From contig LR990730.1 in assembly GCA_905142475.1 (NCBI GenBank), positions 1,302,001 through 1,366,000 of the forward strand: a DNA stretch of 64,000 nt, in the 5' to 3' direction. The notes beneath the pieces are model-generated. The model did not search any database. It was not told the origin of the DNA and worked only from the letters and a program-made list of their open reading frames with translations. This document shows positions 1 through 64,000 of this stretch, one piece after another (the first letter of the stretch is position 1; each line of letters starts with the position of its first letter). Both the position numbers and the translations under genes were made by a program. This DNA is from Xanthomonas hydrangeae. Its GTDB lineage: Bacteria > Pseudomonadota > Gammaproteobacteria > Xanthomonadales > Xanthomonadaceae.

Positions 1-2
1 GG

Positions 3-3000
3 GTGGTGTGTGGTTGCATGGCCTGGGCTGCAGTGGAGGCTGCGCCCGTCGACGTGCAATCGCCCGGTCCCTACGATGTCCGCGTACTGGCGGGCGGGAT
101 GGGCTTGGCCAAGAAGCTTGCCGTCGATGCGCCGTTGCTGGCTGCCGACGCAGACTGGAGCATGTCCGGCTGGGTGCGTCCCTCGCGTGCGAATGCCGGC
201 CCGGCATTGATCGCCGGTCTGGGCGATCCGAAATCGGCCGGGCGTTATTTCGCGATCGACAACGGCAGGCTCGCCTTCGTGCAGGGCGCCGATACCGTGC
301 TGCGTAGCAAGCAGGCGCTGCCTGCGGGGACCTGGACGCAGGTGGCTGCAGTGGCGCGATCGGGGCGGTTGACGCTGTACGCCAATGGCCGTCAGGTCGC
401 CAGTGGCGCGGTCCGCCAGAGCGCGGTCGCGCCCGTGCTGATGTTCGGTCCGCGCGAGCAGCCCACCGCCTATACGCAGCATTTCGGTGGCGAGATTGCC
501 GGTTTTCTCGCGCACTCCGCTGCACTGGATGCGCCGGCCATCGCGCAGCTTGCGGCCAAGGCGCCGGATCAGGCCTTGCAGCGTTTCGAAGACGCCTCGC
601 CGGCCTGGCAGGTCCAGGTCAGGCAGATGGCTGGCCAGGTCGCACCGCAGGCGCCCGCAACGCTGCCACGCAGTGCGGCGGCCTTCTCTGCGCCGGTCGC
701 CAAGCCGGTACAACCGAGGCCCGCGTTGCAGCCGCTGGATGTAGCGGCATGGCGGGTCGGCGTGTGGGAACTGGCTGCGGCGCCGGAGCTGGGGCAGGCC
801 ACGGGCGCCAGCCTGTCGCGCGGTGATGACAGCGGCGCCGCCGCGGCCTGGCACGTGGCTACGGTGCCGGGCACGGTGCTCACCACGCTGGTCGATCGCG
901 GCGTGTATCCGGATCCGGATATCGGTCTCAACAACATGGCCATTCCCGAGTCGCTGAGTCGGCAGGACTGGTGGTACCGCAGCCATTTCGATCTGCCTGC
1001 TGCAGCGCAGGGCAAGCGGCTGGAATTGCTGTTCAACGGCATCAACTACGCGGGTGAGGTCTGGGTCAACGGCACCCAGGTCGGGCGTACGCGCGGTGCA
1101 TTCGCACGCGGCCGCTTCGATGTCAGCAAGCAGCTCAAGGCTGGCCGCAACATCATCGCAGTGCGCATCTCGCCGCCGCCGCATCCCGGCATTGCGCACG
1201 AGCAATCGATGACTGCAGGCGTGGGCGAGAACGGCGGTGTGCAGGCGCTGGACGGGCCGACCTTCATCGCCAGCGAAGGCTGGGACTGGATTCCGGCGGT
1301 ACGCGATCGCAACGCCGGCCTGTGGCAGGACGTGCAGTTGCACGCCACCGGGCCGCTGGCGCTTGGCGACACCCGGGTGGTGACGACGCGGCTGGCCCCG
1401 GATCACCGGCGTGCCGAGCTTGAAATCAGCGTGCCGCTGCGCAACGACAGTGCCGCAGCGGTGCAGGGCACACTGCAATTGGCCGTCGGCGATGTGCGCA
1501 TCCAGCGGCAGGTCAACGTGCCGGCCGGTGGTACCACGCTCACGCTCAGCGCCGCCGACACGCCGGAACTGGTCATTGCCAATCCGCGCCTGTGGTGGCC
1601 CAACGGCTATGGCGAGCCTGCGCTGTATACCTTGCAGGCCAGCGTCGAAGTGGCCGGTACGCCATCGGACATGCAGCAGCTGCGCTTCGGCATTCGCGAG
1701 GTCAGTTACGAGCTGTCGCTGTTCGACCAGGACGGTGCGCTGCGCCGTGTACTGGTGGATTTCAACAAGGCACGTCAGCGTGGCGAACGCATTGTCGATG
1801 CCCGCCACAGTGCGATTCGCCCCGTGCCCGGTGGCGATGCGCAATCGTTCTATCCCGGCGCGCAGGCATCGCCGGCAGTCACGCCGCTGAGCGATGACGC
1901 GCTGGCGCCTTACCTGGCCATCCGCATCAATGGCGTACGCATTGCCGTCAAGGGCGGCAACTGGGGCATGGACGACTGGCGCAAGCGCGTCTCACGCGAG
2001 CGGTTGGAGCCGTACTTCCGCTTGCAACGCGACGCGCATTTCAACGTGGTGCGCAACTGGGTGGGGCAGAACACCGAAGCAAGCTTTTTCGAGCTGGCCG
2101 ACGAATACGGCATGCTGGTGCTCAACGACTTCTGGCAGTCCACCCAGAACTACAACATGGAGCCGGCCGACGCGGCGCTGTTCCTGGACAATGCCGCCGA
2201 GGTGATCAAGCGCTTCCGCAATCATCCGTCCATCGTGTTGTGGTTCGGCCGCAACGAAGGCGTGCCCGCGCCCATCCTCAACGAAGGCCTGGACGCGCTG
2301 GTGGCCGAACTGGACGGCACGCGCTGGTACACCGGCAGTTCCAACCAGGTCAACCTGCAGGGCAGCGGCCCGTACAACTACCGCGAGCCGGTGGGGTACT
2401 TCAACGCTCTGGCGCAGGGCTTTTCGGTGGAAGTGGGCACGCCCTCGTTCTCCACCCTGGAGTCGTTCAAGGCCTCCGTCCCGGCGGCGCAGGACCAGTG
2501 GCCGATCAGCGATGCCTGGGCCTATCACGACTGGCACCAGTCCGGTAACGGCGACACCGCCAGCTTCATGCGTTCGCTCACCGACAAGCTGGGTGCGCCG
2601 ACCAGTCTTGAGGACTTCGAGCGCAAGGCGCAGTTGCTCAACTACGACACCCATCGCGCCATCTTCGAAGGCTTCAACGCGCAGCTGTGGACCAAGAACA
2701 GCGGGCGCCTGCTGTGGATGAGCCATCCGGCCTGGCCCAGCAACATGTGGCAGATCTACAGCCACGACTACGATACCCATGCGGCCTACTACGGTGTGCG
2801 CAATGCGGCAGAGATGCTGCATGTGCAGATGAACCTGCCCGGCCACGAGGTGGTGGTGGTCAACAATGCCAGCGACCCGGTGCGTGGCCTGCGCGTGCGT
2901 GCAGAGGTCTACAGCATCGATGGCGCATTGCTGCAGCAGCGCGAACAGGCCGTGGACGCCGCGCCGGTTGCGGTCTCGGCACCGGTGCTGCACCTGGCGC

Positions 3001-3431
3001 CGTTGCTCAAGGACACCAACGGGCTGGGCTTTGTGCGGCTGCAATTGCTCGATCGCGATGCGGTCGTGCGCTCGCGCAATTTCTACTGGGTGGCACGCGA
3101 TGCGGCGGCCATGCGTGGCCTGGATGCGCTGGCGGCAGTGCCGGTGCAGCTCGGCACGCAACTACAGGAGGGTGCCGAGCCGGTGCTGCGCGCCACCGTG
3201 CGCAATGCCTCGCAGCAGGTGGCGCTCAACACCAAGCTGACCCTGGTGGACGCGCAGGGCCAACGCATCCTGCCGGCGTACTACAGCGACAACTACCTCA
3301 GCCTGGTGCCGGGCGAGCAGCGCGAGGTCGAGATTCGCGGCCCGTCCGCGGCGAGCCTGCGCAACGCCACGCTGCAGGTGCGCGGCTGGAATGTCGAACC
3401 ATCAACAGGCGTCGCCAGCGGGCTTCCGTAG
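3..3431 (+). CDS. GH2 family glycosidase with N-terminal LamG-like domain (5' end cut by window)
   Basis: A large secreted or periplasmic glycosidase of family GH2, closest in layout to exo-beta-glucosaminidase or mannosylglycoprotein endo-beta-mannosidase. Residues about 20-190 look like a concanavalin/LamG sandwich. After a linker come the sugar-binding sandwich (WWYRSHFDLP, FNGINYAGEVWVNG), the immunoglobulin-like domain (EGWDWIPAVRDRNAGLW) and the TIM barrel. The acid/base is probably E752 in WFGRNEG and the nucleophile E810 in FSVEVGTPS. The frame is open to the window edge and the first residues resemble the end of a signal peptide, so the true start is probably upstream. The TonB receptor gene begins 139 bp after the stop, which suggests a carbohydrate-utilisation locus. 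The family is clear; the substrate (beta-mannoside or glucosaminide) is inferred. Confidence 0.85.
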   Translation: MVCGCMAWAAVEAAPVDVQSPGPYDVRVLAGGMGLAKKLAVDAPLLAADADWSMSGWVRPSRANAGPALIAGLGDPKSAGRYFAIDNGRLAFVQGADTVLRSKQALPAGTWTQVAAVARSGRLTLYANGRQVASGAVRQSAVAPVLMFGPREQPTAYTQHFGGEIAGFLAHSAALDAPAIAQLAAKAPDQALQRFEDASPAWQVQVRQMAGQVAPQAPATLPRSAAAFSAPVAKPVQPRPALQPLDVAAWRVGVWELAAAPELGQATGASLSRGDDSGAAAAWHVATVPGTVLTTLVDRGVYPDPDIGLNNMAIPESLSRQDWWYRSHFDLPAAAQGKRLELLFNGINYAGEVWVNGTQVGRTRGAFARGRFDVSKQLKAGRNIIAVRISPPPHPGIAHEQSMTAGVGENGGVQALDGPTFIASEGWDWIPAVRDRNAGLWQDVQLHATGPLALGDTRVVTTRLAPDHRRAELEISVPLRNDSAAAVQGTLQLAVGDVRIQRQVNVPAGGTTLTLSAADTPELVIANPRLWWPNGYGEPALYTLQASVEVAGTPSDMQQLRFGIREVSYELSLFDQDGALRRVLVDFNKARQRGERIVDARHSAIRPVPGGDAQSFYPGAQASPAVTPLSDDALAPYLAIRINGVRIAVKGGNWGMDDWRKRVSRERLEPYFRLQRDAHFNVVRNWVGQNTEASFFELADEYGMLVLNDFWQSTQNYNMEPADAALFLDNAAEVIKRFRNHPSIVLWFGRNEGVPAPILNEGLDALVAELDGTRWYTGSSNQVNLQGSGPYNYREPVGYFNALAQGFSVEVGTPSFSTLESFKASVPAAQDQWPISDAWAYHDWHQSGNGDTASFMRSLTDKLGAPTSLEDFERKAQLLNYDTHRAIFEGFNAQLWTKNSGRLLWMSHPAWPSNMWQIYSHDYDTHAAYYGVRNAAEMLHVQMNLPGHEVVVVNNASDPVRGLRVRAEVYSIDGALLQQREQAVDAAPVAVSAPVLHLAPLLKDTNGLGFVRLQLLDRDAVVRSRNFYWVARDAAAMRGLDALAAVPVQLGTQLQEGAEPVLRATVRNASQQVALNTKLTLVDAQGQRILPAYYSDNYLSLVPGEQREVEIRGPSAASLRNATLQVRGWNVEPSTGVASGLP

Positions 3432-3570
3432 CGGCGCCGACAGGTTGCCACGCCGTGCCCGCACGGCGGTCGCACTGATGCGCCGATCGCGCGTCAGCCA
3501 ATACCGCATTGCCGTTGCTGCAATGCCATTCGAAACGGTTGTGGATTGTCGTCATCCCTGGGAGGGGACC

Positions 3571-6507
3571 ATGAACAAGCTGCATTGGAACACCCGCCAC
3601 ACCCCACTGGTCGCCGCACTCGCGGCTGCACTCACCCTACTGGCCGGCAGCGCAAATGCACAGGACGCCAGCACTGCCGCCGGGGTCACCGACCTGGACA
3701 AGGTCATGGTCAAGGGCGTGCGCGGCGCGCAGGCCGAGGCCATCGAGAACAAGCGCACCGCCGCGCAGATCATCGACTCGATCTCTGCCGAGGACATCGG
3801 CAAATTGCCCGATGTCACCATCACCGACTCGCTGCAACGTGTGCCCGGCGTGCAGATCCGGCGTTCGGCCGGCGAGGGCTCGCAGCTCAATATCCGCGGC
3901 ATGCCGCAGGTGCAGACCACCATGAACGGCGAGTTGTACCTGAGCGCCGGTGGCGGCGACCAGTACGGCCAGCCGAACATCGGCCGCGCGCAGCCGGATT
4001 TCGTCGACATCCCGCCGACGCTGTTCAGCGGCGTGGACGTGATCAAATCGCCGACCGCCGCGGACCTGGATGGCGGCATCAGCGGTACCGTCTCGCTCAA
4101 GACACGGCGCCCGTTCGACCTGCCCGAAGGCTGGACCTTCAGCGGCCAGGCCGAAGGCTCCTACGGCGACCGCGTGCAGGAACTCAACGAACTGTACTCG
4201 GGCCTGGCCAGTTTCCGCACCGAGCGTTGGGGCGCGTTGCTGGCGGTGTCGTATTCCGATGCCACGCTGGAGAACAAGCATCCCAGCGTGTATTCCAATG
4301 GCGCGCAGAAATCCACCGAGCAGAATGTGGGTTTCGATTTCAACGGCGACGGGCGCATCGGCAGCAATACCGATCCGTCCAACCTGCCGCGCGACTATTT
4401 CTACAACTGGGTCGCCACCGAACTGGACAACCGCAGCACCGACCGCCAGCGCACCGGCATCAACGGCTCGTTCCAGTTCAACATCAACGATTCGTGGACA
4501 GTATTGGCCGATGCGGCCTACACCAAACTCGAAGATCAGGACACCTCCGTGGCCGCGCAGCTGCATACCGGCTGGGCAACCAATCAGCTGCAGCCCGGCT
4601 CCATAGTCGATCCCAATGGCGTGCTTGAATATGGCCAGTTCCGCTACAACCGTTTTCAAGCCCATTCCATGGCCGGTGTGGCCGATTCGAATGCGTTGAA
4701 CACCAATCTGGAACTGCGCTTCGACGATGGCGGCCCGTTTCGCGCATCGTTCCGTTGGGTGCACGGCGATGCCGAGCGCACCTACGACGAAGCGCGTGCC
4801 GATGCGGTGGTGACGCGCGGCGACCAGATCACCCGCGCCGGCGGCGTGACGCAATGGGCAAACGCCAATGGCTTGCCAACCGTGGACGCCTCGGTGGATT
4901 TCCGTGGCACCTATCCGGCGGTCAACCTCGGCACCGATGTGTCCAACCCGGACAACTGGCAGCTGATGTCCACCTGGGCGCAGGGCAACAAGATCGAAGC
5001 GACGATGGATGCGTTCCGCGCCGACGGTACTTTCGAGTTCGACGAGGGCGTGGTGCGTGGCTTCCAGTTCGGCATCCGTTATGGCGAGCGCGAGGTCAAG
5101 CTGGATACCTATCGCTATCTCTCGCCGGTGTCGACCGGCTGCGCAGACCCCAACCGCTCGCTGTATTACTTCAAGGATCCACTGATCGTGGATACCTGCA
5201 GCGGTGTCTCCGAAGCGCGCCTGCTGCCGTTCAATTCGATTCCCGGTTATTGGGCGTACTTCAACGATTTCGATCCGCTCAAGGTCACCGGCCTGGGTAG
5301 CCAAGGCCTGCCGGCGATCAACCCGCAGGTCATGAAGGACCCGGTGGCCTATCTCAATAGCCTGTACCCGGGCAATGTGGCGTACCAGCAGGCCTCCGAT
5401 TCGTACAAGGTCACCGAAAAGAGCACCGCGGCGTACTTTCTGGCCAATCTGGAAGGCGGTACCGGCAGTGCGGTGCCGTGGACGGCGAACATCGGCGCCC
5501 GCATCGTGCAGACCAAGCTGGCGATCGATCAGTATCTGAGCAGCGGCAATGTGTTTATCGGCAATGTCGAATGGAACGGTGTCAGCCCGGCGATCGGTAC
5601 CAATCGATTGAACCGCCAATACACCGACGTGCTGCCCACCGCCAACCTGTCGCTGGACATCAGCGATGCGCAGAAGCTGCGTTTTGCCTACAACAAGGCA
5701 GTGGCGCGTCAGGATCTGCCCGATCTTGGGCGTGGCCTGGTGAGCTTCTATGCAGTCAATGGCACGCCGCCGCGTGATCCCTCGCTGCCTTCGGATGCGG
5801 TGTTGTTCCTCAACGGACGCTCCGGTAACCCGGATCTGGATCCGTACCGCGCCACCAACTACAACGCCTCGTGGGAGTGGTATTTCGCCGATGCCTCGTT
5901 GATCAGCGTGGGTGCGTTCCTCATCGATGTGAAGTCGTTCCCCACCACCGTCACCAACATCGAACTGCTCCCCGATGCGGACGGTGTGGTACGCGCAGGC
6001 GGGCCGGTCGAGCGCATCGTCAACGGCGGCGGCGGCAAGATCAAGGGCTTCGAAATCGGCTACCAACAGGCCTTCGACTTCCTGCCCGGCTGGCTCAGCG
6101 GCTTCGGCACCAACATCAACTACACCTTCTCCGATGCCGACACCGACAACACCGATATCGACGGCAACACGCTGCCGATCGGCGACAATTCCAAGCACCA
6201 GGCCAATGCGGTGCTGTGGTACCAGAAAGACAAGCTGCAGGCGCGCGTGGCCTACAACTGGCGCAGCAAGCGCTTCAGTCAGGTCAACAGCTCGGCGTGG
6301 GGCGATGAGCTGGCGATCTGGAACGATGATGTGGGCTATCTGGATGCATCGCTCAGCTACGACGTCAACGATCACCTGACGCTCTACGCGCAGGCCACCA
6401 ACCTCACCGGCGAAAGCGAACGCCGTTACGCGCAGTGGACCAACCACTACTTCGATCAGAACATCTTCGAGCGGCGGTATTACGCAGGTCTGCGTCTGCG
6501 CTTCTGA
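3571..6507 (+). CDS. TonB-dependent receptor, Xanthomonas/Caulobacter type
   Basis: Outer-membrane active transporter of 978 residues. It has a signal peptide ending in a run of Ala and ANAQ, then a plug domain (IGKLPDVTITDSLQRVPGVQI, then RRSAGEGSQLNIRGM) and a long beta-barrel ending in YYAGLRLRF, with the terminal Phe expected for BAM recognition. Length and motifs fit the oligosaccharide receptors expanded in Xanthomonas and Caulobacter. The start at 3571 is chosen because a strong Shine-Dalgarno (gggagggg) lies just upstream and a signal peptide follows; the open frame extends to 3391 but overlaps the GH2 gene. With the GH2 enzyme upstream and the GH6 enzyme downstream it probably imports plant-derived oligosaccharides, though the ligand cannot be read from sequence. 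Confidence 0.92.
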   Translation: MNKLHWNTRHTPLVAALAAALTLLAGSANAQDASTAAGVTDLDKVMVKGVRGAQAEAIENKRTAAQIIDSISAEDIGKLPDVTITDSLQRVPGVQIRRSAGEGSQLNIRGMPQVQTTMNGELYLSAGGGDQYGQPNIGRAQPDFVDIPPTLFSGVDVIKSPTAADLDGGISGTVSLKTRRPFDLPEGWTFSGQAEGSYGDRVQELNELYSGLASFRTERWGALLAVSYSDATLENKHPSVYSNGAQKSTEQNVGFDFNGDGRIGSNTDPSNLPRDYFYNWVATELDNRSTDRQRTGINGSFQFNINDSWTVLADAAYTKLEDQDTSVAAQLHTGWATNQLQPGSIVDPNGVLEYGQFRYNRFQAHSMAGVADSNALNTNLELRFDDGGPFRASFRWVHGDAERTYDEARADAVVTRGDQITRAGGVTQWANANGLPTVDASVDFRGTYPAVNLGTDVSNPDNWQLMSTWAQGNKIEATMDAFRADGTFEFDEGVVRGFQFGIRYGEREVKLDTYRYLSPVSTGCADPNRSLYYFKDPLIVDTCSGVSEARLLPFNSIPGYWAYFNDFDPLKVTGLGSQGLPAINPQVMKDPVAYLNSLYPGNVAYQQASDSYKVTEKSTAAYFLANLEGGTGSAVPWTANIGARIVQTKLAIDQYLSSGNVFIGNVEWNGVSPAIGTNRLNRQYTDVLPTANLSLDISDAQKLRFAYNKAVARQDLPDLGRGLVSFYAVNGTPPRDPSLPSDAVLFLNGRSGNPDLDPYRATNYNASWEWYFADASLISVGAFLIDVKSFPTTVTNIELLPDADGVVRAGGPVERIVNGGGGKIKGFEIGYQQAFDFLPGWLSGFGTNINYTFSDADTDNTDIDGNTLPIGDNSKHQANAVLWYQKDKLQARVAYNWRSKRFSQVNSSAWGDELAIWNDDVGYLDASLSYDVNDHLTLYAQATNLTGESERRYAQWTNHYFDQNIFERRYYAGLRLRF

Positions 6508-6521
6508 TTCGGTTGCATCGT

Positions 6522-6557
6522 TGTGCGACACAGCGCACCCGCGCGCTGTGTCGCACA
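6522..6557 (+). terminator. Perfect 15-bp hairpin after receptor gene
   Basis: tgtgcgacacagcgc at 6522-6536 is exactly complementary to gcgctgtgtcgcaca at 6543-6557, with a 6-nt loop. It starts 14 bp after the receptor stop codon. There is only a weak T tract, so it may stabilise the 3' end or terminate transcription imperfectly. Confidence 0.65.
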
Positions 6558-6631
6558 TGTTTCGTGCTTGTCACTCTCCAAGCGGCCATTGCGTCTTCTT
6601 CCCGTCGCCGTTAGTTGCGGCGCTGCAGTAC

Positions 6632-6697
6632 GCCCGACGGAAACGTCGGGCACCCTCCCATTCGGCCGCATCGTCGGGAAGCGATGCGGCCATTTTT
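6632..6697 (+). terminator. GNRA-loop hairpin plus intrinsic terminator (possible small RNA end)
   Basis: A gcccgacg/cgtcgggc stem with a gaaa tetraloop (6632-6651) is followed by a second stem ggccgcatcg/cgatgcggcc (6664-6691) and then attttttg. The second hairpin with its T run is a textbook intrinsic terminator on the + strand. Because another hairpin already follows the receptor gene, these two could be the 3' half of an independent small RNA. Confidence 0.6.
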
Positions 6698-7196
6698 TGT
6701 GCGTGATGGCACATACATTTGCGTAGTAATGCCGGCAGTTGAAATGCCGCTGCGGCCAGTGTCTGGATCTGTGTTCAACCGCAATGTTTGACGATTGCGT
6801 CTACCAGGTATGCGGCGTAGTTTCCGCATGGCGAGTCCAGCACCACTCGCAGGCACAGCAGCAATGCTGCTCGCTCATTCGCTCCCTGGAGATACTCCGC
6901 ACATCACAGAGGCAACGGCCGCGAAGATAATGGCGTGATGTCGCTGTTTGTCTCTACAGACGCTGAGGGCTTGGGTGAATCGTTCCAGAAAGCAGGGCAG
7001 GCCATGTGGTCTGAGTTCCTGCCTGGGCGTCACCGATTGTTGCCATGCAAATCTCTTCGGCCTGGCGCTGATGGAGTGGTTTTGCTTGGCTTGAGAAATC
7101 TCTAATGGATGCCTCAACGAAGGAAGGATCGCAGGCCACCAAAGGCAGTGCTGTATTCGAATCCCATAAAACCCATCAAAAACCAAGGTGAATATT

Positions 7197-8882
7197 ATGA
7201 AATCCAGCAAAAGCATCCGTCGTCACTTCAAGCGCACGATGGCGCTATCGCTGTTGGTTGTGAATCCATTCCTTGTGGCAACTGTTTGCGCTCAGGTGCA
7301 TGTCGATAACCCTTTCGTCGGTGCGACCGGCTATGTCAATCCTGATTACGCAAAGAAGGTCGATGCATCGATTGCGAAGGTGAACGGTGCGCCGCTGAAG
7401 GCCAAGATGGGCGTGGTGAAGACCCTTCCCACTGCAGTCTGGCTGGATCGTATCGATGCGATCGCTGGCGGTTCGAAAAATGCAGGCCGTCTCGGCCTGA
7501 GAGCCCATCTGGATGCGGCATTGGCACAGAAAAAAGCAAATACGCCCATCACGGCCAGCTTTGTGATCTATGACCTGCCTGGGCGTGATTGCCACGCATT
7601 GGCCTCCAACGGCGAATTGCCTTTGATCCAGGCAGCCCTGGAGCGTTACAAAAAGGAATACATCGACGTCATTGCCGCCGTGTTTGCAGATCCGAAATAC
7701 AAGGAGATCCGCATCGTCAATGTGATCGAACCGGATAGCCTGCCCAATCTGGTGACCAATCTAAACGATATGCGCTGTGCGCTGGCAAACTCCACCGGGA
7801 TTTATGAAGAGGGCATCAAGTACGCCATCAACAAGCTGCATGCCATTCCAAATACCTATAATTATCTGGATATTGGCCATTCCGGCTGGTTGGGGTGGGA
7901 CAGTAATCGCGGCCCGACCATCTCGCTGTATACCAGAGTGGTTCAGGGCACAAGCGCAGGGCTGGCAAGCGTGGACGGGTTTGTCACCAACACTGCAAAC
8001 ACCACGCCGCTGAGCGAGCCCAACCTGCCCAATCCCGAGTTGAGCGTGAATGGGCAGCCGATCAAATCGGCGAAATACTACGAATGGAATCCCTATTTCG
8101 ACGAGACCGATTTTACCCAGGCGTTGTATAGCGGTTTCGTCAGCGCGGGTTGGCCAGGCACGATCGGTTTCATTATCGACACGGGCCGCAACGGGTGGGG
8201 TGGGCCGAATCGCCCCACTGGCGCGTCGGGCAGCGATATCAACACGTACGTCAATGTGGGTCGCATCGATCGTCGTTTCCACCGCGGCAACTGGTGTAAT
8301 CAAAGTGGTGCAGGCATTGGTGCCCTGCCGGTCGCGGCGCCAGCCCCGCATCTGGATGCGTATGCGTGGGTCAAGCCGCCGGGTGAATCCGATGGTTCCA
8401 GCACCCTCATTCCCAACAACGAGGGGAAAGGCTTCGACCGCATGTGCGACCCCACCTATACGACCGCCGATAACGTGTTGACCGGCGCCCTGGCAGGCGC
8501 ACCGATTTCCGGTGCGTGGTTCCACAACCAGTTTGTCGAGCTGGTCAACAATGCCTACCCGGTGATCGGGACGGCCAGTACTACGTTGGCTGCGCCGGCA
8601 CCAATGGCCGCGCTGACTGCAACACGCGGCCTCACCGCCACAGTTGGCGACAGCCGAGTGAAGCTGAGCTGGTCTCCGACGCTGGGCGCAACCAGCTATA
8701 CCGTGAAACGTAGAGCCGGTGCCGCAGATGCCTTCACAACGGTCGGTTTCAATGTCGCATCCACGTCGTATACCGATCAGGCCGTCAGCAATGGCGTGGC
8801 GTATGACTACGTGGTGACGGCAAATAATCAGGCAGGCGCGCGTGTGGATTCGGCGGTGGTGAAGGCCAGGCCGCTGCGGTAA
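7197..8882 (+). CDS. cbsA: GH6 cellobiohydrolase (CbsA type) with C-terminal fibronectin III domain
   Basis: Secreted exo-glucanase that releases cellobiose from cellulose chain ends. The 561-residue product has a basic Sec signal peptide ending near VCAQ. A GH6 catalytic domain spans roughly residues 40-455 (motifs VIEPDSLPNLVTN, GHSGWLGWDSN, IDTGRNGWGGPNRP, WVKPPGESDG, CDPTYT), and a fibronectin III domain (about residues 470-560, KLSWSPTLGATSYTVKRR) follows. Type II secretion is expected. ATG 7197 is preferred to GTG 7188 because aagg sits 8-9 nt before it. In Xanthomonas, presence of an intact cbsA is known to track with xylem (vascular) colonisation. No CBM is visible besides the Fn3 module, and no frameshift or truncation is seen. 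Confidence 0.9.
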   Translation: MKSSKSIRRHFKRTMALSLLVVNPFLVATVCAQVHVDNPFVGATGYVNPDYAKKVDASIAKVNGAPLKAKMGVVKTLPTAVWLDRIDAIAGGSKNAGRLGLRAHLDAALAQKKANTPITASFVIYDLPGRDCHALASNGELPLIQAALERYKKEYIDVIAAVFADPKYKEIRIVNVIEPDSLPNLVTNLNDMRCALANSTGIYEEGIKYAINKLHAIPNTYNYLDIGHSGWLGWDSNRGPTISLYTRVVQGTSAGLASVDGFVTNTANTTPLSEPNLPNPELSVNGQPIKSAKYYEWNPYFDETDFTQALYSGFVSAGWPGTIGFIIDTGRNGWGGPNRPTGASGSDINTYVNVGRIDRRFHRGNWCNQSGAGIGALPVAAPAPHLDAYAWVKPPGESDGSSTLIPNNEGKGFDRMCDPTYTTADNVLTGALAGAPISGAWFHNQFVELVNNAYPVIGTASTTLAAPAPMAALTATRGLTATVGDSRVKLSWSPTLGATSYTVKRRAGAADAFTTVGFNVASTSYTDQAVSNGVAYDYVVTANNQAGARVDSAVVKARPLR

Positions 8883-9299
8883 CGATTGCATCGTTCAACG
8901 TTGCGCCGCATACCGCCAGAGCAGGAGGTCTGGGGGTCCATCGCCCGCATGGTGATGACTGGCGAAGGCAGCGTGTGGTGTGGTCTCGCAGATTGACTTA
9001 GCCCATTGCCGCGTTGCTGATGTCCTTGAAGGGTCGGAGCTGGCGGCCGTAGGGTCGCCAGCTCCGATTTCATGGGGTTTGCGAAGTCGTTTACCTCAAA
9101 ACGAAGGATGGCTGGCATAGGCGTCGGGCATGGCTCGATCTGTGCGCGAACGCAGTTTTTCAGTGTTGTACCAGCCATCTTTGCAGCGTAGCGTCCTGGT
9201 GGCGGGCACAACCATTGTTGTTCGCGTGCAAGAACCAAGCGTTGATCGTCGGTAAAAAATCCCCCGAAAGGGCAATCCCTCCCAGCAGGATCTCGCATC
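8883..9299. other. Intergenic region upstream of the small peptide gene
   Basis: No protein gene is supported. It contains the hairpin at 9034-9067 after cbsA and, closer to the peptide gene, a small cccc/gggg-type stem around 9261-9273. A promoter for the peptide gene must lie here or read-through from cbsA occurs; I see no clear -35/-10 pair. Confidence 0.4.
9034..9067 (+). terminator. 12-bp hairpin downstream of cbsA
   Basis: tcggagctggcg (9034-9045) pairs perfectly with cgccagctccga (9056-9067) around a 10-nt loop and is followed by a short ttt. It probably terminates cbsA transcription or separates it from the peptide gene. Confidence 0.5.
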
Positions 9300-9380
9300 A
9301 TGAAGATGCTTTTTTCGATCAAGCACATGTTGGCCTCCAAGAAGAGTCTCAAGTCCTACGCCTGGTACATCTGGTACTGA
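9300..9380 (+). CDS. Putative atropopeptide (tryptorubin-type) RiPP precursor, C-terminal core AWYIWY
   Basis: A 26-codon ORF (ATG 9300, TGA 9378-9380) with a good ribosome site: agcagga ends 9 nt before the ATG. The first 20 residues are a basic leader (MKMLFSIKH at the start, KKSLKS later) and the last six are exactly AWYIWY. That hexapeptide is the known sequence of tryptorubin A, an atropopeptide of Streptomyces whose aromatic side chains are cross-linked by a cytochrome P450. A P450 gene begins 98 bp downstream, so the pairing expected for this RiPP class is present. What is seen: the ORF, the ribosome site, the core and the P450 neighbour. What is inferred: that the peptide is expressed, cross-linked and cleaved. 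No protease or exporter gene is visible next to it. Chance occurrence of the same six aromatic-rich residues at the extreme C-terminus before a P450 is very unlikely. Confidence 0.82.
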   Translation: MKMLFSIKHMLASKKSLKSYAWYIWY

Positions 9381-9423
9381 GTTCAATTCAGCATTCGTGC
9401 TGATGCGATGTTGGTAGTTCCTC

Positions 9424-9458
9424 GCCCGCGCGAGGTGAGCGTGTTGCCAAGCGCGGGC
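9424..9458 (+). promoter_or_regulatory. Hairpin between precursor and P450 genes
   Basis: gcccgcgc (9424-9431) pairs with gcgcgggc (9451-9458) around a 19-nt loop, in the 98-bp gap between the peptide stop and the P450 start. There is no T tract. Such a hairpin could act as a partial terminator or an mRNA stabiliser that keeps precursor transcript above enzyme transcript, as in many RiPP operons. Confidence 0.4.
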
Positions 9459-9478
9459 GTTATCGAGCGGAGAGTCCC

Positions 9479-10520
9479 ATGCCTGTGCTGACTGCCGATG
9501 GGTTTGCGCGCACCACCGTAGTTTGCGCCGCGTTTGCAGGCGCTGTTGGGCGAGCACATAGGCAAGGACGTGTTTCGATTGGATGCCGATACCGTGGGTG
9601 TGGCCGGGCCATTGCTGACGCACAGGTTGCTCGACGCGCGCCCGGCGACCGAGATTGAGCGGCCCACGTTCAAGCCGCTGCATGGCCGTTCGATTCCGCG
9701 CACCGATGCCTCCAAGCTGATCCAGGCGATTGGGCGTGACGTGCGCGAAGCATTGAAGCAGCCCGTGTCGGCGCAGGTGAATCTGTCTGGTCCATGGCCG
9801 CAGGTGGGTCACCTCTATCTGCGCGATTTGCTGTTGGCTGGCGATCCGTTACGGCTGCGCGTGCTGATGGACCGTATTCTTGAGCTGACGCCCAAGTTGA
9901 CCTGGGCCGTCATAGCCACAGGTGCCTTGATGCCATTCAAGCTGCAGCAAAGCGCCTCGGCGCTTGCCACATTGACCGCTGCGGCCGGCAACTACGATGA
10001 GCGCCGCTATGCGATGGGGTTGTATCGACGCACTGCCGCGCCGGTGTGCTTCACCATTTCCACCTTGGTGGCCAATGCGCTGTGGCTGGGATCGCCATTC
10101 GACCCCGCAGTGCCCAGCCGCCATCTGGTCTACGAGTCGCTGCGGTTGCTGCCGCCGTCGTGGAATATCTTGCGCAACGCATCGCCGGAATATCCCGCAC
10201 TCGATGGACGCATCGGCACCCAGGACGATGTGCTGGTACTGCCATTGCTCAGTCATCGCGATCCCGTGCTGTGGGAGGCGCCGGAAGCGTTTCGGCCAGA
10301 GCGTTGGGACCACCTGGATCCTGACAAGCACCCTGGCTATCTTCCGTTCGGGCACGCGTCCGAGCGTTGCTGGGGGCGGCATATGGTGATGCCATTGGCC
10401 GAGCGCCTGCTGGACGCACCACGCAGCCAGGGTCTGGTCGCCAGCCCGAAGCAGCGCAAGGCAGTGGTGCCGTTGACCGGTCTATTGGGCGTTGCGCAGG
10501 TCGATGTGGTGCGTGGATAG
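9479..10520 (+). CDS. Cytochrome P450, likely RiPP cross-linking enzyme; apparent +1 frameshift near the start
   Basis: The heme protein frame runs from 9522 to the TAG at 10518-10520. It contains the K-helix ExxR (YESLR), the meander motif FRPERW and the heme loop FGHASERCWG, whose Cys codon is 10368-10370. The heme loop has Ala where Gly is usual. The I-helix region (APVCFTISTLVANALW) lacks the usual acid-Thr pair, which fits P450s that couple aromatic rings rather than hydroxylate. The best start is ATG 9479 with ggag 6 nt upstream, but it is in another frame. It reads MPVLTADGFARTTV and would join the P450 frame if the G at 9521 were absent; an in-frame TAG (9519-9521) closes the P450 frame upstream. 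The only start in the P450 frame is a TTG at 9534 without a ribosome site. So the gene is frameshifted, recoded, or carries a sequence error. At about 346 residues it is short for a P450. Confidence 0.8.
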
Positions 10521-10721
10521 ACGCGCACGGCAGCACTGCTTTCCTAGGCTTCGTTGCGATGTTGTAGGGGCGTAGCGCAGCGTCGATCTGTGTCGGTGAT
10601 GCGCCGATGACATGCTGATCGATCGTGCATTGCACGATGCGATGTAGTGGTGCCGATCCTGCAGCCGACGCGTGGCCCGCAGACGCAGCGGTGTGAGCCT
10701 GTGCGTCCGTGTGCCGATGCA

Positions 10722-11774
10722 TTACGCCTGATGCGGCCCAGCCGTGGAGCCACGCTTCACCAGCGTGTACTTCATTACCTGATGCACGCCTTGTGTGGCA
10801 TCGCCCTTGCGCCGTTGGCGGATCGCATCGGCGAGCAGCGACACTGCGGCGCGGCCCATCGCGGTGACCGGTTGATGCACGGTGGTGAGTTCGGGCCAGA
10901 CGGTGGTGGCGACCGGGGTGTCGTCGAAGCCGGCCACCGATACATCTTCCGGGACGCGCAAGCCCAGCCCGTGTGCCACCGCCACTGCGGCAGCGGCCAT
11001 ATCGTCGTTGCTGCAAAAGATGGCGGTGGGCGGTTGCGCTTGTGCGAGCAGGCTGCGTGCGGCGAGCAGGCCGGAGCGATAGGTGAATAATCCCTCGGCG
11101 ACCAACGCGTCTGCGACCGTCAAACCCGCAGCCTGCAAGCTGTCGAGATAGCCATTGGCGCGTAATGCGCTCGGGGTGTGCTTGGGGTCGCCCTTGATCA
11201 AGGCGATGCGGCGATGGCCCAGTTCGATCAGATGATCGACGATGGCGCGCGCAGCCTGATAATCGTCGATGCGCACCGAGCTGATTTGCGCCATCGGCGC
11301 GCCGCTGGCCACTGCGACCACCGGGATGCCGCGTGCATCGAGTTCAGCGATGGTCTGGCGCGAATCGCATAGCGGTGGCGGCAATATCACGCCGTCCACG
11401 CCTGCGGCGAGCAAGCGCTCGGTCGCGGCACGTTGGCTGCGGATGGCGCCGCATTTTTCCACCAGCACCTGGCTGCCATTGAGGCTGCTCTGTTCGAGCA
11501 AGCCGAGCATGAATTGATTGAGATAGGCGGCGCTGGGATTGCTGTACAGCACACCGATACGCAACAGACCGCTGGTGCGTAACGAGCGGCCGGCCAGGTT
11601 CGGCCGGTAGCCCAATGCCTGCACCGAGGCTTCCACGCGCACGCGCATGTCTTCACTGACATGCGGGTGGCGGTTGATGACGCGCGAGGCGGTCATCGGC
11701 GAGACGCCAGCGTGTTTGGCGACATCCAGCAGAGTCGCTGCAGTGTTCGCACTGCGTTGCCGCTTGGCCGCCAT
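10722..11774 (-). CDS. LacI-family transcriptional regulator
   Basis: A 350-residue LacI/GalR-type repressor. The N-terminal helix-turn-helix with hinge is clear (TLLDVAKHAGVSPMTASRVIN, then a hinge ending YRPNLAGRSLRT). A periplasmic-binding-protein-like effector domain follows (IGVLYSNPSAAYLNQF, DGVILPPPL, ALIKGDPKHTPSALR, FCSNDDMAAAAVAVAHGLG, VAGFDDTP). It lies alone on the minus strand with the P450 gene convergent on its 3' side. Its ligand is probably a sugar. The nearby GH2, receptor and cbsA genes are plausible targets, but no operator could be assigned by eye. Confidence 0.9.
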   Translation of the reverse strand: MAAKRQRSANTAATLLDVAKHAGVSPMTASRVINRHPHVSEDMRVRVEASVQALGYRPNLAGRSLRTSGLLRIGVLYSNPSAAYLNQFMLGLLEQSSLNGSQVLVEKCGAIRSQRAATERLLAAGVDGVILPPPLCDSRQTIAELDARGIPVVAVASGAPMAQISSVRIDDYQAARAIVDHLIELGHRRIALIKGDPKHTPSALRANGYLDSLQAAGLTVADALVAEGLFTYRSGLLAARSLLAQAQPPTAIFCSNDDMAAAAVAVAHGLGLRVPEDVSVAGFDDTPVATTVWPELTTVHQPVTAMGRAAVSLLADAIRQRRKGDATQGVHQVMKYTLVKRGSTAGPHQA

Positions 11775-11888
11775 TGTGTGTGTTCGTCCTGGAGTGGAAG
11801 CGAAAGGGCAGGTGGTGCGCTTGAAGTCTGCAGCAACTCAAAACATGCGTCGCCGCAGGCCATTGGCGCTGTCGATGTTCGCTAGTGA

Positions 11889-11921
11889 CACAGATAACGC
11901 ACAGCGTGCGCGTCATCTGTG
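11889..11921 (-). terminator. Imperfect hairpin downstream of the M28 peptidase gene
   Basis: cacagat at 11889-11895 faces atctgtg at 11915-11921, with further partial pairing (acgc/gcgt) inside. It lies 47 bp past the peptidase stop codon and upstream of lacI, where a terminator for the leftward peptidase transcript is expected. No T run on the minus strand is obvious. Confidence 0.3.
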
Positions 11922-11967
11922 CCGCCTGTGCTCAACCGACGTCCGCCCGCAACGTCTTCAAACGCAT

Positions 11968-13386
11968 TTACTCGCTCGGTGGCTGCACAACTTTCGCGCG
12001 ACTACCGAAATCGCCATCCGCCTCTGCCGCCAGATACGCAAACACGGTGTAGGCAGCCACGTTTTGCGCGAGCGCTTTCGGGTCGATCTTGTCCAGGGTG
12101 TCGTCGGCGGTGTGGTGCAGATCGAAGTAGTCGGTGCCGTCCTGCGCCAGCCATGCCCAAGCGCCACCCTTGGCCGAGATCGGGCCGACATCCGGGCCGG
12201 GGCCGCCCTTGCTAGGCTCATATGCGATACCAAGCGGTGCCAGCACCTCGGCGATTTGTTTGGTCGCTGCGCGCGACTCTTCCGGTGCCGCCGAGCCGGT
12301 GTTGAACGCATAGATACGCCCGGCGCCGAAGTCGCTCTCCGCGCCGATCTGATGCAGCGCCATGTCCTTGGCATCCTTGCCGTGTGCGGCCGCGTATGCT
12401 TTGCCGCCATACAGGCCTTGCTCCTCGTTGGCGAAGGCCACCACGCGAATCGTGCGCTTGGGCGCCTGCTTGAGTTGGCCGATCAAGTGGCCCGCGGCCA
12501 TGGTGATCGCAACGCCGGCACCATCGTCGATCGCACCGGTGCCCAGATCCCACGAATCCAGATGCCCGCCGATCACCACCACTTCCTTCGGCTTGCTGCG
12601 CCCGGTGATTTCGCCGATCACGTTGTACGAGGTCGCCGTGCCATCCCAACCGCAATCCAGTGCCAGCCGCAGACGCGTGCTGCCCAGCGCGGTGAGCCGC
12701 GCGAGCTGATTGGCGTCCGGTACCGACAACGCCGCTGCCGGCACCGGCGTCACGCCTTCATCGAAGCGGGTGATGCCGGTATGCGGCACGCGATGCGAGT
12801 CGGTGCCGGCCGAGCGCATCACAAACCCGATCGCGCCCTTGCGGATCGCTTCCGATGGGCCCTTGCTGCGCACCGCGCCGCCATTGCGGTAATCCTTCCC
12901 GTCGCGCGCCTTGGTCATTTGATAATCGACAAATGCGATCTTGCCGGTCAACGAGCCGGCCGGTGCAGCCTGCAACGCAGCGAGATTTTCAAAGCGCACC
13001 ACCTCGCCTTCGACGGTGCCGCCCGGGCTGCCGCCCAGCGCGGTGATGTGCAACGGCTGCGCATGCGCGCCGATCACCGTGGCCTGCTCGCTGCGACGCT
13101 GCCACTTGGGAAACGTCACCGGCTCGGTCCACACCTTGTCGAAGCCCAGCGCGGTGAATTTGGCCTTGGCCCAGGCCACCGCGCGCGGATCGGCTTCGCC
13201 GCCGGCAATCCGCGGGCCCACTTCGGTGGTCAACGATTCCACCACTGCAAAGCCGGTGCTGTCGGCCAGCGCCTGTTCGCGCAGCTGTGCGGCGGTGCGC
13301 AGCGCGCTATCGGCGATGGTGGTTGGTGCGGCCAGCGCGGGCGCGCAAGCGAGTAGGGCAGAGATGGCGACAGCGAGACGACGCAT
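11968..13386 (-). CDS. Secreted M28-family zinc aminopeptidase
   Basis: A 472-residue exported peptidase. The signal peptide (MRRLAVAISALLACAPALA) supports the start at 13386 rather than the longer open frame reaching 13935, which runs over mscL. A PA-like insert occupies the region about residues 120-260. The zinc-binding motifs of M28 are present in order: GGHLDSWDLGTGAIDDGAG (His and bridging Asp), ANEEQGLYGG (general base Glu plus Glu ligand), ESDFGAG (Asp) and HHTADDTLDKID (last His). It probably acts in the periplasm or outside the cell, removing N-terminal residues or acting as a carboxypeptidase-Q-like dipeptidase. Substrate preference cannot be read from sequence. Confidence 0.9.
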   Translation of the reverse strand: MRRLAVAISALLACAPALAAPTTIADSALRTAAQLREQALADSTGFAVVESLTTEVGPRIAGGEADPRAVAWAKAKFTALGFDKVWTEPVTFPKWQRRSEQATVIGAHAQPLHITALGGSPGGTVEGEVVRFENLAALQAAPAGSLTGKIAFVDYQMTKARDGKDYRNGGAVRSKGPSEAIRKGAIGFVMRSAGTDSHRVPHTGITRFDEGVTPVPAAALSVPDANQLARLTALGSTRLRLALDCGWDGTATSYNVIGEITGRSKPKEVVVIGGHLDSWDLGTGAIDDGAGVAITMAAGHLIGQLKQAPKRTIRVVAFANEEQGLYGGKAYAAAHGKDAKDMALHQIGAESDFGAGRIYAFNTGSAAPEESRAATKQIAEVLAPLGIAYEPSKGGPGPDVGPISAKGGAWAWLAQDGTDYFDLHHTADDTLDKIDPKALAQNVAAYTVFAYLAAEADGDFGSRAKVVQPPSE

Positions 13387-13496
13387 GCAGGGCGGCTCCA
13401 ACGACAAGGGGGACCCCGAGCTTATCAGCGCGAGGTCCCCCGTCTGCGTGCGAAAGGTCATCCTCCTGCGCGAAGTTGTGCAGTGGATGTGTCCGC

Positions 13497-13928
13497 TTAC
13501 GGCACGCCTGGCGTCTTCAGCGTGTCGTTCTTCAGCGAGTCGCGAATCTCGCGCAGCAGCAGCACTTCTTCGCTCGGGCCTTTGGGAGCATCCGGTTTGC
13601 GCTGGGTGAGGCGGTTGATCAGCTTGACCACCAGAAAGATCGCAAACGCAATGATCACGAACTGCACGACGGTGTTGATGAAATCGCCATAGCCAATCGC
13701 CACGGCCGGGATTTCCTTGCCGGTAGCATCGACGCCGGCCGGTTTGAGCACCCACGCCAGCCGCGAGAAATCCACATTGCCGATGGCCCAGCCGATCGGC
13801 GGCATGATGATCTTCTCCACCAGCGCGGTGACGATCTTGCCGAACGCCGCACCGATGACCACACCGACCGCCAGGTCGATGACATTGCCACGCATCGCGA
13901 ATTGCTTGAATTCGCTGACCATTCCCAT
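13497..13928 (-). CDS. mscL: Large-conductance mechanosensitive channel MscL
   Basis: The 143-residue channel opens under membrane tension to release osmolytes. The family features are complete: N-terminal amphipathic helix [23 protein letters not shown]1 glycine-rich pore ([11 protein letters not shown]), periplasmic loop, TM2 ([19 protein letters not shown]) and a cytoplasmic helix bundle with [16 protein letters not shown] 13928 is chosen because ggag lies 6 nt upstream; an alternative ATG lies two codons later. It sits 110 bp upstream of the M28 gene in the same direction and is probably transcribed alone. Confidence 0.96.
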
Positions 13929-13988
13929 AGCGCACTCCTGATGCGGTCGCGGACCAACTGCCGCAATGAGATCGTAGCGGGCTGCATG

Positions 13989-14702
13989 TCAGCCCGCGAT
14001 GATGCCGTGGCGCTCGGCGACGTTTTCCAGGCGGGCGCTGAACTGATCGCCGGGCAGCAACGGGCCGACACCGGCCGGCGTGCCCATGAAGATCAGATCG
14101 CCCGCGCGCAATGCATAGAGCTTGGAGAGCTCATGCAGAATCTCCGGCACATTCCAGATCATCTGATCCAGCAGCGATTGCTGGCGCACTTCACCATTGA
14201 CCTCAAGCGACAGATTCAACGCGTCCAGCGCGCCTACCTCGCCGGCATGCACCAGCTCGCTGACCGGCGCGGAATGATCGAAGCCCTTGGCGATGTCCCA
14301 CGGCAGGCCCTTGGCTTTGGCGGCTGCCTGCAGATCGCGACGGGTCAGATCCAGTCCCACGCCGTAGCCATAGATCAAGGTTTCGGCCTGATCCACCGGC
14401 AACTCGCCGGCCGGCGCATCGCGGCCCAGCGCCACCACCAGCTCCACTTCGTGGTGCAGTTCCTTGGTACCGGGCGGATACGGAATGTGGTCGCCGTGAC
14501 CGACCACGATTGCGTCGGCAGGCTTCATGAAAAACGTCGGCTGGCCGCGTTCGGCTTTGGAGGCAGGCGCGGTGGCGCCCATCTCGCGCGCATGATCGGC
14601 GAAGTTGCGGCCCACACAGTAGATGCGGTGCACCGGAAAGTTGCCGCCACCAACCACCGGAATGCGCGGAACATCGGCGGCGGGAATCACATCGTGGGTC
14701 AT
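13989..14702 (-). CDS. Fumarylacetoacetate hydrolase (FAH) family protein, YcgM/fumarylpyruvate hydrolase-like
   Basis: A 237-residue cytosolic hydrolase or decarboxylase of the FAH fold. Seen are IYCVGRNFADHAREMG, FFMKPADAIV, the metal ligands in HHEVELVVALGRDA, the GYGVGLDLTRRDLQ segment, KGFDHSAP and the C-terminal GTPAGVGPLLPGD loop. These match the short prokaryotic YcgM-like group, which acts on acylpyruvates or fumarylpyruvate and can show oxaloacetate decarboxylase activity. ATG 14702 starts the conserved part; a longer frame upstream reaches 14867 but has no support. No aromatic-degradation genes are adjacent, so a housekeeping role is more likely. Confidence 0.88.
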   Translation of the reverse strand: MTHDVIPAADVPRIPVVGGGNFPVHRIYCVGRNFADHAREMGATAPASKAERGQPTFFMKPADAIVVGHGDHIPYPPGTKELHHEVELVVALGRDAPAGELPVDQAETLIYGYGVGLDLTRRDLQAAAKAKGLPWDIAKGFDHSAPVSELVHAGEVGALDALNLSLEVNGEVRQQSLLDQMIWNVPEILHELSKLYALRAGDLIFMGTPAGVGPLLPGDQFSARLENVAERHGIIAG

Positions 14703-14790
14703 GCACGCATCCTTGGGGAACGGGACGCGTGAGTCTAGCCGTTTGGCGGTGTACGACAACACCGTCTGCGCGTCATGCGCGCAGCGTCGC

Positions 14791-15066
14791 TCAGTGCGAC
14801 AACGGCAACGCGGGCTTGCGCACCACGCGGTATTCGGCTTCGACCACGCGCGCTTGCTGCGGCGCACGTCGATTGGACTTGCTCAACAATTTCCAGGCGA
14901 TGCCGCCCAGGATCATGGCCGCACCGACGAACACGCTGAAGAAGATCAACACCGCAAGAATGACCAGACCCGCCAGACCCGCAGCAACGCGCACCAACGG
15001 GTGACGCGGTTTGCGCGGTGCAAACAGGTGGTGAATGTTGCCGAATTGGAAGATGCGTGCGGGCAT
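14791..15066 (-). CDS. Small hydrophobic membrane protein
   Basis: A 91-residue protein with a short basic N-terminus (RKPRHPLVRVAAG), a long hydrophobic stretch (LAGLVILAVLIFFSVFVGAAMILGG would form one long or two tightly packed helices) and a basic tail (SKSNRRAPQQARVVEAEYRVV). No family is recognised. It has the codon pattern of a real Xanthomonas gene and lies 88 bp upstream of the FAH gene on the same strand. Function unknown. Confidence 0.65.
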   Translation of the reverse strand: MPARIFQFGNIHHLFAPRKPRHPLVRVAAGLAGLVILAVLIFFSVFVGAAMILGGIAWKLLSKSNRRAPQQARVVEAEYRVVRKPALPLSH

Positions 15067-15328
15067 GGCGGTGGGTTGCCGGGCAGGAAACAGGCAGGCA
15101 GTATCGTTGCGGTTTCATGTCATTGAGTGAAAAGTTCGTTAAATGCACTCCGGTTTTGCGGCGGCCATCACGTTCGGCCCAGCGCATAGGTTTGCTTTGT
15201 CGTCGCCTGCGGCCTGCGACGGACGAGGTATTCGATGTGCGCTGATGCGCCGATCCCGCCGATAGTCCAGTGCAGCAGCGATCCAGGTGCATGCCACAAT
15301 CGACATTCGTTCTCGATCGGCTGATCGC

Positions 15329-15670
15329 ATGTCCTCGTCATCGCCCACCACGCTTGTCGAACTGGCGCAGATTCCCGACGCAGGATTTCTGGAAGTCGAA
15401 GCGGTGTGGGATGGCGGCCCGGAATCGCTGGTGTTGTATCGCGAAGGTACGCAGGTGCGTGCGTGGTTGAATGTATGCCCGCATGCCGGCCGTCGGCTGG
15501 ATTGGGCGCCAGGCCAGTTCCTCAAGACCAAGGAAGGCCATCTGGTCTGCGCCGCACATGGCGCTGCCTTCGAGCTCACCAGCGGCGAATGCATCAGCGG
15601 CCCATGCCGCGGTCAATCGTTGTTGACGGTGCCGGTGCGCATCGAGGGCGAGCAGGTTTTCCTGGGCTAG
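15329..15670 (+). CDS. Rieske [2Fe-2S] protein
   Basis: A 113-residue small ferredoxin-like protein. The cluster ligands are visible as CPHAGRRLDW followed after 17 residues by CAAHG, giving the C-x-H ... C-x2-H pattern. Its size matches free-standing Rieske proteins of the NirD or dioxygenase-ferredoxin type. ATG 15329 gives the usual short N-terminus; ATG 15287 upstream would add 14 residues that look non-coding. Neither has a strong ribosome site. It lies alone between divergent genes, so its electron-transfer partner is unknown. Confidence 0.85.
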   Translation: MSSSSPTTLVELAQIPDAGFLEVEAVWDGGPESLVLYREGTQVRAWLNVCPHAGRRLDWAPGQFLKTKEGHLVCAAHGAAFELTSGECISGPCRGQSLLTVPVRIEGEQVFLG

Positions 15671-15804
15671 GTCGCTCGGCTCCTCCGGCAGCGACGTTGC
15701 GTGCAAGCCACGGGCGAGTGCGTGCAGCGTGTCGGCGATATCGGTGGTGGTTGCGTGCCAGGTCGCGTTGCAGCTCGCGTGCTGCTAAAAGCCGCTACAC
15801 CGAT

Positions 15805-17667
15805 TCAGCGCGCCGCCCACCAGAACATCAGGTTGATCATCGACACCATGACCACGATGTAGATCAGCGACAGCGGCGCGCCCACCCGCCACAACTCGCG
15901 CGGTTGATAGTTGGCCGGGCCGGCCACCATCGAGATCACCGGGTTGGAGGCGGTCATCAGATTGTTGGATGCCGACAACGCCACGATCAATGCGAATGCG
16001 GTGGGATTGCCGTTGGCCGCCAGCGCCAGGTTGACCGCGATCGGCACCATCACGATGGTGGCGCCGACATGGCTGATCACCAGCGAAAACGCAGTGGTCA
16101 GCAATGCCAGACTGATTTCCAGCGCCCACACCGGCACGCCTTCGGGCAGGCGGTCGATGGTGTGGCCGGCCACCCAGGCTGCGGTGCCGCTGCTGTCCAT
16201 CGCCCAGCCCAGCGGGATCAGGCCGGCCATCATGAAGATGGTCTTCCAGTTGATCGAGGCGTAGGCCTCGTCCATGCGCAACACGCCGCTGACCAGCATG
16301 CAGGCCACGCCGGTCATCAAGGTCAGCGCCACCGGCAGACGCGAGGTCAACGCGATCAAAATGGTGAAGGCGAAGATCGCCATCGCGATCTTGAACTTGT
16401 GCGGGCGCTGCTCGCCCTTGGGAAAGTCGGTCACCGGCACGAAATCGCGGCTTTCCGCCGCCTGCGCCAGGTCCTGCCAGATGCTGTGGAACACCAGCAT
16501 GTCGCCGCCACGCAGCGGCACGTTGCGCACGTCCTCGCGAATCACCTGCTTGTCGCGGTTGATCGCCAGCAGGCTGATGCCGCTCTGCTTGCGCAGACGC
16601 AACTCGGCGGCGGTCTTGCCGATCAGGCGCGAGTTGGGCGGAATCAGCGCTTCGGAAATGCCGGCCAGGCTGGGATTGAACAGATCGCCCAGATTGCGCA
16701 AGCGCGAGGACATGCGCAGGAACTGGTTCTGCGCAAAGTCGGTCACTTCCTGGCGCGGTCCCATCGCACCGAGCACGCTGCCGACCCAGATGCGCATGTC
16801 GGCCGGCGGCGCCAGGCGGGTGTCGTTGCCGGTCTTCAGGGCCAGCAGCAACGGCGCGTCGTGCAGCGCCTCGGCTTCGCCCAGGGTCATGCCGACCAGT
16901 GGGCTTTCGGCGCTGACGGTGAGCTCGAACACATCGCCGTCGATGCCGTAGGTCTTGGCGAAATAGCTCTCGGTGCGCGAGGGCGTGACGCCTTCGTTGA
17001 TCAGGCGTTCTTCTTCGATCAGCTTGCGGTCGCCGTAGAAACGGAAGTACAGCAGTGCGGCGATCAGCAAGGCCACGCCGATCGGCAGCGGCGCGAACAT
17101 CGTCAACGGCTCGATGCTGGCCATGCCCGAGGGCAGGTTGTTGTTGGCGGAGACCAATAGATCATTGAGCAGGATCAGCGGCGAATTGCCCACCATGGTC
17201 AGCGCGCCGCCCATCACGATGGCCGCCGCGATCGGCAGCAGCATGCGTTGCAAGGTGAGCCCGGTGCGGGCGGCCAGCCGTGACGCGACCGGCAGGTACA
17301 GCGCCATCACCGACGGGTTCTGCATGAAGGACGAGTTCAGGCCGGAGATGGCCAGCGTCATCATCATCAAGCGTTGTTCGCTGCCGTGCGAGCGCCGCAG
17401 CAACCAGGTCGCCAGGCGATTCAACGCACCGGTGCGCTCCAGCCCCGCACCGAGAATGGTGGTGGCGATGATGCTCATCACCGCGTTACCGGAGAAGCCA
17501 CCGAACAGTTCTTCCGGCGCCACCAGCCCGGTCACGCCCAACACCACAAGCACGATCAACGCCACCACATCGGCGCGGATGCGCTCGAACAAAAACATCG
17601 CCATCGTGAAACCGACCAGCCCGAGGACGAGCTTCATATCGTTGGTCAGTGTCAGCGCGGTGTCCAT
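15805..17667 (-). CDS. SLC13/DASS-family transporter with two TrkA-C (RCK-C) domains
   Basis: An inner-membrane anion or dicarboxylate/sulfate-type symporter of 620 residues. N-terminal and C-terminal transmembrane halves carry the family signatures (SFMQNPSVMALYLPVASRLAARTG, TMVGNSPLILLNDLL; and SHVGATIVMVPIAVNLA, SASNNLMTASNPV). Between them are two cytosolic TrkA-C-like domains (about residues 210-400: FELTVSAESPLVGMTLGEAE; LIGKTAAELRLRKQSGISLLAINR). This layout is that of the YfbS/SdcS-like group with regulatory RCK-C inserts. The start at 17667 is chosen because the frame upstream runs through the intergenic repeat. Substrate unknown. Confidence 0.9.
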   Translation of the reverse strand: MDTALTLTNDMKLVLGLVGFTMAMFLFERIRADVVALIVLVVLGVTGLVAPEELFGGFSGNAVMSIIATTILGAGLERTGALNRLATWLLRRSHGSEQRLMMMTLAISGLNSSFMQNPSVMALYLPVASRLAARTGLTLQRMLLPIAAAIVMGGALTMVGNSPLILLNDLLVSANNNLPSGMASIEPLTMFAPLPIGVALLIAALLYFRFYGDRKLIEEERLINEGVTPSRTESYFAKTYGIDGDVFELTVSAESPLVGMTLGEAEALHDAPLLLALKTGNDTRLAPPADMRIWVGSVLGAMGPRQEVTDFAQNQFLRMSSRLRNLGDLFNPSLAGISEALIPPNSRLIGKTAAELRLRKQSGISLLAINRDKQVIREDVRNVPLRGGDMLVFHSIWQDLAQAAESRDFVPVTDFPKGEQRPHKFKIAMAIFAFTILIALTSRLPVALTLMTGVACMLVSGVLRMDEAYASINWKTIFMMAGLIPLGWAMDSSGTAAWVAGHTIDRLPEGVPVWALEISLALLTTAFSLVISHVGATIVMVPIAVNLALAANGNPTAFALIVALSASNNLMTASNPVISMVAGPANYQPRELWRVGAPLSLIYIVVMVSMINLMFWWAAR

Positions 17668-17673
17668 TGAGGT

Positions 17674-17796
17674 CCGGGAATGGGGAGTCGGGAATGGAGA
17701 ATGGGAAAAGCGGGAAAGGCCGACGCAGGTGGACGCTATCCGGATGCCGGAGGCAGTTGCCCTTGCGATTCCCCATTCCCGACTCCCCATTCCCGG
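17674..17796. repeat. Xanthomonas-type intergenic inverted repeat (ggaatgggga family)
   Basis: A 29-bp left arm at 17674-17702 (core gggaatggggagtcgggaat) is matched by its reverse complement at 17768-17796 with one mismatch; 65 bp lie between. Each arm is itself made of gggaatgg/gggagtcg-like heptamers, a common mobile repeat style in Xanthomonas intergenic DNA. The right arm and spacer form the 3' end of trmB. Confidence 0.75.
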
Positions 17797-18521
17797 TCAT
17801 AAACCAGATCCCACACGCCATGACCGAGTTTCTGGCCGCGGGTTTCGAAGTGGGTCTGCGGGCGCCAGGCGGGGCGTTCGACATGGCCGCGTGGGCCGGC
17901 GCGATTGACCAGGCCGGGTGTGGCGTCGAGCACGTCCCACATCTGTTCGGCGTAATCGGCCCAGTCGGTGGCCGCGTGCAGGCGGCCGCCATCGCGCAGC
18001 TTGCGCACGAGCAGCTGCGCAAACGCCGGCTGGATCAGGCGGCGCTTGTTGTGGCGCTTCTTGTGCCATGGATCGGGGAAATAGATGCGCACTTCGTCCA
18101 GCGCGCCATCGGCGATTTCGTGTTCGAGCACTTCCACCGCATCGTGGTGATAGAGGCGCACATGCGTGCTGTCGTCGTCGTGCAAGGCATTGAGCAAACG
18201 ACCGACGCCGGGCGCATGTACCTCAATGCCGATGTAGTCGCGGCCGGGATCCTGCTGCGCGGCAAAGCGCAACGCTGCGCCGTTGCCGAAACCGATTTCC
18301 AGCACCTTGGGTGCGGCGCGGCCGAAGGCGGCATCGAAATCACGCGGCGCACCGACGTAATCCAGACCGAAGCGCGGCCACAACTCATCGAACGCACGCT
18401 GCTGCGCCGGCGTAAAACGCCCTTGCCGCAGCACGAAGCTGCGCACCTGCCGGCGGCCCTCCTCGATGGTGAAGGGCTTGGGCGGCATCTTGGCGCCGTC
18501 GCTGCTGAAAGGATCGGTCAT
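17736..18521 (-). CDS. trmB: tRNA (guanine-N7-)-methyltransferase TrmB
   Basis: Methylates G46 of tRNA using SAM. The 261-residue product has the Rossmann SAM site [15 protein letters not shown], the [13 protein letters not shown] segment and the catalytic signature [17 protein letters not shown], followed by the [10 protein letters not shown] region. The normal C-terminal end is near LVYDREW; the last 17 residues (GVGNGESQG onward) are encoded by the adjacent intergenic repeat, so the stop codon was probably replaced when the repeat arrived. ATG 18521 begins with [15 protein letters not shown], normal for the family in Xanthomonas. Confidence 0.94.
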
Positions 18522-18547
18522 GAGTTAAGTCACATCAGAAAACAAAG

Positions 18548-18596
18548 CCCCTCTCCCTTTGGGAGAGGGGTTGGGGTGAGGGTACGGGGTGAGGAG
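18548..18596. repeat. Palindromic repeat cccctctccc-ttt-gggagagggg with gggtgaggg tail
   Basis: A perfect 10-bp stem with a 3-nt loop (18548-18570) is followed by ttggggtgagggtacggggtgagg. This is a widespread intergenic repeat type in Xanthomonas. It lies between trmB and thiG, both leftward, and may act as a terminator or mRNA stabiliser. Confidence 0.6.
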
Positions 18597-18693
18597 GCAC
18601 TCGCAGCAACGCGCGATCTAGCAACGGCAACATCCGGCACGCCACACGGCCAATCATTGCGCATCGACCGCACTGTCAACGCCGCACACCCAC

Positions 18694-19488
18694 TCATCCA
18701 ATCACACCATCAACCGGACTCGACGCCGACGCATATCGCTTGCGCGGAATCCGCCCAGCCAGAAACGCCTCGCGCCCCGCTTCGATCGCCTTGCGCATCG
18801 CGCTCGCCATCAGGATCGGATCGCGCGCGCCGGCAATGGCGGTATTCATCAGCACGCCATCGCAGCCCAGCTCCATCGCGATCGCTGCGTCCGATGCCGT
18901 GCCCACGCCGGCATCGACAATGATCGGCACCTTGGCGTTTTCGATGATTTCCAGCAGGTTGTACTTGTTCTGGATGCCCAGCCCGGAGCCGATCGGCGCG
19001 GCCAGCGGCATCACCGCCACGCAGCCGATCTCTTCCAGCCGCTTGGCCAGGATCGGATCGTCGGAGGTATAGACCATCACGTCGAAGCCGTCGGCGACCA
19101 GTTTCTCGGCGGCCTTGAGCGTCTGCACCACATCCGGGTACAGCGTGCGCTCGTCGCCGAGCACTTCCAGCTTGGTCAGGTTGTGGCCGTCCAGCAGTTC
19201 GCGCGCCAGCCGGCAGGTGCGCACCGCATCTTCAGCGGTGTAGCAGCCGGCGGTGTTGGGTAGCAGCGTGTAGCGATCCGGCGGCAGCACGTCGAGCAGG
19301 CTGGGCTCGTTCGGGTTCTGGCCGATGTTCACCCGGCGGATCGCCACGGTGACGATCTGCGCGGCGGCCGCTTCGGTAGCCAGGCGGGTTTCGTCCAGAT
19401 CCTTGAACTTGCCGGTACCGGTCAGCAGACGCGAACGGTAGGCCTTGCCGGCGATGATCAATGCATCAGTGGGGGCAGTAGTCGTCAT
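18694..19488 (-). CDS. thiG: Thiazole synthase ThiG
   Basis: Forms the thiazole phosphate moiety of thiamine from deoxyxylulose phosphate, dehydroglycine and ThiS thiocarboxylate. The 264-residue TIM-barrel protein carries [11 protein letters not shown], the VTVAIRRVN strand, [28 protein letters not shown] (the Lys is the likely Schiff-base residue), [14 protein letters not shown] and the phosphate-binding [20 protein letters not shown] 19488 matches the family start; the longer frame to 19674 overlaps thiS. It lies 49 bp downstream of thiS, forming a thiS-thiG pair. Confidence 0.97.
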
Positions 19489-19537
19489 CGGGCAATTATC
19501 ACCGATCGCGCGCAGCTGCGCCGGCTTGCGCGCAGCA

Positions 19538-19738
19538 TCAACCGCCGCCCAGCGCGTGCACGATCTCCACCACATCGCCAGCGTGCAACTGGTGTGTGGC
19601 ATGCCGCCCGCGCGACACGATTTCGCCATTGACCTCGACCGCGACGCGCCGTTGTGCAAGACCTTCCTGCTCAAGCAGGGTGATCAGGAGCAAGTCATCG
19701 GGAACGTGGCGCTGGGTGCCGTTGAGTTGGATGTTCAT
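19538..19738 (-). CDS. thiS: Sulfur carrier protein ThiS
   Basis: A 66-residue ubiquitin-like sulfur carrier for thiazole synthesis. It has the usual MNIQLNG start, the [19 protein letters not shown] core and a C-terminal glycine tail (HALGGG) whose end is adenylated and converted to a thiocarboxylate. The tail has three Gly instead of the common two. It immediately precedes thiG. No TPP riboswitch is visible in the short upstream region. Confidence 0.95.
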
Positions 19739-19895
19739 GTCATCATTGTTGCATCGCGTGCCGCCGGAGCGCGCGTTTTTGCGTTATGCGGCAATGCAGC
19801 GTGAGCGCGGGCGGCGAGGGTGAAACCATGTGCCATTCGCCGGCGTACGTATGCCGGTCCGGTCCAGTTCCACACACCTTTGAGCAGGCACTCCC

Positions 19896-21713
19896 ATGGT
19901 TACATCTCTTCGCCCGATCCGTTCCCTGATGGCCGTTGCCATCGCCATTGCGGCCACCCCGGCCATGGCTGCGTCTGCGTTCGACCAGACCGTGTTCTTC
20001 GGTGACAGCCTCACCGACAGCGGCTACTACAACCCGTTGCTGCCGGCCGCCTCGCGCGCCGTCACCGGCAAGTTCACCACCAACCCCGGTTTTGTCTGGG
20101 CCGAATATGTGGCCGACCATTTCGGCACCAACGCCGCACCCAACGGCAACGGCCAGACCGGCGACAACTACGCGGCCGGTGGCGCCCGCATCCAGGCCAG
20201 TTCGGTCAGCGCCCTCGGCGCTGCGCCGTCGGTGACCAGCCAGATCAACACCTACCTGAGCGCCAACGGCGGCCAGGCCAACCCGAATGCGCTCTACACC
20301 GTGTGGGGCGGCGCCAACGATCTGCTGGCCGCCGCTGCGGCGCCGGCCCAGGCGCAGGCCATCATCGGCAACGCGGTCACCGCGCAGGTCGGCGCAGTCG
20401 GTGCGCTGCAGGCTGCCGGCGCGCGCTACGTGATGGTGCCGACCATTCCGGATGTGGGCATCACCCCGCGCTTCCGCGCCGGCGGTGCCGCTGCGATGGC
20501 GCAGGGCACTGCTGCGGCGACGGCCTATAACACCGCATTGTTCAACGGTCTGCGTTCGGCCGGCCTTCGCGTGATCCCGGTCGACACCTTCCACATCCTG
20601 CAGGAAGTGGTCGCCGATCCGGGTACCTACGGTTTCAGCAACGTCACCAGCACCGCCTGCAACCCGGCAGTGCCGCTGCCGGCCTGTAACCCGACCAGCC
20701 TGGTCGCGGCCAACGCACAGAACACCTATGTGTTCGCCGACGGTATCCACCCGACCACCGCCACCCACCAGATCCTGGGCCAGTACGCCATCTCGCTGCT
20801 GGAAGCGCCGCGGTTGCAGCAGGTGCTGACGCATTCCGCGCAGGCCATTGGCCGCGCGCGCGCCGACCAGGTGGCATGGCATCTCGATGGCAAGCCCGAC
20901 GCCGACGGCCTGCGTTGGTGGGGCAGCGTGCGTGGCGACATGCAGCGCTACGACCATGCCGATCTGTACGACGGCATGGCACCGGCCGGCCTGTTCGGTG
21001 TGGATTGGAGCGCGGGCGATCTGGTGTTCGGCGGTTTTGCCGGCTTCGGCAGCATGGATGCCGATTTCGGCAACCGTAACGGCAGCTTCAAGCAGGACGA
21101 CACCACCCTGGGCGCGTTCTTCGGCTGGTACACCGGCCCGGTGTGGGTCAATGCGCAGCTCAGCTACAGCGCGCTGCGCTACGACGTCGACCGCGAAGTG
21201 CAGCTCGGGCCGGCCACGCGCGTGCACAGCGGCTCGCCCGACGGCAGCAACCTTAGCGCTGCGGTCAACGCCGGTTATTCGCTGGGCGAAGGCAACGTCA
21301 AGTACGGCCCGGTGGTCGGCCTGACCTGGCAGAAGCTCAAGCTCGACGGCTATACCGAAAGCAACGAAAGCTCCACCGCGCTGGGCTACGCCGATCAGGA
21401 CATCGACTCGCTGGTGGGCCGCATCGGCTTCCAGGTCCGTCTGGACGGTGCTGCGGTCAAGCCGTACGTGCAGGCCACCTACGACCACGAGTTCAAGGAC
21501 GGCACCGAAGCCAGCGCCTGGCTGCAGTCGATGCCGGAAGTCGGCATGTACACCGTCCCAGGCCAGGACTTCGATCGCAACTACGCCACCGTCGTGCTGG
21601 GCGCCCGCACCGGCCTGTGGGGCCTGCAGAGCAACATCGGCCTGAGCACCACCACCGCCCAGCGCAGTGCCCGCGATGCGACGCTGTTCGTGAACTTCAG
21701 CGGCAACTTTTGA
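19896..21713 (+). CDS. GDSL esterase/lipase autotransporter (EstA-like)
   Basis: A 605-residue type V secreted esterase held at the outer membrane. A signal peptide ending AMAAS is followed by a GDSL/SGNH hydrolase passenger: block I FFGDSLTDSGYY (nucleophile Ser), block III VWGGANDL and block V FADGIHPTTATH with the catalytic Asp and His. From about residue 330 a 12-strand autotransporter barrel follows, ending in FVNFSGNF with terminal Phe. The layout matches EstA of Pseudomonas and its Xanthomonas homologs, implicated in lipid hydrolysis, motility and virulence. ATG 19896 has gagcagg upstream. Confidence 0.93.
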   Translation: MVTSLRPIRSLMAVAIAIAATPAMAASAFDQTVFFGDSLTDSGYYNPLLPAASRAVTGKFTTNPGFVWAEYVADHFGTNAAPNGNGQTGDNYAAGGARIQASSVSALGAAPSVTSQINTYLSANGGQANPNALYTVWGGANDLLAAAAAPAQAQAIIGNAVTAQVGAVGALQAAGARYVMVPTIPDVGITPRFRAGGAAAMAQGTAAATAYNTALFNGLRSAGLRVIPVDTFHILQEVVADPGTYGFSNVTSTACNPAVPLPACNPTSLVAANAQNTYVFADGIHPTTATHQILGQYAISLLEAPRLQQVLTHSAQAIGRARADQVAWHLDGKPDADGLRWWGSVRGDMQRYDHADLYDGMAPAGLFGVDWSAGDLVFGGFAGFGSMDADFGNRNGSFKQDDTTLGAFFGWYTGPVWVNAQLSYSALRYDVDREVQLGPATRVHSGSPDGSNLSAAVNAGYSLGEGNVKYGPVVGLTWQKLKLDGYTESNESSTALGYADQDIDSLVGRIGFQVRLDGAAVKPYVQATYDHEFKDGTEASAWLQSMPEVGMYTVPGQDFDRNYATVVLGARTGLWGLQSNIGLSTTTAQRSARDATLFVNFSGNF

Positions 21714-21754
21714 TCCACGCCGCACCGTTGTCCACGCGGTAAATCTGCAAGACA

Positions 21755-21778
21755 CGAGGGCCGGGCAACCGGCCCTCG
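21755..21778 (+). terminator. GNRA-loop hairpin terminator after the autotransporter gene
   Basis: cgagggccgg (21755-21764) pairs with ccggccctcg (21769-21778) around a gcaa tetraloop, 41 bp after the stop codon. The T tract is weak, as is common in high-GC Xanthomonas. Confidence 0.6.
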
Positions 21779-21834
21779 TCACGTTCGCGCATTGCGCCCG
21801 ACACCCGCACCCGCCTAAACTCTCACAACGCCAC

Positions 21835-21908
21835 GCGGGCGTAGCTCAATGGTAGAGCTGTAGCTTCCCAAGCTACTGACGAGGGTTCGATTCCCTCCAC
21901 CCGCTCCA
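21835..21908 (+). tRNA. tRNA-Gly(CCC)
   Basis: A 74-nt gene including CCA. The cloverleaf reads acceptor gcgggcg, D arm gctc/gagc, anticodon arm gtagc-ttcccaa-gctac (anticodon CCC), T arm gaggg-ttcgatt-ccctc, and 3' acceptor strand cacccgc plus discriminator t and cca. Position 6 (C) faces A67, giving one acceptor mismatch. The integrase gene of the ICE starts 240 bp downstream, so the tRNA 3' end is the integration site and its last bases may come from the element. Confidence 0.93.
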
Positions 21909-22060
21909 CTTCAACTTTCCACTGACGTCCACCAAGCGCCAAGGAACGTTGTAAGTGATTGATCTGGTTCTGAATTACCCCTCTTCTTCAGTCCAGTGAC
22001 GTCCAGCGAAATCCACTGACTACCGGTACAAATCGGTACGTTTTGCGGTACAAAATGCGG
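21885..22060 (+). other. attL region of the ICE with putative integrase arm sites
   Basis: The tRNA T-arm and 3' end (from about 21885 to 21908) form the presumed att core. Just inside the element are short direct repeats: tccactgacgtcca at 21918-21931, tccagtgacgtcca at 21992-22005 and tccactgac at 22012-22020. Three ggtac units follow (22025-22052). Such repeats are typical arm-binding sites of P4-type integrases. The matching attR lies beyond the right edge, so the exact core length cannot be fixed. Confidence 0.65.
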
Positions 22061-22148
22061 TGAACACCCGTTCCGCATTGTTGCTGGAAGAGCAGGCCAC
22101 CTGAGAACAAACATCGCATCCAACTCGCAACATCAGGAGTTGGTACGC

Positions 22149-24029
22149 ATGCTCACAGATATGGTCGTCCGGCAAGCCAAGGCTTCCGACAAGCCCTACA
22201 CCCTCGCAGACTTCGATGGTTTGTTCCTCTACGTTTCCCCCGTTGGCGGCAAAGCCTGGCACTTCCGCTACACCTGGGTTGGACAACGTGCCCGGATTTC
22301 GCTTGGCAGCTATCCCGAACTCTCTCTGCGCGAGGCGCGCGAATTTCGTGACCAGGCCCGTGCCCTCGTCGCCAAGGGCATCAACCCGCGCACCGACCGA
22401 AAGCAAAAACGCCAGGCCATCCGGTTGGCTGGCGAAAACACCTTCATGGCGGTCTACGAAAAGTGGATGGAACACCGGCAACTGACCCTGGAAGAAGGTC
22501 GTCAGAGTTCGCTGGAACAGATCCGCCGCGTGTTCAAAAAAGATGTATTCCCCTACCTCAAACGCTACACCATCTACGAGATCACCCGTCCAGTGCTACT
22601 GGAGGTGATCGGCCGGATCGAGAAACGCGAGTCACTGTCCGTCGCCGAAAAGGTGCGCACCTGGCTCAAGCAACTCGCCGACTACGCCATGGTGGTCATT
22701 CCGGGCATGGTCGAGCACCCCGCCATCGATCTACACGTGGTCGCTGTGCCATTGCCGCCCGTTGAGCACAACCCCTTCCTGCGTATGCCCGAGCTACCCC
22801 TGTTTCTGCAGACACTGCGCAAGTACCGCGGCATGCAGATGACCCAATTGGCCATTCGCCTGTTGCTGCTGACGGGTGTTCGCACAGGCGAACTACGTTT
22901 GGCCACGCCGGACCAATTCGATCTGGAACAAGGTTTGTGGATCATCCCGGTGATGTCGCTCAAGCAGCGCAAGATGCTGACCAAGAAGAAGCGAAAGCGC
23001 GTAACCGACATCCCGCCCTACATCGTGCCGCTGCCTGTGCAGGCCATCGAGATCGTGCGGCACATGCTCGACCTATTCAAACCAGCGCAGACATACCTTT
23101 TCCCGGGCGTGAAGCGAATCAGTGACCGCATGAGCGAAAACACGGTTAACCGTGCGATCAAGCGGTTGGGCTATGACGGCCGTCTCACCGGTCACGGCAT
23201 CAGGGCGACGATTTCAACCGCCCTCAATGAGCTGGGTTACCCCAAGGTCTGGGTCGACGCGCAACTCTCACATGCTGACCCCAATCGCATCAGCGCCACC
23301 TACAACCATGCCGAGTACGTTGAACAACGTCGGCTAATGATGCAGGACTGGGCTGATCGGCTGGATCTGTTCGAGCAAAATCAGGTTCAGATTGCCAGCA
23401 CGCACCTCACCATCCACCTTCAGGGCGTTCCTACGATTGCCGGTCAGAAGGTCACGCCGCTGCCGGCGTTGGGCCAACACGCTCCCATCATGCTGGTAGC
23501 ACCCAATGAGCAAACGATGCCAGCAGTCGGCGCCGGGACTCAGCGGCTCTCTGCAGTGCAAATGCCTGAATACGCTCTACCGAAGATCTCTGAGGTCCAG
23601 CGAGAGCGATTGGAGGTACTGGATATTTTTGAAGGGCCCGACAACCTGGTCGTCGCGGACTATGCCAAGCTCGCGGGCAAATCGCGGCGGTGGATTACTT
23701 ACGAGATCCAGGCTCGCAACCTGCTTTCAATTCAGTTGGGCAACAAGGGGCAGCGGGTACCGGTGTGGCAACTCAACATGTTCAAGCGCCGCTTGGTGCA
23801 GGCGGTACTCAAGCGTCTGCACCGTGGCGTTGATACATGGGATATCTACTACGCCTTGACGCGACCTCGCGAGGAACTTGATGGCAAGTCGCCTATTGAG
23901 GCGCTCACCTCGGACAATCAGCAAGCGATGGTTGAGGCGGTTTGCCGGGCCGTATCTGAAGCAGCGACGCCAATCGTTGAGAAGCGAGTCCCCATAAACA
24001 GGATCGCCGAATGCATGTCTGAATTTTGA
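22149..24029 (+). CDS. P4-type tyrosine integrase with extra C-terminal domain
   Basis: Site-specific recombinase that integrates and excises the ICE at tRNA-Gly. The 626-residue protein has an N-terminal DUF4102 arm-binding domain (AKASDKPYTLADFDGLFLYV), a core-binding domain, and the catalytic set R245 (TGVRTGEL), H349 and R352 (GHGIRAT), H375 (LSHADP) and Y385 (TYNHAEY). About 200 residues follow that ordinary P4 integrases of about 400 residues lack. Part of them (near residues 563-600, TWDIYYALTRPREELDGKSP then IEAL) resembles the MbcA/ParS antitoxin-type domain, preceded by a possible DNA-binding segment (DYAKLAGKSRRWITYEI). ATG 22149 is chosen because caggag lies 9 nt upstream; a TTG at 22140 also opens the frame. 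Confidence 0.93.
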   Translation: MLTDMVVRQAKASDKPYTLADFDGLFLYVSPVGGKAWHFRYTWVGQRARISLGSYPELSLREAREFRDQARALVAKGINPRTDRKQKRQAIRLAGENTFMAVYEKWMEHRQLTLEEGRQSSLEQIRRVFKKDVFPYLKRYTIYEITRPVLLEVIGRIEKRESLSVAEKVRTWLKQLADYAMVVIPGMVEHPAIDLHVVAVPLPPVEHNPFLRMPELPLFLQTLRKYRGMQMTQLAIRLLLLTGVRTGELRLATPDQFDLEQGLWIIPVMSLKQRKMLTKKKRKRVTDIPPYIVPLPVQAIEIVRHMLDLFKPAQTYLFPGVKRISDRMSENTVNRAIKRLGYDGRLTGHGIRATISTALNELGYPKVWVDAQLSHADPNRISATYNHAEYVEQRRLMMQDWADRLDLFEQNQVQIASTHLTIHLQGVPTIAGQKVTPLPALGQHAPIMLVAPNEQTMPAVGAGTQRLSAVQMPEYALPKISEVQRERLEVLDIFEGPDNLVVADYAKLAGKSRRWITYEIQARNLLSIQLGNKGQRVPVWQLNMFKRRLVQAVLKRLHRGVDTWDIYYALTRPREELDGKSPIEALTSDNQQAMVEAVCRAVSEAATPIVEKRVPINRIAECMSEF

Positions 24030-24213
24030 GGCGGGGATGAACGCCGAGCAAGGCGAATGGGGCTTCAAAAGTCATGTCTAAGTGCGAGGCCCCAAGTGCT
24101 CCTCTAATGGGTAGTCAAACCGACAAGCCTTACTGTTCCACTTACACTGGTGTTCCGTCACTCTCGTAGCACCGTCGAAGTGTGATGCGTTAGGCGCTTA
24201 TCAGGAGAGCCAC

Positions 24214-24645
24214 ATGAAACCTCGGCTGAAAGTTTTCACTATCATTAGCTTGGCGATCTCCTCGCTGGGTGGATGCAACGCGTTCCTAGTCACCGGGAAG
24301 ATCCCAACAGCTTCCGATCACTTGATGATTCCTCACGACCTGACAAACCAACGTCTGTTTGACTGCGCCGAACTCAGCATCAGCCAACTCTCTGCAACCG
24401 ATAGTTCTTGGAGAGAGGTCACGCATAGGGACAGCACTAATGGAGTACTTGAATCCGGAACCTTTGACGATAAGAACCGCACCGGATTCCGCATGCGCAT
24501 CGAACGTGCGCAAGGAGCGAACCAGGCGGATATAACGCTGAGAGGTGGCGGTCCCTACTTTATTGACCTAGGGGTAAAACAGGCGATGAAGAACCTCATG
24601 ACCTTGCTAGACTCGTGCGTCTCTAGCTATAAACAGGATCGCTGA
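24214..24645 (+). CDS. Lipoprotein, putative T4SS-effector immunity protein (copy 1)
   Basis: A 143-residue lipoprotein with signal peptide MKPRLKVFTIISLAISS and lipobox LGGC (Cys21), so anchored in the outer or inner membrane facing the periplasm. The mature part (FDCAELSISQLSATDSSW, GGGPYFIDLG, LLDSCVSS) has two conserved Cys outside the lipobox. It shares most residues with the next gene. Its position before an effector gene with a XVIPCD-like tail fits the X-Tfi immunity lipoproteins of Xanthomonas. Ribosome site aggagag lies upstream of ATG 24214. The last four residues derive from the duplicated integrase end. Immunity role is inferred from context. Confidence 0.8.
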   Translation: MKPRLKVFTIISLAISSLGGCNAFLVTGKIPTASDHLMIPHDLTNQRLFDCAELSISQLSATDSSWREVTHRDSTNGVLESGTFDDKNRTGFRMRIERAQGANQADITLRGGGPYFIDLGVKQAMKNLMTLLDSCVSSYKQDR

Positions 24646-24849
24646 GTCCATGTCTGAATTTTGAGGCGGGCATAAATGCATATCACAAGGCGAGCGGGTT
24701 TCAAAAGTCGCGGCTAAGAGCGAGGCCCACCGTTCCTCTTGTAAGTAGTCGAACCGACAAGCCTCACTGTTCCACTTACACTGGTGTTCCGTCACTCTCG
24801 CAGCATTGTCAAAGTGTGACCCGCTACGCGCTTAATCAGGAGAGCCAAA

Positions 24850-25272
24850 ATGAAACCTTGGTTGAAAGTTTTCACTGTCATTGGCTTGCTAATCTCGCTG
24901 GGAGGATGCAACGCATTCTTAGCCACCGGGAAAGTCCCAACAGCTTCCGATCACTTGATAATTCCTCGCGACCTGCCGAACCAACGTCTGTTTGATTGCG
25001 CCGAACTCAGCATCAGCAAACTTTCCGCAACCGATAGTTCTTGGAGCGAAGTCACGCGAAAGGACAGCATCAATGGAGTGCTTGAATCCGGGAGCTTTGA
25101 GGAAAAAAACCTTGCCGGCTTTCGCATGCGGATAGAACGTCCGCAAGATTCAAGTCAAGCAAAAATCACACTCAAAGGTGGTGGTGCCTATTTTTTCGAT
25201 TTGGGCGTAGACAAGGCGATGAACGACTTCAAGACCTTGCTAGGCTCATGCGTTGCTAGTCAGCAGCAGTAA
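24850..25272 (+). CDS. Lipoprotein, putative T4SS-effector immunity protein (copy 2)
   Basis: A 140-residue paralog of the preceding lipoprotein, with signal peptide MKPWLKVFTVIGLLIS, lipobox LGGC (Cys20) and the same mature pattern (FDCAELSISKLSATDSSW, GGGAYFFDLG, LLGSCVAS). Its C-terminus SQQQ is probably the original one, since copy 1 was altered at the duplication junction. It lies 27 bp upstream of the effector start at 25300, so this copy is the more likely cognate immunity gene, and copy 1 may have drifted to another specificity. Ribosome site aggagag precedes ATG 24850. Confidence 0.82.
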   Translation: MKPWLKVFTVIGLLISLGGCNAFLATGKVPTASDHLIIPRDLPNQRLFDCAELSISKLSATDSSWSEVTRKDSINGVLESGSFEEKNLAGFRMRIERPQDSSQAKITLKGGGAYFFDLGVDKAMNDFKTLLGSCVASQQQ

Positions 25273-25299
25273 CCCCTGCACTTATGGACTGTGAAGAGC

Positions 25300-26301
25300 A
25301 TGCCCAGTTATGCGATTGAAGCAAGATCATTCAAAATTCTCGGTGTCGCTGGACACGATTTTTGGGTTTTACGCGACGAGCAGGGTACAGCTCTGGCCGA
25401 GTTGCATGGTCTAGCTACTGATCGAGAGACCGGCACAGCACTGTTGGTAGGTACCGATGAAACCAAGCATTCGCTGCGTGCGTGGCACTTCCCGCATGAT
25501 GCAGCCTATGCAGCTTCAGTGGGCGTCAAAGTCACTTCAACCAGCTACATTGATGATAGCCAGCAATCAAACACCATTGCCATAGGTGACAAGGATGAGA
25601 TCCTTGCGCGTTGGAACACCGCAGTCAAAGCGATGCCGGAGCTCAACGCGCTGGACCTGAACTATCCCGACTATGGTTTCAAGGTCTTTGGTGACACCGT
25701 CAACAGCAATTCCGCCTTCCGCACCTTTGGCGAATTGATGAGTTTACCGGTGGAGGATTTCCCTGGCAGTATCGAGCCGGGCCTTGGAAAACGTATGCTT
25801 TCCCAGGAACGTATAGAGGAACTGCGCTACCGGGAGCAACCAGCCCAGAACCGTGAGCCAGAGCGCAACCCGGCTAACGATCCAACACGCCAGGGTCACC
25901 CGGATCACACTTTGATGCAGCAGATACGCAAGAAGATCGAAGGATTAAACGATTCCGGCCATTTGCAAGCTGCAGACACTGACCGCATCAGCGCCAGTGT
26001 TTACGCGCTCGCCAAGCAAAACAATTTCAGTAGTGTTGACGAAATCGCACTGAGCCAACAGACCAGCGCCGCAGCGGCTGGCGAAAAAATCTTCATTCTG
26101 CAGGGCGCTTCAGACAATCCTGCAGCACTGCGTGCTTACATGCCGACTAAGGAAGCGATACAGACCCCAGTTGAGCAGTCCTTCGAAAAGGTGCAAACAC
26201 TGCAAAGCAGTGGATCGGCACAGGAGCGCGCGCAACAGCAACCTTCGCACCAGATCCCGGAGCAGGAAGCACGGCAACGGACAACTGTGCCCTCTCTGTA
26301 G
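25300..26301 (+). CDS. XVIPCD-containing T4SS effector (X-Tfe type)
   Basis: A 333-residue protein without signal peptide. Residues about 194-310 match the XVIPCD signal used by the Xanthomonas bacteria-killing T4SS: DPTRQGHPDHTLMQQIRKKI, then GLNDSGHL and TDRISASVYALAKQNNF, SSVDEIALSQ, EKIFILQGASDNPAALRAYM and TPVEQSFEKVQTLQ. A Gln/Glu-rich tail follows. The N-terminal toxin domain (residues 1-185) is not assigned; it contains DFWVLRDEQGTALAELHG and an NSNS-AFRTFGELM motif at N135 followed by a PG-containing loop, a pattern that recalls papain/NlpC-like folds only weakly. The two lipoproteins upstream are the likely immunity genes. GTG 25291 is an alternative start; ATG 25300 gives the usual short N-terminus. 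Delivery by a chromosomal X-T4SS, or by this ICE, is inferred. Confidence 0.82.
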   Translation: MPSYAIEARSFKILGVAGHDFWVLRDEQGTALAELHGLATDRETGTALLVGTDETKHSLRAWHFPHDAAYAASVGVKVTSTSYIDDSQQSNTIAIGDKDEILARWNTAVKAMPELNALDLNYPDYGFKVFGDTVNSNSAFRTFGELMSLPVEDFPGSIEPGLGKRMLSQERIEELRYREQPAQNREPERNPANDPTRQGHPDHTLMQQIRKKIEGLNDSGHLQAADTDRISASVYALAKQNNFSSVDEIALSQQTSAAAAGEKIFILQGASDNPAALRAYMPTKEAIQTPVEQSFEKVQTLQSSGSAQERAQQQPSHQIPEQEARQRTTVPSL

Positions 26302-26371
26302 CCTCTTTTTTGCTGGGAGCAGCGATGCACGACAACGCCATAAACGGTCTATCAAAATCACGCTCCTTTTT

Positions 26372-27022
26372 TCACCTAGAGCGCTTGTTTTCCGTAGACA
26401 TCGCTACCCGTGACGCTCGCTCGACAAACCTTTCAACTGCAGGTGATAGAGCATTTGCCGATCGAAAAAGGCAGGTGTAAACCCATCGAGGAGTGCCGAG
26501 GATCTGACGCATGACGATACCTCGATTGCGGGCACTGACTATGTAGCTCTGTGGCGCAATACCGATGCCATAGCCAGCCGCAACGAGTACCGTCAGAAGA
26601 TCGAAGGATGTGACTGCAATGCGGCATAGATGAGCGCTTCCATCATCCGTTTCTGCCTCCGTATCAAGCCTTTCAACACAAGGATTCGGATGCCAACAAA
26701 TCAGGGGGTAACTGAGTGATACCTGTAATGAAATAGCATGCTGTGCCAGCAGTGGGGACCGAGCGGGCAAAGCGATGGCTAATCGGTCGCGCCACAGTGG
26801 CAGGACGGCTAAGGCATCGGTGGCTACCGGCCAACCGATGCCTAGATCGTAGGTTCCTCTGAGGATGCTAGTAGTGAGCACGTCCTGGGTGACCTCTTGC
26901 AATTGCACAGGTGTTTCAGGCTCTTCTGTTCGCTGAAGCGCAAGCAGATCAGCCAACTCTGGGGACAGCACTGCTGGAGCGGCGGCAACTCTGATCAATC
27001 GCGAGCAACAATCCTGGTTCAT
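26372..27022 (-). CDS. LysR-type effector-binding domain protein lacking the HTH
   Basis: A 216-residue protein that aligns with the substrate-binding half of LysR regulators (LGIGWPVATDALAVLPLWRDRLAIALPA, SFDLLTVLVAAGYGIGIAPQS) but has no N-terminal winged helix. ATG 27022 has a strong ggagggg site, so the protein really starts here and is not a truncated read of a longer gene. It is divergent from an XRE regulator gene across a short region with repeated ttaag-ttaa motifs. HTH-less LysR proteins of this kind occur on several ICEs and may bind a ligand or modulate the neighbouring full-length LysR. Confidence 0.75.
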   Translation of the reverse strand: MNQDCCSRLIRVAAAPAVLSPELADLLALQRTEEPETPVQLQEVTQDVLTTSILRGTYDLGIGWPVATDALAVLPLWRDRLAIALPARSPLLAQHAISLQVSLSYPLICWHPNPCVERLDTEAETDDGSAHLCRIAVTSFDLLTVLVAAGYGIGIAPQSYIVSARNRGIVMRQILGTPRWVYTCLFRSANALSPAVERFVERASRVAMSTENKRSR

Positions 27023-27073
27023 GGTCTGCCCCTCCGGCCTATGTAAGGGAAAAGTCACCAAACATCATGCAAA

Positions 27074-27106
27074 GAGTTAAGTTTAACGTGGTTTAGTTAA
27101 GCTTAA
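27074..27106. promoter_or_regulatory. Candidate operator: agttaag-ttaa direct repeats
   Basis: agttaagtttaa (27075-27086) and agttaagcttaa (27095-27106) are spaced exactly 20 bp, two helical turns; the second contains the palindrome ttaagcttaa. They lie in the short gap between divergent regulator genes, where an autoregulatory operator is expected. Confidence 0.5.
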
Positions 27107-27139
27107 TGCGTGACGCTTTTGCCGATGCAGAAGCGCACA

Positions 27140-27418
27140 ATGAAACCAGGACGCCCAATGGGCGCCACCACCTATGAAGCTGAGCCGGCGATTGCGTTCG
27201 GGAAGGCTGTACGTGCCGCACGGACTGCGCGCGACATATCTCAAGAAGAGCTGGCAACCCTCGCCGGCATTGAGCGCTCTCACATGGGAAAGATCGAGCG
27301 GGGGCAACACATGCCTACACTAGCGTTGATTTTGCGGGTATCCATCGCATTGAACGACAGTGCAGCCAACCTGATGACTGCTACTGAAAGCATTCTGTAC
27401 TCTGACTCAGAAGGGTGA
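27140..27418 (+). CDS. XRE-family helix-turn-helix regulator
   Basis: A 92-residue small DNA-binding protein. The Cro/C1-type HTH is clear: FGKAVRAARTARDISQEELA, TLAGIERSHMGKIERGQHMP and TLALILRVSIALN. The start is uncertain: GTG 27110, ATG 27125 and ATG 27140 are in frame; 27140 is preferred because agaag lies about 8 nt upstream and the extra N-terminal residues add nothing recognisable. It probably regulates the divergent gene or ICE transfer functions. Confidence 0.85.
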   Translation: MKPGRPMGATTYEAEPAIAFGKAVRAARTARDISQEELATLAGIERSHMGKIERGQHMPTLALILRVSIALNDSAANLMTATESILYSDSEG

Positions 27419-27445
27419 AGTGTTCGATTTGATTGCAGCGATTAT

Positions 27446-28330
27446 CTAATTTCTATCTTTCAAACGTGTTGTGAGTCGATCCACAGAGATTGAAGGCGCA
27501 GCACTGGCAGCTTTCAGCATGTACGTCGTAATGACCGCTGATTGATTTGCCAATGGACGGATGACGATATCAGAATGCTTGCACGGTTCCAGCTTCGCGC
27601 CAGATGCGAGGCCAATCCCGTAACCAGCCGCAACGAGAGCTAGCATAACGTCGAGCGAAGCTGCGCGCTCGATGACGTTCGGTTTCTCATCCAAGCCTCG
27701 CAACAGCTTTGTAAAGGCCTTATCGTAGCCCTCATAGGCTTGGTGGTTCCACATGATCAATGGGGCGCGGAGAAGTTCTTCGATAGGCACTTCTTTGAAA
27801 GCGAGTAGCGGATGACGGGCTGGTATCACTGCAACCATTCGTGCATGCCAAATGGGTTCAGCAACAATGCCATCGCCAACCTCTTCTGTGTGTGTGAACC
27901 CAATGGTGAAGTCTCCCGACCTTAGTCCATGGAGGAGATCAGAGAGCGCAACTTCTGTGAGGCGAATTTCAACATCAGGCTCCTCCTCGCGACAACGTGC
28001 AAGAAGATCAGATAATCTGGAATCGATCGCTCCGTCAGATACTGCAATCCGCATACTTACCCGGAAGCCCGCGGAAACCGCCTTCACATTTTCTCGGGCT
28101 TGATCCAAAGTGGTGAATAAACGGCGTACGTCCAGAAGAAATGCTTTGCCGGCATCGGTCAGCCGCGTTCCTCTTCGATCACGGTTGAACAGTAAAGCGC
28201 CCAAGTCGTCTTCCAGTTCCTTGATAGTCCTGGATAAAGGAGATTGTTCGATATGGAGGCGTTCAGCTGCTCTTGTGAAGTGCAGTTCCTCGGCCAAAAC
28301 CACAAAGCAGCGCAGATGTCGCAGCTCCAT
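27446..28330 (-). CDS. LysR-family transcriptional regulator
   Basis: A 294-residue complete LysR protein. Winged helix MELRHLRCFVVLAEELHFTR, AAERLHIEQSPLSRTIKELE and DLGALLFNRDRRGTRLTDAG, then the two-lobe effector-binding domain (RVSMRIAVSDGAI, FTIGFTHTEEVGDGIVAEP, MVAVIPARHPL, SLDVMLALVAAGYGIGLAS). ATG 28330 is chosen over TTG 28336. The domain ending resembles that of the HTH-less protein at 26372-27022, suggesting a common origin. Target genes unknown. Confidence 0.92.
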   Translation of the reverse strand: MELRHLRCFVVLAEELHFTRAAERLHIEQSPLSRTIKELEDDLGALLFNRDRRGTRLTDAGKAFLLDVRRLFTTLDQARENVKAVSAGFRVSMRIAVSDGAIDSRLSDLLARCREEEPDVEIRLTEVALSDLLHGLRSGDFTIGFTHTEEVGDGIVAEPIWHARMVAVIPARHPLLAFKEVPIEELLRAPLIMWNHQAYEGYDKAFTKLLRGLDEKPNVIERAASLDVMLALVAAGYGIGLASGAKLEPCKHSDIVIRPLANQSAVITTYMLKAASAAPSISVDRLTTRLKDRN

Positions 28331-28762
28331 CCGCAAGACTCCTTAACAGTCACAATCATCTGTGCCAACAGCAGAGGGCAAGGTTGGTTCGGTTGCTGGC
28401 TCGTATAATCGCGTGGGTTAGCGATGAATTTCCTGACGCAATTCATGATATGTCGACGAGATGCGCATCAACTCAAAATAGGATATCTAGTATAAATATC
28501 GTTTGATATGCTGGCGCTGAGCAATCAGATAAATCGGTATGCAAACCGCTCAGCACATCACTTTTTTAAAATCACTCACTATCCCGAACTGAATTGCTTG
28601 ATTAACATAGAGGGCTTGACTCAGGCTGCCCATAGCACATCCGTACTATTGAAACCTGAAAATCAGGTGGCTATGCTTTCAAAGATCACGAGTTAAAAAA
28701 AGCCACTTTATTACATTTAAGAAAACAGCTTAGTTAAAATTTATTAAAACAGCCGTTACTGT
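28331..28762. other. AT-rich gap with no supported gene
   Basis: About 430 bp, clearly lower in GC than its surroundings, with A/T runs near 28690-28750 (gttaaaaaaagcc, ttaagaaaac). A 62-codon ORF at 28508-28696 has no ribosome site and no recognisable product. Probably a remnant of acquired DNA. Confidence 0.4.
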
Positions 28763-29503
28763 TTATTGTGTTGTCTGAGCTATGCTGCTCTGACTTTCTA
28801 TTGCTACATCTTGTTCTTTCGCGTGACGAATAACCAGCTCCAGCAGAGCTATCACCTGATCGGGGCGTTCACGTCGACCGGTCGCATAGAAGGCGATCAG
28901 ATAAAAACAACAGGTCAGAATCAAGGGCGCCCACAGCATAAAGCTGCTGTCTTGCTTAGCTAGTATAGTGACAGAGATGGCGGCAGCTGCAAAAGCTGGG
29001 AAGATGCCGATTTTTCGAATATCACCGACCAAGAGCGAGACTCGTCCGTCAACTGTACTCCAGCGATGCTTATATTGTAGCAATCCATACTCAAGGGTTA
29101 TTTTGTCAAACTTGGCTAGCCTTCCGAGAAACTGAGCGTCGTCCAAAAGATCGCTTTTCAACCGTCTCAATATTAGTGCAAAGCTTTTTCTCCGGTGTTG
29201 CCGAAATAATTGATAGAGCCCAATGCTGAGGGTTGCAATGTAAAGCAGTGAAATAAAGAGCAGGATCCAACTGATAAACTGTATTGCACCGATCATCTTC
29301 ACGACTGGCGCATCTGGCCCATAGCGATACCACGCTGCAAAACATACAATCACGAGAATCGTGATCAAGAAGCTGATCATCAGCCAGTTTTCGATTTTCT
29401 TCAGCCATTTAGATGGAAAAGCAGCAAAGTTTTTGTCCTCAGCAAGAGTCATCTCTTCAAGTAAATTATACAACGCAGCAAGTTCTTCGTTTCGTGGCGC
29501 CAT
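28763..29503 (-). CDS. Membrane protein of unknown function
   Basis: A 246-residue protein with a cytosolic N-terminal helix rich in Glu (EELAALYNLLEEMTLAEDK), a pair of transmembrane helices (WLMISFLITILVIVCFAAWY; ISWILLFISLLYIATLSIGLY), a cytosolic middle part (about residues 120-175) and a second pair (FPAFAAAAISVTILA; LWAPLILTCCFYLIAFYATG). ATG 29503 is preferred; the frame continues to 29560 into an iterated repeat. No family is recognised. The gene sits in a low-GC accessory patch between an LysR gene and IS21-like repeats. Confidence 0.7.
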   Translation of the reverse strand: MAPRNEELAALYNLLEEMTLAEDKNFAAFPSKWLKKIENWLMISFLITILVIVCFAAWYRYGPDAPVVKMIGAIQFISWILLFISLLYIATLSIGLYQLFRQHRRKSFALILRRLKSDLLDDAQFLGRLAKFDKITLEYGLLQYKHRWSTVDGRVSLLVGDIRKIGIFPAFAAAAISVTILAKQDSSFMLWAPLILTCCFYLIAFYATGRRERPDQVIALLELVIRHAKEQDVAIESQSSIAQTTQ

Positions 29504-29554
29504 GGTCACACCGTAAAAAGTGAGTAATAGTGAATAATTCAACCATTTGGGGAA

Positions 29555-29643
29555 TTGCATTCCACTTGACCACCCGTTTGCATTGCCACTGACCAGTCAT
29601 TTGCATTCGACGTGACCACGCGTTGCACAAGACTTGACTGGCG
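29555..29643. repeat. Four ~22-23-bp iterated repeats, IS21-end-like
   Basis: ttgcat(t) units begin at 29555, 29578, 29601 and 29623, each followed by a variant of ccacttgaccacccg (gccactgaccagtca, cgacgtgaccacgcg, agacttgactggcgc). Spacing is 23, 23 and 22 bp. Iterated short repeats of this kind are found at the ends of IS21-family elements; no istA/istB remains here, so this is a relic. The rest of the gap to 29850 has no gene. Confidence 0.6.
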
Positions 29644-29850
29644 CACTGCATGCCCTCTACCGGCTGTAGTCTACCCGAAGCAGGCCTTCGTCAAGGGCTG
29701 CTAACGGTCAGGAGCGGACTGTTGTTACGGGCTGAAATCGACCCAAAGCGGTCGTTGTTGACCGGCAATAGTCAATGCCCGAGGGCGCTGCACGTCTAAG
29801 TGACAACGAAACTTTAAGGATGGACAATATAGGCCTTCCTTAGGTCATCG

Positions 29851-31878
29851 ATGGACGCCGGCTCTGGCAAAAATATGGATATTCAGCAATTTGTCGAGTT
29901 ATGCGATCGTGTCAAAACCCGTTCAGCCTCATTACCCGAATTGTCGAACGAAGAAGCCTATCAAGCGCTAAGCGAGGCTGCTGCAGGCTTCGAGAAGAAA
30001 CTTCTCTCAACTGTCATTGCGCTGCGTAAGTACCTTGCCATTCGTTGTGAGCGGGGCAACGCCAAGAGGGACCCTTATCTCTCGATCCTAGCCGTTATTC
30101 GAGACGCGACCCGGGCTGAACATCCAAATGCAAAGAACCCTGCTCTAAATTGGGAGCAGTTAGTCGAAATAGTCCTGTCAGCACAGGGTTCGCTTCATTG
30201 GTTTCGACCAGGACAAGCTGAGAAATTCTCCGACGAAGAAAATGCTCTATCACAGGCTTGCCTGAAGCTTTCTCGTTTAGGGGTCGAGATCAGTGAAGAA
30301 AACTGCGAAGTCAGGATTTCCCAGCACTCTCACGTGCTCATCGAAGCTGAAATTTCTCGATTGGCGAATGCCGTGGGAGGGGAAGGCATTCTCGAGAAGG
30401 TCTTTTCAAGCCTCGAACCGCAGTATCACCAGCCTTTTGGCCGATACTTATTCGGCCGCAAGGTTTCCACAGGCATAGCCAGAATCATTCCAGCGGTACC
30501 ATGGGGCTATCTGATCGCTTTGGGCGTAAAGCACCTGCCAGCCCAAAAGGCGGCTAATGGTGAGCATGATTTCGAGCAGTTGGTTCACCTGATCAGAGAC
30601 CTCATCACAGTATTTGAGATCCAGCCTTACAGCATCTGGAGTAATCTGCTGTTTGGACCTGACCGCCTTATGTCCCTGCTTCAGGAGACAGTCCTTTACG
30701 ACAATCTAATTGCGGTTCAGCAAATCAGTGGTCGTCACGCCAAACTGATCCTCAGCTCGCTGACCAAACCATTCGTGAATGCCGGACACGTGAGCTACAG
30801 GGTACGGCTGAAGGATGCGACCAAGATTGCCCTTGCTGCAATTGAACTCTCGCACACAAAGCGCCAAACATCGGTTACTGCCGATGATCTGGCTAAAGCT
30901 TCAGGTCTACGGAAGGACATAGTCGAAACCGCCTTGATCGACGTGCTGGCTTTTGGTGAAGGGGTTTCGAATCGGACACTATCCTTTCCGCCATCGAGCG
31001 AAGAGATAGACTCAAGCTTTAAACCATTGTTCAAGCGCGGCAAACGTTACCGGCTGCTACCGCGCTCCCTGACGGCAATGGGTGCCATGAATGCTGTGCT
31101 AAATATGATCTCCAGACCTAACGATGTGTTTGATAACGCACTCGACAAAAAGTTGGGAGAAATTCTAGAAGACTTTATTCGGACTCAAATCCATGATGCG
31201 GGCGTACCAGTACACACTGGCGATATTCAGTCGGATGGCCGCGAGCTGCTAGGTGAATGTGACGCTTTGATTGATACGCCAAGGGGGATATTTATATTCG
31301 AGGTTAAGAAAAAAGGACTGACACGTAAGGCCATGGCGGGCCGCGATGCAGACCTTCTCGTCGACCTTTCCCAGAGCCTGATGAAAGCACATGAACAGGC
31401 GTACAAGGCAGAAGCTCATCTGGTCAAGCACGGAGAGATCACCCTCAAAGACAAACAGGGCAAGGAAGTCACCGTGGCTCTTGACGGGAGAGACATCGAG
31501 AAGGCGTCTATCTCGCTAACCGATTTCGGAGGCCTCCAGAGTCGATCTATCCTGCAGCGAATTCTCGATACAGCAATTCGCATAGAGGTGAATGCGGATA
31601 ATGAAAGAGACAATAAGCGACTGAAAGACTGGCGTGAAACTATTGCAGCGCTACGTGGCTATGTCATTGAAGAGAAGCCCGACCGCCCGTTCTCCAACTC
31701 GACTTTCTTAAGCGTGCCTCAGATTCTCACGCTACTAGAACGGGTGGAGGATGCAGACGGATTCTTCAATGAAGTCACTCGTGGCAGGTATCTGGTGTAT
31801 GGCCTCCAAGATTTCTACAGCGAGTACGACCAGGCGCTTAAATTGGCAGACCTTACAACCGCTCAATCACCCGCCTGA
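29851..31878 (+). CDS. Large protein with PD-(D/E)XK-like nuclease motif, possible defence gene
   Basis: A 675-residue soluble protein, family not recognised. Residues about 440-560 hold a putative restriction-endonuclease-like core: an acidic LGECDALIDTPRGIFIFEVKKK segment with Asp471 and E484-V-K486, preceded by a helix with a conserved Glu (KLGEILEDFIRTQI), as expected for PD-(D/E)XK. The N-terminal two thirds are helical without clear motifs; a possible HTH occurs near ADDLAKASGLRKDIVETALI. ATG 29851 has only a weak aggt site; ATG 29875 is an alternative. It stands alone between IS21-like repeats and a MITE, convergent with a large helicase gene; either or both could be anti-phage genes, but this is inference. 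Confidence 0.7.
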   Translation: MDAGSGKNMDIQQFVELCDRVKTRSASLPELSNEEAYQALSEAAAGFEKKLLSTVIALRKYLAIRCERGNAKRDPYLSILAVIRDATRAEHPNAKNPALNWEQLVEIVLSAQGSLHWFRPGQAEKFSDEENALSQACLKLSRLGVEISEENCEVRISQHSHVLIEAEISRLANAVGGEGILEKVFSSLEPQYHQPFGRYLFGRKVSTGIARIIPAVPWGYLIALGVKHLPAQKAANGEHDFEQLVHLIRDLITVFEIQPYSIWSNLLFGPDRLMSLLQETVLYDNLIAVQQISGRHAKLILSSLTKPFVNAGHVSYRVRLKDATKIALAAIELSHTKRQTSVTADDLAKASGLRKDIVETALIDVLAFGEGVSNRTLSFPPSSEEIDSSFKPLFKRGKRYRLLPRSLTAMGAMNAVLNMISRPNDVFDNALDKKLGEILEDFIRTQIHDAGVPVHTGDIQSDGRELLGECDALIDTPRGIFIFEVKKKGLTRKAMAGRDADLLVDLSQSLMKAHEQAYKAEAHLVKHGEITLKDKQGKEVTVALDGRDIEKASISLTDFGGLQSRSILQRILDTAIRIEVNADNERDNKRLKDWRETIAALRGYVIEEKPDRPFSNSTFLSVPQILTLLERVEDADGFFNEVTRGRYLVYGLQDFYSEYDQALKLADLTTAQSPA

Positions 31879-32424
31879 GATCATAGAAGCGCAGCCGGAA
31901 GGCCTTATCTTGAAGAGCTAGGGCCCGCCTGTAAAAAGATAGCCATTCTAGAAGCGATCGGTGCAAAGACAATGGATCGTCATAACACTGATCGCTGGAG
32001 CGACGACCTGCGAAAGGGGCGGTGCGCAGATGAACCGACACTCTGCGGATTATCAGGGGGGGCATGCGAGCTCTACAGGGCGCGGCTTCAGATCTAATGC
32101 GTCAGCGACAGGCAGCTTCTGGCCGATTCTGTTGAAAAAGTCGATTTTCTCAAACTGCCAGCATAATGATCGGTGAAAGCGTTTTTTTATGCGCTGCCAC
32201 GTGAAATTTGAGTCCCAATAGCTCTGCGCAGATTCTAGTTTTTAAGCTCAGGCGCGTACTTTTCTGCTGTGAAAACCACTCCCGACTTTTTCAACAGAAT
32301 CGACCTATATCTGTCAGTCAGGGTCGGCCAGCGGACTGGTCAAATCCGATGCAAACGAAAGGTCAAGTCGATGCAATCACAGTAAAGCGAAAAGCCCATC
32401 CCGCTATGCTGCGGTGAAAGCCCA
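31879..32424. other. Gap holding a MITE and no supported gene
   Basis: About 550 bp between convergent genes. It contains the 20-bp inverted-repeat element at 32124-32302. Short ORFs on both strands lack ribosome sites. Nothing else is recognised. Confidence 0.4.
32124..32302. mobile_element. MITE or IS remnant with perfect 20-bp terminal inverted repeats
   Basis: cgattctgttgaaaaagtcg at 32124-32143 is exactly repeated in reverse complement at 32283-32302. The 139 bp between has no ORF. The ends look like those of an insertion sequence whose transposase was lost; no clear target duplication is visible next to the arms. Confidence 0.75.
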
Positions 32425-35400
32425 TTACTCGTGTGCTCGAATATCCTGAATCGGTAGCAGATCCATCACATCACAGAACAATTGCCGACGTTTCCAATCA
32501 TTCCTGTCGCCAATCACATAGAGTCGCCGCTTGGCGCGCGTCGCCGCGACGTTCAGCAGGTTTGGCTCCGAAACAGCCCAGTTGCGAGCGCCAGATCCCG
32601 CAGTGTTGCCGCCCAAGACGATGATGACGACCGACGCCTCCTTGCCCTGCATAGTGTGGATGGTACCGGACACCATCTTGTCTCGGAGCATGCGCTTGAG
32701 GTTCTGCTGCACAGCCTTGAAAGGAGTGATGACCGAAATATCTTTCGCCTCTACGCCATCGCCATGTAGCCGCTTGAGCAGGTCTCGTAAGACTTGGCCT
32801 TCTGCAGGCACCCAATTTCCTTCGGATGTGCCACTGATATGTATCCATCCTGTCGGCAGACTGGCGCGGGTTTCTTTGTCGGCGCTCGGCGCGATCGTCC
32901 CATACACCATCGCTCCGTCGTAGGCGATACGGTTGGCCAATGCGTGCATCGGCTTGTCGCAGCGGCGATGCACGACAAGTGGCAATCCTACCCACATCTT
33001 GCTGTCGGCAGGCCCAGCCATGCGCCCCCAAGGAGTGGCTTCGTCAGCCAGTACCTGTGCAGATTTTTGGTTGGGAATCCAGTGCGCATCAACACCGTAA
33101 CGCGTACGCATGTGCTCCAGCACCGCATCGGAGACGGTGACGATGGGCTTCAGTTGCAGTGGGTCTCCCACCAGCAACGCACGTCGGGACCGCCACAGCG
33201 CGCCGACTGCTTGTTGCGGAGCGGCCTGACCTGCCTCATCCACGAGTAACCAGCCAATCTCACTGGCACCCAGCGAGCCAAACGAACGGGCGAACGATGC
33301 GAAGGTGCTGCTCAGCACCGGAACGACCATGAACAAAGAAGCCCATGCCGAACGGATTGCGTCGCGCGACATCCCTTGAAAGCGTGAGCCACCCAACATC
33401 CCGTTAATCATGAACAAATTAGAGCGCAGTCTTGAAGCTTCCAGCTCGAAGAACGTCCGGTGGAGCTTCAATGCCTGGATGAAAACCCGCGCCCGTGCCT
33501 TCCGCCAGCCTTCAATGCGCCAAGGCTCGGCCAGTTCAATGGCATCCCCACGCCCGATAGCATTGTCTTTCAACCAAGCGAGCAGATGGTCAGCCTGATG
33601 AGTGGTTGCGAGTTCCCAGGCATCGCTCGTAAGCGTTTTGTCCTGCTGCTGCGATCCCTGAAGCACTCGACGCGCTTCAGCGATTTTCCCTTCCACCTGG
33701 ACCTTATCGCTATCGAGTTGTTTAGTTAGACGCGTGATCCGCGCGAACTCAGCCTTAGCAATGTCATGCTGGCTTTTTAGCAGTTCCCGAGCAGTCCTCC
33801 AGTCGCGTCGAGCATTTCCGAGACTAAATAAATTTGACCAAAACCCGGGCTTTTTTGGCAGCTTCTCAAGCGCGTCAACACACTTCTTGAGTGCCATGTT
33901 GGCGGGGCCACCTTCCTCGTTATCCAAGCGCGAGAGTTTATTTGCTACCTCAATCAGTGACTGTTCGAATGCCCGGAGCTTTTCGGAGTCTTCGGCAATC
34001 GTCTTCCTGATTTTGAGGATGGCCAAGATCAGCTCACGAATTCGACTGGCGTCATTGCATGCTTTGCGTTCTTCCGCCTTGACCGCCTCGTAGTCAGACA
34101 CAGCTTGCTGCCACAACGCTTGACGTTGCTCTGGGGAGCGGACCGCGTTCGCCTCAGCACTCACTTTGAGCCAGCCCCGAAACCCCTTCGGGCCCTTCTC
34201 TTCCTCGGGTGGAGCATCTTCGCTCTGGTTCTCGCTGTCGTCAGCGTTTTCCTTCTCGGCAGAGTGAGCCGTAAAGAGTGCCTCCAAAATGTTGTCGACT
34301 TCCTCATCAGGCTCGACCTCAGTCTCCTCTTCTACCTCCGCAGCAGCCTTGTCTTTGCTGCCAAACGGGAGCTGACCATCGAAGTAACGATCTACGAATT
34401 TGTTGCGTCGTTCCTTGCTCCCCAATGCACCAGAAATCAATCCCCACGCAGGTTTGCCCGAGACTAACTCCCCCAGGTCGGCGAAGTACTCTGCTTCTGG
34501 CAACCAGCTTTCATCAATCTTGTCTCGCTGAGGCAGTTCCAGCGTCACATTTTCTACAGCACCGTTGTTGGATGAAGCGACCACGATTTCGAAGCCGTAC
34601 AGTGCAGGGTTGAGCTTGTAACTGTATTGCTGCTTACCACCGTCGTTGGCAGCTTCGCGTCCGTCGCTTGCGAATGCATCTGATGCGCGACGTAGCTTGG
34701 CAAGCGTATCGGCGCGGCTGGTAATAATCGCTGCGATCAGGTCGCGCAACAGCGTTGTCTTGCCCGTACCAGGTGGGCCGTTGACGCCAAGCAACCCTTG
34801 ACCATCGGCGAGGGTAGACTGGATTGTATTGACGGCGAGCTGTTGGGAATGTACCAAGCCCAAATGGTGTTCTGTAGGCCAACAGCTACTGGCATATGCA
34901 TCCGGCATCAGTCGTCCCATCAATGGCAGCGACGCACGCTGATCGTCCATATGCAGGCGAGGCTTTGGATCGTGATGACGCAGGTACTGATCCAGTGGTT
35001 CGCTTTTCACCCCTCTGGAGATCGCATCGGCCACATCTGCAAGATCGTCCAGCAAAAAGCTGTTCAGCGGATCGTCTTCCGACTCGGGCTTGTCGGGATT
35101 GATTGGTTGTGAGCGAAAGCGAAAACGATGGTGGTCCATCTCACCAAAAAAGTCCCCCACCCCCAGGAATTGGAGCGTCCAGTGAGTCAGTTCGCGCAAG
35201 CCTTCGCTTGATACCTCCCCCTCGAACTGACTGTTAGCGCGCTCCCTGATGGTCTTTTGGTCGGTCTCGAACCCTCTGGTCCAATCCTTGCCATTCAACA
35301 CCCGCCCAAGAAACCACGCTTCGCTTGAAAGCACGAAACTGTCATCGACCAGTCGGCCTCCCATTGTAAATTTTGCCGCAAACACGGCAGACTCGCGAAA

Positions 35401-35688
35401 CTTGGGCTCTTGGTAGCCCTGATCGGCGCCGAACATCGCATCGAGCTTCTCTGCAACGAGACGACTGTCGTAAAGATGAGCATAGAGCGTGTGGCTCCAT
35501 ATGCGCTTCTTGGGCAAGTCCTGTTTACTGACAATACTTTCAGGAGTCCACGGAAGTAGCGGGCGCTGAATTGGAGTGTCATGGATAAACGCTTCGTATC
35601 GATTACTGCGTTTTTTCACCTTGGGTGCTGATTGCGGTTGCAACAACTCGACCGCATGCCAGTACCGGACGATGCTTTCTTGATCCAT
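32425..35688 (-). CDS. UPF1/DNA2-like superfamily 1 helicase with coiled-coil insert
   Basis: A 1087-residue P-loop helicase. The N-terminal 290 residues are unassigned. Then come the Q-like region and Walker A (GVNGPPGTGKTTLLRD, K310), a long insert with an acidic stretch (near EEETEVEPDEEVDNI) and heptad-like helices (residues about 450-740), Walker B WLLVDEAGQAAPQQA, motif III VGDPLQLKP, motif IV VVHRRCDKPM, motif V TIHTMQGKEASVVIIVLG and motif VI NVAATRAKRRLYVIGD. This order is that of SF1B Upf1-like enzymes acting on RNA or DNA. No nuclease domain is fused. Such helicases are core parts of several phage-defence systems, so a defence role on the ICE is plausible. ATG 35688 is preferred to TTG 35691. 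Confidence 0.85.
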   Translation of the reverse strand: MDQESIVRYWHAVELLQPQSAPKVKKRSNRYEAFIHDTPIQRPLLPWTPESIVSKQDLPKKRIWSHTLYAHLYDSRLVAEKLDAMFGADQGYQEPKFRESAVFAAKFTMGGRLVDDSFVLSSEAWFLGRVLNGKDWTRGFETDQKTIRERANSQFEGEVSSEGLRELTHWTLQFLGVGDFFGEMDHHRFRFRSQPINPDKPESEDDPLNSFLLDDLADVADAISRGVKSEPLDQYLRHHDPKPRLHMDDQRASLPLMGRLMPDAYASSCWPTEHHLGLVHSQQLAVNTIQSTLADGQGLLGVNGPPGTGKTTLLRDLIAAIITSRADTLAKLRRASDAFASDGREAANDGGKQQYSYKLNPALYGFEIVVASSNNGAVENVTLELPQRDKIDESWLPEAEYFADLGELVSGKPAWGLISGALGSKERRNKFVDRYFDGQLPFGSKDKAAAEVEEETEVEPDEEVDNILEALFTAHSAEKENADDSENQSEDAPPEEEKGPKGFRGWLKVSAEANAVRSPEQRQALWQQAVSDYEAVKAEERKACNDASRIRELILAILKIRKTIAEDSEKLRAFEQSLIEVANKLSRLDNEEGGPANMALKKCVDALEKLPKKPGFWSNLFSLGNARRDWRTARELLKSQHDIAKAEFARITRLTKQLDSDKVQVEGKIAEARRVLQGSQQQDKTLTSDAWELATTHQADHLLAWLKDNAIGRGDAIELAEPWRIEGWRKARARVFIQALKLHRTFFELEASRLRSNLFMINGMLGGSRFQGMSRDAIRSAWASLFMVVPVLSSTFASFARSFGSLGASEIGWLLVDEAGQAAPQQAVGALWRSRRALLVGDPLQLKPIVTVSDAVLEHMRTRYGVDAHWIPNQKSAQVLADEATPWGRMAGPADSKMWVGLPLVVHRRCDKPMHALANRIAYDGAMVYGTIAPSADKETRASLPTGWIHISGTSEGNWVPAEGQVLRDLLKRLHGDGVEAKDISVITPFKAVQQNLKRMLRDKMVSGTIHTMQGKEASVVIIVLGGNTAGSGARNWAVSEPNLLNVAATRAKRRLYVIGDRNDWKRRQLFCDVMDLLPIQDIRAHE

Positions 35689-35703
35689 CAAAATGACTTC
35701 CCC

Positions 35704-36149
35704 TAGAGCGTGTTATGAGCTTGCCCTTGCCACTCTAACGTATACGGATGAAGCCTCGTAAGCCTTATCCGACCGACATTTCCGACGAAGAATAGGCCTT
35801 AGTTGCGCCGTATTTGACACTGATGGATGCGCAGGCGACAAAGCGTCAGTACGCGCTACGCGCGATGTTCATCGCACTGCGCTGGATCGCACGGGCCGTC
35901 GCACCGTCGTGATGGCTTCCCAACGATTTTCCGCCTTGGGAGGCGGTGTTTCAGCAAACCCAAGGTTGGCTGCAGAGTGCGCTTTCCTACGGGCGAACAT
36001 ACAAAGGTTGCGAGTTCACTTCCCACTGGCCGATGCGTAGGAACCCAATCGCATAGAAGGGCAATGCGCGATCCACCTGGCGAACAGGGGCGTGGTGGTA
36101 TTCCTGCAAAGTCTCAGAAGCATGGTCCTGAGTCAGCGGGCGATGCCCG
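35704..36149 (+). pseudogene. Decayed IS5-family transposase gene
   Basis: gagcgtgttatgagctt at 35706 looks like an IS terminal repeat. From ATG 35748 the frame reads MKPRKPYPTDISDEE, then a stop where Trp is expected, then LVAPYLTLMDAQATKRQYALRAMF, where the Ala/Tyr/Leu pattern matches IS5-type transposases. Next come IALRWIARAVAPS, a second stop and NDFPPWEAVFQQTQGWLQ. After about 35990 the frame is lost; the following 150 bp may be the other end of the element. Clearly non-functional. It fills the gap between the helicase gene and the TrbM-like gene. Confidence 0.8.
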
Positions 36150-36470
36150 TCAAGGCCTATAGCCCCACTTCGCGATGATGGCTTCCAAGATGGCTTGATT
36201 CGGTGCAGTCGCGCCTGGACATGTCGTCAGATACACCCGGCGTGCCGCCGCCGTGGCCGGCGGGTTGAAGGCCGGGCTCCATACCTGGATGGCGTGGAAG
36301 GTTGCGATCGGCGCTGCACATTCAGGAGACGGAGTTCCGAAGCCGGTCATGCTGGACATGCAAAGAAAGACCGAGCAAGGATCAGGCGCCTGGGCGCGAG
36401 CTGGGGCGCTCAGGCCAAGGCCTAAAGCCGCAGCCAGTGTGAAAGTGGCGGCAGTGGTGCGTGGCTTCAT
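36150..36470 (-). CDS. TrbM/KikA-like secreted conjugation protein
   Basis: A 106-residue exported protein. The signal peptide (KPRTTAATFTLAAALGLGL, cleavage near ARAQ) is followed by DPCSVFLCMSSMTGFGTPSPEC, which matches the TrbM family, including its Cys pattern (four or more Cys, likely disulphide-bonded in the periplasm). TrbM/KikA proteins accompany P-type conjugation systems and are linked to pilus or mating functions. ATG 36470 has a strong aggtac/ggaggt site. It is separated from the virB5/virB6-like genes by a sensor gene and is the third P-type-like component found outside the main transfer operon. Confidence 0.72.
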   Translation of the reverse strand: MKPRTTAATFTLAAALGLGLSAPARAQAPDPCSVFLCMSSMTGFGTPSPECAAPIATFHAIQVWSPAFNPPATAAARRVYLTTCPGATAPNQAILEAIIAKWGYRP

Positions 36471-36878
36471 GATAAGTACCTCCCTGGTAGTGGTTGAAAT
36501 GACGTGCTCGCTTAGATGTGGTGATGATGGCACGCTTTGACTTTGGCTGGGACGCCGTGCCTGGCGGCAGCGCTCTTTCCCTGCGTGACAGGGTGCCGTC
36601 CTCGTCACCGAAGAACACTGCTCATCGCGTGACCAAGCCGAATTGCATTCCAGGGCTCCCGCCAACTCCACGCTCCCCGCCACAGCTTCTGTCCATCTGA
36701 TCAAGACGAGGGGGCAAGGACTTCCATGTTTTTGCAGCAGGCTCTTTACATACCTGACGCGCATCTGTGGCGTACCCGTTTCACTGGGCTGTAGGGGCAT
36801 GTACCGGTCTTGGTCACCCACACCGTTACGGCTCCCGCTCAGGTATGCTCTGGCGTCGTCAAAACTCAAGGTATTCCC
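36471..36878. other. Divergent intergenic region
   Basis: About 400 bp between the TrbM-like gene (leftward) and the MASE1-protein gene (rightward). It must hold both promoters; I see no certain -35/-10 pair, and no other gene is supported. Confidence 0.4.
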
Positions 36879-38426
36879 ATGGAAGGGCTGAAAAGTGTGA
36901 CGCAGGGCCTGTTAACCGCAACGGCCTACTGCTTGGCGTTTCAACTGTCTTGGCACTGCTCACTGGATCAGTGGTACCTGCCAGCTGGCCTTCGGATCGC
37001 AGCGTTGCTGCTCGCCCCTTCTCGCTTGCTACCTTGGATACTGATGGGCGATGTCGCGGCGTTGCTCATGATTCGGGTTCCCGCGATCAGCAGTGTCGGT
37101 GTCAATCCTACCTGGGCCTACGCAAGCCCCTGGATCCTGGTCCCGGCCATTGCTCTGGTCCCTATCGCTATTCGGACAAGGTATGGGGCAGTACATCGAG
37201 CAGGAGCGTCACTGATCCCGATGCTTCTGGTCACGGCAGTCTGGGGCGCGCTCTGCACTCTGGGGACCAACATCATGCTCGATGGACCTTCGTCGGCAAT
37301 CAGCGGCGTCAAGTTCGCCCGTTTCGCAGTAGGTGACTACCTCGGAATGTTGATGGTGGTCCTGCCGGTGCTTCTATGGATGCGCCGCCACGACGAAGAG
37401 ACGCCCAGCCGTCTGACGCCTCATTGCGCACTGGCGGTTCTGGCGACTGCATTGATCTTTGCATTAGCAACACTGCCGCAAAGCAATGTTGCACGGTTGG
37501 GCTTAATGTCGTTGCTGATCGTTCCTGCCGTTCTACTCACCTGGCTGCATGGCTGGCGGGGCGCGGCCATCGGCGTTGTGCTGGCGAATACCGCTCTGGC
37601 ATTTTCACTGCGAAATACGGGTGTGCTGGGGGCCTATGACTCAATAGGCTTTGTTGTGCAGGTGATGCTCGCAACAACGGCTACGGGACTATTCGTGCTG
37701 GGCGCGCGTATCTCCAGCACCCTTGCCGAAGTGCGCCTGCGTCTGCGAGGCGAGCAACAGGCATTGGATACGGCAAAACTGAGCTACCTATGGGCTGAGC
37801 GGGAATTGCGCGAGCACGTGATCGAGTACGTCGACATCGAGGTACAGATGAACCGACTACGCCGCGACATCGAAAGTCATCTCAAGTCACGCGGACAACA
37901 TGAAGCCGCCATGCGGATGATTCGTACGGGCTCTATCCAATCGAAGATGCTGCACGAGTACATCAATGCTTTGTACCCGCTGGAGATCGAGACGCATGGT
38001 CTCTATCACGTTTTCCGTTCGCCAGGCTTCGCCAGTTCCAGTCACACAGAAATCCACCCAGTCATGCTTCGCGGCAATCCCATGCAATTGTCTGTTGGGC
38101 TGCAGCTTGCCGTCTACAGATGCACCCAGCAGGCGATTGCCTGTCTGCCTCCAGCAAGGCGTCATACCATCAAGGCCAGAGTCGGAAAACTGCGCGGCCT
38201 CCAGGGCATCGCTGTATGTATTTACGGGGATAAGCCACAGATCAAGCCAGCCAGTCGGACCGCTCTTGAGAACACAGCAGAGTTGTCCAGCAGGGTGCGC
38301 TCGTATGGTGGCACCTGCCGGCGCCACCATACGGGCAAGATCAGCTTCTTTGTTTCCGAACCAACAGGGACACGATCAATTTTTAGGTACGATGAGCCAG
38401 CTGTTACCACGCGGGAGTGTCTGTAG
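36879..38426 (+). CDS. MASE1-type multi-pass membrane sensor protein
   Basis: A 515-residue protein. Residues 1-285 form about eight transmembrane helices with the MASE1 look (AGLRIAALLLAPSRLLPWILMGDV, SVGVNPTWAYASPWILV, FAVGDYLGMLMVVLPVLLW). A coiled-coil (RLRLRGEQQALDTAKLSYLW, then AERELREHV) leads to a cytosolic part of about 190 residues. That part may be a degenerate histidine-kinase module: there is no clear phosphate-accepting His in the helical region and no N-box or G-box that I can identify. ATG 36879 has aagg 8 nt upstream; the frame opens earlier at 36810. Its 3' end overlaps the opposite-strand gene at 38376 by 51 bp. Signal and target unknown. Confidence 0.72.
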   Translation: MEGLKSVTQGLLTATAYCLAFQLSWHCSLDQWYLPAGLRIAALLLAPSRLLPWILMGDVAALLMIRVPAISSVGVNPTWAYASPWILVPAIALVPIAIRTRYGAVHRAGASLIPMLLVTAVWGALCTLGTNIMLDGPSSAISGVKFARFAVGDYLGMLMVVLPVLLWMRRHDEETPSRLTPHCALAVLATALIFALATLPQSNVARLGLMSLLIVPAVLLTWLHGWRGAAIGVVLANTALAFSLRNTGVLGAYDSIGFVVQVMLATTATGLFVLGARISSTLAEVRLRLRGEQQALDTAKLSYLWAERELREHVIEYVDIEVQMNRLRRDIESHLKSRGQHEAAMRMIRTGSIQSKMLHEYINALYPLEIETHGLYHVFRSPGFASSSHTEIHPVMLRGNPMQLSVGLQLAVYRCTQQAIACLPPARRHTIKARVGKLRGLQGIAVCIYGDKPQIKPASRTALENTAELSSRVRSYGGTCRRHHTGKISFFVSEPTGTRSIFRYDEPAVTTRECL

Positions 38427-38801
38427 CAGCACCGTCATACCGTCTCCTTCATATACGACTGTTCCGCTCGGGCGTGAACCCGCCGCCAGGATCGTGGTGC
38501 GGTCTGCATCGATACCAACCGGCATGACCCAACGGGTACCGTCGATCCATCCGATTGCAGTTCGGACATCGCCACTAGGGCCATTGACTTGCAGATAGCG
38601 GATTCCATCTCGCTCGAACGCATACACGTGCAAGGTGCTGACAGCCGAGAGATCAGTAGCAGAGGGACGACTGGCCCCCAGCCCTGTTGTCGCAGCAGCA
38701 GGGCTATGACCGACATCCGGACAGCATGCCGCCGCACTGTATGACAGTGCCAGTCCTAGCAGTCCCACCGCCATTTTTGCCGTACGTTGGAAGTTACGCA
38801 T
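38376..38801 (-). CDS. Small exported protein, unknown
   Basis: A 141-residue protein with signal peptide MRNFQRTAKMAVGLLGLAL and cleavage near SAAA. The mature part contains STLHVYAFERDGIRYLQVNG and GWIDGTRWVMPVGIDADRT, suggestive of a small beta-rich periplasmic protein. ATG 38801 has aaggac upstream. Unknown family. Convergent with and slightly overlapping the MASE1 gene. Confidence 0.7.
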   Translation of the reverse strand: MRNFQRTAKMAVGLLGLALSYSAAACCPDVGHSPAAATTGLGASRPSATDLSAVSTLHVYAFERDGIRYLQVNGPSGDVRTAIGWIDGTRWVMPVGIDADRTTILAAGSRPSGTVVYEGDGMTVLLQTLPRGNSWLIVPKN

Positions 38802-39322
38802 CACATGTCCTTTCCCCTCGAAGAGGGAGTGCTCGCCTGCGGTCCAGGCAGCTGCGACGGTACGCGATCCAGAGCTTTCCTCGGTTGACAAATATCGTGC
38901 GGACTCGACCGGGCACGCCATTGTAGAGGGTGGGGAATTGCCGTTCCCGGATGTCAGATTTTTCCTACCCAGGCAACCTTGTCCCTTGAGGTGGCGGCCG
39001 CTAGACAATGAGATGACGGTCTGGAGGGGAAGCAGGTAGTGGCAATCTGCCTTGACCTATGCCAGAGTTCGACCCAACCTGCCTCAATAGCACATAAGGA
39101 TAATGGCCCTAGCAGGCGATCATCTCCGCACCCCCGGCGGCGTCTTTACTCGCCGCTGTGCCTGTGTCCGAACAAAATTCTCTCGCTTCATGATTGCGTT
39201 ACGCGCTTGACTCCCCACCACCTGCCTGGGCTGCCTATCGCCTTCCGGGCTGTGCCCTCTATATCCCTCGCTTTGCTATCCCCGCCATCAATCTGCACCC
39301 AACAAGACCGACGAGTCCCGCC
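38802..39322. other. Divergent intergenic region upstream of the virB5-like gene
   Basis: About 520 bp without a supported gene. A ttgaca hexamer occurs near 38885 but lacks a matching -10. A small stem cggcg..cgccg lies near 39140-39160. The promoter of the virB5-virB6 operon is expected here. Confidence 0.4.
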
Positions 39323-40096
39323 ATGAATGACCGCTCACGCCGCTCACGCCTTTCATTTTCACGTCTCGCCGCAGGCTTGTTGCTTGCGGCCGGTCTTAGT
39401 GTTGGGCCCGCGAATGCAGTGGGAGTGATTGTCAATGACCCAACGTCGATGGCGAAGGCCTTACAGGAGTACGCAGAGCAGGCTAAGCGATGGACCGAGA
39501 CCCTCAAGCAGTATCAGCAGCAACTGGATCACTATCAGCAGCAGCTCATCAAGCTTCAGCGGTTGAACCTAGGGGCGTCCACCATGGCTGACAACTTTGC
39601 CGAACGTCCAGAAGACTATGGCCTGGAAGCCGACTGTCCGGGTGCCCCAAAGACAGGCCTCTCAGGGGTGCTGCAGCAATTCAAGTCTCTCGCCCCCAAC
39701 ATGAACGGCAAGATGGTGGAGGAGCAAATGAAGGTCTGCACACGCATGGTGCTGGCAAAAAATGCCAAGTACAACGAGTCGGTACGCATGCTCAAGCGCC
39801 TTATAGAACGCAACAACCAGTTTAAAGCGATTGAGGCGCAGCGCGACCTAGGTGGCACCAGCCAAGGGGCGCTTGCTGCCAACGATAACGAAGTTCAGCG
39901 TTTCGTAGCACAAAACGCCATGGACCTGGACTACTGGCAGGCCCAGATGACGGCATATGACAGCTATATCGTCGGGCTGAAGGAAGATCAGTCGCGATTG
40001 GCCAGAAAAGCTTTGGATGGCGACCAAAATAGCTGGCTCAAACCGCTGGGACAGCTCGTGCAGGCCGCAACGCTGAAAGCCGCGTTATCCAATTGA
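39323..40096 (+). CDS. VirB5/TrbJ-like T4SS protein
   Basis: A 257-residue exported protein with signal peptide ending PANAV and a long helical, Gln-rich segment (WTETLKQYQQQLDHYQQQLI) typical of TrbJ/VirB5, then a variable middle (residues 75-110) and a helical C-terminus. VirB5 proteins sit at the pilus tip and act in pilus assembly and recipient contact. It is followed after 31 bp by a virB6 gene, the usual P-type order. The main transfer operon of this ICE is of the MPF-G kind, which has its own components, so this pair is an accessory. ATG 39323; the long upstream frame lacks support. Confidence 0.82.
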   Translation: MNDRSRRSRLSFSRLAAGLLLAAGLSVGPANAVGVIVNDPTSMAKALQEYAEQAKRWTETLKQYQQQLDHYQQQLIKLQRLNLGASTMADNFAERPEDYGLEADCPGAPKTGLSGVLQQFKSLAPNMNGKMVEEQMKVCTRMVLAKNAKYNESVRMLKRLIERNNQFKAIEAQRDLGGTSQGALAANDNEVQRFVAQNAMDLDYWQAQMTAYDSYIVGLKEDQSRLARKALDGDQNSWLKPLGQLVQAATLKAALSN

Positions 40097-40127
40097 TCGC
40101 TACACCACGACAGACAGGCAGAAGGTA

Positions 40128-41264
40128 ATGGACGCAATTCTCCACGGAGCGATGAACTGGTTGCAGCCTTTGGCGGATATCGGCCTCGGTGAGTTCGTTT
40201 TCTTCAAACTGGTCAACGACTACTTCAGCAATGAGATTCAAGAGTTCGGCTTGGAGTTGATGAGCCGCGCTATGAGGTGGGTCAGTACGATCGCTTTGAC
40301 AGTAACCACTCTGTGGGTACTGATTCTGGGCTATCGCATCGCAACCGGGCAGTCGCGTGAAAGTGCAATGGCGACCATGATCAAGGCCGGCAAGGTCGCG
40401 ATCATCATCAGCCTCGCTTCAGCTGTCGGGGTTAACGGGGCAATGCTGCACCAGACCATGACCCAAAACCTGGACAAAGAGATCCATGGTCTTTTTACGG
40501 GTGATGAAGACAGCACCGCCTCCGATGCTATTGACGAAAATCTTGCCTACACGCAGGTGGCGCTGACCGCGCTGGATGCGGTGCGCGTCGACCCAACCGA
40601 TCCGGAGGCAATAGAGAAGAAAGGCCGCGCTGTATTGATGGCGGGCTTCGGCACCGCCAGTCCGCCGATGGCGGCTGGAGCGATGCTGCTGTTATTCAAG
40701 TTCACTATGGCGTTCCTGATCGGGATCGGGCCAATCTTCATCTTGGCACTGATCTTCGACCAGACCAAAGACCTGTTCAAGAAGTGGTTGTTCTACGTGA
40801 TCGGCACGCTGTTCTCGATGGCAATGCTGTCGGTGGTCACGGCGATGGTGCTGAAATTCACAGCAAAAGTGGCTGCGGCCTACTGGGCTGCCCAACTCAT
40901 CACATTGGGCAATGCTGAAGGACTGTCTAGCCAAGCCCTGCAACAGGGCGGTATCGGACTGGTCATGACCTTGTTGATAATCAGCGTTCCAACGTTGGCC
41001 GCCGCAATTTGGCAGGGTAATATGGGTACGTTCATGGCTTATTCAGCATTTGATCGTGGCGGCGCGGCGAGTCCTGGGCCGCAGGGGCAACCAGCTGGGT
41101 CTTATGTGCCGCACCGCACAGCAGCTAGTGAGGACAGATCAGAGGCTAACGTTCAGAAAGGTGTTGGAACGGCTACCAGGACTATAGCTGGCGCAGACTC
41201 TAGTGAAACAGTTGCTAAAGGCTCACGAGGCTTGGCTGGACAAAATTCACGGGATCAAGCTTAG
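40128..41264 (+). CDS. VirB6/TrbL-like T4SS inner-membrane protein
   Basis: A 378-residue polytopic protein. Hydrophobic helices: VSTIALTVTTLWVLILGYRI, VAIIISLASAVGVNG, MLLLFKFTMAFLIGIGPIFI, LFYVIGTLFSMAMLSVVTAM and IGLVMTLLIISVPTLAAAIW. The GPIFILALIFDQTKDLFKKW stretch is the family signature. After the last helix comes NMGTFMAYSAFDRGGAASPG, then a polar tail of about 50 residues. Relic copies of this tail are found further right in front of other DUF4189-type genes. The gene directly precedes the first DUF4189-type gene. Role: translocation channel at the inner membrane. Confidence 0.88.
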   Translation: MDAILHGAMNWLQPLADIGLGEFVFFKLVNDYFSNEIQEFGLELMSRAMRWVSTIALTVTTLWVLILGYRIATGQSRESAMATMIKAGKVAIIISLASAVGVNGAMLHQTMTQNLDKEIHGLFTGDEDSTASDAIDENLAYTQVALTALDAVRVDPTDPEAIEKKGRAVLMAGFGTASPPMAAGAMLLLFKFTMAFLIGIGPIFILALIFDQTKDLFKKWLFYVIGTLFSMAMLSVVTAMVLKFTAKVAAAYWAAQLITLGNAEGLSSQALQQGGIGLVMTLLIISVPTLAAAIWQGNMGTFMAYSAFDRGGAASPGPQGQPAGSYVPHRTAASEDRSEANVQKGVGTATRTIAGADSSETVAKGSRGLAGQNSRDQA

Positions 41265-41307
41265 TTAGCTGGCTTGATCTCTTAGAAAACCGTACAAGGT
41301 AATGGAA

Positions 41308-41826
41308 ATGAAAAATACGGTCCTGTTGGTTTTTTTGGTTTTTATAGGCATGGGCACTAATGCCCAAGCTGAGCAGGGTTGCCCGCCTGGGCAGTATCCC
41401 ATCGGTGGACAAGGGGTGGCTGCATGCGCGCCAATTCCGCAAGAAAACCCTACCCAGCAAGAGCCTCGTGCGAGCGGTAAGTGGATAAAAACCTGGGGGG
41501 CTATAGCTAGTGACGGGGGGGATAACTTGGGCGTGGCAAAGGGCAAGTTTACAAAGTCAGATGCTCAAGAAGAAGCGTTGTCGAAATGCAAATCCGTGAG
41601 CGGAAAAGAGTGCCAAATTGATTTCGTATACAAAAATCAGTGTACTGCGATAGCAGAGCCACATAAGAACGAAACTGCCGTGCCAGGAGTACTTTCCTAC
41701 ACTGGTGGCCCAACGACTGATGTCGCGAGTAGTGATGCTCTTGCAAACTGCAATAAACACAACAAAGGTTTAGACTGCAGAGTGATATATCAGGCATGCT
41801 CTGAGCCTTATTTTCAAAAATACTGA
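41308..41826 (+). CDS. DUF4189-type secreted protein, paralog 1
   Basis: A 172-residue exported protein immediately after virB6. Signal peptide MKNTVLLVFLVFIGMGTNAQA, then the paralog hallmark EQGCPPGQYPIGGQGVAACA, a short variable linker, and the DUF4189-like domain starting KWIKTWGAIA, with DAQEEALSKC, a Cys-rich pattern (KCKSVSGKEC, YKNQCTAIA) and the ending CSEPYFQKY. Eight Cys suggest disulphides in the periplasm. ATG 41308 is chosen (aaggt at 8 nt) over ATG 41302. Biochemical role unknown; the link to virB6 suggests a T4SS-related or immunity function. Confidence 0.85.
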   Translation: MKNTVLLVFLVFIGMGTNAQAEQGCPPGQYPIGGQGVAACAPIPQENPTQQEPRASGKWIKTWGAIASDGGDNLGVAKGKFTKSDAQEEALSKCKSVSGKECQIDFVYKNQCTAIAEPHKNETAVPGVLSYTGGPTTDVASSDALANCNKHNKGLDCRVIYQACSEPYFQKY

Positions 41827-41869
41827 TCCGCTTGACGAGCCGAAAATAATTGCTTGCTTAGGATGCCCC

Positions 41870-42139
41870 ATGAAAAAGCTTAGTCTATTTGCAGCTTTCA
41901 TGTCGTATGCCAGAGCTATCCAGTCACCGGCACAGAACGGCGGTTTCGATGAATTCCTTCCCTAATGTAACAACGACCGATTTACCTTTCGCACAGTTGG
42001 TGTTCCAACGGACTGCTGGCTGCCGGTAAACCCTGCGACGGGCACTTACGTTGTGACCTATCCCAAATGCTTCAACCCCGTCTCAGCACAGATGTTTGCA
42101 CGCGCTTGCCCAAAAGCGTTTCCAATAGGCATCTCTTAA
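41870..42139 (+). pseudogene. Small Cys-rich secreted-protein gene with an in-frame stop
   Basis: ATG 41870 begins MKKLSLFAAFMSYARA, and the same frame stays open, apart from a TAA at 41963-41965, to TAA 42137-42139. After the stop it reads CNNDRFTFRTVGVPTDCWLP and ends with YPKCFNPVSAQMF and ACPKAFPIGIS, with protein-like composition. One nonsense codon therefore splits a 89-residue gene. No homolog recognised. It lies between paralog 1 and the lipase operon. Confidence 0.55.
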
Positions 42140-42202
42140 AGCTGGTCCCGTTCCCCTAACCACGTTCGCCGTTAGTTCAATAGAGCTCGTAGGAGCGATG
42201 TA

Positions 42203-42733
42203 ATGGATAGCGTGTTCTCGCCCCACACCGCACATTGGTACCGGTCACCCAAGGGCGTTCGGCGCATGTTGACTATCCTGCTCATGTCAACCTTACTGAC
42301 CGCAAGCTTGGTTGTTCTTGCCTATCGAACTTCGTTCACGGTCCTGCTGGACCTTGCACAGTATGCGGCCACTATCTGTGCTGTATTGCACTTCGCTGTA
42401 GTGTCGATGCTGCTGAGCCTCATTGCAGGTGCTCTGAAAGTTTGGAAAAAGCTGCAAGCAGACGGGAAAAATACCTGTGAATTGAAACAGCTGCGTCGGG
42501 GCATCGTTAGTGCAACTGCAATGACGGGTTTGATGTTTCTGCTAGCAGTGGGAGCGGCGTGTGTCCCCGCAGTGATGGAGATAATCAGACAAATCCCAGA
42601 GTTCGGAGTGGTGTTCGCTCTTATGATCATTGCCTTGCTAATACATGGCATCAACATCAACCGCGCCTGTCGGCGACTGACCGACTCAGTCACGGCGGCG
42701 CAGCGTGCCGCACAACGCACGATGGCGGCATGA
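42203..42733 (+). CDS. Four-helix membrane protein, first gene of the lipase operon
   Basis: A 176-residue protein with about four transmembrane helices (MLTILLMSTLLTASLVVLAY; CAVLHFAVVSMLLSLIAGAL; ATAMTGLMFLLAVGAACVPA; FGVVFALMIIALLIHGININ) and short basic loops. Its stop overlaps the next start (ATGA at 42730-42733), so translation is coupled with the lipoprotein and then the lipase gene. No family recognised. As a membrane protein next to a lipase effector it could contribute to immunity, but this is inference. Confidence 0.75.
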   Translation: MDSVFSPHTAHWYRSPKGVRRMLTILLMSTLLTASLVVLAYRTSFTVLLDLAQYAATICAVLHFAVVSMLLSLIAGALKVWKKLQADGKNTCELKQLRRGIVSATAMTGLMFLLAVGAACVPAVMEIIRQIPEFGVVFALMIIALLIHGININRACRRLTDSVTAAQRAAQRTMAA

Positions 42734-43389
42734 ACGGGTATCTGAGGATCAAGATTGTCGGCTGGTTTTTTCTGGTTCTCTTAGCAGGATGCAACCCCAT
42801 GAATACTGCCTCTGAAAGACACGACACCGATTCGACCACCACCGACGGCGATCCGGTCTACCGCAAGACCCCGCATCCGACACAGGCATACCGGATCACG
42901 ATGACCATCGAGGATGCACCCGGGCCGTTTGAGTGGATATCAGGAACTGCGTTCTATGAAATGACGAATCGCGATGCGTGCACACCCATTGATCGCTCAT
43001 TGGGCATGTCGACAAAGCAGAAAGAAGATGGGATTCCCATCAATTTCGAAAAGGTCAACGACAGCACATACGTGGCGAAGATTTATGCTGATGGCATGGT
43101 CGATGCGGATTATTACGGGAAAGGCACCTGTCACTGGGAACTAACCAGTGCAGATGTATCTTTAAAGGCAACGGGCAAGCATGAAGAAACCAGATTCCAG
43201 CCTGGCTTGTATAAAGATAAGATATTAAAATCAATTCCTGGGGTCACTTATTTCTGGAAAGGGCGCTACCCAAGGGAAGACATAGAGAACTTCCCGGATA
43301 GCGGCAGAATCAGTGTTGACCAATTCAATGATAATGCTCGCGACAATATCTTCAAAGTCACCCTGACTGCTGAAAAGGTGGTCCCATGA
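42730..43389 (+). CDS. Lipoprotein, putative immunity protein for the lipase
   Basis: A 219-residue lipoprotein: signal MNGYLRIKIVGWFFLVL and lipobox LAGC (Cys21). The mature domain (AYRITMTIEDAPGPFEWISG, FYEMTNRDACTPIDRSLG, YYGKGTCHWELTSADVSLKA) has paired Cys and beta-rich sequence. It starts inside the stop of the preceding gene and its own stop overlaps the lipase ATG (43386-43389). Tight coupling of a periplasm-facing lipoprotein with a phospholipase-like effector is the standard layout of lipase effector/immunity pairs of T4SS and T6SS in Xanthomonadaceae. Confidence 0.82.
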   Translation: MNGYLRIKIVGWFFLVLLAGCNPMNTASERHDTDSTTTDGDPVYRKTPHPTQAYRITMTIEDAPGPFEWISGTAFYEMTNRDACTPIDRSLGMSTKQKEDGIPINFEKVNDSTYVAKIYADGMVDADYYGKGTCHWELTSADVSLKATGKHEETRFQPGLYKDKILKSIPGVTYFWKGRYPREDIENFPDSGRISVDQFNDNARDNIFKVTLTAEKVVP

Positions 43390-44756
43390 GCCTCACAACC
43401 CAACAATATGCAGCGCTTGCAAAAGATAGTTATGACAAGCCGCCGGAGACAGGGGAAAACAGTCGAACTGTCGTAATAGGTGATGTTTCATACAAGCGCC
43501 TTGAGTACATAGATAGTCCTTCAGGCTATCAGGGGATTATCTACCGACGGATCGATACCAACGAGATCGTTGTCGCCCATCGCGGCACTGAGACTGAGCG
43601 TGAGCTCAAGCAAGATGGTGTCTACACCGATGGCGGAATGGTCGCAGCACGTCACAACCGCCAGGCCGCCGAAGCAATTGAGTTGACCAAGCATGCGTTG
43701 GTCTATGCACAAAAAATCGGCAAGGACGGCGAAGCCCCCGACGTTACCGTCACCGGCCATTCCCTCGGCGGCAATCTGGCCCAGGTCACCGCCCACCACT
43801 TCGGGCTCAAGGGCGAGACCTTCAATGCCTACGGCGCGGTCAGCCTGGACCGGCGGGTTCCCGAGGGCGGCACTGATGTCATCAATCATGTGATGGCCGG
43901 CGATGCGGTCAGTGCTGCCAGCAAGCATTACGGCCAAGTCAGGCTCTACGCTACCCAGCAGGAGATTGCCACGCTGGAAAATGCCGGTTACGCCAATGAC
44001 CGCAGTCTTTTGGACGCTCGCAATCCAGCTGTCGTCAAACCACTCGCCGACTCGCACCGCATGCACAACTTCCTGCCGGTGGATGCCAACGACGCACCAG
44101 ACCGCTCGGTGCTGGAAGACCCCAAGGCGCAGCAGTTAGCCCGTCAATACGCGCCGATGATCGACAAATACCGCGATGACGTGGAAGTGTTGCGTGGTGG
44201 CTTAACGCTTGGTGCACGCGGTGGTTATGGCATGGCCGTCGATGCCATCGACCGTTTACGCGGCCCCCTGGAAACCGGCGCCGGAACGACAGAGATGGCG
44301 GCGGCACGCTGGCAAGAGGTGCAACAGCACATGCAAAGCGAAAACGCCCCGACGTATGTCGCGCCCGGCTGGAAGATGCCTATGGGCTCATCCGACAGCG
44401 AAGTGGATGCACCGGCAGCGCTGCGTGGTCGGTTCGGTGAGCCTGTATCCGCATCGGTTCCCAACGATCCGCTTTATCAGGCCATCCACAGCAAGCTCCC
44501 CGCCGGCACCTCGCCGGCCGAGGCCATGCATGCCACTGTCGAGGCCAAGCGCGTGGGTATCTTGCGTGTCGATCAGTTGCAAAGCGTGACCTCGCATCAG
44601 GACGCGGTTTGGATCGTCGGCCAGACACCAGGCTTCCGGGTCAAGGTGGATCTGTCCGAGACCGTGCCTTCATTGCAGGAAAGCATCCGCCAATCGCAGG
44701 CTCTAGACGCGCAACGCGCCCAGCCGGACATGACCCCGCCGGCGCGGGTGCTGTAA
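43386..44756 (+). CDS. Alpha/beta-hydrolase lipase effector with C-terminal T4SS-type tail
   Basis: A 456-residue cytosolic protein without signal peptide. Residues 1-240 are a DUF2974/class-3-lipase-like hydrolase: IVVAHRGTETERELKQDGVY, nucleophile elbow VTVTGHSLGGNLAQ (Ser126), a likely Asp in VMAGDAVSAA and His227 in SHRMHNFLP. A linker follows, then a C-terminal module (about residues 360-450: DPLYQAIHSKLPAGTS, VWIVGQTPGFRVKVDLSETV, SLQESIRQSQALDAQRAQ) that resembles, but is not identical to, the XVIPCD secretion signal and ends Gln-rich. Phospholipase activity against target membranes is the likely function. The two coupled upstream genes are presumed immunity factors. Xanthomonas T4SS effectors of this kind with phospholipase activity are known. 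Confidence 0.85.
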   Translation: MSLTTQQYAALAKDSYDKPPETGENSRTVVIGDVSYKRLEYIDSPSGYQGIIYRRIDTNEIVVAHRGTETERELKQDGVYTDGGMVAARHNRQAAEAIELTKHALVYAQKIGKDGEAPDVTVTGHSLGGNLAQVTAHHFGLKGETFNAYGAVSLDRRVPEGGTDVINHVMAGDAVSAASKHYGQVRLYATQQEIATLENAGYANDRSLLDARNPAVVKPLADSHRMHNFLPVDANDAPDRSVLEDPKAQQLARQYAPMIDKYRDDVEVLRGGLTLGARGGYGMAVDAIDRLRGPLETGAGTTEMAAARWQEVQQHMQSENAPTYVAPGWKMPMGSSDSEVDAPAALRGRFGEPVSASVPNDPLYQAIHSKLPAGTSPAEAMHATVEAKRVGILRVDQLQSVTSHQDAVWIVGQTPGFRVKVDLSETVPSLQESIRQSQALDAQRAQPDMTPPARVL

Positions 44757-44970
44757 AAAATAGTTCATAGAGCACTATCACTTCAGACCTGATGAAATAG
44801 GCTGGCCGCGTGTTGCCGTAATCGGCTTCAAGCTCATGAGCCATGGCATAAATTGGTAACCACAATCATGTTATCAGTAACCATATTGCGGATCTGGACG
44901 AAACCGAGGTCTGTGTGTTAAAGAAGCCGATGTACTTCAGGTGAATTAATTATATTTAGGTCATGCATTT

Positions 44971-45489
44971 ATGAGGCTTTGTGTTCTTTTGGTTTTTCCA
45001 ATTTTATATCTTCCTATAACTGCTTGGGCTCAAGGCTGTCCGCCAGGGCAGTATCAAATTGGTGGGCAGGGAGCTATCGCATGTGCGCCTATTCCCCAAG
45101 GAAGCTCCCAAGAGACTGCGCCAGCACCTCGGCCGCTGGGGAAATGGATCAAGACTTGGGGAGCAATCGCACACGATCCGATAAACGGAACCCTTGGTGT
45201 TGCAGTAGGTAAAATGTCTAAGCGTGAGGCGCAGGAAGACGCGCGAGCTAAATGCATCGAGGTTGGTGGAACTCAATGCAAAGACTGGGTCATCTACGAA
45301 AATCAGTGCGTCGCAATAGCAGGGCCTCAAAAGAATGGGGCTAACGCTTCAGGGAGGCTCCATTTCGCGCGAGGACCATCAATTGATGATGTTCAACGAG
45401 ATGCAGTGAATGCCTGCTCATCAGCAAATAGCATGCAATGTGGAACCCTTTATTCCGCGTGCTCGGAGCCGATTTTCCAAAAATATTGA
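44971..45489 (+). CDS. DUF4189-type secreted protein, paralog 2
   Basis: A 172-residue exported paralog: signal MRLCVLLVFPILYLPITAWA, hallmark QGCPPGQYQIGGQGAIACAP, DUF4189-like domain from KWIKTWGAIAHDP with REAQEDARAKCIEVGGTQC, YENQCVAIAGP and ending CSEPIFQKY. The DNA coding the hallmark region is almost identical to that of paralog 3, indicating a recent local duplication or gene conversion. It follows the lipase gene after 214 bp that hold no gene. Confidence 0.85.
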   Translation: MRLCVLLVFPILYLPITAWAQGCPPGQYQIGGQGAIACAPIPQGSSQETAPAPRPLGKWIKTWGAIAHDPINGTLGVAVGKMSKREAQEDARAKCIEVGGTQCKDWVIYENQCVAIAGPQKNGANASGRLHFARGPSIDDVQRDAVNACSSANSMQCGTLYSACSEPIFQKY

Positions 45490-45567
45490 CTTCGAATTTA
45501 AAATTGAAAGCGTCAAAAATAAAATATGGATATATGACTTCTAACTAAAAATATGTATGGGTACGTC

Positions 45568-46098
45568 ATGAATTATTTTAGCCTCTCAGCTTTTTCCATT
45601 CTACTCTTCTCTAGTGGCGCCTGGGCACAAGGTTGCCCGCCAGGGCAATATCAGATTGGTGGGCAGGGAGCTATCGCATGTGCGCCTATTCCCCAAGGAA
45701 GCTCTCAAGAGACTGCACCAGCGCCTCGGCCGTTGGGGAAATGGATTAGTACTTGGGGTGCAGTTGCAATGGGGTCGCTGGGACTGGAACGAAACTACGG
45801 CGTAACGACCGGCAAGCTATCAAAGGCAGAAGCGGAGAGTGACGCGCTCGCTCGTTGCGCAAAGCACGGTGAGAAAAATTGCAAAATCGGCCTCTCATAT
45901 TTCAATCAATGCGTTGCCATTGGAGAGCCACAGATTGATGGAAAACCCAACCTGGTTGGCGATGTTCAGTTTTATGGGTCAGCATCTGTTGAAAAAGCAT
46001 CTGCAGCTGCACAAGCGGCCTGTGAACGGGATAATCCAAAGAATAGCTGCAAGGTAGTTTATCAGGCATGTACTGAGCAAATTTTCAAATATTTTTAA
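45568..46098 (+). CDS. DUF4189-type secreted protein, paralog 3
   Basis: A 176-residue exported paralog: signal MNYFSLSAFSILLFSSGAWA, hallmark QGCPPGQYQIGGQGAIACAP, domain start KWISTWGAVAMG, KAEAESDALARCAKHGEKNC, YFNQCVAIGEP, ending CTEQIFKYF. The first 40 residues after the signal match paralog 2 closely while the rest diverges, a mosaic pattern. ATG 45568 is preferred to ATG 45553. AT-rich leader DNA precedes it. Confidence 0.83.
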   Translation: MNYFSLSAFSILLFSSGAWAQGCPPGQYQIGGQGAIACAPIPQGSSQETAPAPRPLGKWISTWGAVAMGSLGLERNYGVTTGKLSKAEAESDALARCAKHGEKNCKIGLSYFNQCVAIGEPQIDGKPNLVGDVQFYGSASVEKASAAAQAACERDNPKNSCKVVYQACTEQIFKYF

Positions 46099-46124
46099 GA
46101 TTTAAGCCTCAGCGGGGATCACAT

Positions 46125-46280
46125 ATGCCAAAGCAAATTGCCAAGAATACTTCTTTTACACCGCCATCATGCCGAGGCGAAGTAGATCAGCGATTTTCCG
46201 GATTTCCGCAGTCGGCTCAGCCTCAAGAGGGCAGTGGTTCTAGAGGTATAGCTAATCAGGGTGATAGACGACTGACTTGA
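46125..46280 (+). pseudogene. Possible relic of a virB6 C-terminal tail
   Basis: A 51-codon frame (ATG 46125 to TGA 46280) without ribosome site, whose end GSGSRGIANQGDRRLT resembles the virB6 end KGSRGLAGQNSRDQA. It directly precedes paralog 4, as virB6 precedes paralog 1. The match is short, so the relation is suggestive. Confidence 0.4.
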
Positions 46281-46297
46281 GTCGAATAGAGGTACTT

Positions 46298-46822
46298 ATG
46301 AAATTTAGCTGGGCATTGATTTTTTCCGCGCTGTGCGCTGCCGGAGCTGCTAAGGCGGAGCAAGGTTGTCCGCCAGGCCAGTACCCTATCGGCGGCCAAG
46401 GTGTTGCCGCATGCGCTCCGATTCCCCAAGGAAACTCAGAACAGACAACACCTGCACCTCATCCGCTAGGAAAATGGATTAAAACCTGGGGGGGCGTTGC
46501 ACTTGATGAATCCGGTGCTGGTGCAGTAGGAGTCGCAAGTGGAGAACGCTCTAAACGAGAAGCGCAACAAGCTGCTTTATCTAGTTGCCTTGGAGCAGGA
46601 GGCAAAGATTGCCGCGACTGGGTGACTTACTTTAATCAATGCGCAGCTGTAGCAGAACCTTATCAGGATGGAAAATCTTCTGATGGAAAATTACAATTTT
46701 CCACAGGCGCGGCATTAGAGAAAGTTACAGCTAAGGCAGAAAAAGACTGTGCCGCTGCAAATAATAGTTCGTGCAGAGTTATTTATTCCAACTGCTCGGA
46801 TCCGATCTTTGAAAAGTTTTGA
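46298..46822 (+). CDS. DUF4189-type secreted protein, paralog 4
   Basis: A 174-residue exported paralog: signal MKFSWALIFSALCAAGAAKA, hallmark EQGCPPGQYPIGGQGVAACA, domain start KWIKTWGGVALDE, REAQQAALSSCLGAGGKDC, YFNQCAAVAEP and ending CSDPIFEKF. ATG 46298 has gaggt 8 nt upstream. It is 36 bp from paralog 5 and probably cotranscribed with it. Confidence 0.85.
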   Translation: MKFSWALIFSALCAAGAAKAEQGCPPGQYPIGGQGVAACAPIPQGNSEQTTPAPHPLGKWIKTWGGVALDESGAGAVGVASGERSKREAQQAALSSCLGAGGKDCRDWVTYFNQCAAVAEPYQDGKSSDGKLQFSTGAALEKVTAKAEKDCAAANNSSCRVIYSNCSDPIFEKF

Positions 46823-46858
46823 CATTCATTGTATACACTACCATCGGTGGGTATTGAG

Positions 46859-47389
46859 ATGAAATTATGTAATATCTGCTTATTGCTCCTGCTGAGCATT
46901 GCATTTTCAGCTATGGCTGAGCAGGGATGTCCCCCTGGGCAGTACCCCATTGGCGGGCAAGGTGTCGCTGCATGTGCCCCTATACCACAAGGATCACAAG
47001 ATAATCTTGAACAGCAGCAATCACCACGTCCTACAGGCAAATGGATCAAAACTTGGGGGGCTGTGTCGCTTGATAAATCTGATGTGGGAGCTTTAGGCGT
47101 TTCAGTAGGGAAACTTTCTAAGCGCGAAGCTCAGCGAGATGCGATAGCTGGGTGCATCAAGGCGGGAGGAAAGAACTGCAAAGATTGGGCGGCATATGAA
47201 AACCAGTGTGCTGCAGTTGCAGAGCCTTATAAAGATGGACGTTCGTCAGCAGGAAGCTTGCATTTCAGAACGGGAGCTTCAGCTGAGGATATTCAGCGCG
47301 AGGTCAAAGACATTTGCTCATCAGAGAACAACGGGGAATGTCGAGTGATTTACGCTGCGTGCTCCGAGCCAATCTTTCAGAGGTATTAA
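46859..47389 (+). CDS. DUF4189-type secreted protein, paralog 5
   Basis: A 176-residue exported paralog: signal MKLCNICLLLLLSIAFSAMA, hallmark EQGCPPGQYPIGGQGVAACA, domain start KWIKTWGAVSLDK, REAQRDAIAGCIKAGGKNC, YENQCAAVAEP and ending CSEPIFQRY. ATG 46859 gives the signal peptide; the frame opens at 46829. Followed by IS66 and virB6 relics rather than directly by paralog 6. Confidence 0.85.
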   Translation: MKLCNICLLLLLSIAFSAMAEQGCPPGQYPIGGQGVAACAPIPQGSQDNLEQQQSPRPTGKWIKTWGAVSLDKSDVGALGVSVGKLSKREAQRDAIAGCIKAGGKNCKDWAAYENQCAAVAEPYKDGRSSAGSLHFRTGASAEDIQREVKDICSSENNGECRVIYAACSEPIFQRY

Positions 47390-47549
47390 TTACATGTATC
47401 GCTCTTTGAGCTTAACAGGGCGCTCATCGTTTCTCAGCAGGCTCAGGCCGGGCAGAGCGTTGATCAGCCTTTGTGATTCTGCGATGTCATCTTGAATCGT
47501 CAGCTAAGCGGACTTGATCTGTTTACCCAAGGCCTCGACCTCTCGGCTG
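47390..47549. other. Spacer of unknown origin before the IS66 relic
   Basis: No gene recognised; the DNA between the paralog 5 stop and the IS66 fragment has no clear frame on either strand. Confidence 0.35.
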
Positions 47550-47647
47550 ACCACCAAGTACGTCGATGGACTAACGCTTTACCGTTTCGGAAAAGTCTTG
47601 AGTCGCCGTGGCATCGATATCCCGCGTCAGACGTTGTCACGTTGGAA
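47550..47647 (+). pseudogene. Internal fragment of an IS66-type transposase gene
   Basis: The frame from acc 47553 reads TKYVDGLTLYRFGKVLSRRG and then IDIPRQTLSRW, closely following the conserved IS66 TnpC segment. It has no start or stop of its own and ends abruptly at the junction with virB6-like sequence (about 47648). Confidence 0.7.
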
Positions 47648-47890
47648 GCAGCGATTTGGCAGGGTAATATGAGTACATTCCTGACTTATACGGCATTCCG
47701 TGGTGGCGCCTCAACTCCTGGACCGCAGGGGCCGGATGCGCAGAATTATTAAGCCGCATGCGCCAGACATGCGGCAGAACGAACAGCGCATCAAATACCT
47801 GTTAAGAATAGCTCTACGGTATCCACTGATACAGGAAATGATAGTCAACGAACAACAGGCTTAATGGGCTCTGCAAACAAAAACTCCCAG
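47648..47890 (+). pseudogene. Relic of a virB6 3' end
   Basis: gcagcgatttggcagggtaa at 47648 repeats virB6 DNA around 41003 with few changes. The frame reads AAIWQGNMSTFLTYTAF and GGASTPGPQGPDAQNY before a stop at 47752, versus AAIWQGNMGTFMAYSAF in virB6. In another frame the following bases give TVSTDTGNDSQRTTGLMGS, recalling the virB6 tail. It is placed directly before paralog 6, as in the intact virB6-paralog 1 pair. Confidence 0.8.
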
Positions 47891-47924
47891 AAATGCTTGA
47901 TTGCCAATACATTAGGAGCATGCA

Positions 47925-48431
47925 ATGAGATATTGGTCTTTGATTTTTTTGTGCTTATGTGCCGTTTTTACGCATTTCGACGGTTATGCGCAAACACGCT
48001 GCCCGATGGGTGCTCAGATGGGTAGTATTCAGTGTATTCCAGATGAGCCTGTTTTGGGCTCCAGCCAAGACGAGCCAGTAAAGTCTGTACCCAACGGCGA
48101 GTGGATCAAAACCTGGGGAGCAATTGCTCGGGCCTCGGACAATAGCGTTGGCGCTACTTCAGGAAAGCTTACTAAAAAAGATGCTGAGGAAGAGGCGCTT
48201 CGTCAATGTTCTACAGGTGGAGGAATAAACTGCAAGGTGGAACTGGCATATCAAAACCAATGTGTCTCTCTCGCTAACTCCATTGGCGGTTCAGGTTCAG
48301 GTGGGATGGCAACTGGTGGCTCAATCAAGGAGGCAGAGGAGAGAGCGCTGTCAAAATGCACAGGTGGGACAAAAAATGAGTGTGAAGTAATCTACTCTAA
48401 GTGCTCTCTGCCTCAATTTAATAAATTCTAA
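47925..48431 (+). CDS. DUF4189-type secreted protein, paralog 6 (divergent)
   Basis: A 168-residue exported paralog: signal MRYWSLIFLCLCAVFTHFDG with cleavage near YAQ. The N-terminal hallmark is replaced by TRCPMGAQMGSIQCIPDEP. The domain start EWIKTWGAIARAS is conserved, as are DAEEEALRQCSTGGGINC, YQNQCVSLA and the ending CSLPQFNKF. It contains a Gly/Ser-rich insert (GGSGSGGMATGGS). Most divergent member of the array, preceded by the virB6 relic. Confidence 0.82.
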   Translation: MRYWSLIFLCLCAVFTHFDGYAQTRCPMGAQMGSIQCIPDEPVLGSSQDEPVKSVPNGEWIKTWGAIARASDNSVGATSGKLTKKDAEEEALRQCSTGGGINCKVELAYQNQCVSLANSIGGSGSGGMATGGSIKEAEERALSKCTGGTKNECEVIYSKCSLPQFNKF

Positions 48432-48548
48432 GGAAACTCCGAACAACGCATCCCAGCTGCGCGACACTACCCACCTACGTTGAGGAATGATCCATGCAAC
48501 TGACGTTTGGTCTGGGCAAGCTCCAGCAGGCCAATGAGGGGTATACCT

Positions 48549-50471
48549 TCAGGCTTCAAGTGAAGTGGATGCGTCCGTATGGATCGGCGGTTGTGAGTTT
48601 CCTTCCCGAAGCGTCAGGTATGGGTTGTTTGGCGGAAGCTCCCCAAATACACCCTGCCAACGCTCAAGCAGGTAGCCGTGGAGCCGTCGCGACTTGCGAG
48701 GTCCGGTTACTTCGCACGTCCAGATGTTCAGGCCATTGGCTTGCTTACGATGTAGGTGCAATTTCTCAAATCTCCTTTGCGCCCACTGCCAATCTGCAAT
48801 CTCTTCACGCTTGGCATAGTCAGCGATTTGAGGATGTTCTTGCGCATAGCGCTGAAACACACCTGGGCTTACCAGATAGACGGCATCCGCCACGATATGC
48901 ACCAGCGCCTTAGCGTCGTTGATGACGAGTCGTCGCGACGCAATCGCCTGCTGCAGCCATGTCACGAAATGATCGGCTGACATTTGAGTTGAGGTGCCAT
49001 TCGACTCATTCCTAGATGGGTGGGCGCTAGTCGATATTGGATTTTCTTTCGCTGGGACGAACTCGCTCCCCTGGTGTGGCTTTCCGGGAGCTTCAGGGGT
49101 TGGCTGAAACGATGAGTTTTTTTGGTCATCGGCCTTCGGTTGATCTGGTGCCCCAATCATTGCCAGCAATTCATCCATCATGTCCGGCGCGTTTTTCGCT
49201 ACGGGCTGTGTGCTCAAAGAAGGCTTCGATTCCAACGGCGGATTGGCTCGATCATCGGCGGTGTCCTGCATGGAAGAGTCAAACAAGTCCGGCGCACTCT
49301 CGCCGGTTGCCTCGGCACCTTCGCCTGCTTCAACAAGCACCGTCCCCGCGTATGCGGCCGGCCTCTCACCAGCCTCCCAGATCAGGGCGGGCGAGAGCCG
49401 CAGTAACGTAAAGGCATGTGACCAGCCGCTTGAGCTGGTCACCGTTGCACGCCAGATCGCTTTGCCGTCCGGTGCGGGCTGGAGCATGCTGTGCTCTTGA
49501 AGAACGTTGAACACAGCCGAGTTGCTCGCAGGGATGCCGTCTATGCCTTGCGATAACAGGTGGGCACGCAACTTGTCCGAAACAGTCTTGCTCACCAGCC
49601 ATAGCGCATCTTCCGTGAGCCAGCCATCTGATGCCTCTGGCTGGTTCAGCTTCAGCTGCTCTTTTAGCAGGTAGCGCAGCCCCTCAAGCAGCTTGCGTTG
49701 CAATGCGTGTTTTGGTGCGGCCATCACTTTCGCCGGATCTCCACCAAGCTCCTGCGCAACCGATGCGCGATCGGCTTGGACCACCAATTCGCCAAGCATG
49801 TCGCCATGCTCATATTGGCCGGACAGCACGTAAAGTAACTGGGACCATAGGGTTGGATAACCGCTGAGCCAGTCAAGCGCGGCGCTATCGAGTATCCGGG
49901 TGTAGAGCAACCCAGTAGCAGCCCCATGCAAGCGATATTCGCGACCCTCGCGATGGCGAAAACGATACGGCTGGTTCAGTGGTCCATGCCAGGGGTGCCA
50001 GGTCCTCCCACCCTGCAGCTCTACATGCAGATCGACAGCGATCTTGCCGATGTCGTGTAGCAGTGCGGCATAAGCAACAGCTGCAGTCCAAGCCTCCGCT
50101 TGCGCCGCTTGGTCCTCAGGCGAAGCTCCCGCGGGAAGCAGGTGCGACTGTCGCAGCTTCAACGCGAACGCAACGATTTCAAGGCCATGATCCAGCATGC
50201 CTCCCAGGTAGGCGTGGTGATGGCTTTCAGACGCTGGGAATTGCTGCACAAGAGCCGCATAGCGCTCAAGCGGGACTCGATAGAGCGAGTGGAACTGCTT
50301 GCGGGATAGAGAGGTACGCTGCCAGATATGTTCCAGAAGCTTCTGGCGTCGAGGTGTAGCCAGCAGTTCCGCTGCCGGCTTGGGCTGCAACAGCCCTTTG
50401 CTAAGCGCCGTCTCGGTCACTGCCGCAACAGGTGGCAGGACGGCGGCCTTTCGTTGAAACAATCTGAGCAT
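48549..50471 (-). CDS. MobH-family relaxase (TraI_2 type)
   Basis: A 640-residue DNA relaxase that nicks oriT to start ICE transfer. The N-terminal TraI_2 domain (about residues 30-330) has the three-His region ESHHHAYLGGMLDHGLEIV and the HD motif YAALLHDIGKIAVDLHVEL (H139, D140), typical of MOB-H enzymes. A Pro/Ser-rich linker (about residues 390-500) and a C-terminal TraI_2_C domain (MSADHFVTWLQQAIASRRLV, DAVYLVSPGVFQRYA) follow. ATG 50471 is the only reasonable start. Its 450-bp upstream gap is the natural place to look for oriT. Confidence 0.92.
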   Translation of the reverse strand: MLRLFQRKAAVLPPVAAVTETALSKGLLQPKPAAELLATPRRQKLLEHIWQRTSLSRKQFHSLYRVPLERYAALVQQFPASESHHHAYLGGMLDHGLEIVAFALKLRQSHLLPAGASPEDQAAQAEAWTAAVAYAALLHDIGKIAVDLHVELQGGRTWHPWHGPLNQPYRFRHREGREYRLHGAATGLLYTRILDSAALDWLSGYPTLWSQLLYVLSGQYEHGDMLGELVVQADRASVAQELGGDPAKVMAAPKHALQRKLLEGLRYLLKEQLKLNQPEASDGWLTEDALWLVSKTVSDKLRAHLLSQGIDGIPASNSAVFNVLQEHSMLQPAPDGKAIWRATVTSSSGWSHAFTLLRLSPALIWEAGERPAAYAGTVLVEAGEGAEATGESAPDLFDSSMQDTADDRANPPLESKPSLSTQPVAKNAPDMMDELLAMIGAPDQPKADDQKNSSFQPTPEAPGKPHQGSEFVPAKENPISTSAHPSRNESNGTSTQMSADHFVTWLQQAIASRRLVINDAKALVHIVADAVYLVSPGVFQRYAQEHPQIADYAKREEIADWQWAQRRFEKLHLHRKQANGLNIWTCEVTGPRKSRRLHGYLLERWQGVFGELPPNNPYLTLREGNSQPPIHTDASTSLEA

Positions 50472-50921
50472 GCCTACTCCCAGTGATGATGCAGGGCAGG
50501 GATGGCCTTTTTCCTTTTCCAGGTAGCCCCATTTCCCTTGGGCACCATTCCCTTAGCACCGCCCTTCTACCCTTCTGCCTTTGGGTTACACCATTTCCGC
50601 CGATCACTAGCGAGCATCAATCGGATGTGGGCGCTCCCCTTTTGCGCCTTTACCCGGCCTATCGGCTCAAGCACGCTGGCCGCAACCAGACCTCCCAAGA
50701 CAGGAAGCAGCTAAAGCCATGCAGGCATCAACGCTGCCGAGGCCTGGTCAGCATTGTTTCAATGAGTTAAAAATAACCCATAATGGGTAGGCACGGATCA
50801 ATGCATTGGACTGCAGCGGGCCGATGACCACGGGCGATACCACGATGCAGATTTGCTACACATCGAGGCCTGAAGCATCAGCAGCAATGCGTCGATGCGC
50901 TTGGAGGAAAGGAGCAAGGAC
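50472..50921. other. Intergenic region upstream of relaxase (candidate oriT region)
   Basis: About 450 bp between divergent relaxase and diguanylate cyclase genes with no supported gene. It has a C/T-rich part with iterated cccttt/cccttg/cccttc motifs (50507-50590) and the palindrome accca-taa-tgggt near 50777. MOB-H oriT sites are poorly defined, so this remains a candidate only. Confidence 0.35.
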
Positions 50922-51878
50922 ATGATGGTTCAGCATGAGGACGAACGACGCACCCCGCCAAAAGCGAGCACCCTGCTGCGAGTGCTGAGCGCTCTTCCGT
51001 TCGGCATCGCGTGGGCCAGCTTTCCTGATGGAAAAATTCAGTACTGCAATGCGGAGTTCGTTCGTCTATTCGGCCACGACGCCAGCCAATTCCGTACAGT
51101 CGATCAATTCGTGGACAGCCTCAATCTTCATGAACGGCAGCGCGAAATGGTACGCAAGCGCTGGCTAGACATCGAACTGCATCACTCGGCACATCCTGTT
51201 GCGACCGGTGATATGGAGATTGATGTCATGACCAGCGGAGGGTCAATCCGCACGGTGTTGCACTCGGGTTTGATACTTCACGACGAGAAGCTGGCGGTAG
51301 CGATCTTCAAGGACTTTTCTGCTGTGCAGTCCAATCGCCGCCAGCTTTTGGAGCTTATCTATCGAGACGATCTGACTGGTGTTTCCAATCGGCGTGGCCT
51401 ACGCGAGCGTTGGCATGCGGAGGTCTCCGAAGATCCGCAGCGTCGACTTGCATTCCTCATGCTGGATCTTGATCACTTCAAACCCATCAATGACTCCTAT
51501 GGGCACGCGGTAGGTGACACCGTGCTTCAGATCATCGCAGAGCGACTGAAAGGGGCTGTGCGAGAGACAGACTTGGTATGCCGCCTCGGTGGCGATGAGT
51601 TCGGTATCTTGCTTGTTGCACCAAGTGACCTGTCTCATATCGAGATGGTCTGCAGCCGCATACTGGAGTCGGTGAATACGCCGCTTCTAGTGGACAACCT
51701 AAAACTTAGTGTCGGCGTCAGCATTGGCGCCTGCCTCTATCCCGATCAAGCTACTGATAAGCACGAACTACTGCGGCGCGCTGACCGAGCCCTGTATCAA
51801 ATCAAAAGGACCGGGGCAAAAGGTTCCTGGCGCTGGTTCACAGGAGAGCAGCCAGTCGAAGGCCTGGCTATTTCTTGA
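50922..51878 (+). CDS. PAS-GGDEF diguanylate cyclase
   Basis: A 318-residue cytosolic enzyme that makes c-di-GMP. An N-terminal PAS domain (ALPFGIAWASFPDGKIQYCN, FVRLFGHDASQF) is followed by a GGDEF domain from about residue 150: DDLTGVSNRRGLRERW, AFLMLDLDHFKPINDSYGHAVGD, then the intact active site RLGGDEFG (GGDEF at 223-227). The product-inhibition I-site RETD (214-217) lies exactly five residues before GGDEF, so feedback control is expected. ATG 50922 has aaggagc 8 nt upstream. Carriage on an ICE next to the relaxase suggests that the element can shift its host between motile and sessile states. Confidence 0.92.
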   Translation: MMVQHEDERRTPPKASTLLRVLSALPFGIAWASFPDGKIQYCNAEFVRLFGHDASQFRTVDQFVDSLNLHERQREMVRKRWLDIELHHSAHPVATGDMEIDVMTSGGSIRTVLHSGLILHDEKLAVAIFKDFSAVQSNRRQLLELIYRDDLTGVSNRRGLRERWHAEVSEDPQRRLAFLMLDLDHFKPINDSYGHAVGDTVLQIIAERLKGAVRETDLVCRLGGDEFGILLVAPSDLSHIEMVCSRILESVNTPLLVDNLKLSVGVSIGACLYPDQATDKHELLRRADRALYQIKRTGAKGSWRWFTGEQPVEGLAIS

Positions 51879-51976
51879 GAGTAATGCAGTCGAGTAGCGG
51901 TTAGCGCAGTACCTAGGCACAAATTCCGAGTCGAATTTTGAGAGCAACTGGCGAACCAAAGGCCAAGGGGGCCGAC

Positions 51977-52267
51977 ATGAACCTTCCGAATGACAGCAGC
52001 TTAATTCCCGTGCCCGCAAGTAAGTCTTGCGAGCTCATCATGCGGGGTGTGGCAGAATTTAAGGGGTTGAAAGATCAACGCATCTTTCTTGACTCGTTGA
52101 TGTTTCAGTGTGCGCTGTTAACCCGCATGACTGGCGGAGACAAGGAATATCACGCGTTTCTGGATCGCCTTCGAGACATGAGCTTTGAAGAGCTAGAGCA
52201 CATTACCCATCCTCGCACGAAGCAGTCACCTTCAGAGCATGAGGATGACATGTCCTTGCCAGCCTGA
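51977..52267 (+). CDS. Small protein of unknown function
   Basis: A 96-residue soluble protein (MNLPNDSSLIPVPASKSCEL start; FKGLKDQRIFLDSLMFQCAL and FLDRLRDMSFEELEHITHP helices; acidic tail). Lies 98 bp after the diguanylate cyclase gene, same strand, possibly cotranscribed. ATG 51977 is chosen; upstream residues look non-coding. No family recognised. Confidence 0.6.
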   Translation: MNLPNDSSLIPVPASKSCELIMRGVAEFKGLKDQRIFLDSLMFQCALLTRMTGGDKEYHAFLDRLRDMSFEELEHITHPRTKQSPSEHEDDMSLPA

Positions 52268-52296
52268 TCGAGCGCCTGCGATCAAGCCCCCACATC

Positions 52297-53223
52297 TCAG
52301 GTCCTGGATGCAGCCAGCGCAGCATCCAGGACGTCGGCCTGGGCAGCGAAATCAGTAGGCCGACGTTGCTTGAAAGTGCTCAGGTTGGTGAGCTTCCAAC
52401 GTAATGCTGGCAACTGATCGACGTGCGGGCACTGCAGCAATGACCACTCTGGCTCTCCCCTCGCCAATCCACTCAGGAAACGTCGATGGGCCTCAGAGAG
52501 GCGTGCGGGCAATTCTTGCCGCAACCGTGCACGAGTCTCCAGCAATACACCCAGCGGGCAAGGTGTTTCCGTCATGCCCTGAAAGGCGCGCTCGTACTCC
52601 CCGGCGATGTCTTTGTCATTGCCGAACAGTACTTCGTGCGTAGGACGGTTGTGGCCGGCCAGATAGACCACGAAGCACTCGACCATCTCATCGGTGATGC
52701 CGACCGTTTCATACATTTGCCACGTGTCGAACAGATCACGCGGATGTTGACGATCCATCGCGGCCACCAACTTCCCTGCATAAAGCTCATCCGGGGCCAG
52801 GGTGGGGACGTCGAACTCGACTCCGAAAAGATCGCGCGTCCTGGCACTCAATGGCAGTCGGGTGATCGGAAGGACGGATCCGCGAAACACCACGTTGACC
52901 TCAACCTTTACTTGAGTGCTGTCATTCTCAGCAATCAGCTTCGTGTCGCCCAGATCTTTGCTGTGTATCAGTCGTGTTTGCACACCCATCGGTGCAACGC
53001 GCTCTGCGATCGCAGCCAGCTCTTGATTGATTGCTTGAAGTGCTTGATCACGGGGAACTTGCCAGGGCAGGTACACCACATCGATGTCCACAGAAAGGCG
53101 CGGCATATCCTGTACAAACAGGTTGATGGCGGTGCCGCCTTTCATGGCGAAGATGTCATTGGCAAATACAGCAGGAGCAATGTCCAGCAGAAGTCGAACG
53201 GTGTCAGCGTAGTGCTTATCCAT
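52297..53223 (-). CDS. abiEii: AbiEii-type nucleotidyltransferase toxin
   Basis: A 308-residue toxin of the AbiE type IV toxin-antitoxin/abortive infection system. The nucleotidyltransferase motif is intact: FAMKGGTAINLF followed by RLSVDIDVVY (catalytic Asp pair), and further DLFGVEFDVPTLAPDELYAGKLVA with HPRDLFD as in the DUF1814 family. It probably modifies tRNA ends or other NTP acceptors to stop growth on phage infection. Its start overlaps the antitoxin gene by 8 bp (53216-53223), so translation is coupled. Confidence 0.92.
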   Translation of the reverse strand: MDKHYADTVRLLLDIAPAVFANDIFAMKGGTAINLFVQDMPRLSVDIDVVYLPWQVPRDQALQAINQELAAIAERVAPMGVQTRLIHSKDLGDTKLIAENDSTQVKVEVNVVFRGSVLPITRLPLSARTRDLFGVEFDVPTLAPDELYAGKLVAAMDRQHPRDLFDTWQMYETVGITDEMVECFVVYLAGHNRPTHEVLFGNDKDIAGEYERAFQGMTETPCPLGVLLETRARLRQELPARLSEAHRRFLSGLARGEPEWSLLQCPHVDQLPALRWKLTNLSTFKQRRPTDFAAQADVLDAALAASRT

Positions 53224-53974
53224 GGGGGTTTAGGCTCAGCAAGGTGCCATCGTCCAGTCGGCTCATCCAGCGCCTGCTGCTTCCGGTTCTGACCTGGTTG
53301 TGCTCAAGCAATAGGTCAACATCGACGACCCCTGACTCGCGTGCCCATGTCAGAAACAATCGCACGGCTTTTACACTGGTACAGCAGGAAAGCAACTGTC
53401 CAAGCAGATCCTTGCGCGGTGACCGAAGGCCATCAAAAATATTGCGGCACTCTTCGAGGCTTTGCCTCGTGCCGGCGTCATAGAGCAGCTCCAGAACGGC
53501 TCGCTCTGGCACAGCTACCTGCAGGCCCTGGGGCTGCCCTGGGGGAGTATGCAGGGTCTTTCCGGCGAGAGTATCGTCTGGCCAGTCGAAGAGCTTGGCC
53601 CCGACGTACCGCGCCGGAAAACGCTCGGAGAACCAGGTCGGGATGACGAAACGGACATCGCCCCAAAGAACGAGGATGTCCCATGACCCCAGGTTGTGGC
53701 GGACCCCCTGAAGCGCCAACGCGCTTTTCCCTCCGACGTGCAGGCCAGCCACATGGCCTTGAAGGAAGCGAAGCGCGCCAGTGACATCGAAGTCGTCGTT
53801 CGGGAATGCGTAGACGCCATGGGCGAGGCGTACGAGCCAGCCTCCCTCCACGTAGCGGGCAGCCAGCTGTGGTGACACGCCAAATGACTCAAGCGTAGAT
53901 AGACCGAACGGCGCACCACGCGGTAGCTCAGCCTGGAGGCGCTTGATTAGCTGATGTCGTATAGTTCTACTCAT
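53216..53974 (-). CDS. abiEi: AbiEi-type antitoxin with N-terminal winged helix
   Basis: A 252-residue antitoxin and autorepressor. The AbiEi_3-type winged helix-turn-helix (LPRGAPFGLSTLESFGVS, ARYVEGGWLVRLAHGVYAFP) is followed by the C-terminal antitoxin domain (ALRFLQGHVAGLHVGGKSAL, FVIPTWFSERFPARYVGAKL, RAVLELLYDAG). The gene precedes abiEii as in known AbiE systems. An inverted repeat abuts the start codon and is its likely operator. Confidence 0.92.
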   Translation of the reverse strand: MSRTIRHQLIKRLQAELPRGAPFGLSTLESFGVSPQLAARYVEGGWLVRLAHGVYAFPNDDFDVTGALRFLQGHVAGLHVGGKSALALQGVRHNLGSWDILVLWGDVRFVIPTWFSERFPARYVGAKLFDWPDDTLAGKTLHTPPGQPQGLQVAVPERAVLELLYDAGTRQSLEECRNIFDGLRSPRKDLLGQLLSCCTSVKAVRLFLTWARESGVVDVDLLLEHNQVRTGSSRRWMSRLDDGTLLSLNPHG

Positions 53975-53993
53975 GTGTTAAATGTAAAACACA
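53974..53993. promoter_or_regulatory. Inverted repeat at the abiE start, probable AbiEi operator
   Basis: tgtgtt (53974-53979) and aacaca (53988-53993) flank 8 bp immediately upstream of the abiEi start codon (53972-53974 on the minus strand). AbiEi antitoxins repress their operon through inverted repeats at the promoter. Confidence 0.55.
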
Positions 53994-54198
53994 ATCTAAT
54001 CAGCTGTCATCCCAAAACACATCTTCGGTAGAAAAAATAGCCTCATAGTTGAATTTTACGCATAGATCTAATCATACTTGGCCAGCATGCATTGCCTAAC
54101 CAACTGACTCATGTGCCGACGAAAACTCATTGTTGGCCCCATGCCCGGGAAAAGGCAAACTGGACCGTAGACATATCGCCCCGAGATAGGTGATAGCC

Positions 54199-54579
54199 AT
54201 GAAGACGAACCCTCAAAGCAGCAATCCGGAGAAGATAGGTCGCTGGCTTGGCAAAGCTTGGCGCTCATATGTCCAGGTCGAGCGGAGACTCACGATATCG
54301 CTCTCATCCAAGGGCGTTCCAATCGGTTTAGCGGCAGTCTTGTTTTGGTTTGTGAAGGCCGCGGCAGTGGCTGTACTGCTCTACACCGCATTCTGGCTCA
54401 CGCTGTTGTTAGCGTTTGCGGTGCTACTTGCTCGTGGACTTGCGGGGCGAGCCTACGGCCCCGATGACTCGCTAGAGCCGCGCGAGGAAATGCGGCACGG
54501 AGAGGCAGGATTCGGGCTCTATTCCTCCGAAGGCCACCGACTTGACCCGCACGACCCCAATAGTCCCTACGATAACTAG
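54199..54579 (+). CDS. DUF3742-type ICE protein
   Basis: A 126-residue protein with an N-terminal basic cytosolic part (KIGRWLGKAWRSYVQVERRL), two hydrophobic helices (IGLAAVLFWFVKAAAVAVLLY; FWLTLLLAFAVLLARGLAG) and a C-terminal tail (GFGLYSSEGHRLDPHDP), matching the DUF3742 proteins that accompany MPF-G transfer genes. ATG 54199 has aggtg upstream. It is convergent with the TraG-like gene (20 bp between ends). Confidence 0.82.
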   Translation: MKTNPQSSNPEKIGRWLGKAWRSYVQVERRLTISLSSKGVPIGLAAVLFWFVKAAAVAVLLYTAFWLTLLLAFAVLLARGLAGRAYGPDDSLEPREEMRHGEAGFGLYSSEGHRLDPHDPNSPYDN

Positions 54580-54598
54580 GGGCAGGCCGCATCCGGGA

Positions 54599-56107
54599 TC
54601 AGCGGATCAGTTTGTTGGTGCCCGATGCTGCAGCGTCCCTTGCATCCTTGCTACCTGCGGCGAGGTTTTGAGCTATCACTCCTGCTCGTACTCCGACCCA
54701 ACCCAGTGCAGCAACCCAAAATGTTGGCAGGACCAGAAACATCGTCCCCATCACAAACATCAGCAGCAGGTCGCCAAACGCGTTGTTCAGGCCTGCTAGC
54801 GGGTCAAAGTTTGCATGCGGCCGGTTGTAGCCGAATCCCCACCCATAAAGCGCGTCCAGAATGGTGCTGTCGATCCAACGTGCGAGCTGGAACCAGAAAT
54901 CCACGAAGAACAATGCGAACTGCACGATGCTGACAGTCACCAACGTTTTCAGGTCGTAAGTCCCCACTACTAAAACCAGCGGTATGCAGATCACCAAGGC
55001 CATCTTCAACAGCGACAGCACCATCGGCAGAGCCTGGCGCACCACATCCATTGCCGGGAAAGCTGCAAGCGAACCGACCGCAAGGCCAACATCGCTGGCT
55101 GCACGGTTGACGACGTTGGGCAGTGTCTTGTCAATCTGACCACCATAATCGGTGTAGACCGAGCCCTGATTGAGCTTCTGCTGACGTGGTGAAGCAATCG
55201 CTCGAATCACCGAGTCATCAACCTCCTGGCGGCTCAAAAAGCCTGCCCAACCAGCCACCCGATTGAGCAAGCCTGGATCGACTTGGGACAGCAATCGAGC
55301 GCGTAATCCGTTGCTGCTATCGCTCCACCACTGGCGACATGTCGGATAGCCCGCGCCGCTGGGCACCTGCGTAAGCCCCGCATCCCTGTTGCTCTCGTAA
55401 GCCCAGCCGTCTCGCGGAGTTTTGGCGTGATAGGTGTCGTAGAAGCCGCTGGTAGCAACGAAATACGACGAGCCGATCCAAGACACATCATGCATTTGCG
55501 TGTCATCGAGCTGCGGGCGGTTCGTGAACAACTTGGCACGCGCGGGCCCGTAACAATCGTGCGTGAAGTCAGCAACTTCCTGAGCCAGGACCGGATCGTC
55601 AATGCGCGTGGCGTTGATATCCATCCGAATCTGGCGCACGTCGGTACCGCATGGAATTGCAGCGACTGAGGCTCCGGTGATTGCGCGCGATACTGCGTGT
55701 ATGAAAGCCCACCAGACAGGCAACTTGGCACTTTGATTGTTGAGCGTGCTGAAAGATTGCGACCAACCGGTTGCTGCGGGTTCGGGCATGTTGACCTGAC
55801 ACTGAGTCGAACGTGTTTGGTCATACTTGATGGTGTTGAGGTCGACGTCGATAAATGGAATGCCGGCGAACATCACCACGACGATGGCAACCCATACACG
55901 GTTCTCGATGCGCACCGAAGATAGGACGCCCTTGTTGCCTTCATCAGCCCCTTCGGCCTTCGCCTTTAGCCATTCTTGGACAATGATGGTCAAGAACGGA
56001 ATTGCAAACACACCACTGGAAACCAGCACAGCCCAGATTCCATTGTTGACGATCCAGCCTACCAGGGTGAGGTAGTACTCAAGGTAGTCAGTCGTGAAAA
56101 GTGTCAT
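54599..56107 (-). CDS. TraG-N-like conjugative transfer membrane protein
   Basis: A 502-residue inner-membrane protein with N-terminal helices (YLTLVGWIVNNGIWAVLVSS; FAIPFLTIIVQEWLKAKAEG; VWVAIVVVMFAGIPFIDVDL), a large periplasmic loop with scattered Cys (residues about 105-340) and C-terminal helices (ALPMVLSLLKMALVICIPLV; FGDLLLMFVMGTMFLVLPTF). This is the TraG N-terminal region layout, acting in mating-pair stabilisation and possibly entry exclusion. ATG 56107 is chosen over TTG 56122. Last gene of the visible leftward transfer operon. Confidence 0.88.
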   Translation of the reverse strand: MTLFTTDYLEYYLTLVGWIVNNGIWAVLVSSGVFAIPFLTIIVQEWLKAKAEGADEGNKGVLSSVRIENRVWVAIVVVMFAGIPFIDVDLNTIKYDQTRSTQCQVNMPEPAATGWSQSFSTLNNQSAKLPVWWAFIHAVSRAITGASVAAIPCGTDVRQIRMDINATRIDDPVLAQEVADFTHDCYGPARAKLFTNRPQLDDTQMHDVSWIGSSYFVATSGFYDTYHAKTPRDGWAYESNRDAGLTQVPSGAGYPTCRQWWSDSSNGLRARLLSQVDPGLLNRVAGWAGFLSRQEVDDSVIRAIASPRQQKLNQGSVYTDYGGQIDKTLPNVVNRAASDVGLAVGSLAAFPAMDVVRQALPMVLSLLKMALVICIPLVLVVGTYDLKTLVTVSIVQFALFFVDFWFQLARWIDSTILDALYGWGFGYNRPHANFDPLAGLNNAFGDLLLMFVMGTMFLVLPTFWVAALGWVGVRAGVIAQNLAAGSKDARDAAASGTNKLIR

Positions 56108-56122
56108 CGGCTGGATCTCCAA

Positions 56123-56470
56123 TTACGACTGAAGCAATAAACCGATTTCCAGGGCGACGATGGCTGCAACGCCGGCGACTTCGGTGCGGATCAGCCGGTA
56201 ACGCGCTTCGGAGTCTGGCTCGCGAGCGAGCAGCCGACGGCGCATCCAAAGCCAGCCGCGGGCCGTAGCCGCATAGAGAGCCAGCCGCCACACCAAAAAG
56301 TATCCAGAAGCAGTAGCCATCCAGTGCTGCCAAGCGGCGACGCTGCCCACGAGATAGATACCGACCACGTTGGCTACCAACGCCAAAGTGAGCAGGACCA
56401 TGGTCCATAGCAGCACATGTGCCGTCTTCCGATTTAAAAGCCAGCGAAAGCGCAGCCACTCGAAACTCAT
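56123..56470 (-). CDS. Small ICE membrane protein
   Basis: A 115-residue protein with about three hydrophobic helices (VLLWTMVLLTLALVANVVGI; WQHWMATASGYFLVWRLALY; EVAGVAAIVALEIGLLL) and a basic loop (ARGWLWMRRRLLAREP). Its start overlaps the stop of the PFL_4711-type gene (ATGA, 56467-56470) and its position before the TraG-like gene is conserved in MPF-G clusters. Function unknown. Confidence 0.8.
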   Translation of the reverse strand: MSFEWLRFRWLLNRKTAHVLLWTMVLLTLALVANVVGIYLVGSVAAWQHWMATASGYFLVWRLALYAATARGWLWMRRRLLAREPDSEARYRLIRTEVAGVAAIVALEIGLLLQS

Positions 56471-57867
56471 TGGGCCCGCCCTGGCGATGGCCGCTGCAAT
56501 TGGTCGAGGCGGTCAGGGACGGGATCACCCTCGTAGATCCCACGCGAACCCGATGCCCTGATACCGTGGCGCTGAATGATCGCCATGGGCGAGTTGTTCG
56601 CGAGCTCGCGGCGTAGTTCAAGTTCGGTCTTCAAATTCTGGATCTCACGATCCAGCGTATTGCTCTCGTGGTTGATAGCCTCCACCGCAAGCTGATTGGC
56701 TGAAACATTGGGCTCTTTCTGCCCCGTCAGCAGCGTGCGCTGCAACAACAAGGCCTTCTCTAACACAGAAGACAGAGCCACCTCTGAGGCCAGTCGACGC
56801 GCGAGCATGTCCTGGTCCGGTTCATCTCGCAGCGCTTCAATCACACCTCGGGTGATCGGCAACGACGTGCTGCCGGCCGCGCGCAAATTTTCGAAAGTAG
56901 TACTGCGGGTTCCGTCGATCAGCTCCTGCAGGGACTGCAACTTGGCGTCGTATTCTTCCTGGATAAGTGGCGTCAAGCCCACACCAGGCATGGTTTGAGT
57001 CTTGGTACAGTCTTCGCAAGTACGCTGCTCCTGCTCCCCCAGGACGCGGGTTGCCCAATCAGTCGCTGCTTGCGGGGTGGGCCATGTCTGGCAAGCCAGG
57101 CTGTTGCAGCTAGCCGCATCTATCGAAGAGGTGTCGGTCACGCTGCGGCCATTGACCAGGTTGTAGCCCGCACGGGTCACATCGGCGACCACTTTGATTG
57201 AGGACTGTCCCGCACCACCAGCGTTATTGCCGCCGACCCAAGGAACACCGTCATTGCCACGCGTTGTTTCGGCCTGCTCGATAGCGGACACTGCATCGGT
57301 ACTTGTCACAGCCTGGCGAAGAGCCATGCCCTCTGCTATCTGGTTCCAGCCGAGTTGGCCACCCGCCGTCTGGGCCATCCGCTCGGCCATGGCGCGACAG
57401 GTGAGCTTGGAACGGTCAAAGTCCAGGCGGGCCTGCAGCACGCCATTGGTCAACAGGTTGTACAGGCCTGGGTCTGCGCGCTGGATGATCAAAGCGGGCA
57501 GTGACGCGACTGCACTCGTCGCGCTCTGAATCACGTTACCCATGATGTTCTGAAATCCATTCGTCAGCCCGTTGAGCTGGTTCTGAATCGTCGTGCTGAT
57601 ATTCATATCCCCACAGACCAGATTGCTGTTCCAGCCAGCGCCAACGCCGATCGAGCGCATACCAGCAGCGCCGCTCATGGATACGGCGTTGCCGCCGCCG
57701 ATTGAATACATGACCTCATCGCCGATGACGCTTCCACTGTTCTGGAAGCCACCGCTTTGAGCCCAGACGAATCCGCTTGCGAGGCCAAGCGCAGACGCCA
57801 GCAAAGCGAGCCGCCAATGCCCCTGTCCGCGACGATCAGGAGGAGAAGTGTCATCAGAAGAGTTCAT
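56467..57867 (-). CDS. Integrating conjugative element protein, PFL_4711 family (TIGR03755)
   Basis: A 466-residue exported protein of the MPF-G transfer apparatus. Signal-like N-terminus (GHWRLALLASALGLASGFVW, then AQSGG), Gly/Ser-rich start, a conserved Cys-containing middle (NSNLVCGDMNISTTIQNQLN, KLTCRAMAERMAQTAGGQLG, CNSLACQTWPTP, RTCEDCTKTQTMPG) and a helical C-terminus. The pattern is that of TraH/PFL_4711 proteins, periplasmic pilus-assembly factors. ATG 57867 has gaggac upstream; the longer frame overlaps the PFL_4710-type gene. Confidence 0.88.
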   Translation of the reverse strand: MNSSDDTSPPDRRGQGHWRLALLASALGLASGFVWAQSGGFQNSGSVIGDEVMYSIGGGNAVSMSGAAGMRSIGVGAGWNSNLVCGDMNISTTIQNQLNGLTNGFQNIMGNVIQSATSAVASLPALIIQRADPGLYNLLTNGVLQARLDFDRSKLTCRAMAERMAQTAGGQLGWNQIAEGMALRQAVTSTDAVSAIEQAETTRGNDGVPWVGGNNAGGAGQSSIKVVADVTRAGYNLVNGRSVTDTSSIDAASCNSLACQTWPTPQAATDWATRVLGEQEQRTCEDCTKTQTMPGVGLTPLIQEEYDAKLQSLQELIDGTRSTTFENLRAAGSTSLPITRGVIEALRDEPDQDMLARRLASEVALSSVLEKALLLQRTLLTGQKEPNVSANQLAVEAINHESNTLDREIQNLKTELELRRELANNSPMAIIQRHGIRASGSRGIYEGDPVPDRLDQLQRPSPGRAQ

Positions 57868-57877
57868 GCATGTGTCC

Positions 57878-58819
57878 TCAGTTGAAATCGACACTGCCCA
57901 GGAAAACCTGGCCTTGTCGCTGGCAGCAGCTGTAAGGGCGCCATAAAGCCCACGCGTAGTCGCCCTGCGCTGCCTGAGGCAGTAAACCGCTTTGGGGGAA
58001 TACCGCACAGGTGGAGGACAGGCGCGGTGTGAGCTGCTGCCACTTACCTGTTGAGCCATCGCTTTCTACCAGCGCGCCAGCCGGCCAATAACCATCGCGA
58101 CTACTGGCGAGCAGGGGCTGATAGACGTGAAGTTGGCCTCGACGCGTCACGATGTCGCCTGCGCGCTGCGCAACCACAGCACCGGCCTTGTGGTCATCGG
58201 TCTGATGCAGAAATCCTCCGCGGGGGTAGACGGCGCCCCACAGATTCATGCCAGTACGAGAGCCTATCTCTCGCATGCCAGGGGTGAGCGCTTCGGGGTA
58301 AACGACTTCTGGCAAGTTGTAGCGCCATGCAATCGTATCCAAGGTGCTGAGCAAGTAGGGCATGAAAGCAGTACCAGCACCTTCGCACGCGTAACCCGAT
58401 GCGCTGGCGAATTGACTGAAAACCTGCCCACCGGGGTGGCCGATCACATCCGCGTTTTTGAACTTGATCAGGTTGTTTTCGTTGTCATGACTAGTTGTTC
58501 CATCGCCTCCAGAGCGAGCAGTCGCGTTGGGCTTACTCATCGCACGCACTTCAACCCAGGGATTTTCACCAACGTTGGAATAGCTGGAGACAACAGCATC
58601 TGGAACGTAATGACGTACTTTGATTGAGGTGCGAACCGTGCACCCCGTCAACGTGCAATAAAGCCAATAGCAAATGCCCACTACCCGATACTCCAGGCAG
58701 TCTGGCGAAAGCGTTGATGACACGATGCTGGCCGTATTCAGAGCGAAGCTCGACGTAGCACCGCACAGCAGCGCTGCAGCGGCACCCATTCGTAGTCGAC
58801 GTGGAACACGAGCCATCAT
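57878..58819 (-). CDS. Integrating conjugative element protein, PFL_4710 family (TIGR03756), TraU-like
   Basis: A 313-residue exported protein related to TraU. Signal peptide (MGAAAALLCGATSSFA), then the Cys-rich region SPDCLEYRVVGICYWLYCTL, a central YGP/Y-rich region (VFSQFASASGYACEGAGTAF, GMREIGSRTGMNLWGAVYPR) and a C-terminal CCQRQGQVFLGSVDF. Disulphide bonds are expected, fitting the DsbA-like protein of this operon. Its ATG overlaps the end of the upstream gene. Confidence 0.9.
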   Translation of the reverse strand: MMARVPRRLRMGAAAALLCGATSSFALNTASIVSSTLSPDCLEYRVVGICYWLYCTLTGCTVRTSIKVRHYVPDAVVSSYSNVGENPWVEVRAMSKPNATARSGGDGTTSHDNENNLIKFKNADVIGHPGGQVFSQFASASGYACEGAGTAFMPYLLSTLDTIAWRYNLPEVVYPEALTPGMREIGSRTGMNLWGAVYPRGGFLHQTDDHKAGAVVAQRAGDIVTRRGQLHVYQPLLASSRDGYWPAGALVESDGSTGKWQQLTPRLSSTCAVFPQSGLLPQAAQGDYAWALWRPYSCCQRQGQVFLGSVDFN

Positions 58820-59238
58820 GGAGTTTTCCTGCGGTACTGCGCTACGCGCGCAAGTGCCTTGTCCAGGTTGGGCTCCCCGTACACCACATAACTCTGGTCC
58901 ACAAGAACCGCAGGGAGCGTGGCGATGCCCAAACTCCAGGCGTCGGTAACGTCTTGATAGGCACTACGAAGGCGTTGTTGCAGCGCTGGGCCACCGCGTT
59001 CTAAGCGCTGCTGTACCAGCGCTGCGGCATGCTGAGGGTCACTTGGAAGCTGCTCTGACAACTCGATTTCAAGCTGTTGGGCTGTGTCTAACTCTATGCG
59101 TCGGTCGACGGTCGCGTTGCCAGTCACAGGGTGCCTGGAGTCAGTGATTACCCAGACTTCTTGTGCCTCTGAACTCCCCGGAACCAGCATCGCCAGTCCG
59201 AACAACGCGTGTCCGAAAATAATGTAGAGGTTGCGCAT
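58816..59238 (-). CDS. Integrating conjugative element protein, PFL_4709 family (TIGR03757)
   Basis: A 140-residue exported protein: signal MRNLYIIFGHALFGLAMLVP, then EVWVITDSRHPVTG, a helical middle (AALVQQRLERGGPALQQRLR) and the thioredoxin-like strand TLPAVLVDQSYVVYGEPNLD with KALARVAQYR. It matches TrbC/PFL_4709 proteins that assist pilin handling. It overlaps the next gene by four bases. ATG 59238 is chosen for the signal peptide. Confidence 0.9.
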   Translation of the reverse strand: MRNLYIIFGHALFGLAMLVPGSSEAQEVWVITDSRHPVTGNATVDRRIELDTAQQLEIELSEQLPSDPQHAAALVQQRLERGGPALQQRLRSAYQDVTDAWSLGIATLPAVLVDQSYVVYGEPNLDKALARVAQYRRKTP

Positions 59239-59455
59239 GGCGTGCTGCCTGGCAGTTGGAGACCCATGTACTCCAACGCATCCGGCTGACACATACCATG
59301 AAGAATGAGTAATGCAGCACGCCCGCATTTCCTTCGTATCGCATCCAGAAAAAGGTCGCTACGCTCGACGGCCTGCACCGACGCGAACGCGGGTTCGATG
59401 CCAGGTCTGGCTATGTGAGCACGCGCCACAGATGCAGCCGTGTGCCCGCTCCTTG

Positions 59456-60010
59456 TTAGTCCCTCAAGTTGATCGCGCGAGCCAAGTACCAACAGCCCTG
59501 GCTCTTTCTGAAAACGTAAGTATCTACTTCGTACTCCATACCAAAGTCCACACTGCGACTGTCACTGCTCATCACCTGAATGGTGACCGGGTATCCCACT
59601 TTACTTTGGCGCTTCGGCTTACTCTCTCCCAGAATGACCTGATCAAAAACCATTGCATCCTTGAAGTAACGATAAGGGAAGAGTTCCAGACGAGAGAGGC
59701 CTGCTCGCTTTGATAGATGCGTAGTGGGTGACGCGTCAGTTTCTTTTTCGACAGTGTGGGTCGGCACCTCATACTCCAGCGGATCGTCAGTAAAGTTGCG
59801 GCGCACACTGTCATCTGTTGAATCAGCATAGAGTTGGAGAAACGTGCCGAAATCCTTAGAAGGACAGGAGACAACAGGAGCTTTTGCAGTGTGTTGAATT
59901 GGATGTTCGCGCTGCGACGCGACGGCGGGTGTAGGTGAGGTGCCGGCCGCGACTGAAGCGCAAAGCAATCCTACGAATGCTACATGGGCCTTCCGGTGAT
60001 TAGCACCCAT
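59456..60010 (-). CDS. Exported protein of unknown function inserted in the transfer operon
   Basis: A 184-residue protein with signal peptide MGANHRKAHVAFVGLLCASV and cleavage near AVAS. Mature part has FGTFLQLYADSTDDSVRRNF, YEVPTHTVEKETDA and VDFGMEYEVDTYVFRKSQGC, a pattern of NTF2-like or DUF4440-like small periplasmic domains (weak). ATG 60010 has aagga 9 nt upstream; two earlier ATGs exist. Together with the next two genes it separates the DsbA-like gene from the PFL_4709-type gene, which are normally close. Confidence 0.65.
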   Translation of the reverse strand: MGANHRKAHVAFVGLLCASVAAGTSPTPAVASQREHPIQHTAKAPVVSCPSKDFGTFLQLYADSTDDSVRRNFTDDPLEYEVPTHTVEKETDASPTTHLSKRAGLSRLELFPYRYFKDAMVFDQVILGESKPKRQSKVGYPVTIQVMSSDSRSVDFGMEYEVDTYVFRKSQGCWYLARAINLRD

Positions 60011-60118
60011 ACCCATCATTCCTTCTATGCTATTGGCTATTAAGGTCGCGAAAATGGTCCGGCAGGTGAAACTGATCCGCATGTCTGTCGTAAGCGTCCC
60101 GATAAGTTCCTTCCGATA

Positions 60119-60343
60119 CTAGGCCTGACTCCAAGCAACGTCTGTTATTCCCAGCATTTCAGCGCGTGGCTTGCTGACCTTCGGGACTTTGTCACTGCGG
60201 TATTTTGGAATCTGGCCCAGGCCAGCATCAACCGCAGCCCAGTGCCAAGCTTCTGAGTTGTTCATCAAATCCGCTCTTACATAGAACGTCTTGTAGGAGC
60301 CGTGGTACAGGTAGTCGACCTTGTAATGTTGCGAGTTGGGCAT
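60119..60343 (-). CDS. Small DUF6555-like protein
   Basis: A 74-residue cytosolic protein (NSQHYKVDYLYHGSYKTFYV, NNSEAWHWAAVDAGLGQIPK, EMLGITDVAWSQ). The YKV-YLYHG...F-VRA...AWHWAA pattern resembles a small family (DUF6555) seen on Pseudomonas and Xanthomonas mobile DNA. ATG 60343 has cggagg upstream. Function unknown. Confidence 0.7.
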   Translation of the reverse strand: MPNSQHYKVDYLYHGSYKTFYVRADLMNNSEAWHWAAVDAGLGQIPKYRSDKVPKVSKPRAEMLGITDVAWSQA

Positions 60344-60445
60344 AACTGAAATCCTCCGTGAGCCGAAAAAACTGATCGACTTCATCCAAGAAAATTCCAT
60401 ACTCGTTCACATCACGCGACGAAAGCGCCACCATCCCGACGGGGG

Positions 60446-60682
60446 TTAATGGAACGTCTTTCGGCGAGGAGTTGATTCAGGCTTCGTGCGTACCCCTAGC
60501 AGGATGTAGGACACATCCACCTCCAGGTGATGTAACACATTGAGGTAGTCCGCTTGAGGGGAACGGCCCCCTCTTTCGTAACTACTTTGAGCCCTGGCGC
60601 GAATACCCGCCCTTATCGCGAAATCCCAAATGCAGGTTCCTTGAGCTTTGCGCTCGCTTTTTAAACGCTTTGCGATTGTCAT
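60446..60682 (-). CDS. XRE-type helix-turn-helix protein
   Basis: A 78-residue DNA-binding protein (TIAKRLKSERKAQGTCIWDF, AIRAGIRARAQSSYERGGRS, DYLNVLHHLEVDVSYILLGV), a Cro/C1-like fold with the usual length. ATG 60682 follows a strong aaggagg. Probably regulates the small accessory block inside the transfer operon. The DNA here is less GC-rich than the transfer genes. Confidence 0.8.
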   Translation of the reverse strand: MTIAKRLKSERKAQGTCIWDFAIRAGIRARAQSSYERGGRSPQADYLNVLHHLEVDVSYILLGVRTKPESTPRRKTFH

Positions 60683-60958
60683 GGAGTCCTCCTTCCTTAG
60701 AGGCTCTATCATGGGCCTTTCGGGGCATAATGGAAACGCTCAAGAGGATATAAGCGCCCCTTACCAAAGTCCTTCAAACGAATGATTGACCTTAATAAAA
60801 CCGTTGCTACTGGTGCCCAACAATAATGGCGGGTTGGATCAAGTGACGCCCGGACCGAGCAGCAAACATCGACACATACAAAAAACCTGCCGAGGCTGGG
60901 TTTGGTGAATCAATAACTCGATCCCTTGCGGCATGAGACTGCTTGACAATTTGAGGTC

Positions 60959-61690
60959 TTATCGGGAGTTTTGAGGTGCTCCAGGCAATAGTGAATCTGC
61001 TGAAGCGTCCTTGTGATTCTCGGGCGAGCTCAATAGATCCATTGCGGATAGCAGAGCGTCTCCAGAGACTGGACCCGTTAGGCTCATCGAGCGACTCGTT
61101 TTGTTGTCAATCAATCGAAGCGAGGGAGTCGCATCAAAGCCATCATGGCGGGCTTGCTCGGCTTGCAACCGCACTGCCGCGCCAGGACGATCACTTTTCA
61201 GGCACTCCCGCACGGCAGATTCATCGGGGTAACTCACACCAGCCGGAAGGCCTTGCCCGCCTCCTCGCGTATGCTGATAGACCCACTGCACAGCTTCCCA
61301 GAAACGTGCATGGCCGAACCTTTCTCCGACACACTCGACCCAGCGCGCTTCATCTCCCGCCGCCGGTTCGTGTATCGCCAGCGGCAGGTGACTCCACTGC
61401 AGGTTGACGTCAGGATGAGCATCGACCCAGGCGCGCAGGATCGGTGTGTAGGTTTGGCAAAAAGGACATTCAAGATCAGCGTATACGACAACGGTAAACC
61501 GGGCTGTGCTTGAGCCGTGACGCCAGGGCGGGCCATTGGGTGGCTCAGGTGTGGACGCACTTAGCGCTGTCGGTCGAGTCAAGACGAGCACGCTGTAAAG
61601 CAGTGCTGCGAGCGCCGCAATCGCAATCGTGGTCAGGCACCAGAAGCGCAGTCCCTTGCGAGGGCGAGCAGATAGGTGTTCGATAGTCAT
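60959..61690 (-). CDS. DsbA-like thiol oxidoreductase of the transfer operon
   Basis: A 243-residue membrane-anchored periplasmic protein. One N-terminal helix (LTTIAIAALAALLYSVLVLT), then a thioredoxin fold with the active site LECPFCQTYTP and the DsbA helical insert, and FDATPSLRLIDNK providing the cis-Pro. It probably forms disulphides in the Cys-rich TraU-like and PFL_4711-type proteins. ATG 61690 is chosen; it lies inside the end of the VirB4-like gene region (9-bp gap to its stop at 61699, effectively coupled). Confidence 0.88.
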   Translation of the reverse strand: MTIEHLSARPRKGLRFWCLTTIAIAALAALLYSVLVLTRPTALSASTPEPPNGPPWRHGSSTARFTVVVYADLECPFCQTYTPILRAWVDAHPDVNLQWSHLPLAIHEPAAGDEARWVECVGERFGHARFWEAVQWVYQHTRGGGQGLPAGVSYPDESAVRECLKSDRPGAAVRLQAEQARHDGFDATPSLRLIDNKTSRSMSLTGPVSGDALLSAMDLLSSPENHKDASADSLLPGAPQNSR

Positions 61691-61698
61691 GAGCAATC

Positions 61699-64000
61699 TC
61701 AAACGAACAAGTCGTCGTATGGCAGCGGACTAATCCCCCTGGCATGGTCGATCTTCTCGGCGATCCTGAAGGCTGCCTCAAGTTCGCCAATGCCAAACTC
61801 CTGCATCACCTGGAACCGCTCGGCTTTCTCTTCGGGCTCTGTTTGGGCCAATGCGAGGTAGAGGCTGGGCGGCACTGCACGGAACAAGACTTCCATCGAC
61901 TTGGACAGAATCACGCCTTCGCTGAACTTGCCGGCCTCTTTGCGAGCCGACAGCATTAGAGCCTTCTGAGCGGGGTTCAACTCGCGAAAACGCGCGATCT
62001 TTTCTACCTCATCGGGGGGCATCGATAGGCAGATCCACCATTCGATCATGTTCAACATTGGTTCGGCAGACTTGGGCAGATCGTCCACGTTCTGAGTAGC
62101 CAGCCAGAACCAGGCGCCCAGCTTGCGCCACATCTTGGTGATCTTCACCACGTAGGGTGACAGCAGCGGATTCTTGGTGATGATGTGACCTTCATCGGTC
62201 ACATTGACGATGGGCCTCCCCAGAAATTGATCACGCTCGGCAATGTTGTTAACTGTGCTGATCAGGGAGATGTAGGCAATCGACAATTGGGCGTTGTAGC
62301 CCTCACGCGCATACGTTGCTAGGTCCACGATGGTGACGTCAGCTTCCGGCCAAGGGGTTCCGGGGCGATCGAACATCTCGCCGTCCGAGCCTTGGCAAAA
62401 CATGTCCATAGCGTCCGCCATTTCGAGCAAACGGGAACGCCGGATCTCCGGAAGCGTTGAATCACGGCCGCGCTCGCGTAACGCTTCACGTACGTCGCGA
62501 GTGAGCACTGTGCGTTTCTCTGCACTGCAACGCCGCGCAGCATCGAGTATGCATTGACGAATCAGCGAGCGGTCGGCGCGGGTCATTCGCGCCTCCTCCT
62601 TGTCCTCTCCCCCGGTAATCATCAAGCGTGCAGTGATTTCGAGCTCGCCCAGCACGTCGCGTTGCTCATCGGCCTCATTGGCGTCGGCCTGATCAGACAG
62701 CTCCTCTTCGAGGGCGTCGGCATCCAGCGTCTGCATATCGCTGGGCGTATCGATCAGTCGATGGGCATCAGCAAATGGCGCCAGACTCACGCCAGAGCCA
62801 GGCGCGAGCTTGACCCGGTTAACCGTCAGTCCAAGCCGCTTCGCAAAGTCCCCGAATAGCCCAAAGGAATTCCCTGCCTCCACGATGAAAATGCGGGGCC
62901 GATAGATTGCGGCAACCTGATTCAGGATGTTATTCAGAGTTGCAGATTTGCCAGATCCAGTCGGACCAAAGAGAAACAGGTGGGCGTTCATTTGCCGATC
63001 AAGCCGGTTGAACGGATCAAAGGTAATGACCCCCCCACCTCGGTTGAAAAAGGTGATGCCAGGATGTCCAGTTCCTTGGCTACGCCCCCAGACCGGCGCC
63101 AAATTCGCTGCATGTTGAGCGAACATCAGTTGGGTATACCACTGCCGGCGATCCACGCTTGGGTTGTAGACGCAGGGAAGCCAACGGAGGTAGCTATTTA
63201 GCGGCGCAACTTCGTCCTCCTCCCGCACAGGCTGCAACCCGGCATTGAGCATGACGTTGGCGAGCTGAAGTCCACGGCGATCAAGCTCGGATTCGTCACG
63301 TCCGTGCAGATAAAAGGCCAACGTGCCCCGATACAACTTGTGCGCGCTGCCAATCAGTGAGCGGGCCTCGTGCACGTCCTTGAGTGCTTGTTCCGAGGCG
63401 AGGGTTTCTCCAACCGCTTTCTTGGCCAAGTGGTTGAGGTGAGCCTCCAAAACATCTTGCGGTGTTGCGACGAGCGTAAGGCACAGCGTCGTGTCTTCCG
63501 GCATTTGGTCGAACAGAGTGTTGATAGCATCACCTTTGCGGGTTTCGCCCGTGAGGTGGCCGGTCACCGGCGGCATACGCAAACGGTCGGTGACCATCAC
63601 ACGATGGGGCAGGCTATCGAAATACCACAAGCCTTGATCGACATCTGAGCGTGGATGGCCGAAGAACAGCCGCTGACTGAAGTCCACCCCGCTAGCCAGT
63701 TCGACTTCATCAGGCTCCGGGGTTTGCGGATAGGCTGCAAGCTGGTAGAAGCGCTCGCGGTCCTTGGCCTGGTGTCCCAGTACCGTCGGGTGTGGATTGA
63801 ACCATCTCAAGAACCACGCGTGGATTGCAGGTGCACCCAGCCGTTTTGACTGAATGCCGGCGTTGCTCAAACCACCTACCAATCGATCACACACAGTATT
63901 AAGGGCTTGCTCGGGCGTCTGTCCGCGACGCCTGCTTTGGCTTGAAGACCGCCGGTACACCACCATTCGTACCCGACGGGTCTGCCCACGCCAACGAAGA
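61699..64000 (-). CDS. VirB4/TraC-like conjugative ATPase, PFL_4706 family (5' end beyond window)
   Basis: The motor ATPase of the MPF-G secretion system, cut by the window edge. The visible part (about 767 codons) has LFLFGPTGSGKSATLNN (Walker A), IVNVTDEGHIITKN (Walker B), the LATQNVDDL motif and a C-terminal helical part ending ISPLPYDDLFV. The frame remains open from ATG 63966 to the right edge (WRGQTRRVRMVVYRR), and family members are longer, so the true start lies outside. It is followed within a few bases by the DsbA-like gene, the usual MPF-G order (TIGR03744). Confidence 0.92.
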   Translation of the reverse strand, partial: LRWRGQTRRVRMVVYRRSSSQSRRRGQTPEQALNTVCDRLVGGLSNAGIQSKRLGAPAIHAWFLRWFNPHPTVLGHQAKDRERFYQLAAYPQTPEPDEVELASGVDFSQRLFFGHPRSDVDQGLWYFDSLPHRVMVTDRLRMPPVTGHLTGETRKGDAINTLFDQMPEDTTLCLTLVATPQDVLEAHLNHLAKKAVGETLASEQALKDVHEARSLIGSAHKLYRGTLAFYLHGRDESELDRRGLQLANVMLNAGLQPVREEDEVAPLNSYLRWLPCVYNPSVDRRQWYTQLMFAQHAANLAPVWGRSQGTGHPGITFFNRGGGVITFDPFNRLDRQMNAHLFLFGPTGSGKSATLNNILNQVAAIYRPRIFIVEAGNSFGLFGDFAKRLGLTVNRVKLAPGSGVSLAPFADAHRLIDTPSDMQTLDADALEEELSDQADANEADEQRDVLGELEITARLMITGGEDKEEARMTRADRSLIRQCILDAARRCSAEKRTVLTRDVREALRERGRDSTLPEIRRSRLLEMADAMDMFCQGSDGEMFDRPGTPWPEADVTIVDLATYAREGYNAQLSIAYISLISTVNNIAERDQFLGRPIVNVTDEGHIITKNPLLSPYVVKITKMWRKLGAWFWLATQNVDDLPKSAEPMLNMIEWWICLSMPPDEVEKIARFRELNPAQKALMLSARKEAGKFSEGVILSKSMEVLFRAVPPSLYLALAQTEPEEKAERFQVMQEFGIGELEAAFRIAEKIDHARGISPLPYDDLFV

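What the first reader, a model, noticed from the sequence alone, without database searches (positions are those of the whole stretch)
9300..10520. Tryptorubin/atropopeptide-type RiPP locus in Xanthomonas
A 26-codon gene with a good ribosome site ends in AWYIWY, the exact hexapeptide backbone of tryptorubin A, and is followed 98 bp later by a cytochrome P450 gene. Atropopeptides are known from actinobacteria as P450-cross-linked aromatic RiPPs. Here the pair lies on the chromosome of a plant pathogen beside cbsA and a sugar-uptake locus. The core identity, C-terminal position and P450 partner together make chance unlikely. No dedicated peptidase or exporter is visible, so maturation would use host enzymes. 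I cannot tell from sequence whether this locus has been described in Xanthomonas.
Basis: partly seen in the sequence, partly recalled or inferred. Interest (0 to 1): 0.93.

Follow-up and report, generated by a model that had tools for sequence, protein, structure and literature searches.

The report
Known peptide-crosslinking locus, enzyme gene broken
This Xanthomonas genome carries a genuine two-gene locus of a known kind, a tiny peptide plus an enzyme expected to tie its aromatic rings together, but the enzyme gene looks broken here and such loci were already known in Xanthomonas.

Summary
The 26-residue ORF (9300-9380) matches NCBIfam NF038372, "tryptorubin family RiPP precursor". Behind it lies a P450 of the atropopeptide type, 99% identical to Xanthomonas sp. 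Leaf131 and up to 73% to Streptomyces. Two corrections. First, Xanthomonas is not a new home: AtropoFinder (PMC11450843, 2024) names Xanthomonas as a main holder. Second, the P450 is broken here: its ATG is in another frame than its body, while the ATG is in frame in 8 of 8 genus genomes with an open P450. Of 35 genus genomes, 8 have an open P450, 5 (window included) a broken or partial one, 22 no match. The pair occupies a fixed slot between a TonB-receptor gene (or cbsA) and lacI. The P450 is far closer to Leaf131 than its neighbours are (fourfold sites 2.6% against 8.6-21.2%), which suggests recent recombination. A peptidase gene beside lacI is there in 30 of 30 loci, 17 of them without the RiPP, so it looks like a bystander. 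Most likely this strain does not make the cross-linked peptide; a sequencing error is not excluded.

The parts
9287..9290 (+). Shine-Dalgarno-like AGGA, 9 bases before the precursor ATG
   Evidence: Read from sequence; AGGA in 8 of 8 aligned rows
9300..9380 (+). Atropopeptide (tryptorubin-family) precursor gene, 26 aa, KSLK at residues 15-18, core AWYIWY at the C-terminus
   Evidence: NF038372 49.9 bits, cut-off 33; over cut-off in 10 of 35 genus genomes, own included
9381..9478 (+). Intergenic stretch of 98 bp with a G+C-rich inverted repeat (arms about 9423-9431 and 9451-9459)
   Evidence: Fold of 9378-9482: -38.9 kcal/mol, z only -1.33, 22 of 200 shuffles fold as well; both arms can be made out in 8 of 11 aligned rows. 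Function not shown
9479..9521 (+). 5' end of the P450 gene, out of frame with the body
   Evidence: in frame in 8 of 8 other open copies
9522..10520 (+). Body of the atropopeptide-type cytochrome P450 (residues 15-346 of the Leaf131 homologue), with the stretch FGHASERCWGR taken (from recall) as the heme-ligand motif
   Evidence: Pfam p450 45.7 bits; 99% identity to L015; tree; motif in alignment
10722..11774 (-). LacI-family regulator gene, conserved border of the slot, convergent with the P450
   Evidence: Pfam; found in 30 of 35 genus genomes, all 30 over at least residues 1-347 without stops
7188..8882 (+). GH6 (cbsA-type) gene, other variable gene of the same slot
   Evidence: Pfam Glyco_hydro_6; presence/absence
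3391..6507 (+). TonB-dependent receptor gene, other border of the slot
   Evidence: Pfam
11968..13398 (-). M28 peptidase gene, probably a chromosomal bystander
   Evidence: Pfam PF04389; beside lacI in 30 of 30 loci, with or without the RiPP

Best explanation
This is an atropopeptide (tryptorubin-family) RiPP locus in a presence/absence slot of the Xanthomonas chromosome. Where the pair is intact, the leader helix and KSLK motif are expected to hold the precursor on the P450, which joins aromatic side chains of the C-terminal core; a general protease then frees the peptide (mechanism published for Streptomyces members, inferred here). In this genome the precursor is intact but the P450 has lost its reading frame near the start. 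Translation from the natural start cannot give the enzyme, so the mature peptide is probably not made: the locus is in an early stage of decay, as in other species of the genus. Shown by calls: family, synteny, the frame break in this assembly, other broken copies, the excess similarity to Leaf131. Inferred: cross-linking, protease, loss of product, recombination.
For: NF038372 match. The P450 body sits in a clade of 19 Xanthomonas rows (SH-aLRT 98) among atropopeptide-type P450s. Frame break, against an in-frame ATG in 8 of 8 open copies. The precursor and six neighbouring genes (the TonB receptor only in part) align to Leaf131 without gaps or stops. Three amino-acid changes in the body against Leaf131: at two of these sites the other 18 Xanthomonas rows agree, at the third 17 of 18; the window's Pro and Val are seen in 0 of 86 other rows (its Ile in 3 of 86). 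5 of 13 genomes with a P450 match have a broken or partial copy, while lacI shows no stop in 30 of 30. Fourfold divergence from Leaf131: P450 2.6%, six neighbours 8.6-21.2%.
Against: One assembly only, so a sequencing error cannot be excluded; PMC11450843 reports that apparent P450 fragments in the lau locus were a sequencing artefact. The window has three further one-base length differences to Leaf131 in the non-coding stretch 9072-9297, one of them in a run of A. The body has 10 synonymous against 3 amino-acid-changing differences, so the break, if real, is recent. The tree rests on two flanking genes that may themselves recombine, and its three-state count (10 changes) is not clearly below shuffled labels (mean 11.6, as low in 33 of 200).
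Confidence: 0.72

Rival explanations
1. The frame break is a sequencing or assembly error and the locus is an ordinary working atropopeptide pair.
For: Single assembly; precursor intact; heme-motif stretch intact; three further one-base length differences to Leaf131 close by in non-coding DNA; a precedent of artefactual P450 fragments in the lau locus.
Against: At the break a length change lies next to a substitution, which is not the usual look of a run-length error; the precursor and six neighbouring genes keep their frames against Leaf131; three unusual amino-acid changes in the body.
Confidence: 0.2
2. The P450 is still made from a downstream start (TTG at 9534) or by frame slippage.
For: A TTG lies in the body frame; only 18 residues of the Leaf131 protein would be missing.
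Against: I see no ribosome site before 9534 by eye; the lost stretch holds bases conserved among the aligned relatives. Slippage was not tested.
Confidence: 0.07
3. The 26-aa ORF is a chance match.
For: It is very short.
Against: 0 of 100 simulated windows hold the motif; the family rings in 0 of 14 control genomes but in 11 of 35 genus genomes, at the same place by lacI in all 11.
Confidence: 0.005

Closest known systems
Tryptorubin A/B and the lau and trp atropopeptide clusters of Streptomyces
   Same: Short precursor with KSLK motif, core WYIWY (LauA, PMC12352619), a P450 that installs three cross-links (passages)
   Different: Proteobacterial host, fixed chromosomal slot, P450 frame broken in this genome
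Xanthomonas atropopeptide loci mined by AtropoFinder (PMC11450843); Pseudomonadota precursors such as XaaA and XamA (PMC12352619)
   Same: Same family; same genus for the first
   Different: AtropoFinder started from RefSeq proteins annotated as P450; the window copy is frame-broken. Whether this very locus is in their supplement was not checked (no supplement look-ups allowed)
cbsA neighbourhoods of PMC7673761
   Same: Gene gain and loss by homologous recombination between conserved flanks
   Different: The main text has 0 hits for P450; here a RiPP pair is a second variable gene set in a slot that can hold a cbsA-type gene. Which of that paper's neighbourhood types this slot is was not established

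Membership tests
Atropopeptide (tryptorubin) RiPP | Precursor with KSLK (or a listed variant) and a C-terminal aromatic core | tested here: met
   NF038372 over cut-off; KSLK at residues 15-18; motif list from PMC11450843 section 8
Atropopeptide (tryptorubin) RiPP | Adjacent atropopeptide-type P450, by descent | tested here: met
   Body falls among P450s whose loci mostly carry matching precursors
Atropopeptide (tryptorubin) RiPP | P450 gene with an open reading frame | tested here: not met
   5' end out of frame; the window copy is therefore called a member by descent that is probably inactive
Atropopeptide (tryptorubin) RiPP | Cross-linked peptide product (minus 2 H per bond, atropisomeric) | not testable with these tools
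   Needs LC-MS and NMR
Locus-specific maturation protease | Protease gene that co-occurs with the RiPP pair | tested here: not met
   M28 gene beside lacI in 30 of 30 loci, 17 of them without any P450 trace; no match to it in L091, which has the RiPP

The most novel reading that the evidence does not exclude
The slot between the TonB receptor and lacI is an exchange site in which a cbsA-type gene and an atropopeptide pair are swapped in and out by recombination across Xanthomonas species, and the P450 is repeatedly inactivated first while the precursor lingers, because the cross-linked peptide is a liability in some hosts or niches.
Probability: 0.15. Interest if true: 0.55.

Novelty: new member of a known kind. 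Interest (0 to 1): 0.3.

Why it matters
It corrects the reading of this locus: not a new home for tryptorubin, but a probably decaying copy of a family already charted in the genus. It suggests that the published protease association in Xanthomonas may be a neighbour effect, and that mining that starts from annotated P450 proteins could overlook loci with a frame-broken enzyme. PMC12352619 (2025) says that no atropopeptide had been reported from Pseudomonadota, so the intact Xanthomonas loci remain worth testing.

Tried and rejected
PIP-box search: 37 matches at up to one mismatch against 36.95 expected; the nearest, exact, lies at 9081-9105 but on the minus strand, and none lies on the + strand upstream of the precursor. 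Promoter scan of 8880-10760: 0 sigma-70-like sites. Rfam on 6500-12000: no match. Intergenic hairpin: folds, but z is only -1.33; no covariation test was run. Phage origin: one weak match (28% of the query, 35% identity) among 50,697 records. Plasmids: 18 records match, Streptomyces 16 and Embleya 2, at 67-70% DNA identity over at most 53% of the query. Solved structures, searched with the open Leaf131 P450: 14 sequences at E <= 1e-5, best 9ulw_A at 8.4e-11, all partial. NCBIfam ApyO is a weak match far under its cut-off (62.2 of 525 bits), so I do not call the P450 an ApyO. No structure was predicted.

Rows dropped: L018, L086 and L088 (broken or partial P450s) were left out of the P450 tree; 86 of 89 chosen loci plus the window were used. 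L146 was not chosen, being beside L145 in the same genome. Five of 35 genomes have no lacI match at E <= 1e-120, so their site was not examined; they have no P450 match either. One search kept the best 80 of 85 relatives and may leave out very near genomes. The limits 9420-10520 for the similar stretch were chosen after seeing the mismatches, so its p-value is too good. The first count of gapped codons did not see bases extra in Leaf131; it was repeated by protein alignment.

Full report
What is there. The window lies on a 5.36-Mb contig of a 5.58-Mb genome; its nearest named relatives by the P450 are Xanthomonas. The species was not determined. The ORF at 9300-9380 encodes 26 residues ending in KSLKSYAWYIWY. 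NCBIfam names the family: NF038372, tryptorubin family RiPP precursor, 49.9 bits against a cut-off of 33. Chance is very unlikely: 0 of 100 simulated windows hold the motif, and the family rings in 0 of 14 control genomes.

Distribution. The precursor family is found in 11 of 35 genus genomes at E <= 0.001, own included, 10 over the cut-off; in 13 of 297 genomes drawn from the family, in 2 of 54 genera; and in 1 of 398 drawn from the phylum, the window's own.

The P450. The body (9522-10517) is a P450 (Pfam, 45.7 bits). A scan kept 80 of 85 relatives, mostly Streptomyces and allied actinobacteria at 53-73% identity, with Xanthomonas at 70-99% and a few other proteobacteria. On a tree of 87 rows the 19 Xanthomonas rows form one clade (SH-aLRT 98), and with two Luteibacter and one Burkholderia record a clade of 22 (98) among actinobacterial lineages. 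The tree is a quick one, rooted at the midpoint, so a transfer from actinobacteria is an inference.

The P450 is broken here. The Leaf131 homologue is one open frame of 346 aa; the window matches its residues 15-346 in one frame and its first residues in another. In the eight other genus genomes with an open P450, an ATG lies in frame at the matching distance in 8 of 8. Among the ten relatives aligned, two (L018, L086) are in frame at the start but broken further on. The precursor and six neighbouring genes, the TonB receptor only in part, align to Leaf131 without gaps or stops. The body carries three amino-acid changes against Leaf131. At two of these sites the other 18 Xanthomonas rows agree, at the third 17 of 18; the window's Val and Pro occur in 0 of 86 other rows, its Ile in 3 of 86. 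This looks like a gene that has recently stopped being kept. A sequencing error is not excluded; the window also has three one-base length differences to Leaf131 in non-coding DNA at 9072-9297.

The slot. 13 of 35 genus genomes have a P450 match. Eight copies are open. Five are broken or partial: the window, one with an internal stop, one split over two frames, one without its first part, and one remnant of 39 residues. lacI was found in 30 of 35, with no stop in any. Of these 30 loci, 17 have no P450 trace: 11 have the TonB receptor directly beside lacI, 5 have the cbsA-type gene there, 1 is arranged otherwise. In 8 of the 11 empty sites the match to the window ends at 6708-6713 and resumes at 10733. 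In three loci outside this set (L020, L021, L091) the lacI side is conserved but the other side does not match the window. On a tree of lacI and M28 DNA the three states (open, broken, none) need 10 changes (shuffled mean 11.6, as low in 33 of 200), and "none" alone needs 7 (shuffled mean 10.1, as low in 15 of 500): loss or exchange is frequent, with some clustering of empty sites.

Recombination. Over 9420-10520 the window and Leaf131 differ at 15 of 1101 positions, against 6.0% in the rest of 4529-15028 (limits chosen after the fact). Fourfold sites differ at 2.6% in the P450 and at 8.6-21.2% in six neighbouring genes; the precursor has 0 of 7. On the flank tree the window sits with three genomes whose site is empty rather than with Leaf131 (97/97). 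The simplest reading is a recent exchange of this stretch between lineages. PMC7673761 (passages and sections 9 and 10 seen) describes cbsA moving by homologous recombination between conserved flanks; its main text has 0 hits for P450.

Protease. PMC11450843 (section 11) reports a frequent association of proteases with atropopeptide P450s in Xanthomonas. Here an M28 peptidase gene (11968-13398) lies beside lacI in 30 of 30 loci, 17 of them without the P450, so it does not track the RiPP. The text seen does not name the protease, so this may or may not be the gene meant.

What is known. PMC11450843 (2024) gives the KSLK motif list, names Xanthomonas as a main genus, suggests that the tryptorubin A core arose several times, and reports lau products at m/z 895.3760 and 824.3401 (passages and sections). 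PMC12352619 (2025) tested seven Pseudomonadota precursors with ScaB, of which five were modified (abstract and passages). Paper searches; tryptorubin with Xanthomonas gave 2 records, 1 listed, PMC11450843. Supplements were not available. That tryptorubin A has the sequence AWYIWY is recalled; the passages seen call it a hexapeptide and give LauA as WYIWY.

Verdict. A real member by descent of a known family, in a genus where it is known, with the enzyme gene probably broken in this genome. Interest is modest; the variable slot and the repeated decay are the parts worth following.

Noticed in passing
window 7188-8882: GH6 (cbsA-type) gene with a sub-threshold fn3 match (18 of 25 bits); a match at E <= 1e-60 in 21 of 35 genus genomes, in 6 of them only at 65-69% identity.
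   Followed up: partly
window 9423-9459: G+C-rich inverted repeat between precursor and P450, with arms visible in 8 of 11 aligned rows; possible control of the precursor-to-enzyme ratio, untested.
   Followed up: partly
L016 and L086: Loci of X. vasicola and X. axonopodis have changed cores (SWGLYM, and AWSNYM beside a broken P450) where the window has AWYIWY.
   Followed up: no
L091: Xanthomonas sp. GPE 39 has two precursors (ends SWPHWY and AWEGYISY) before one P450.
   Followed up: no
L036: A record titled Burkholderia multivorans WS-FJ9 carries an atropopeptide pair with core AWYLWY; contamination or transfer, not tested.
   Followed up: no
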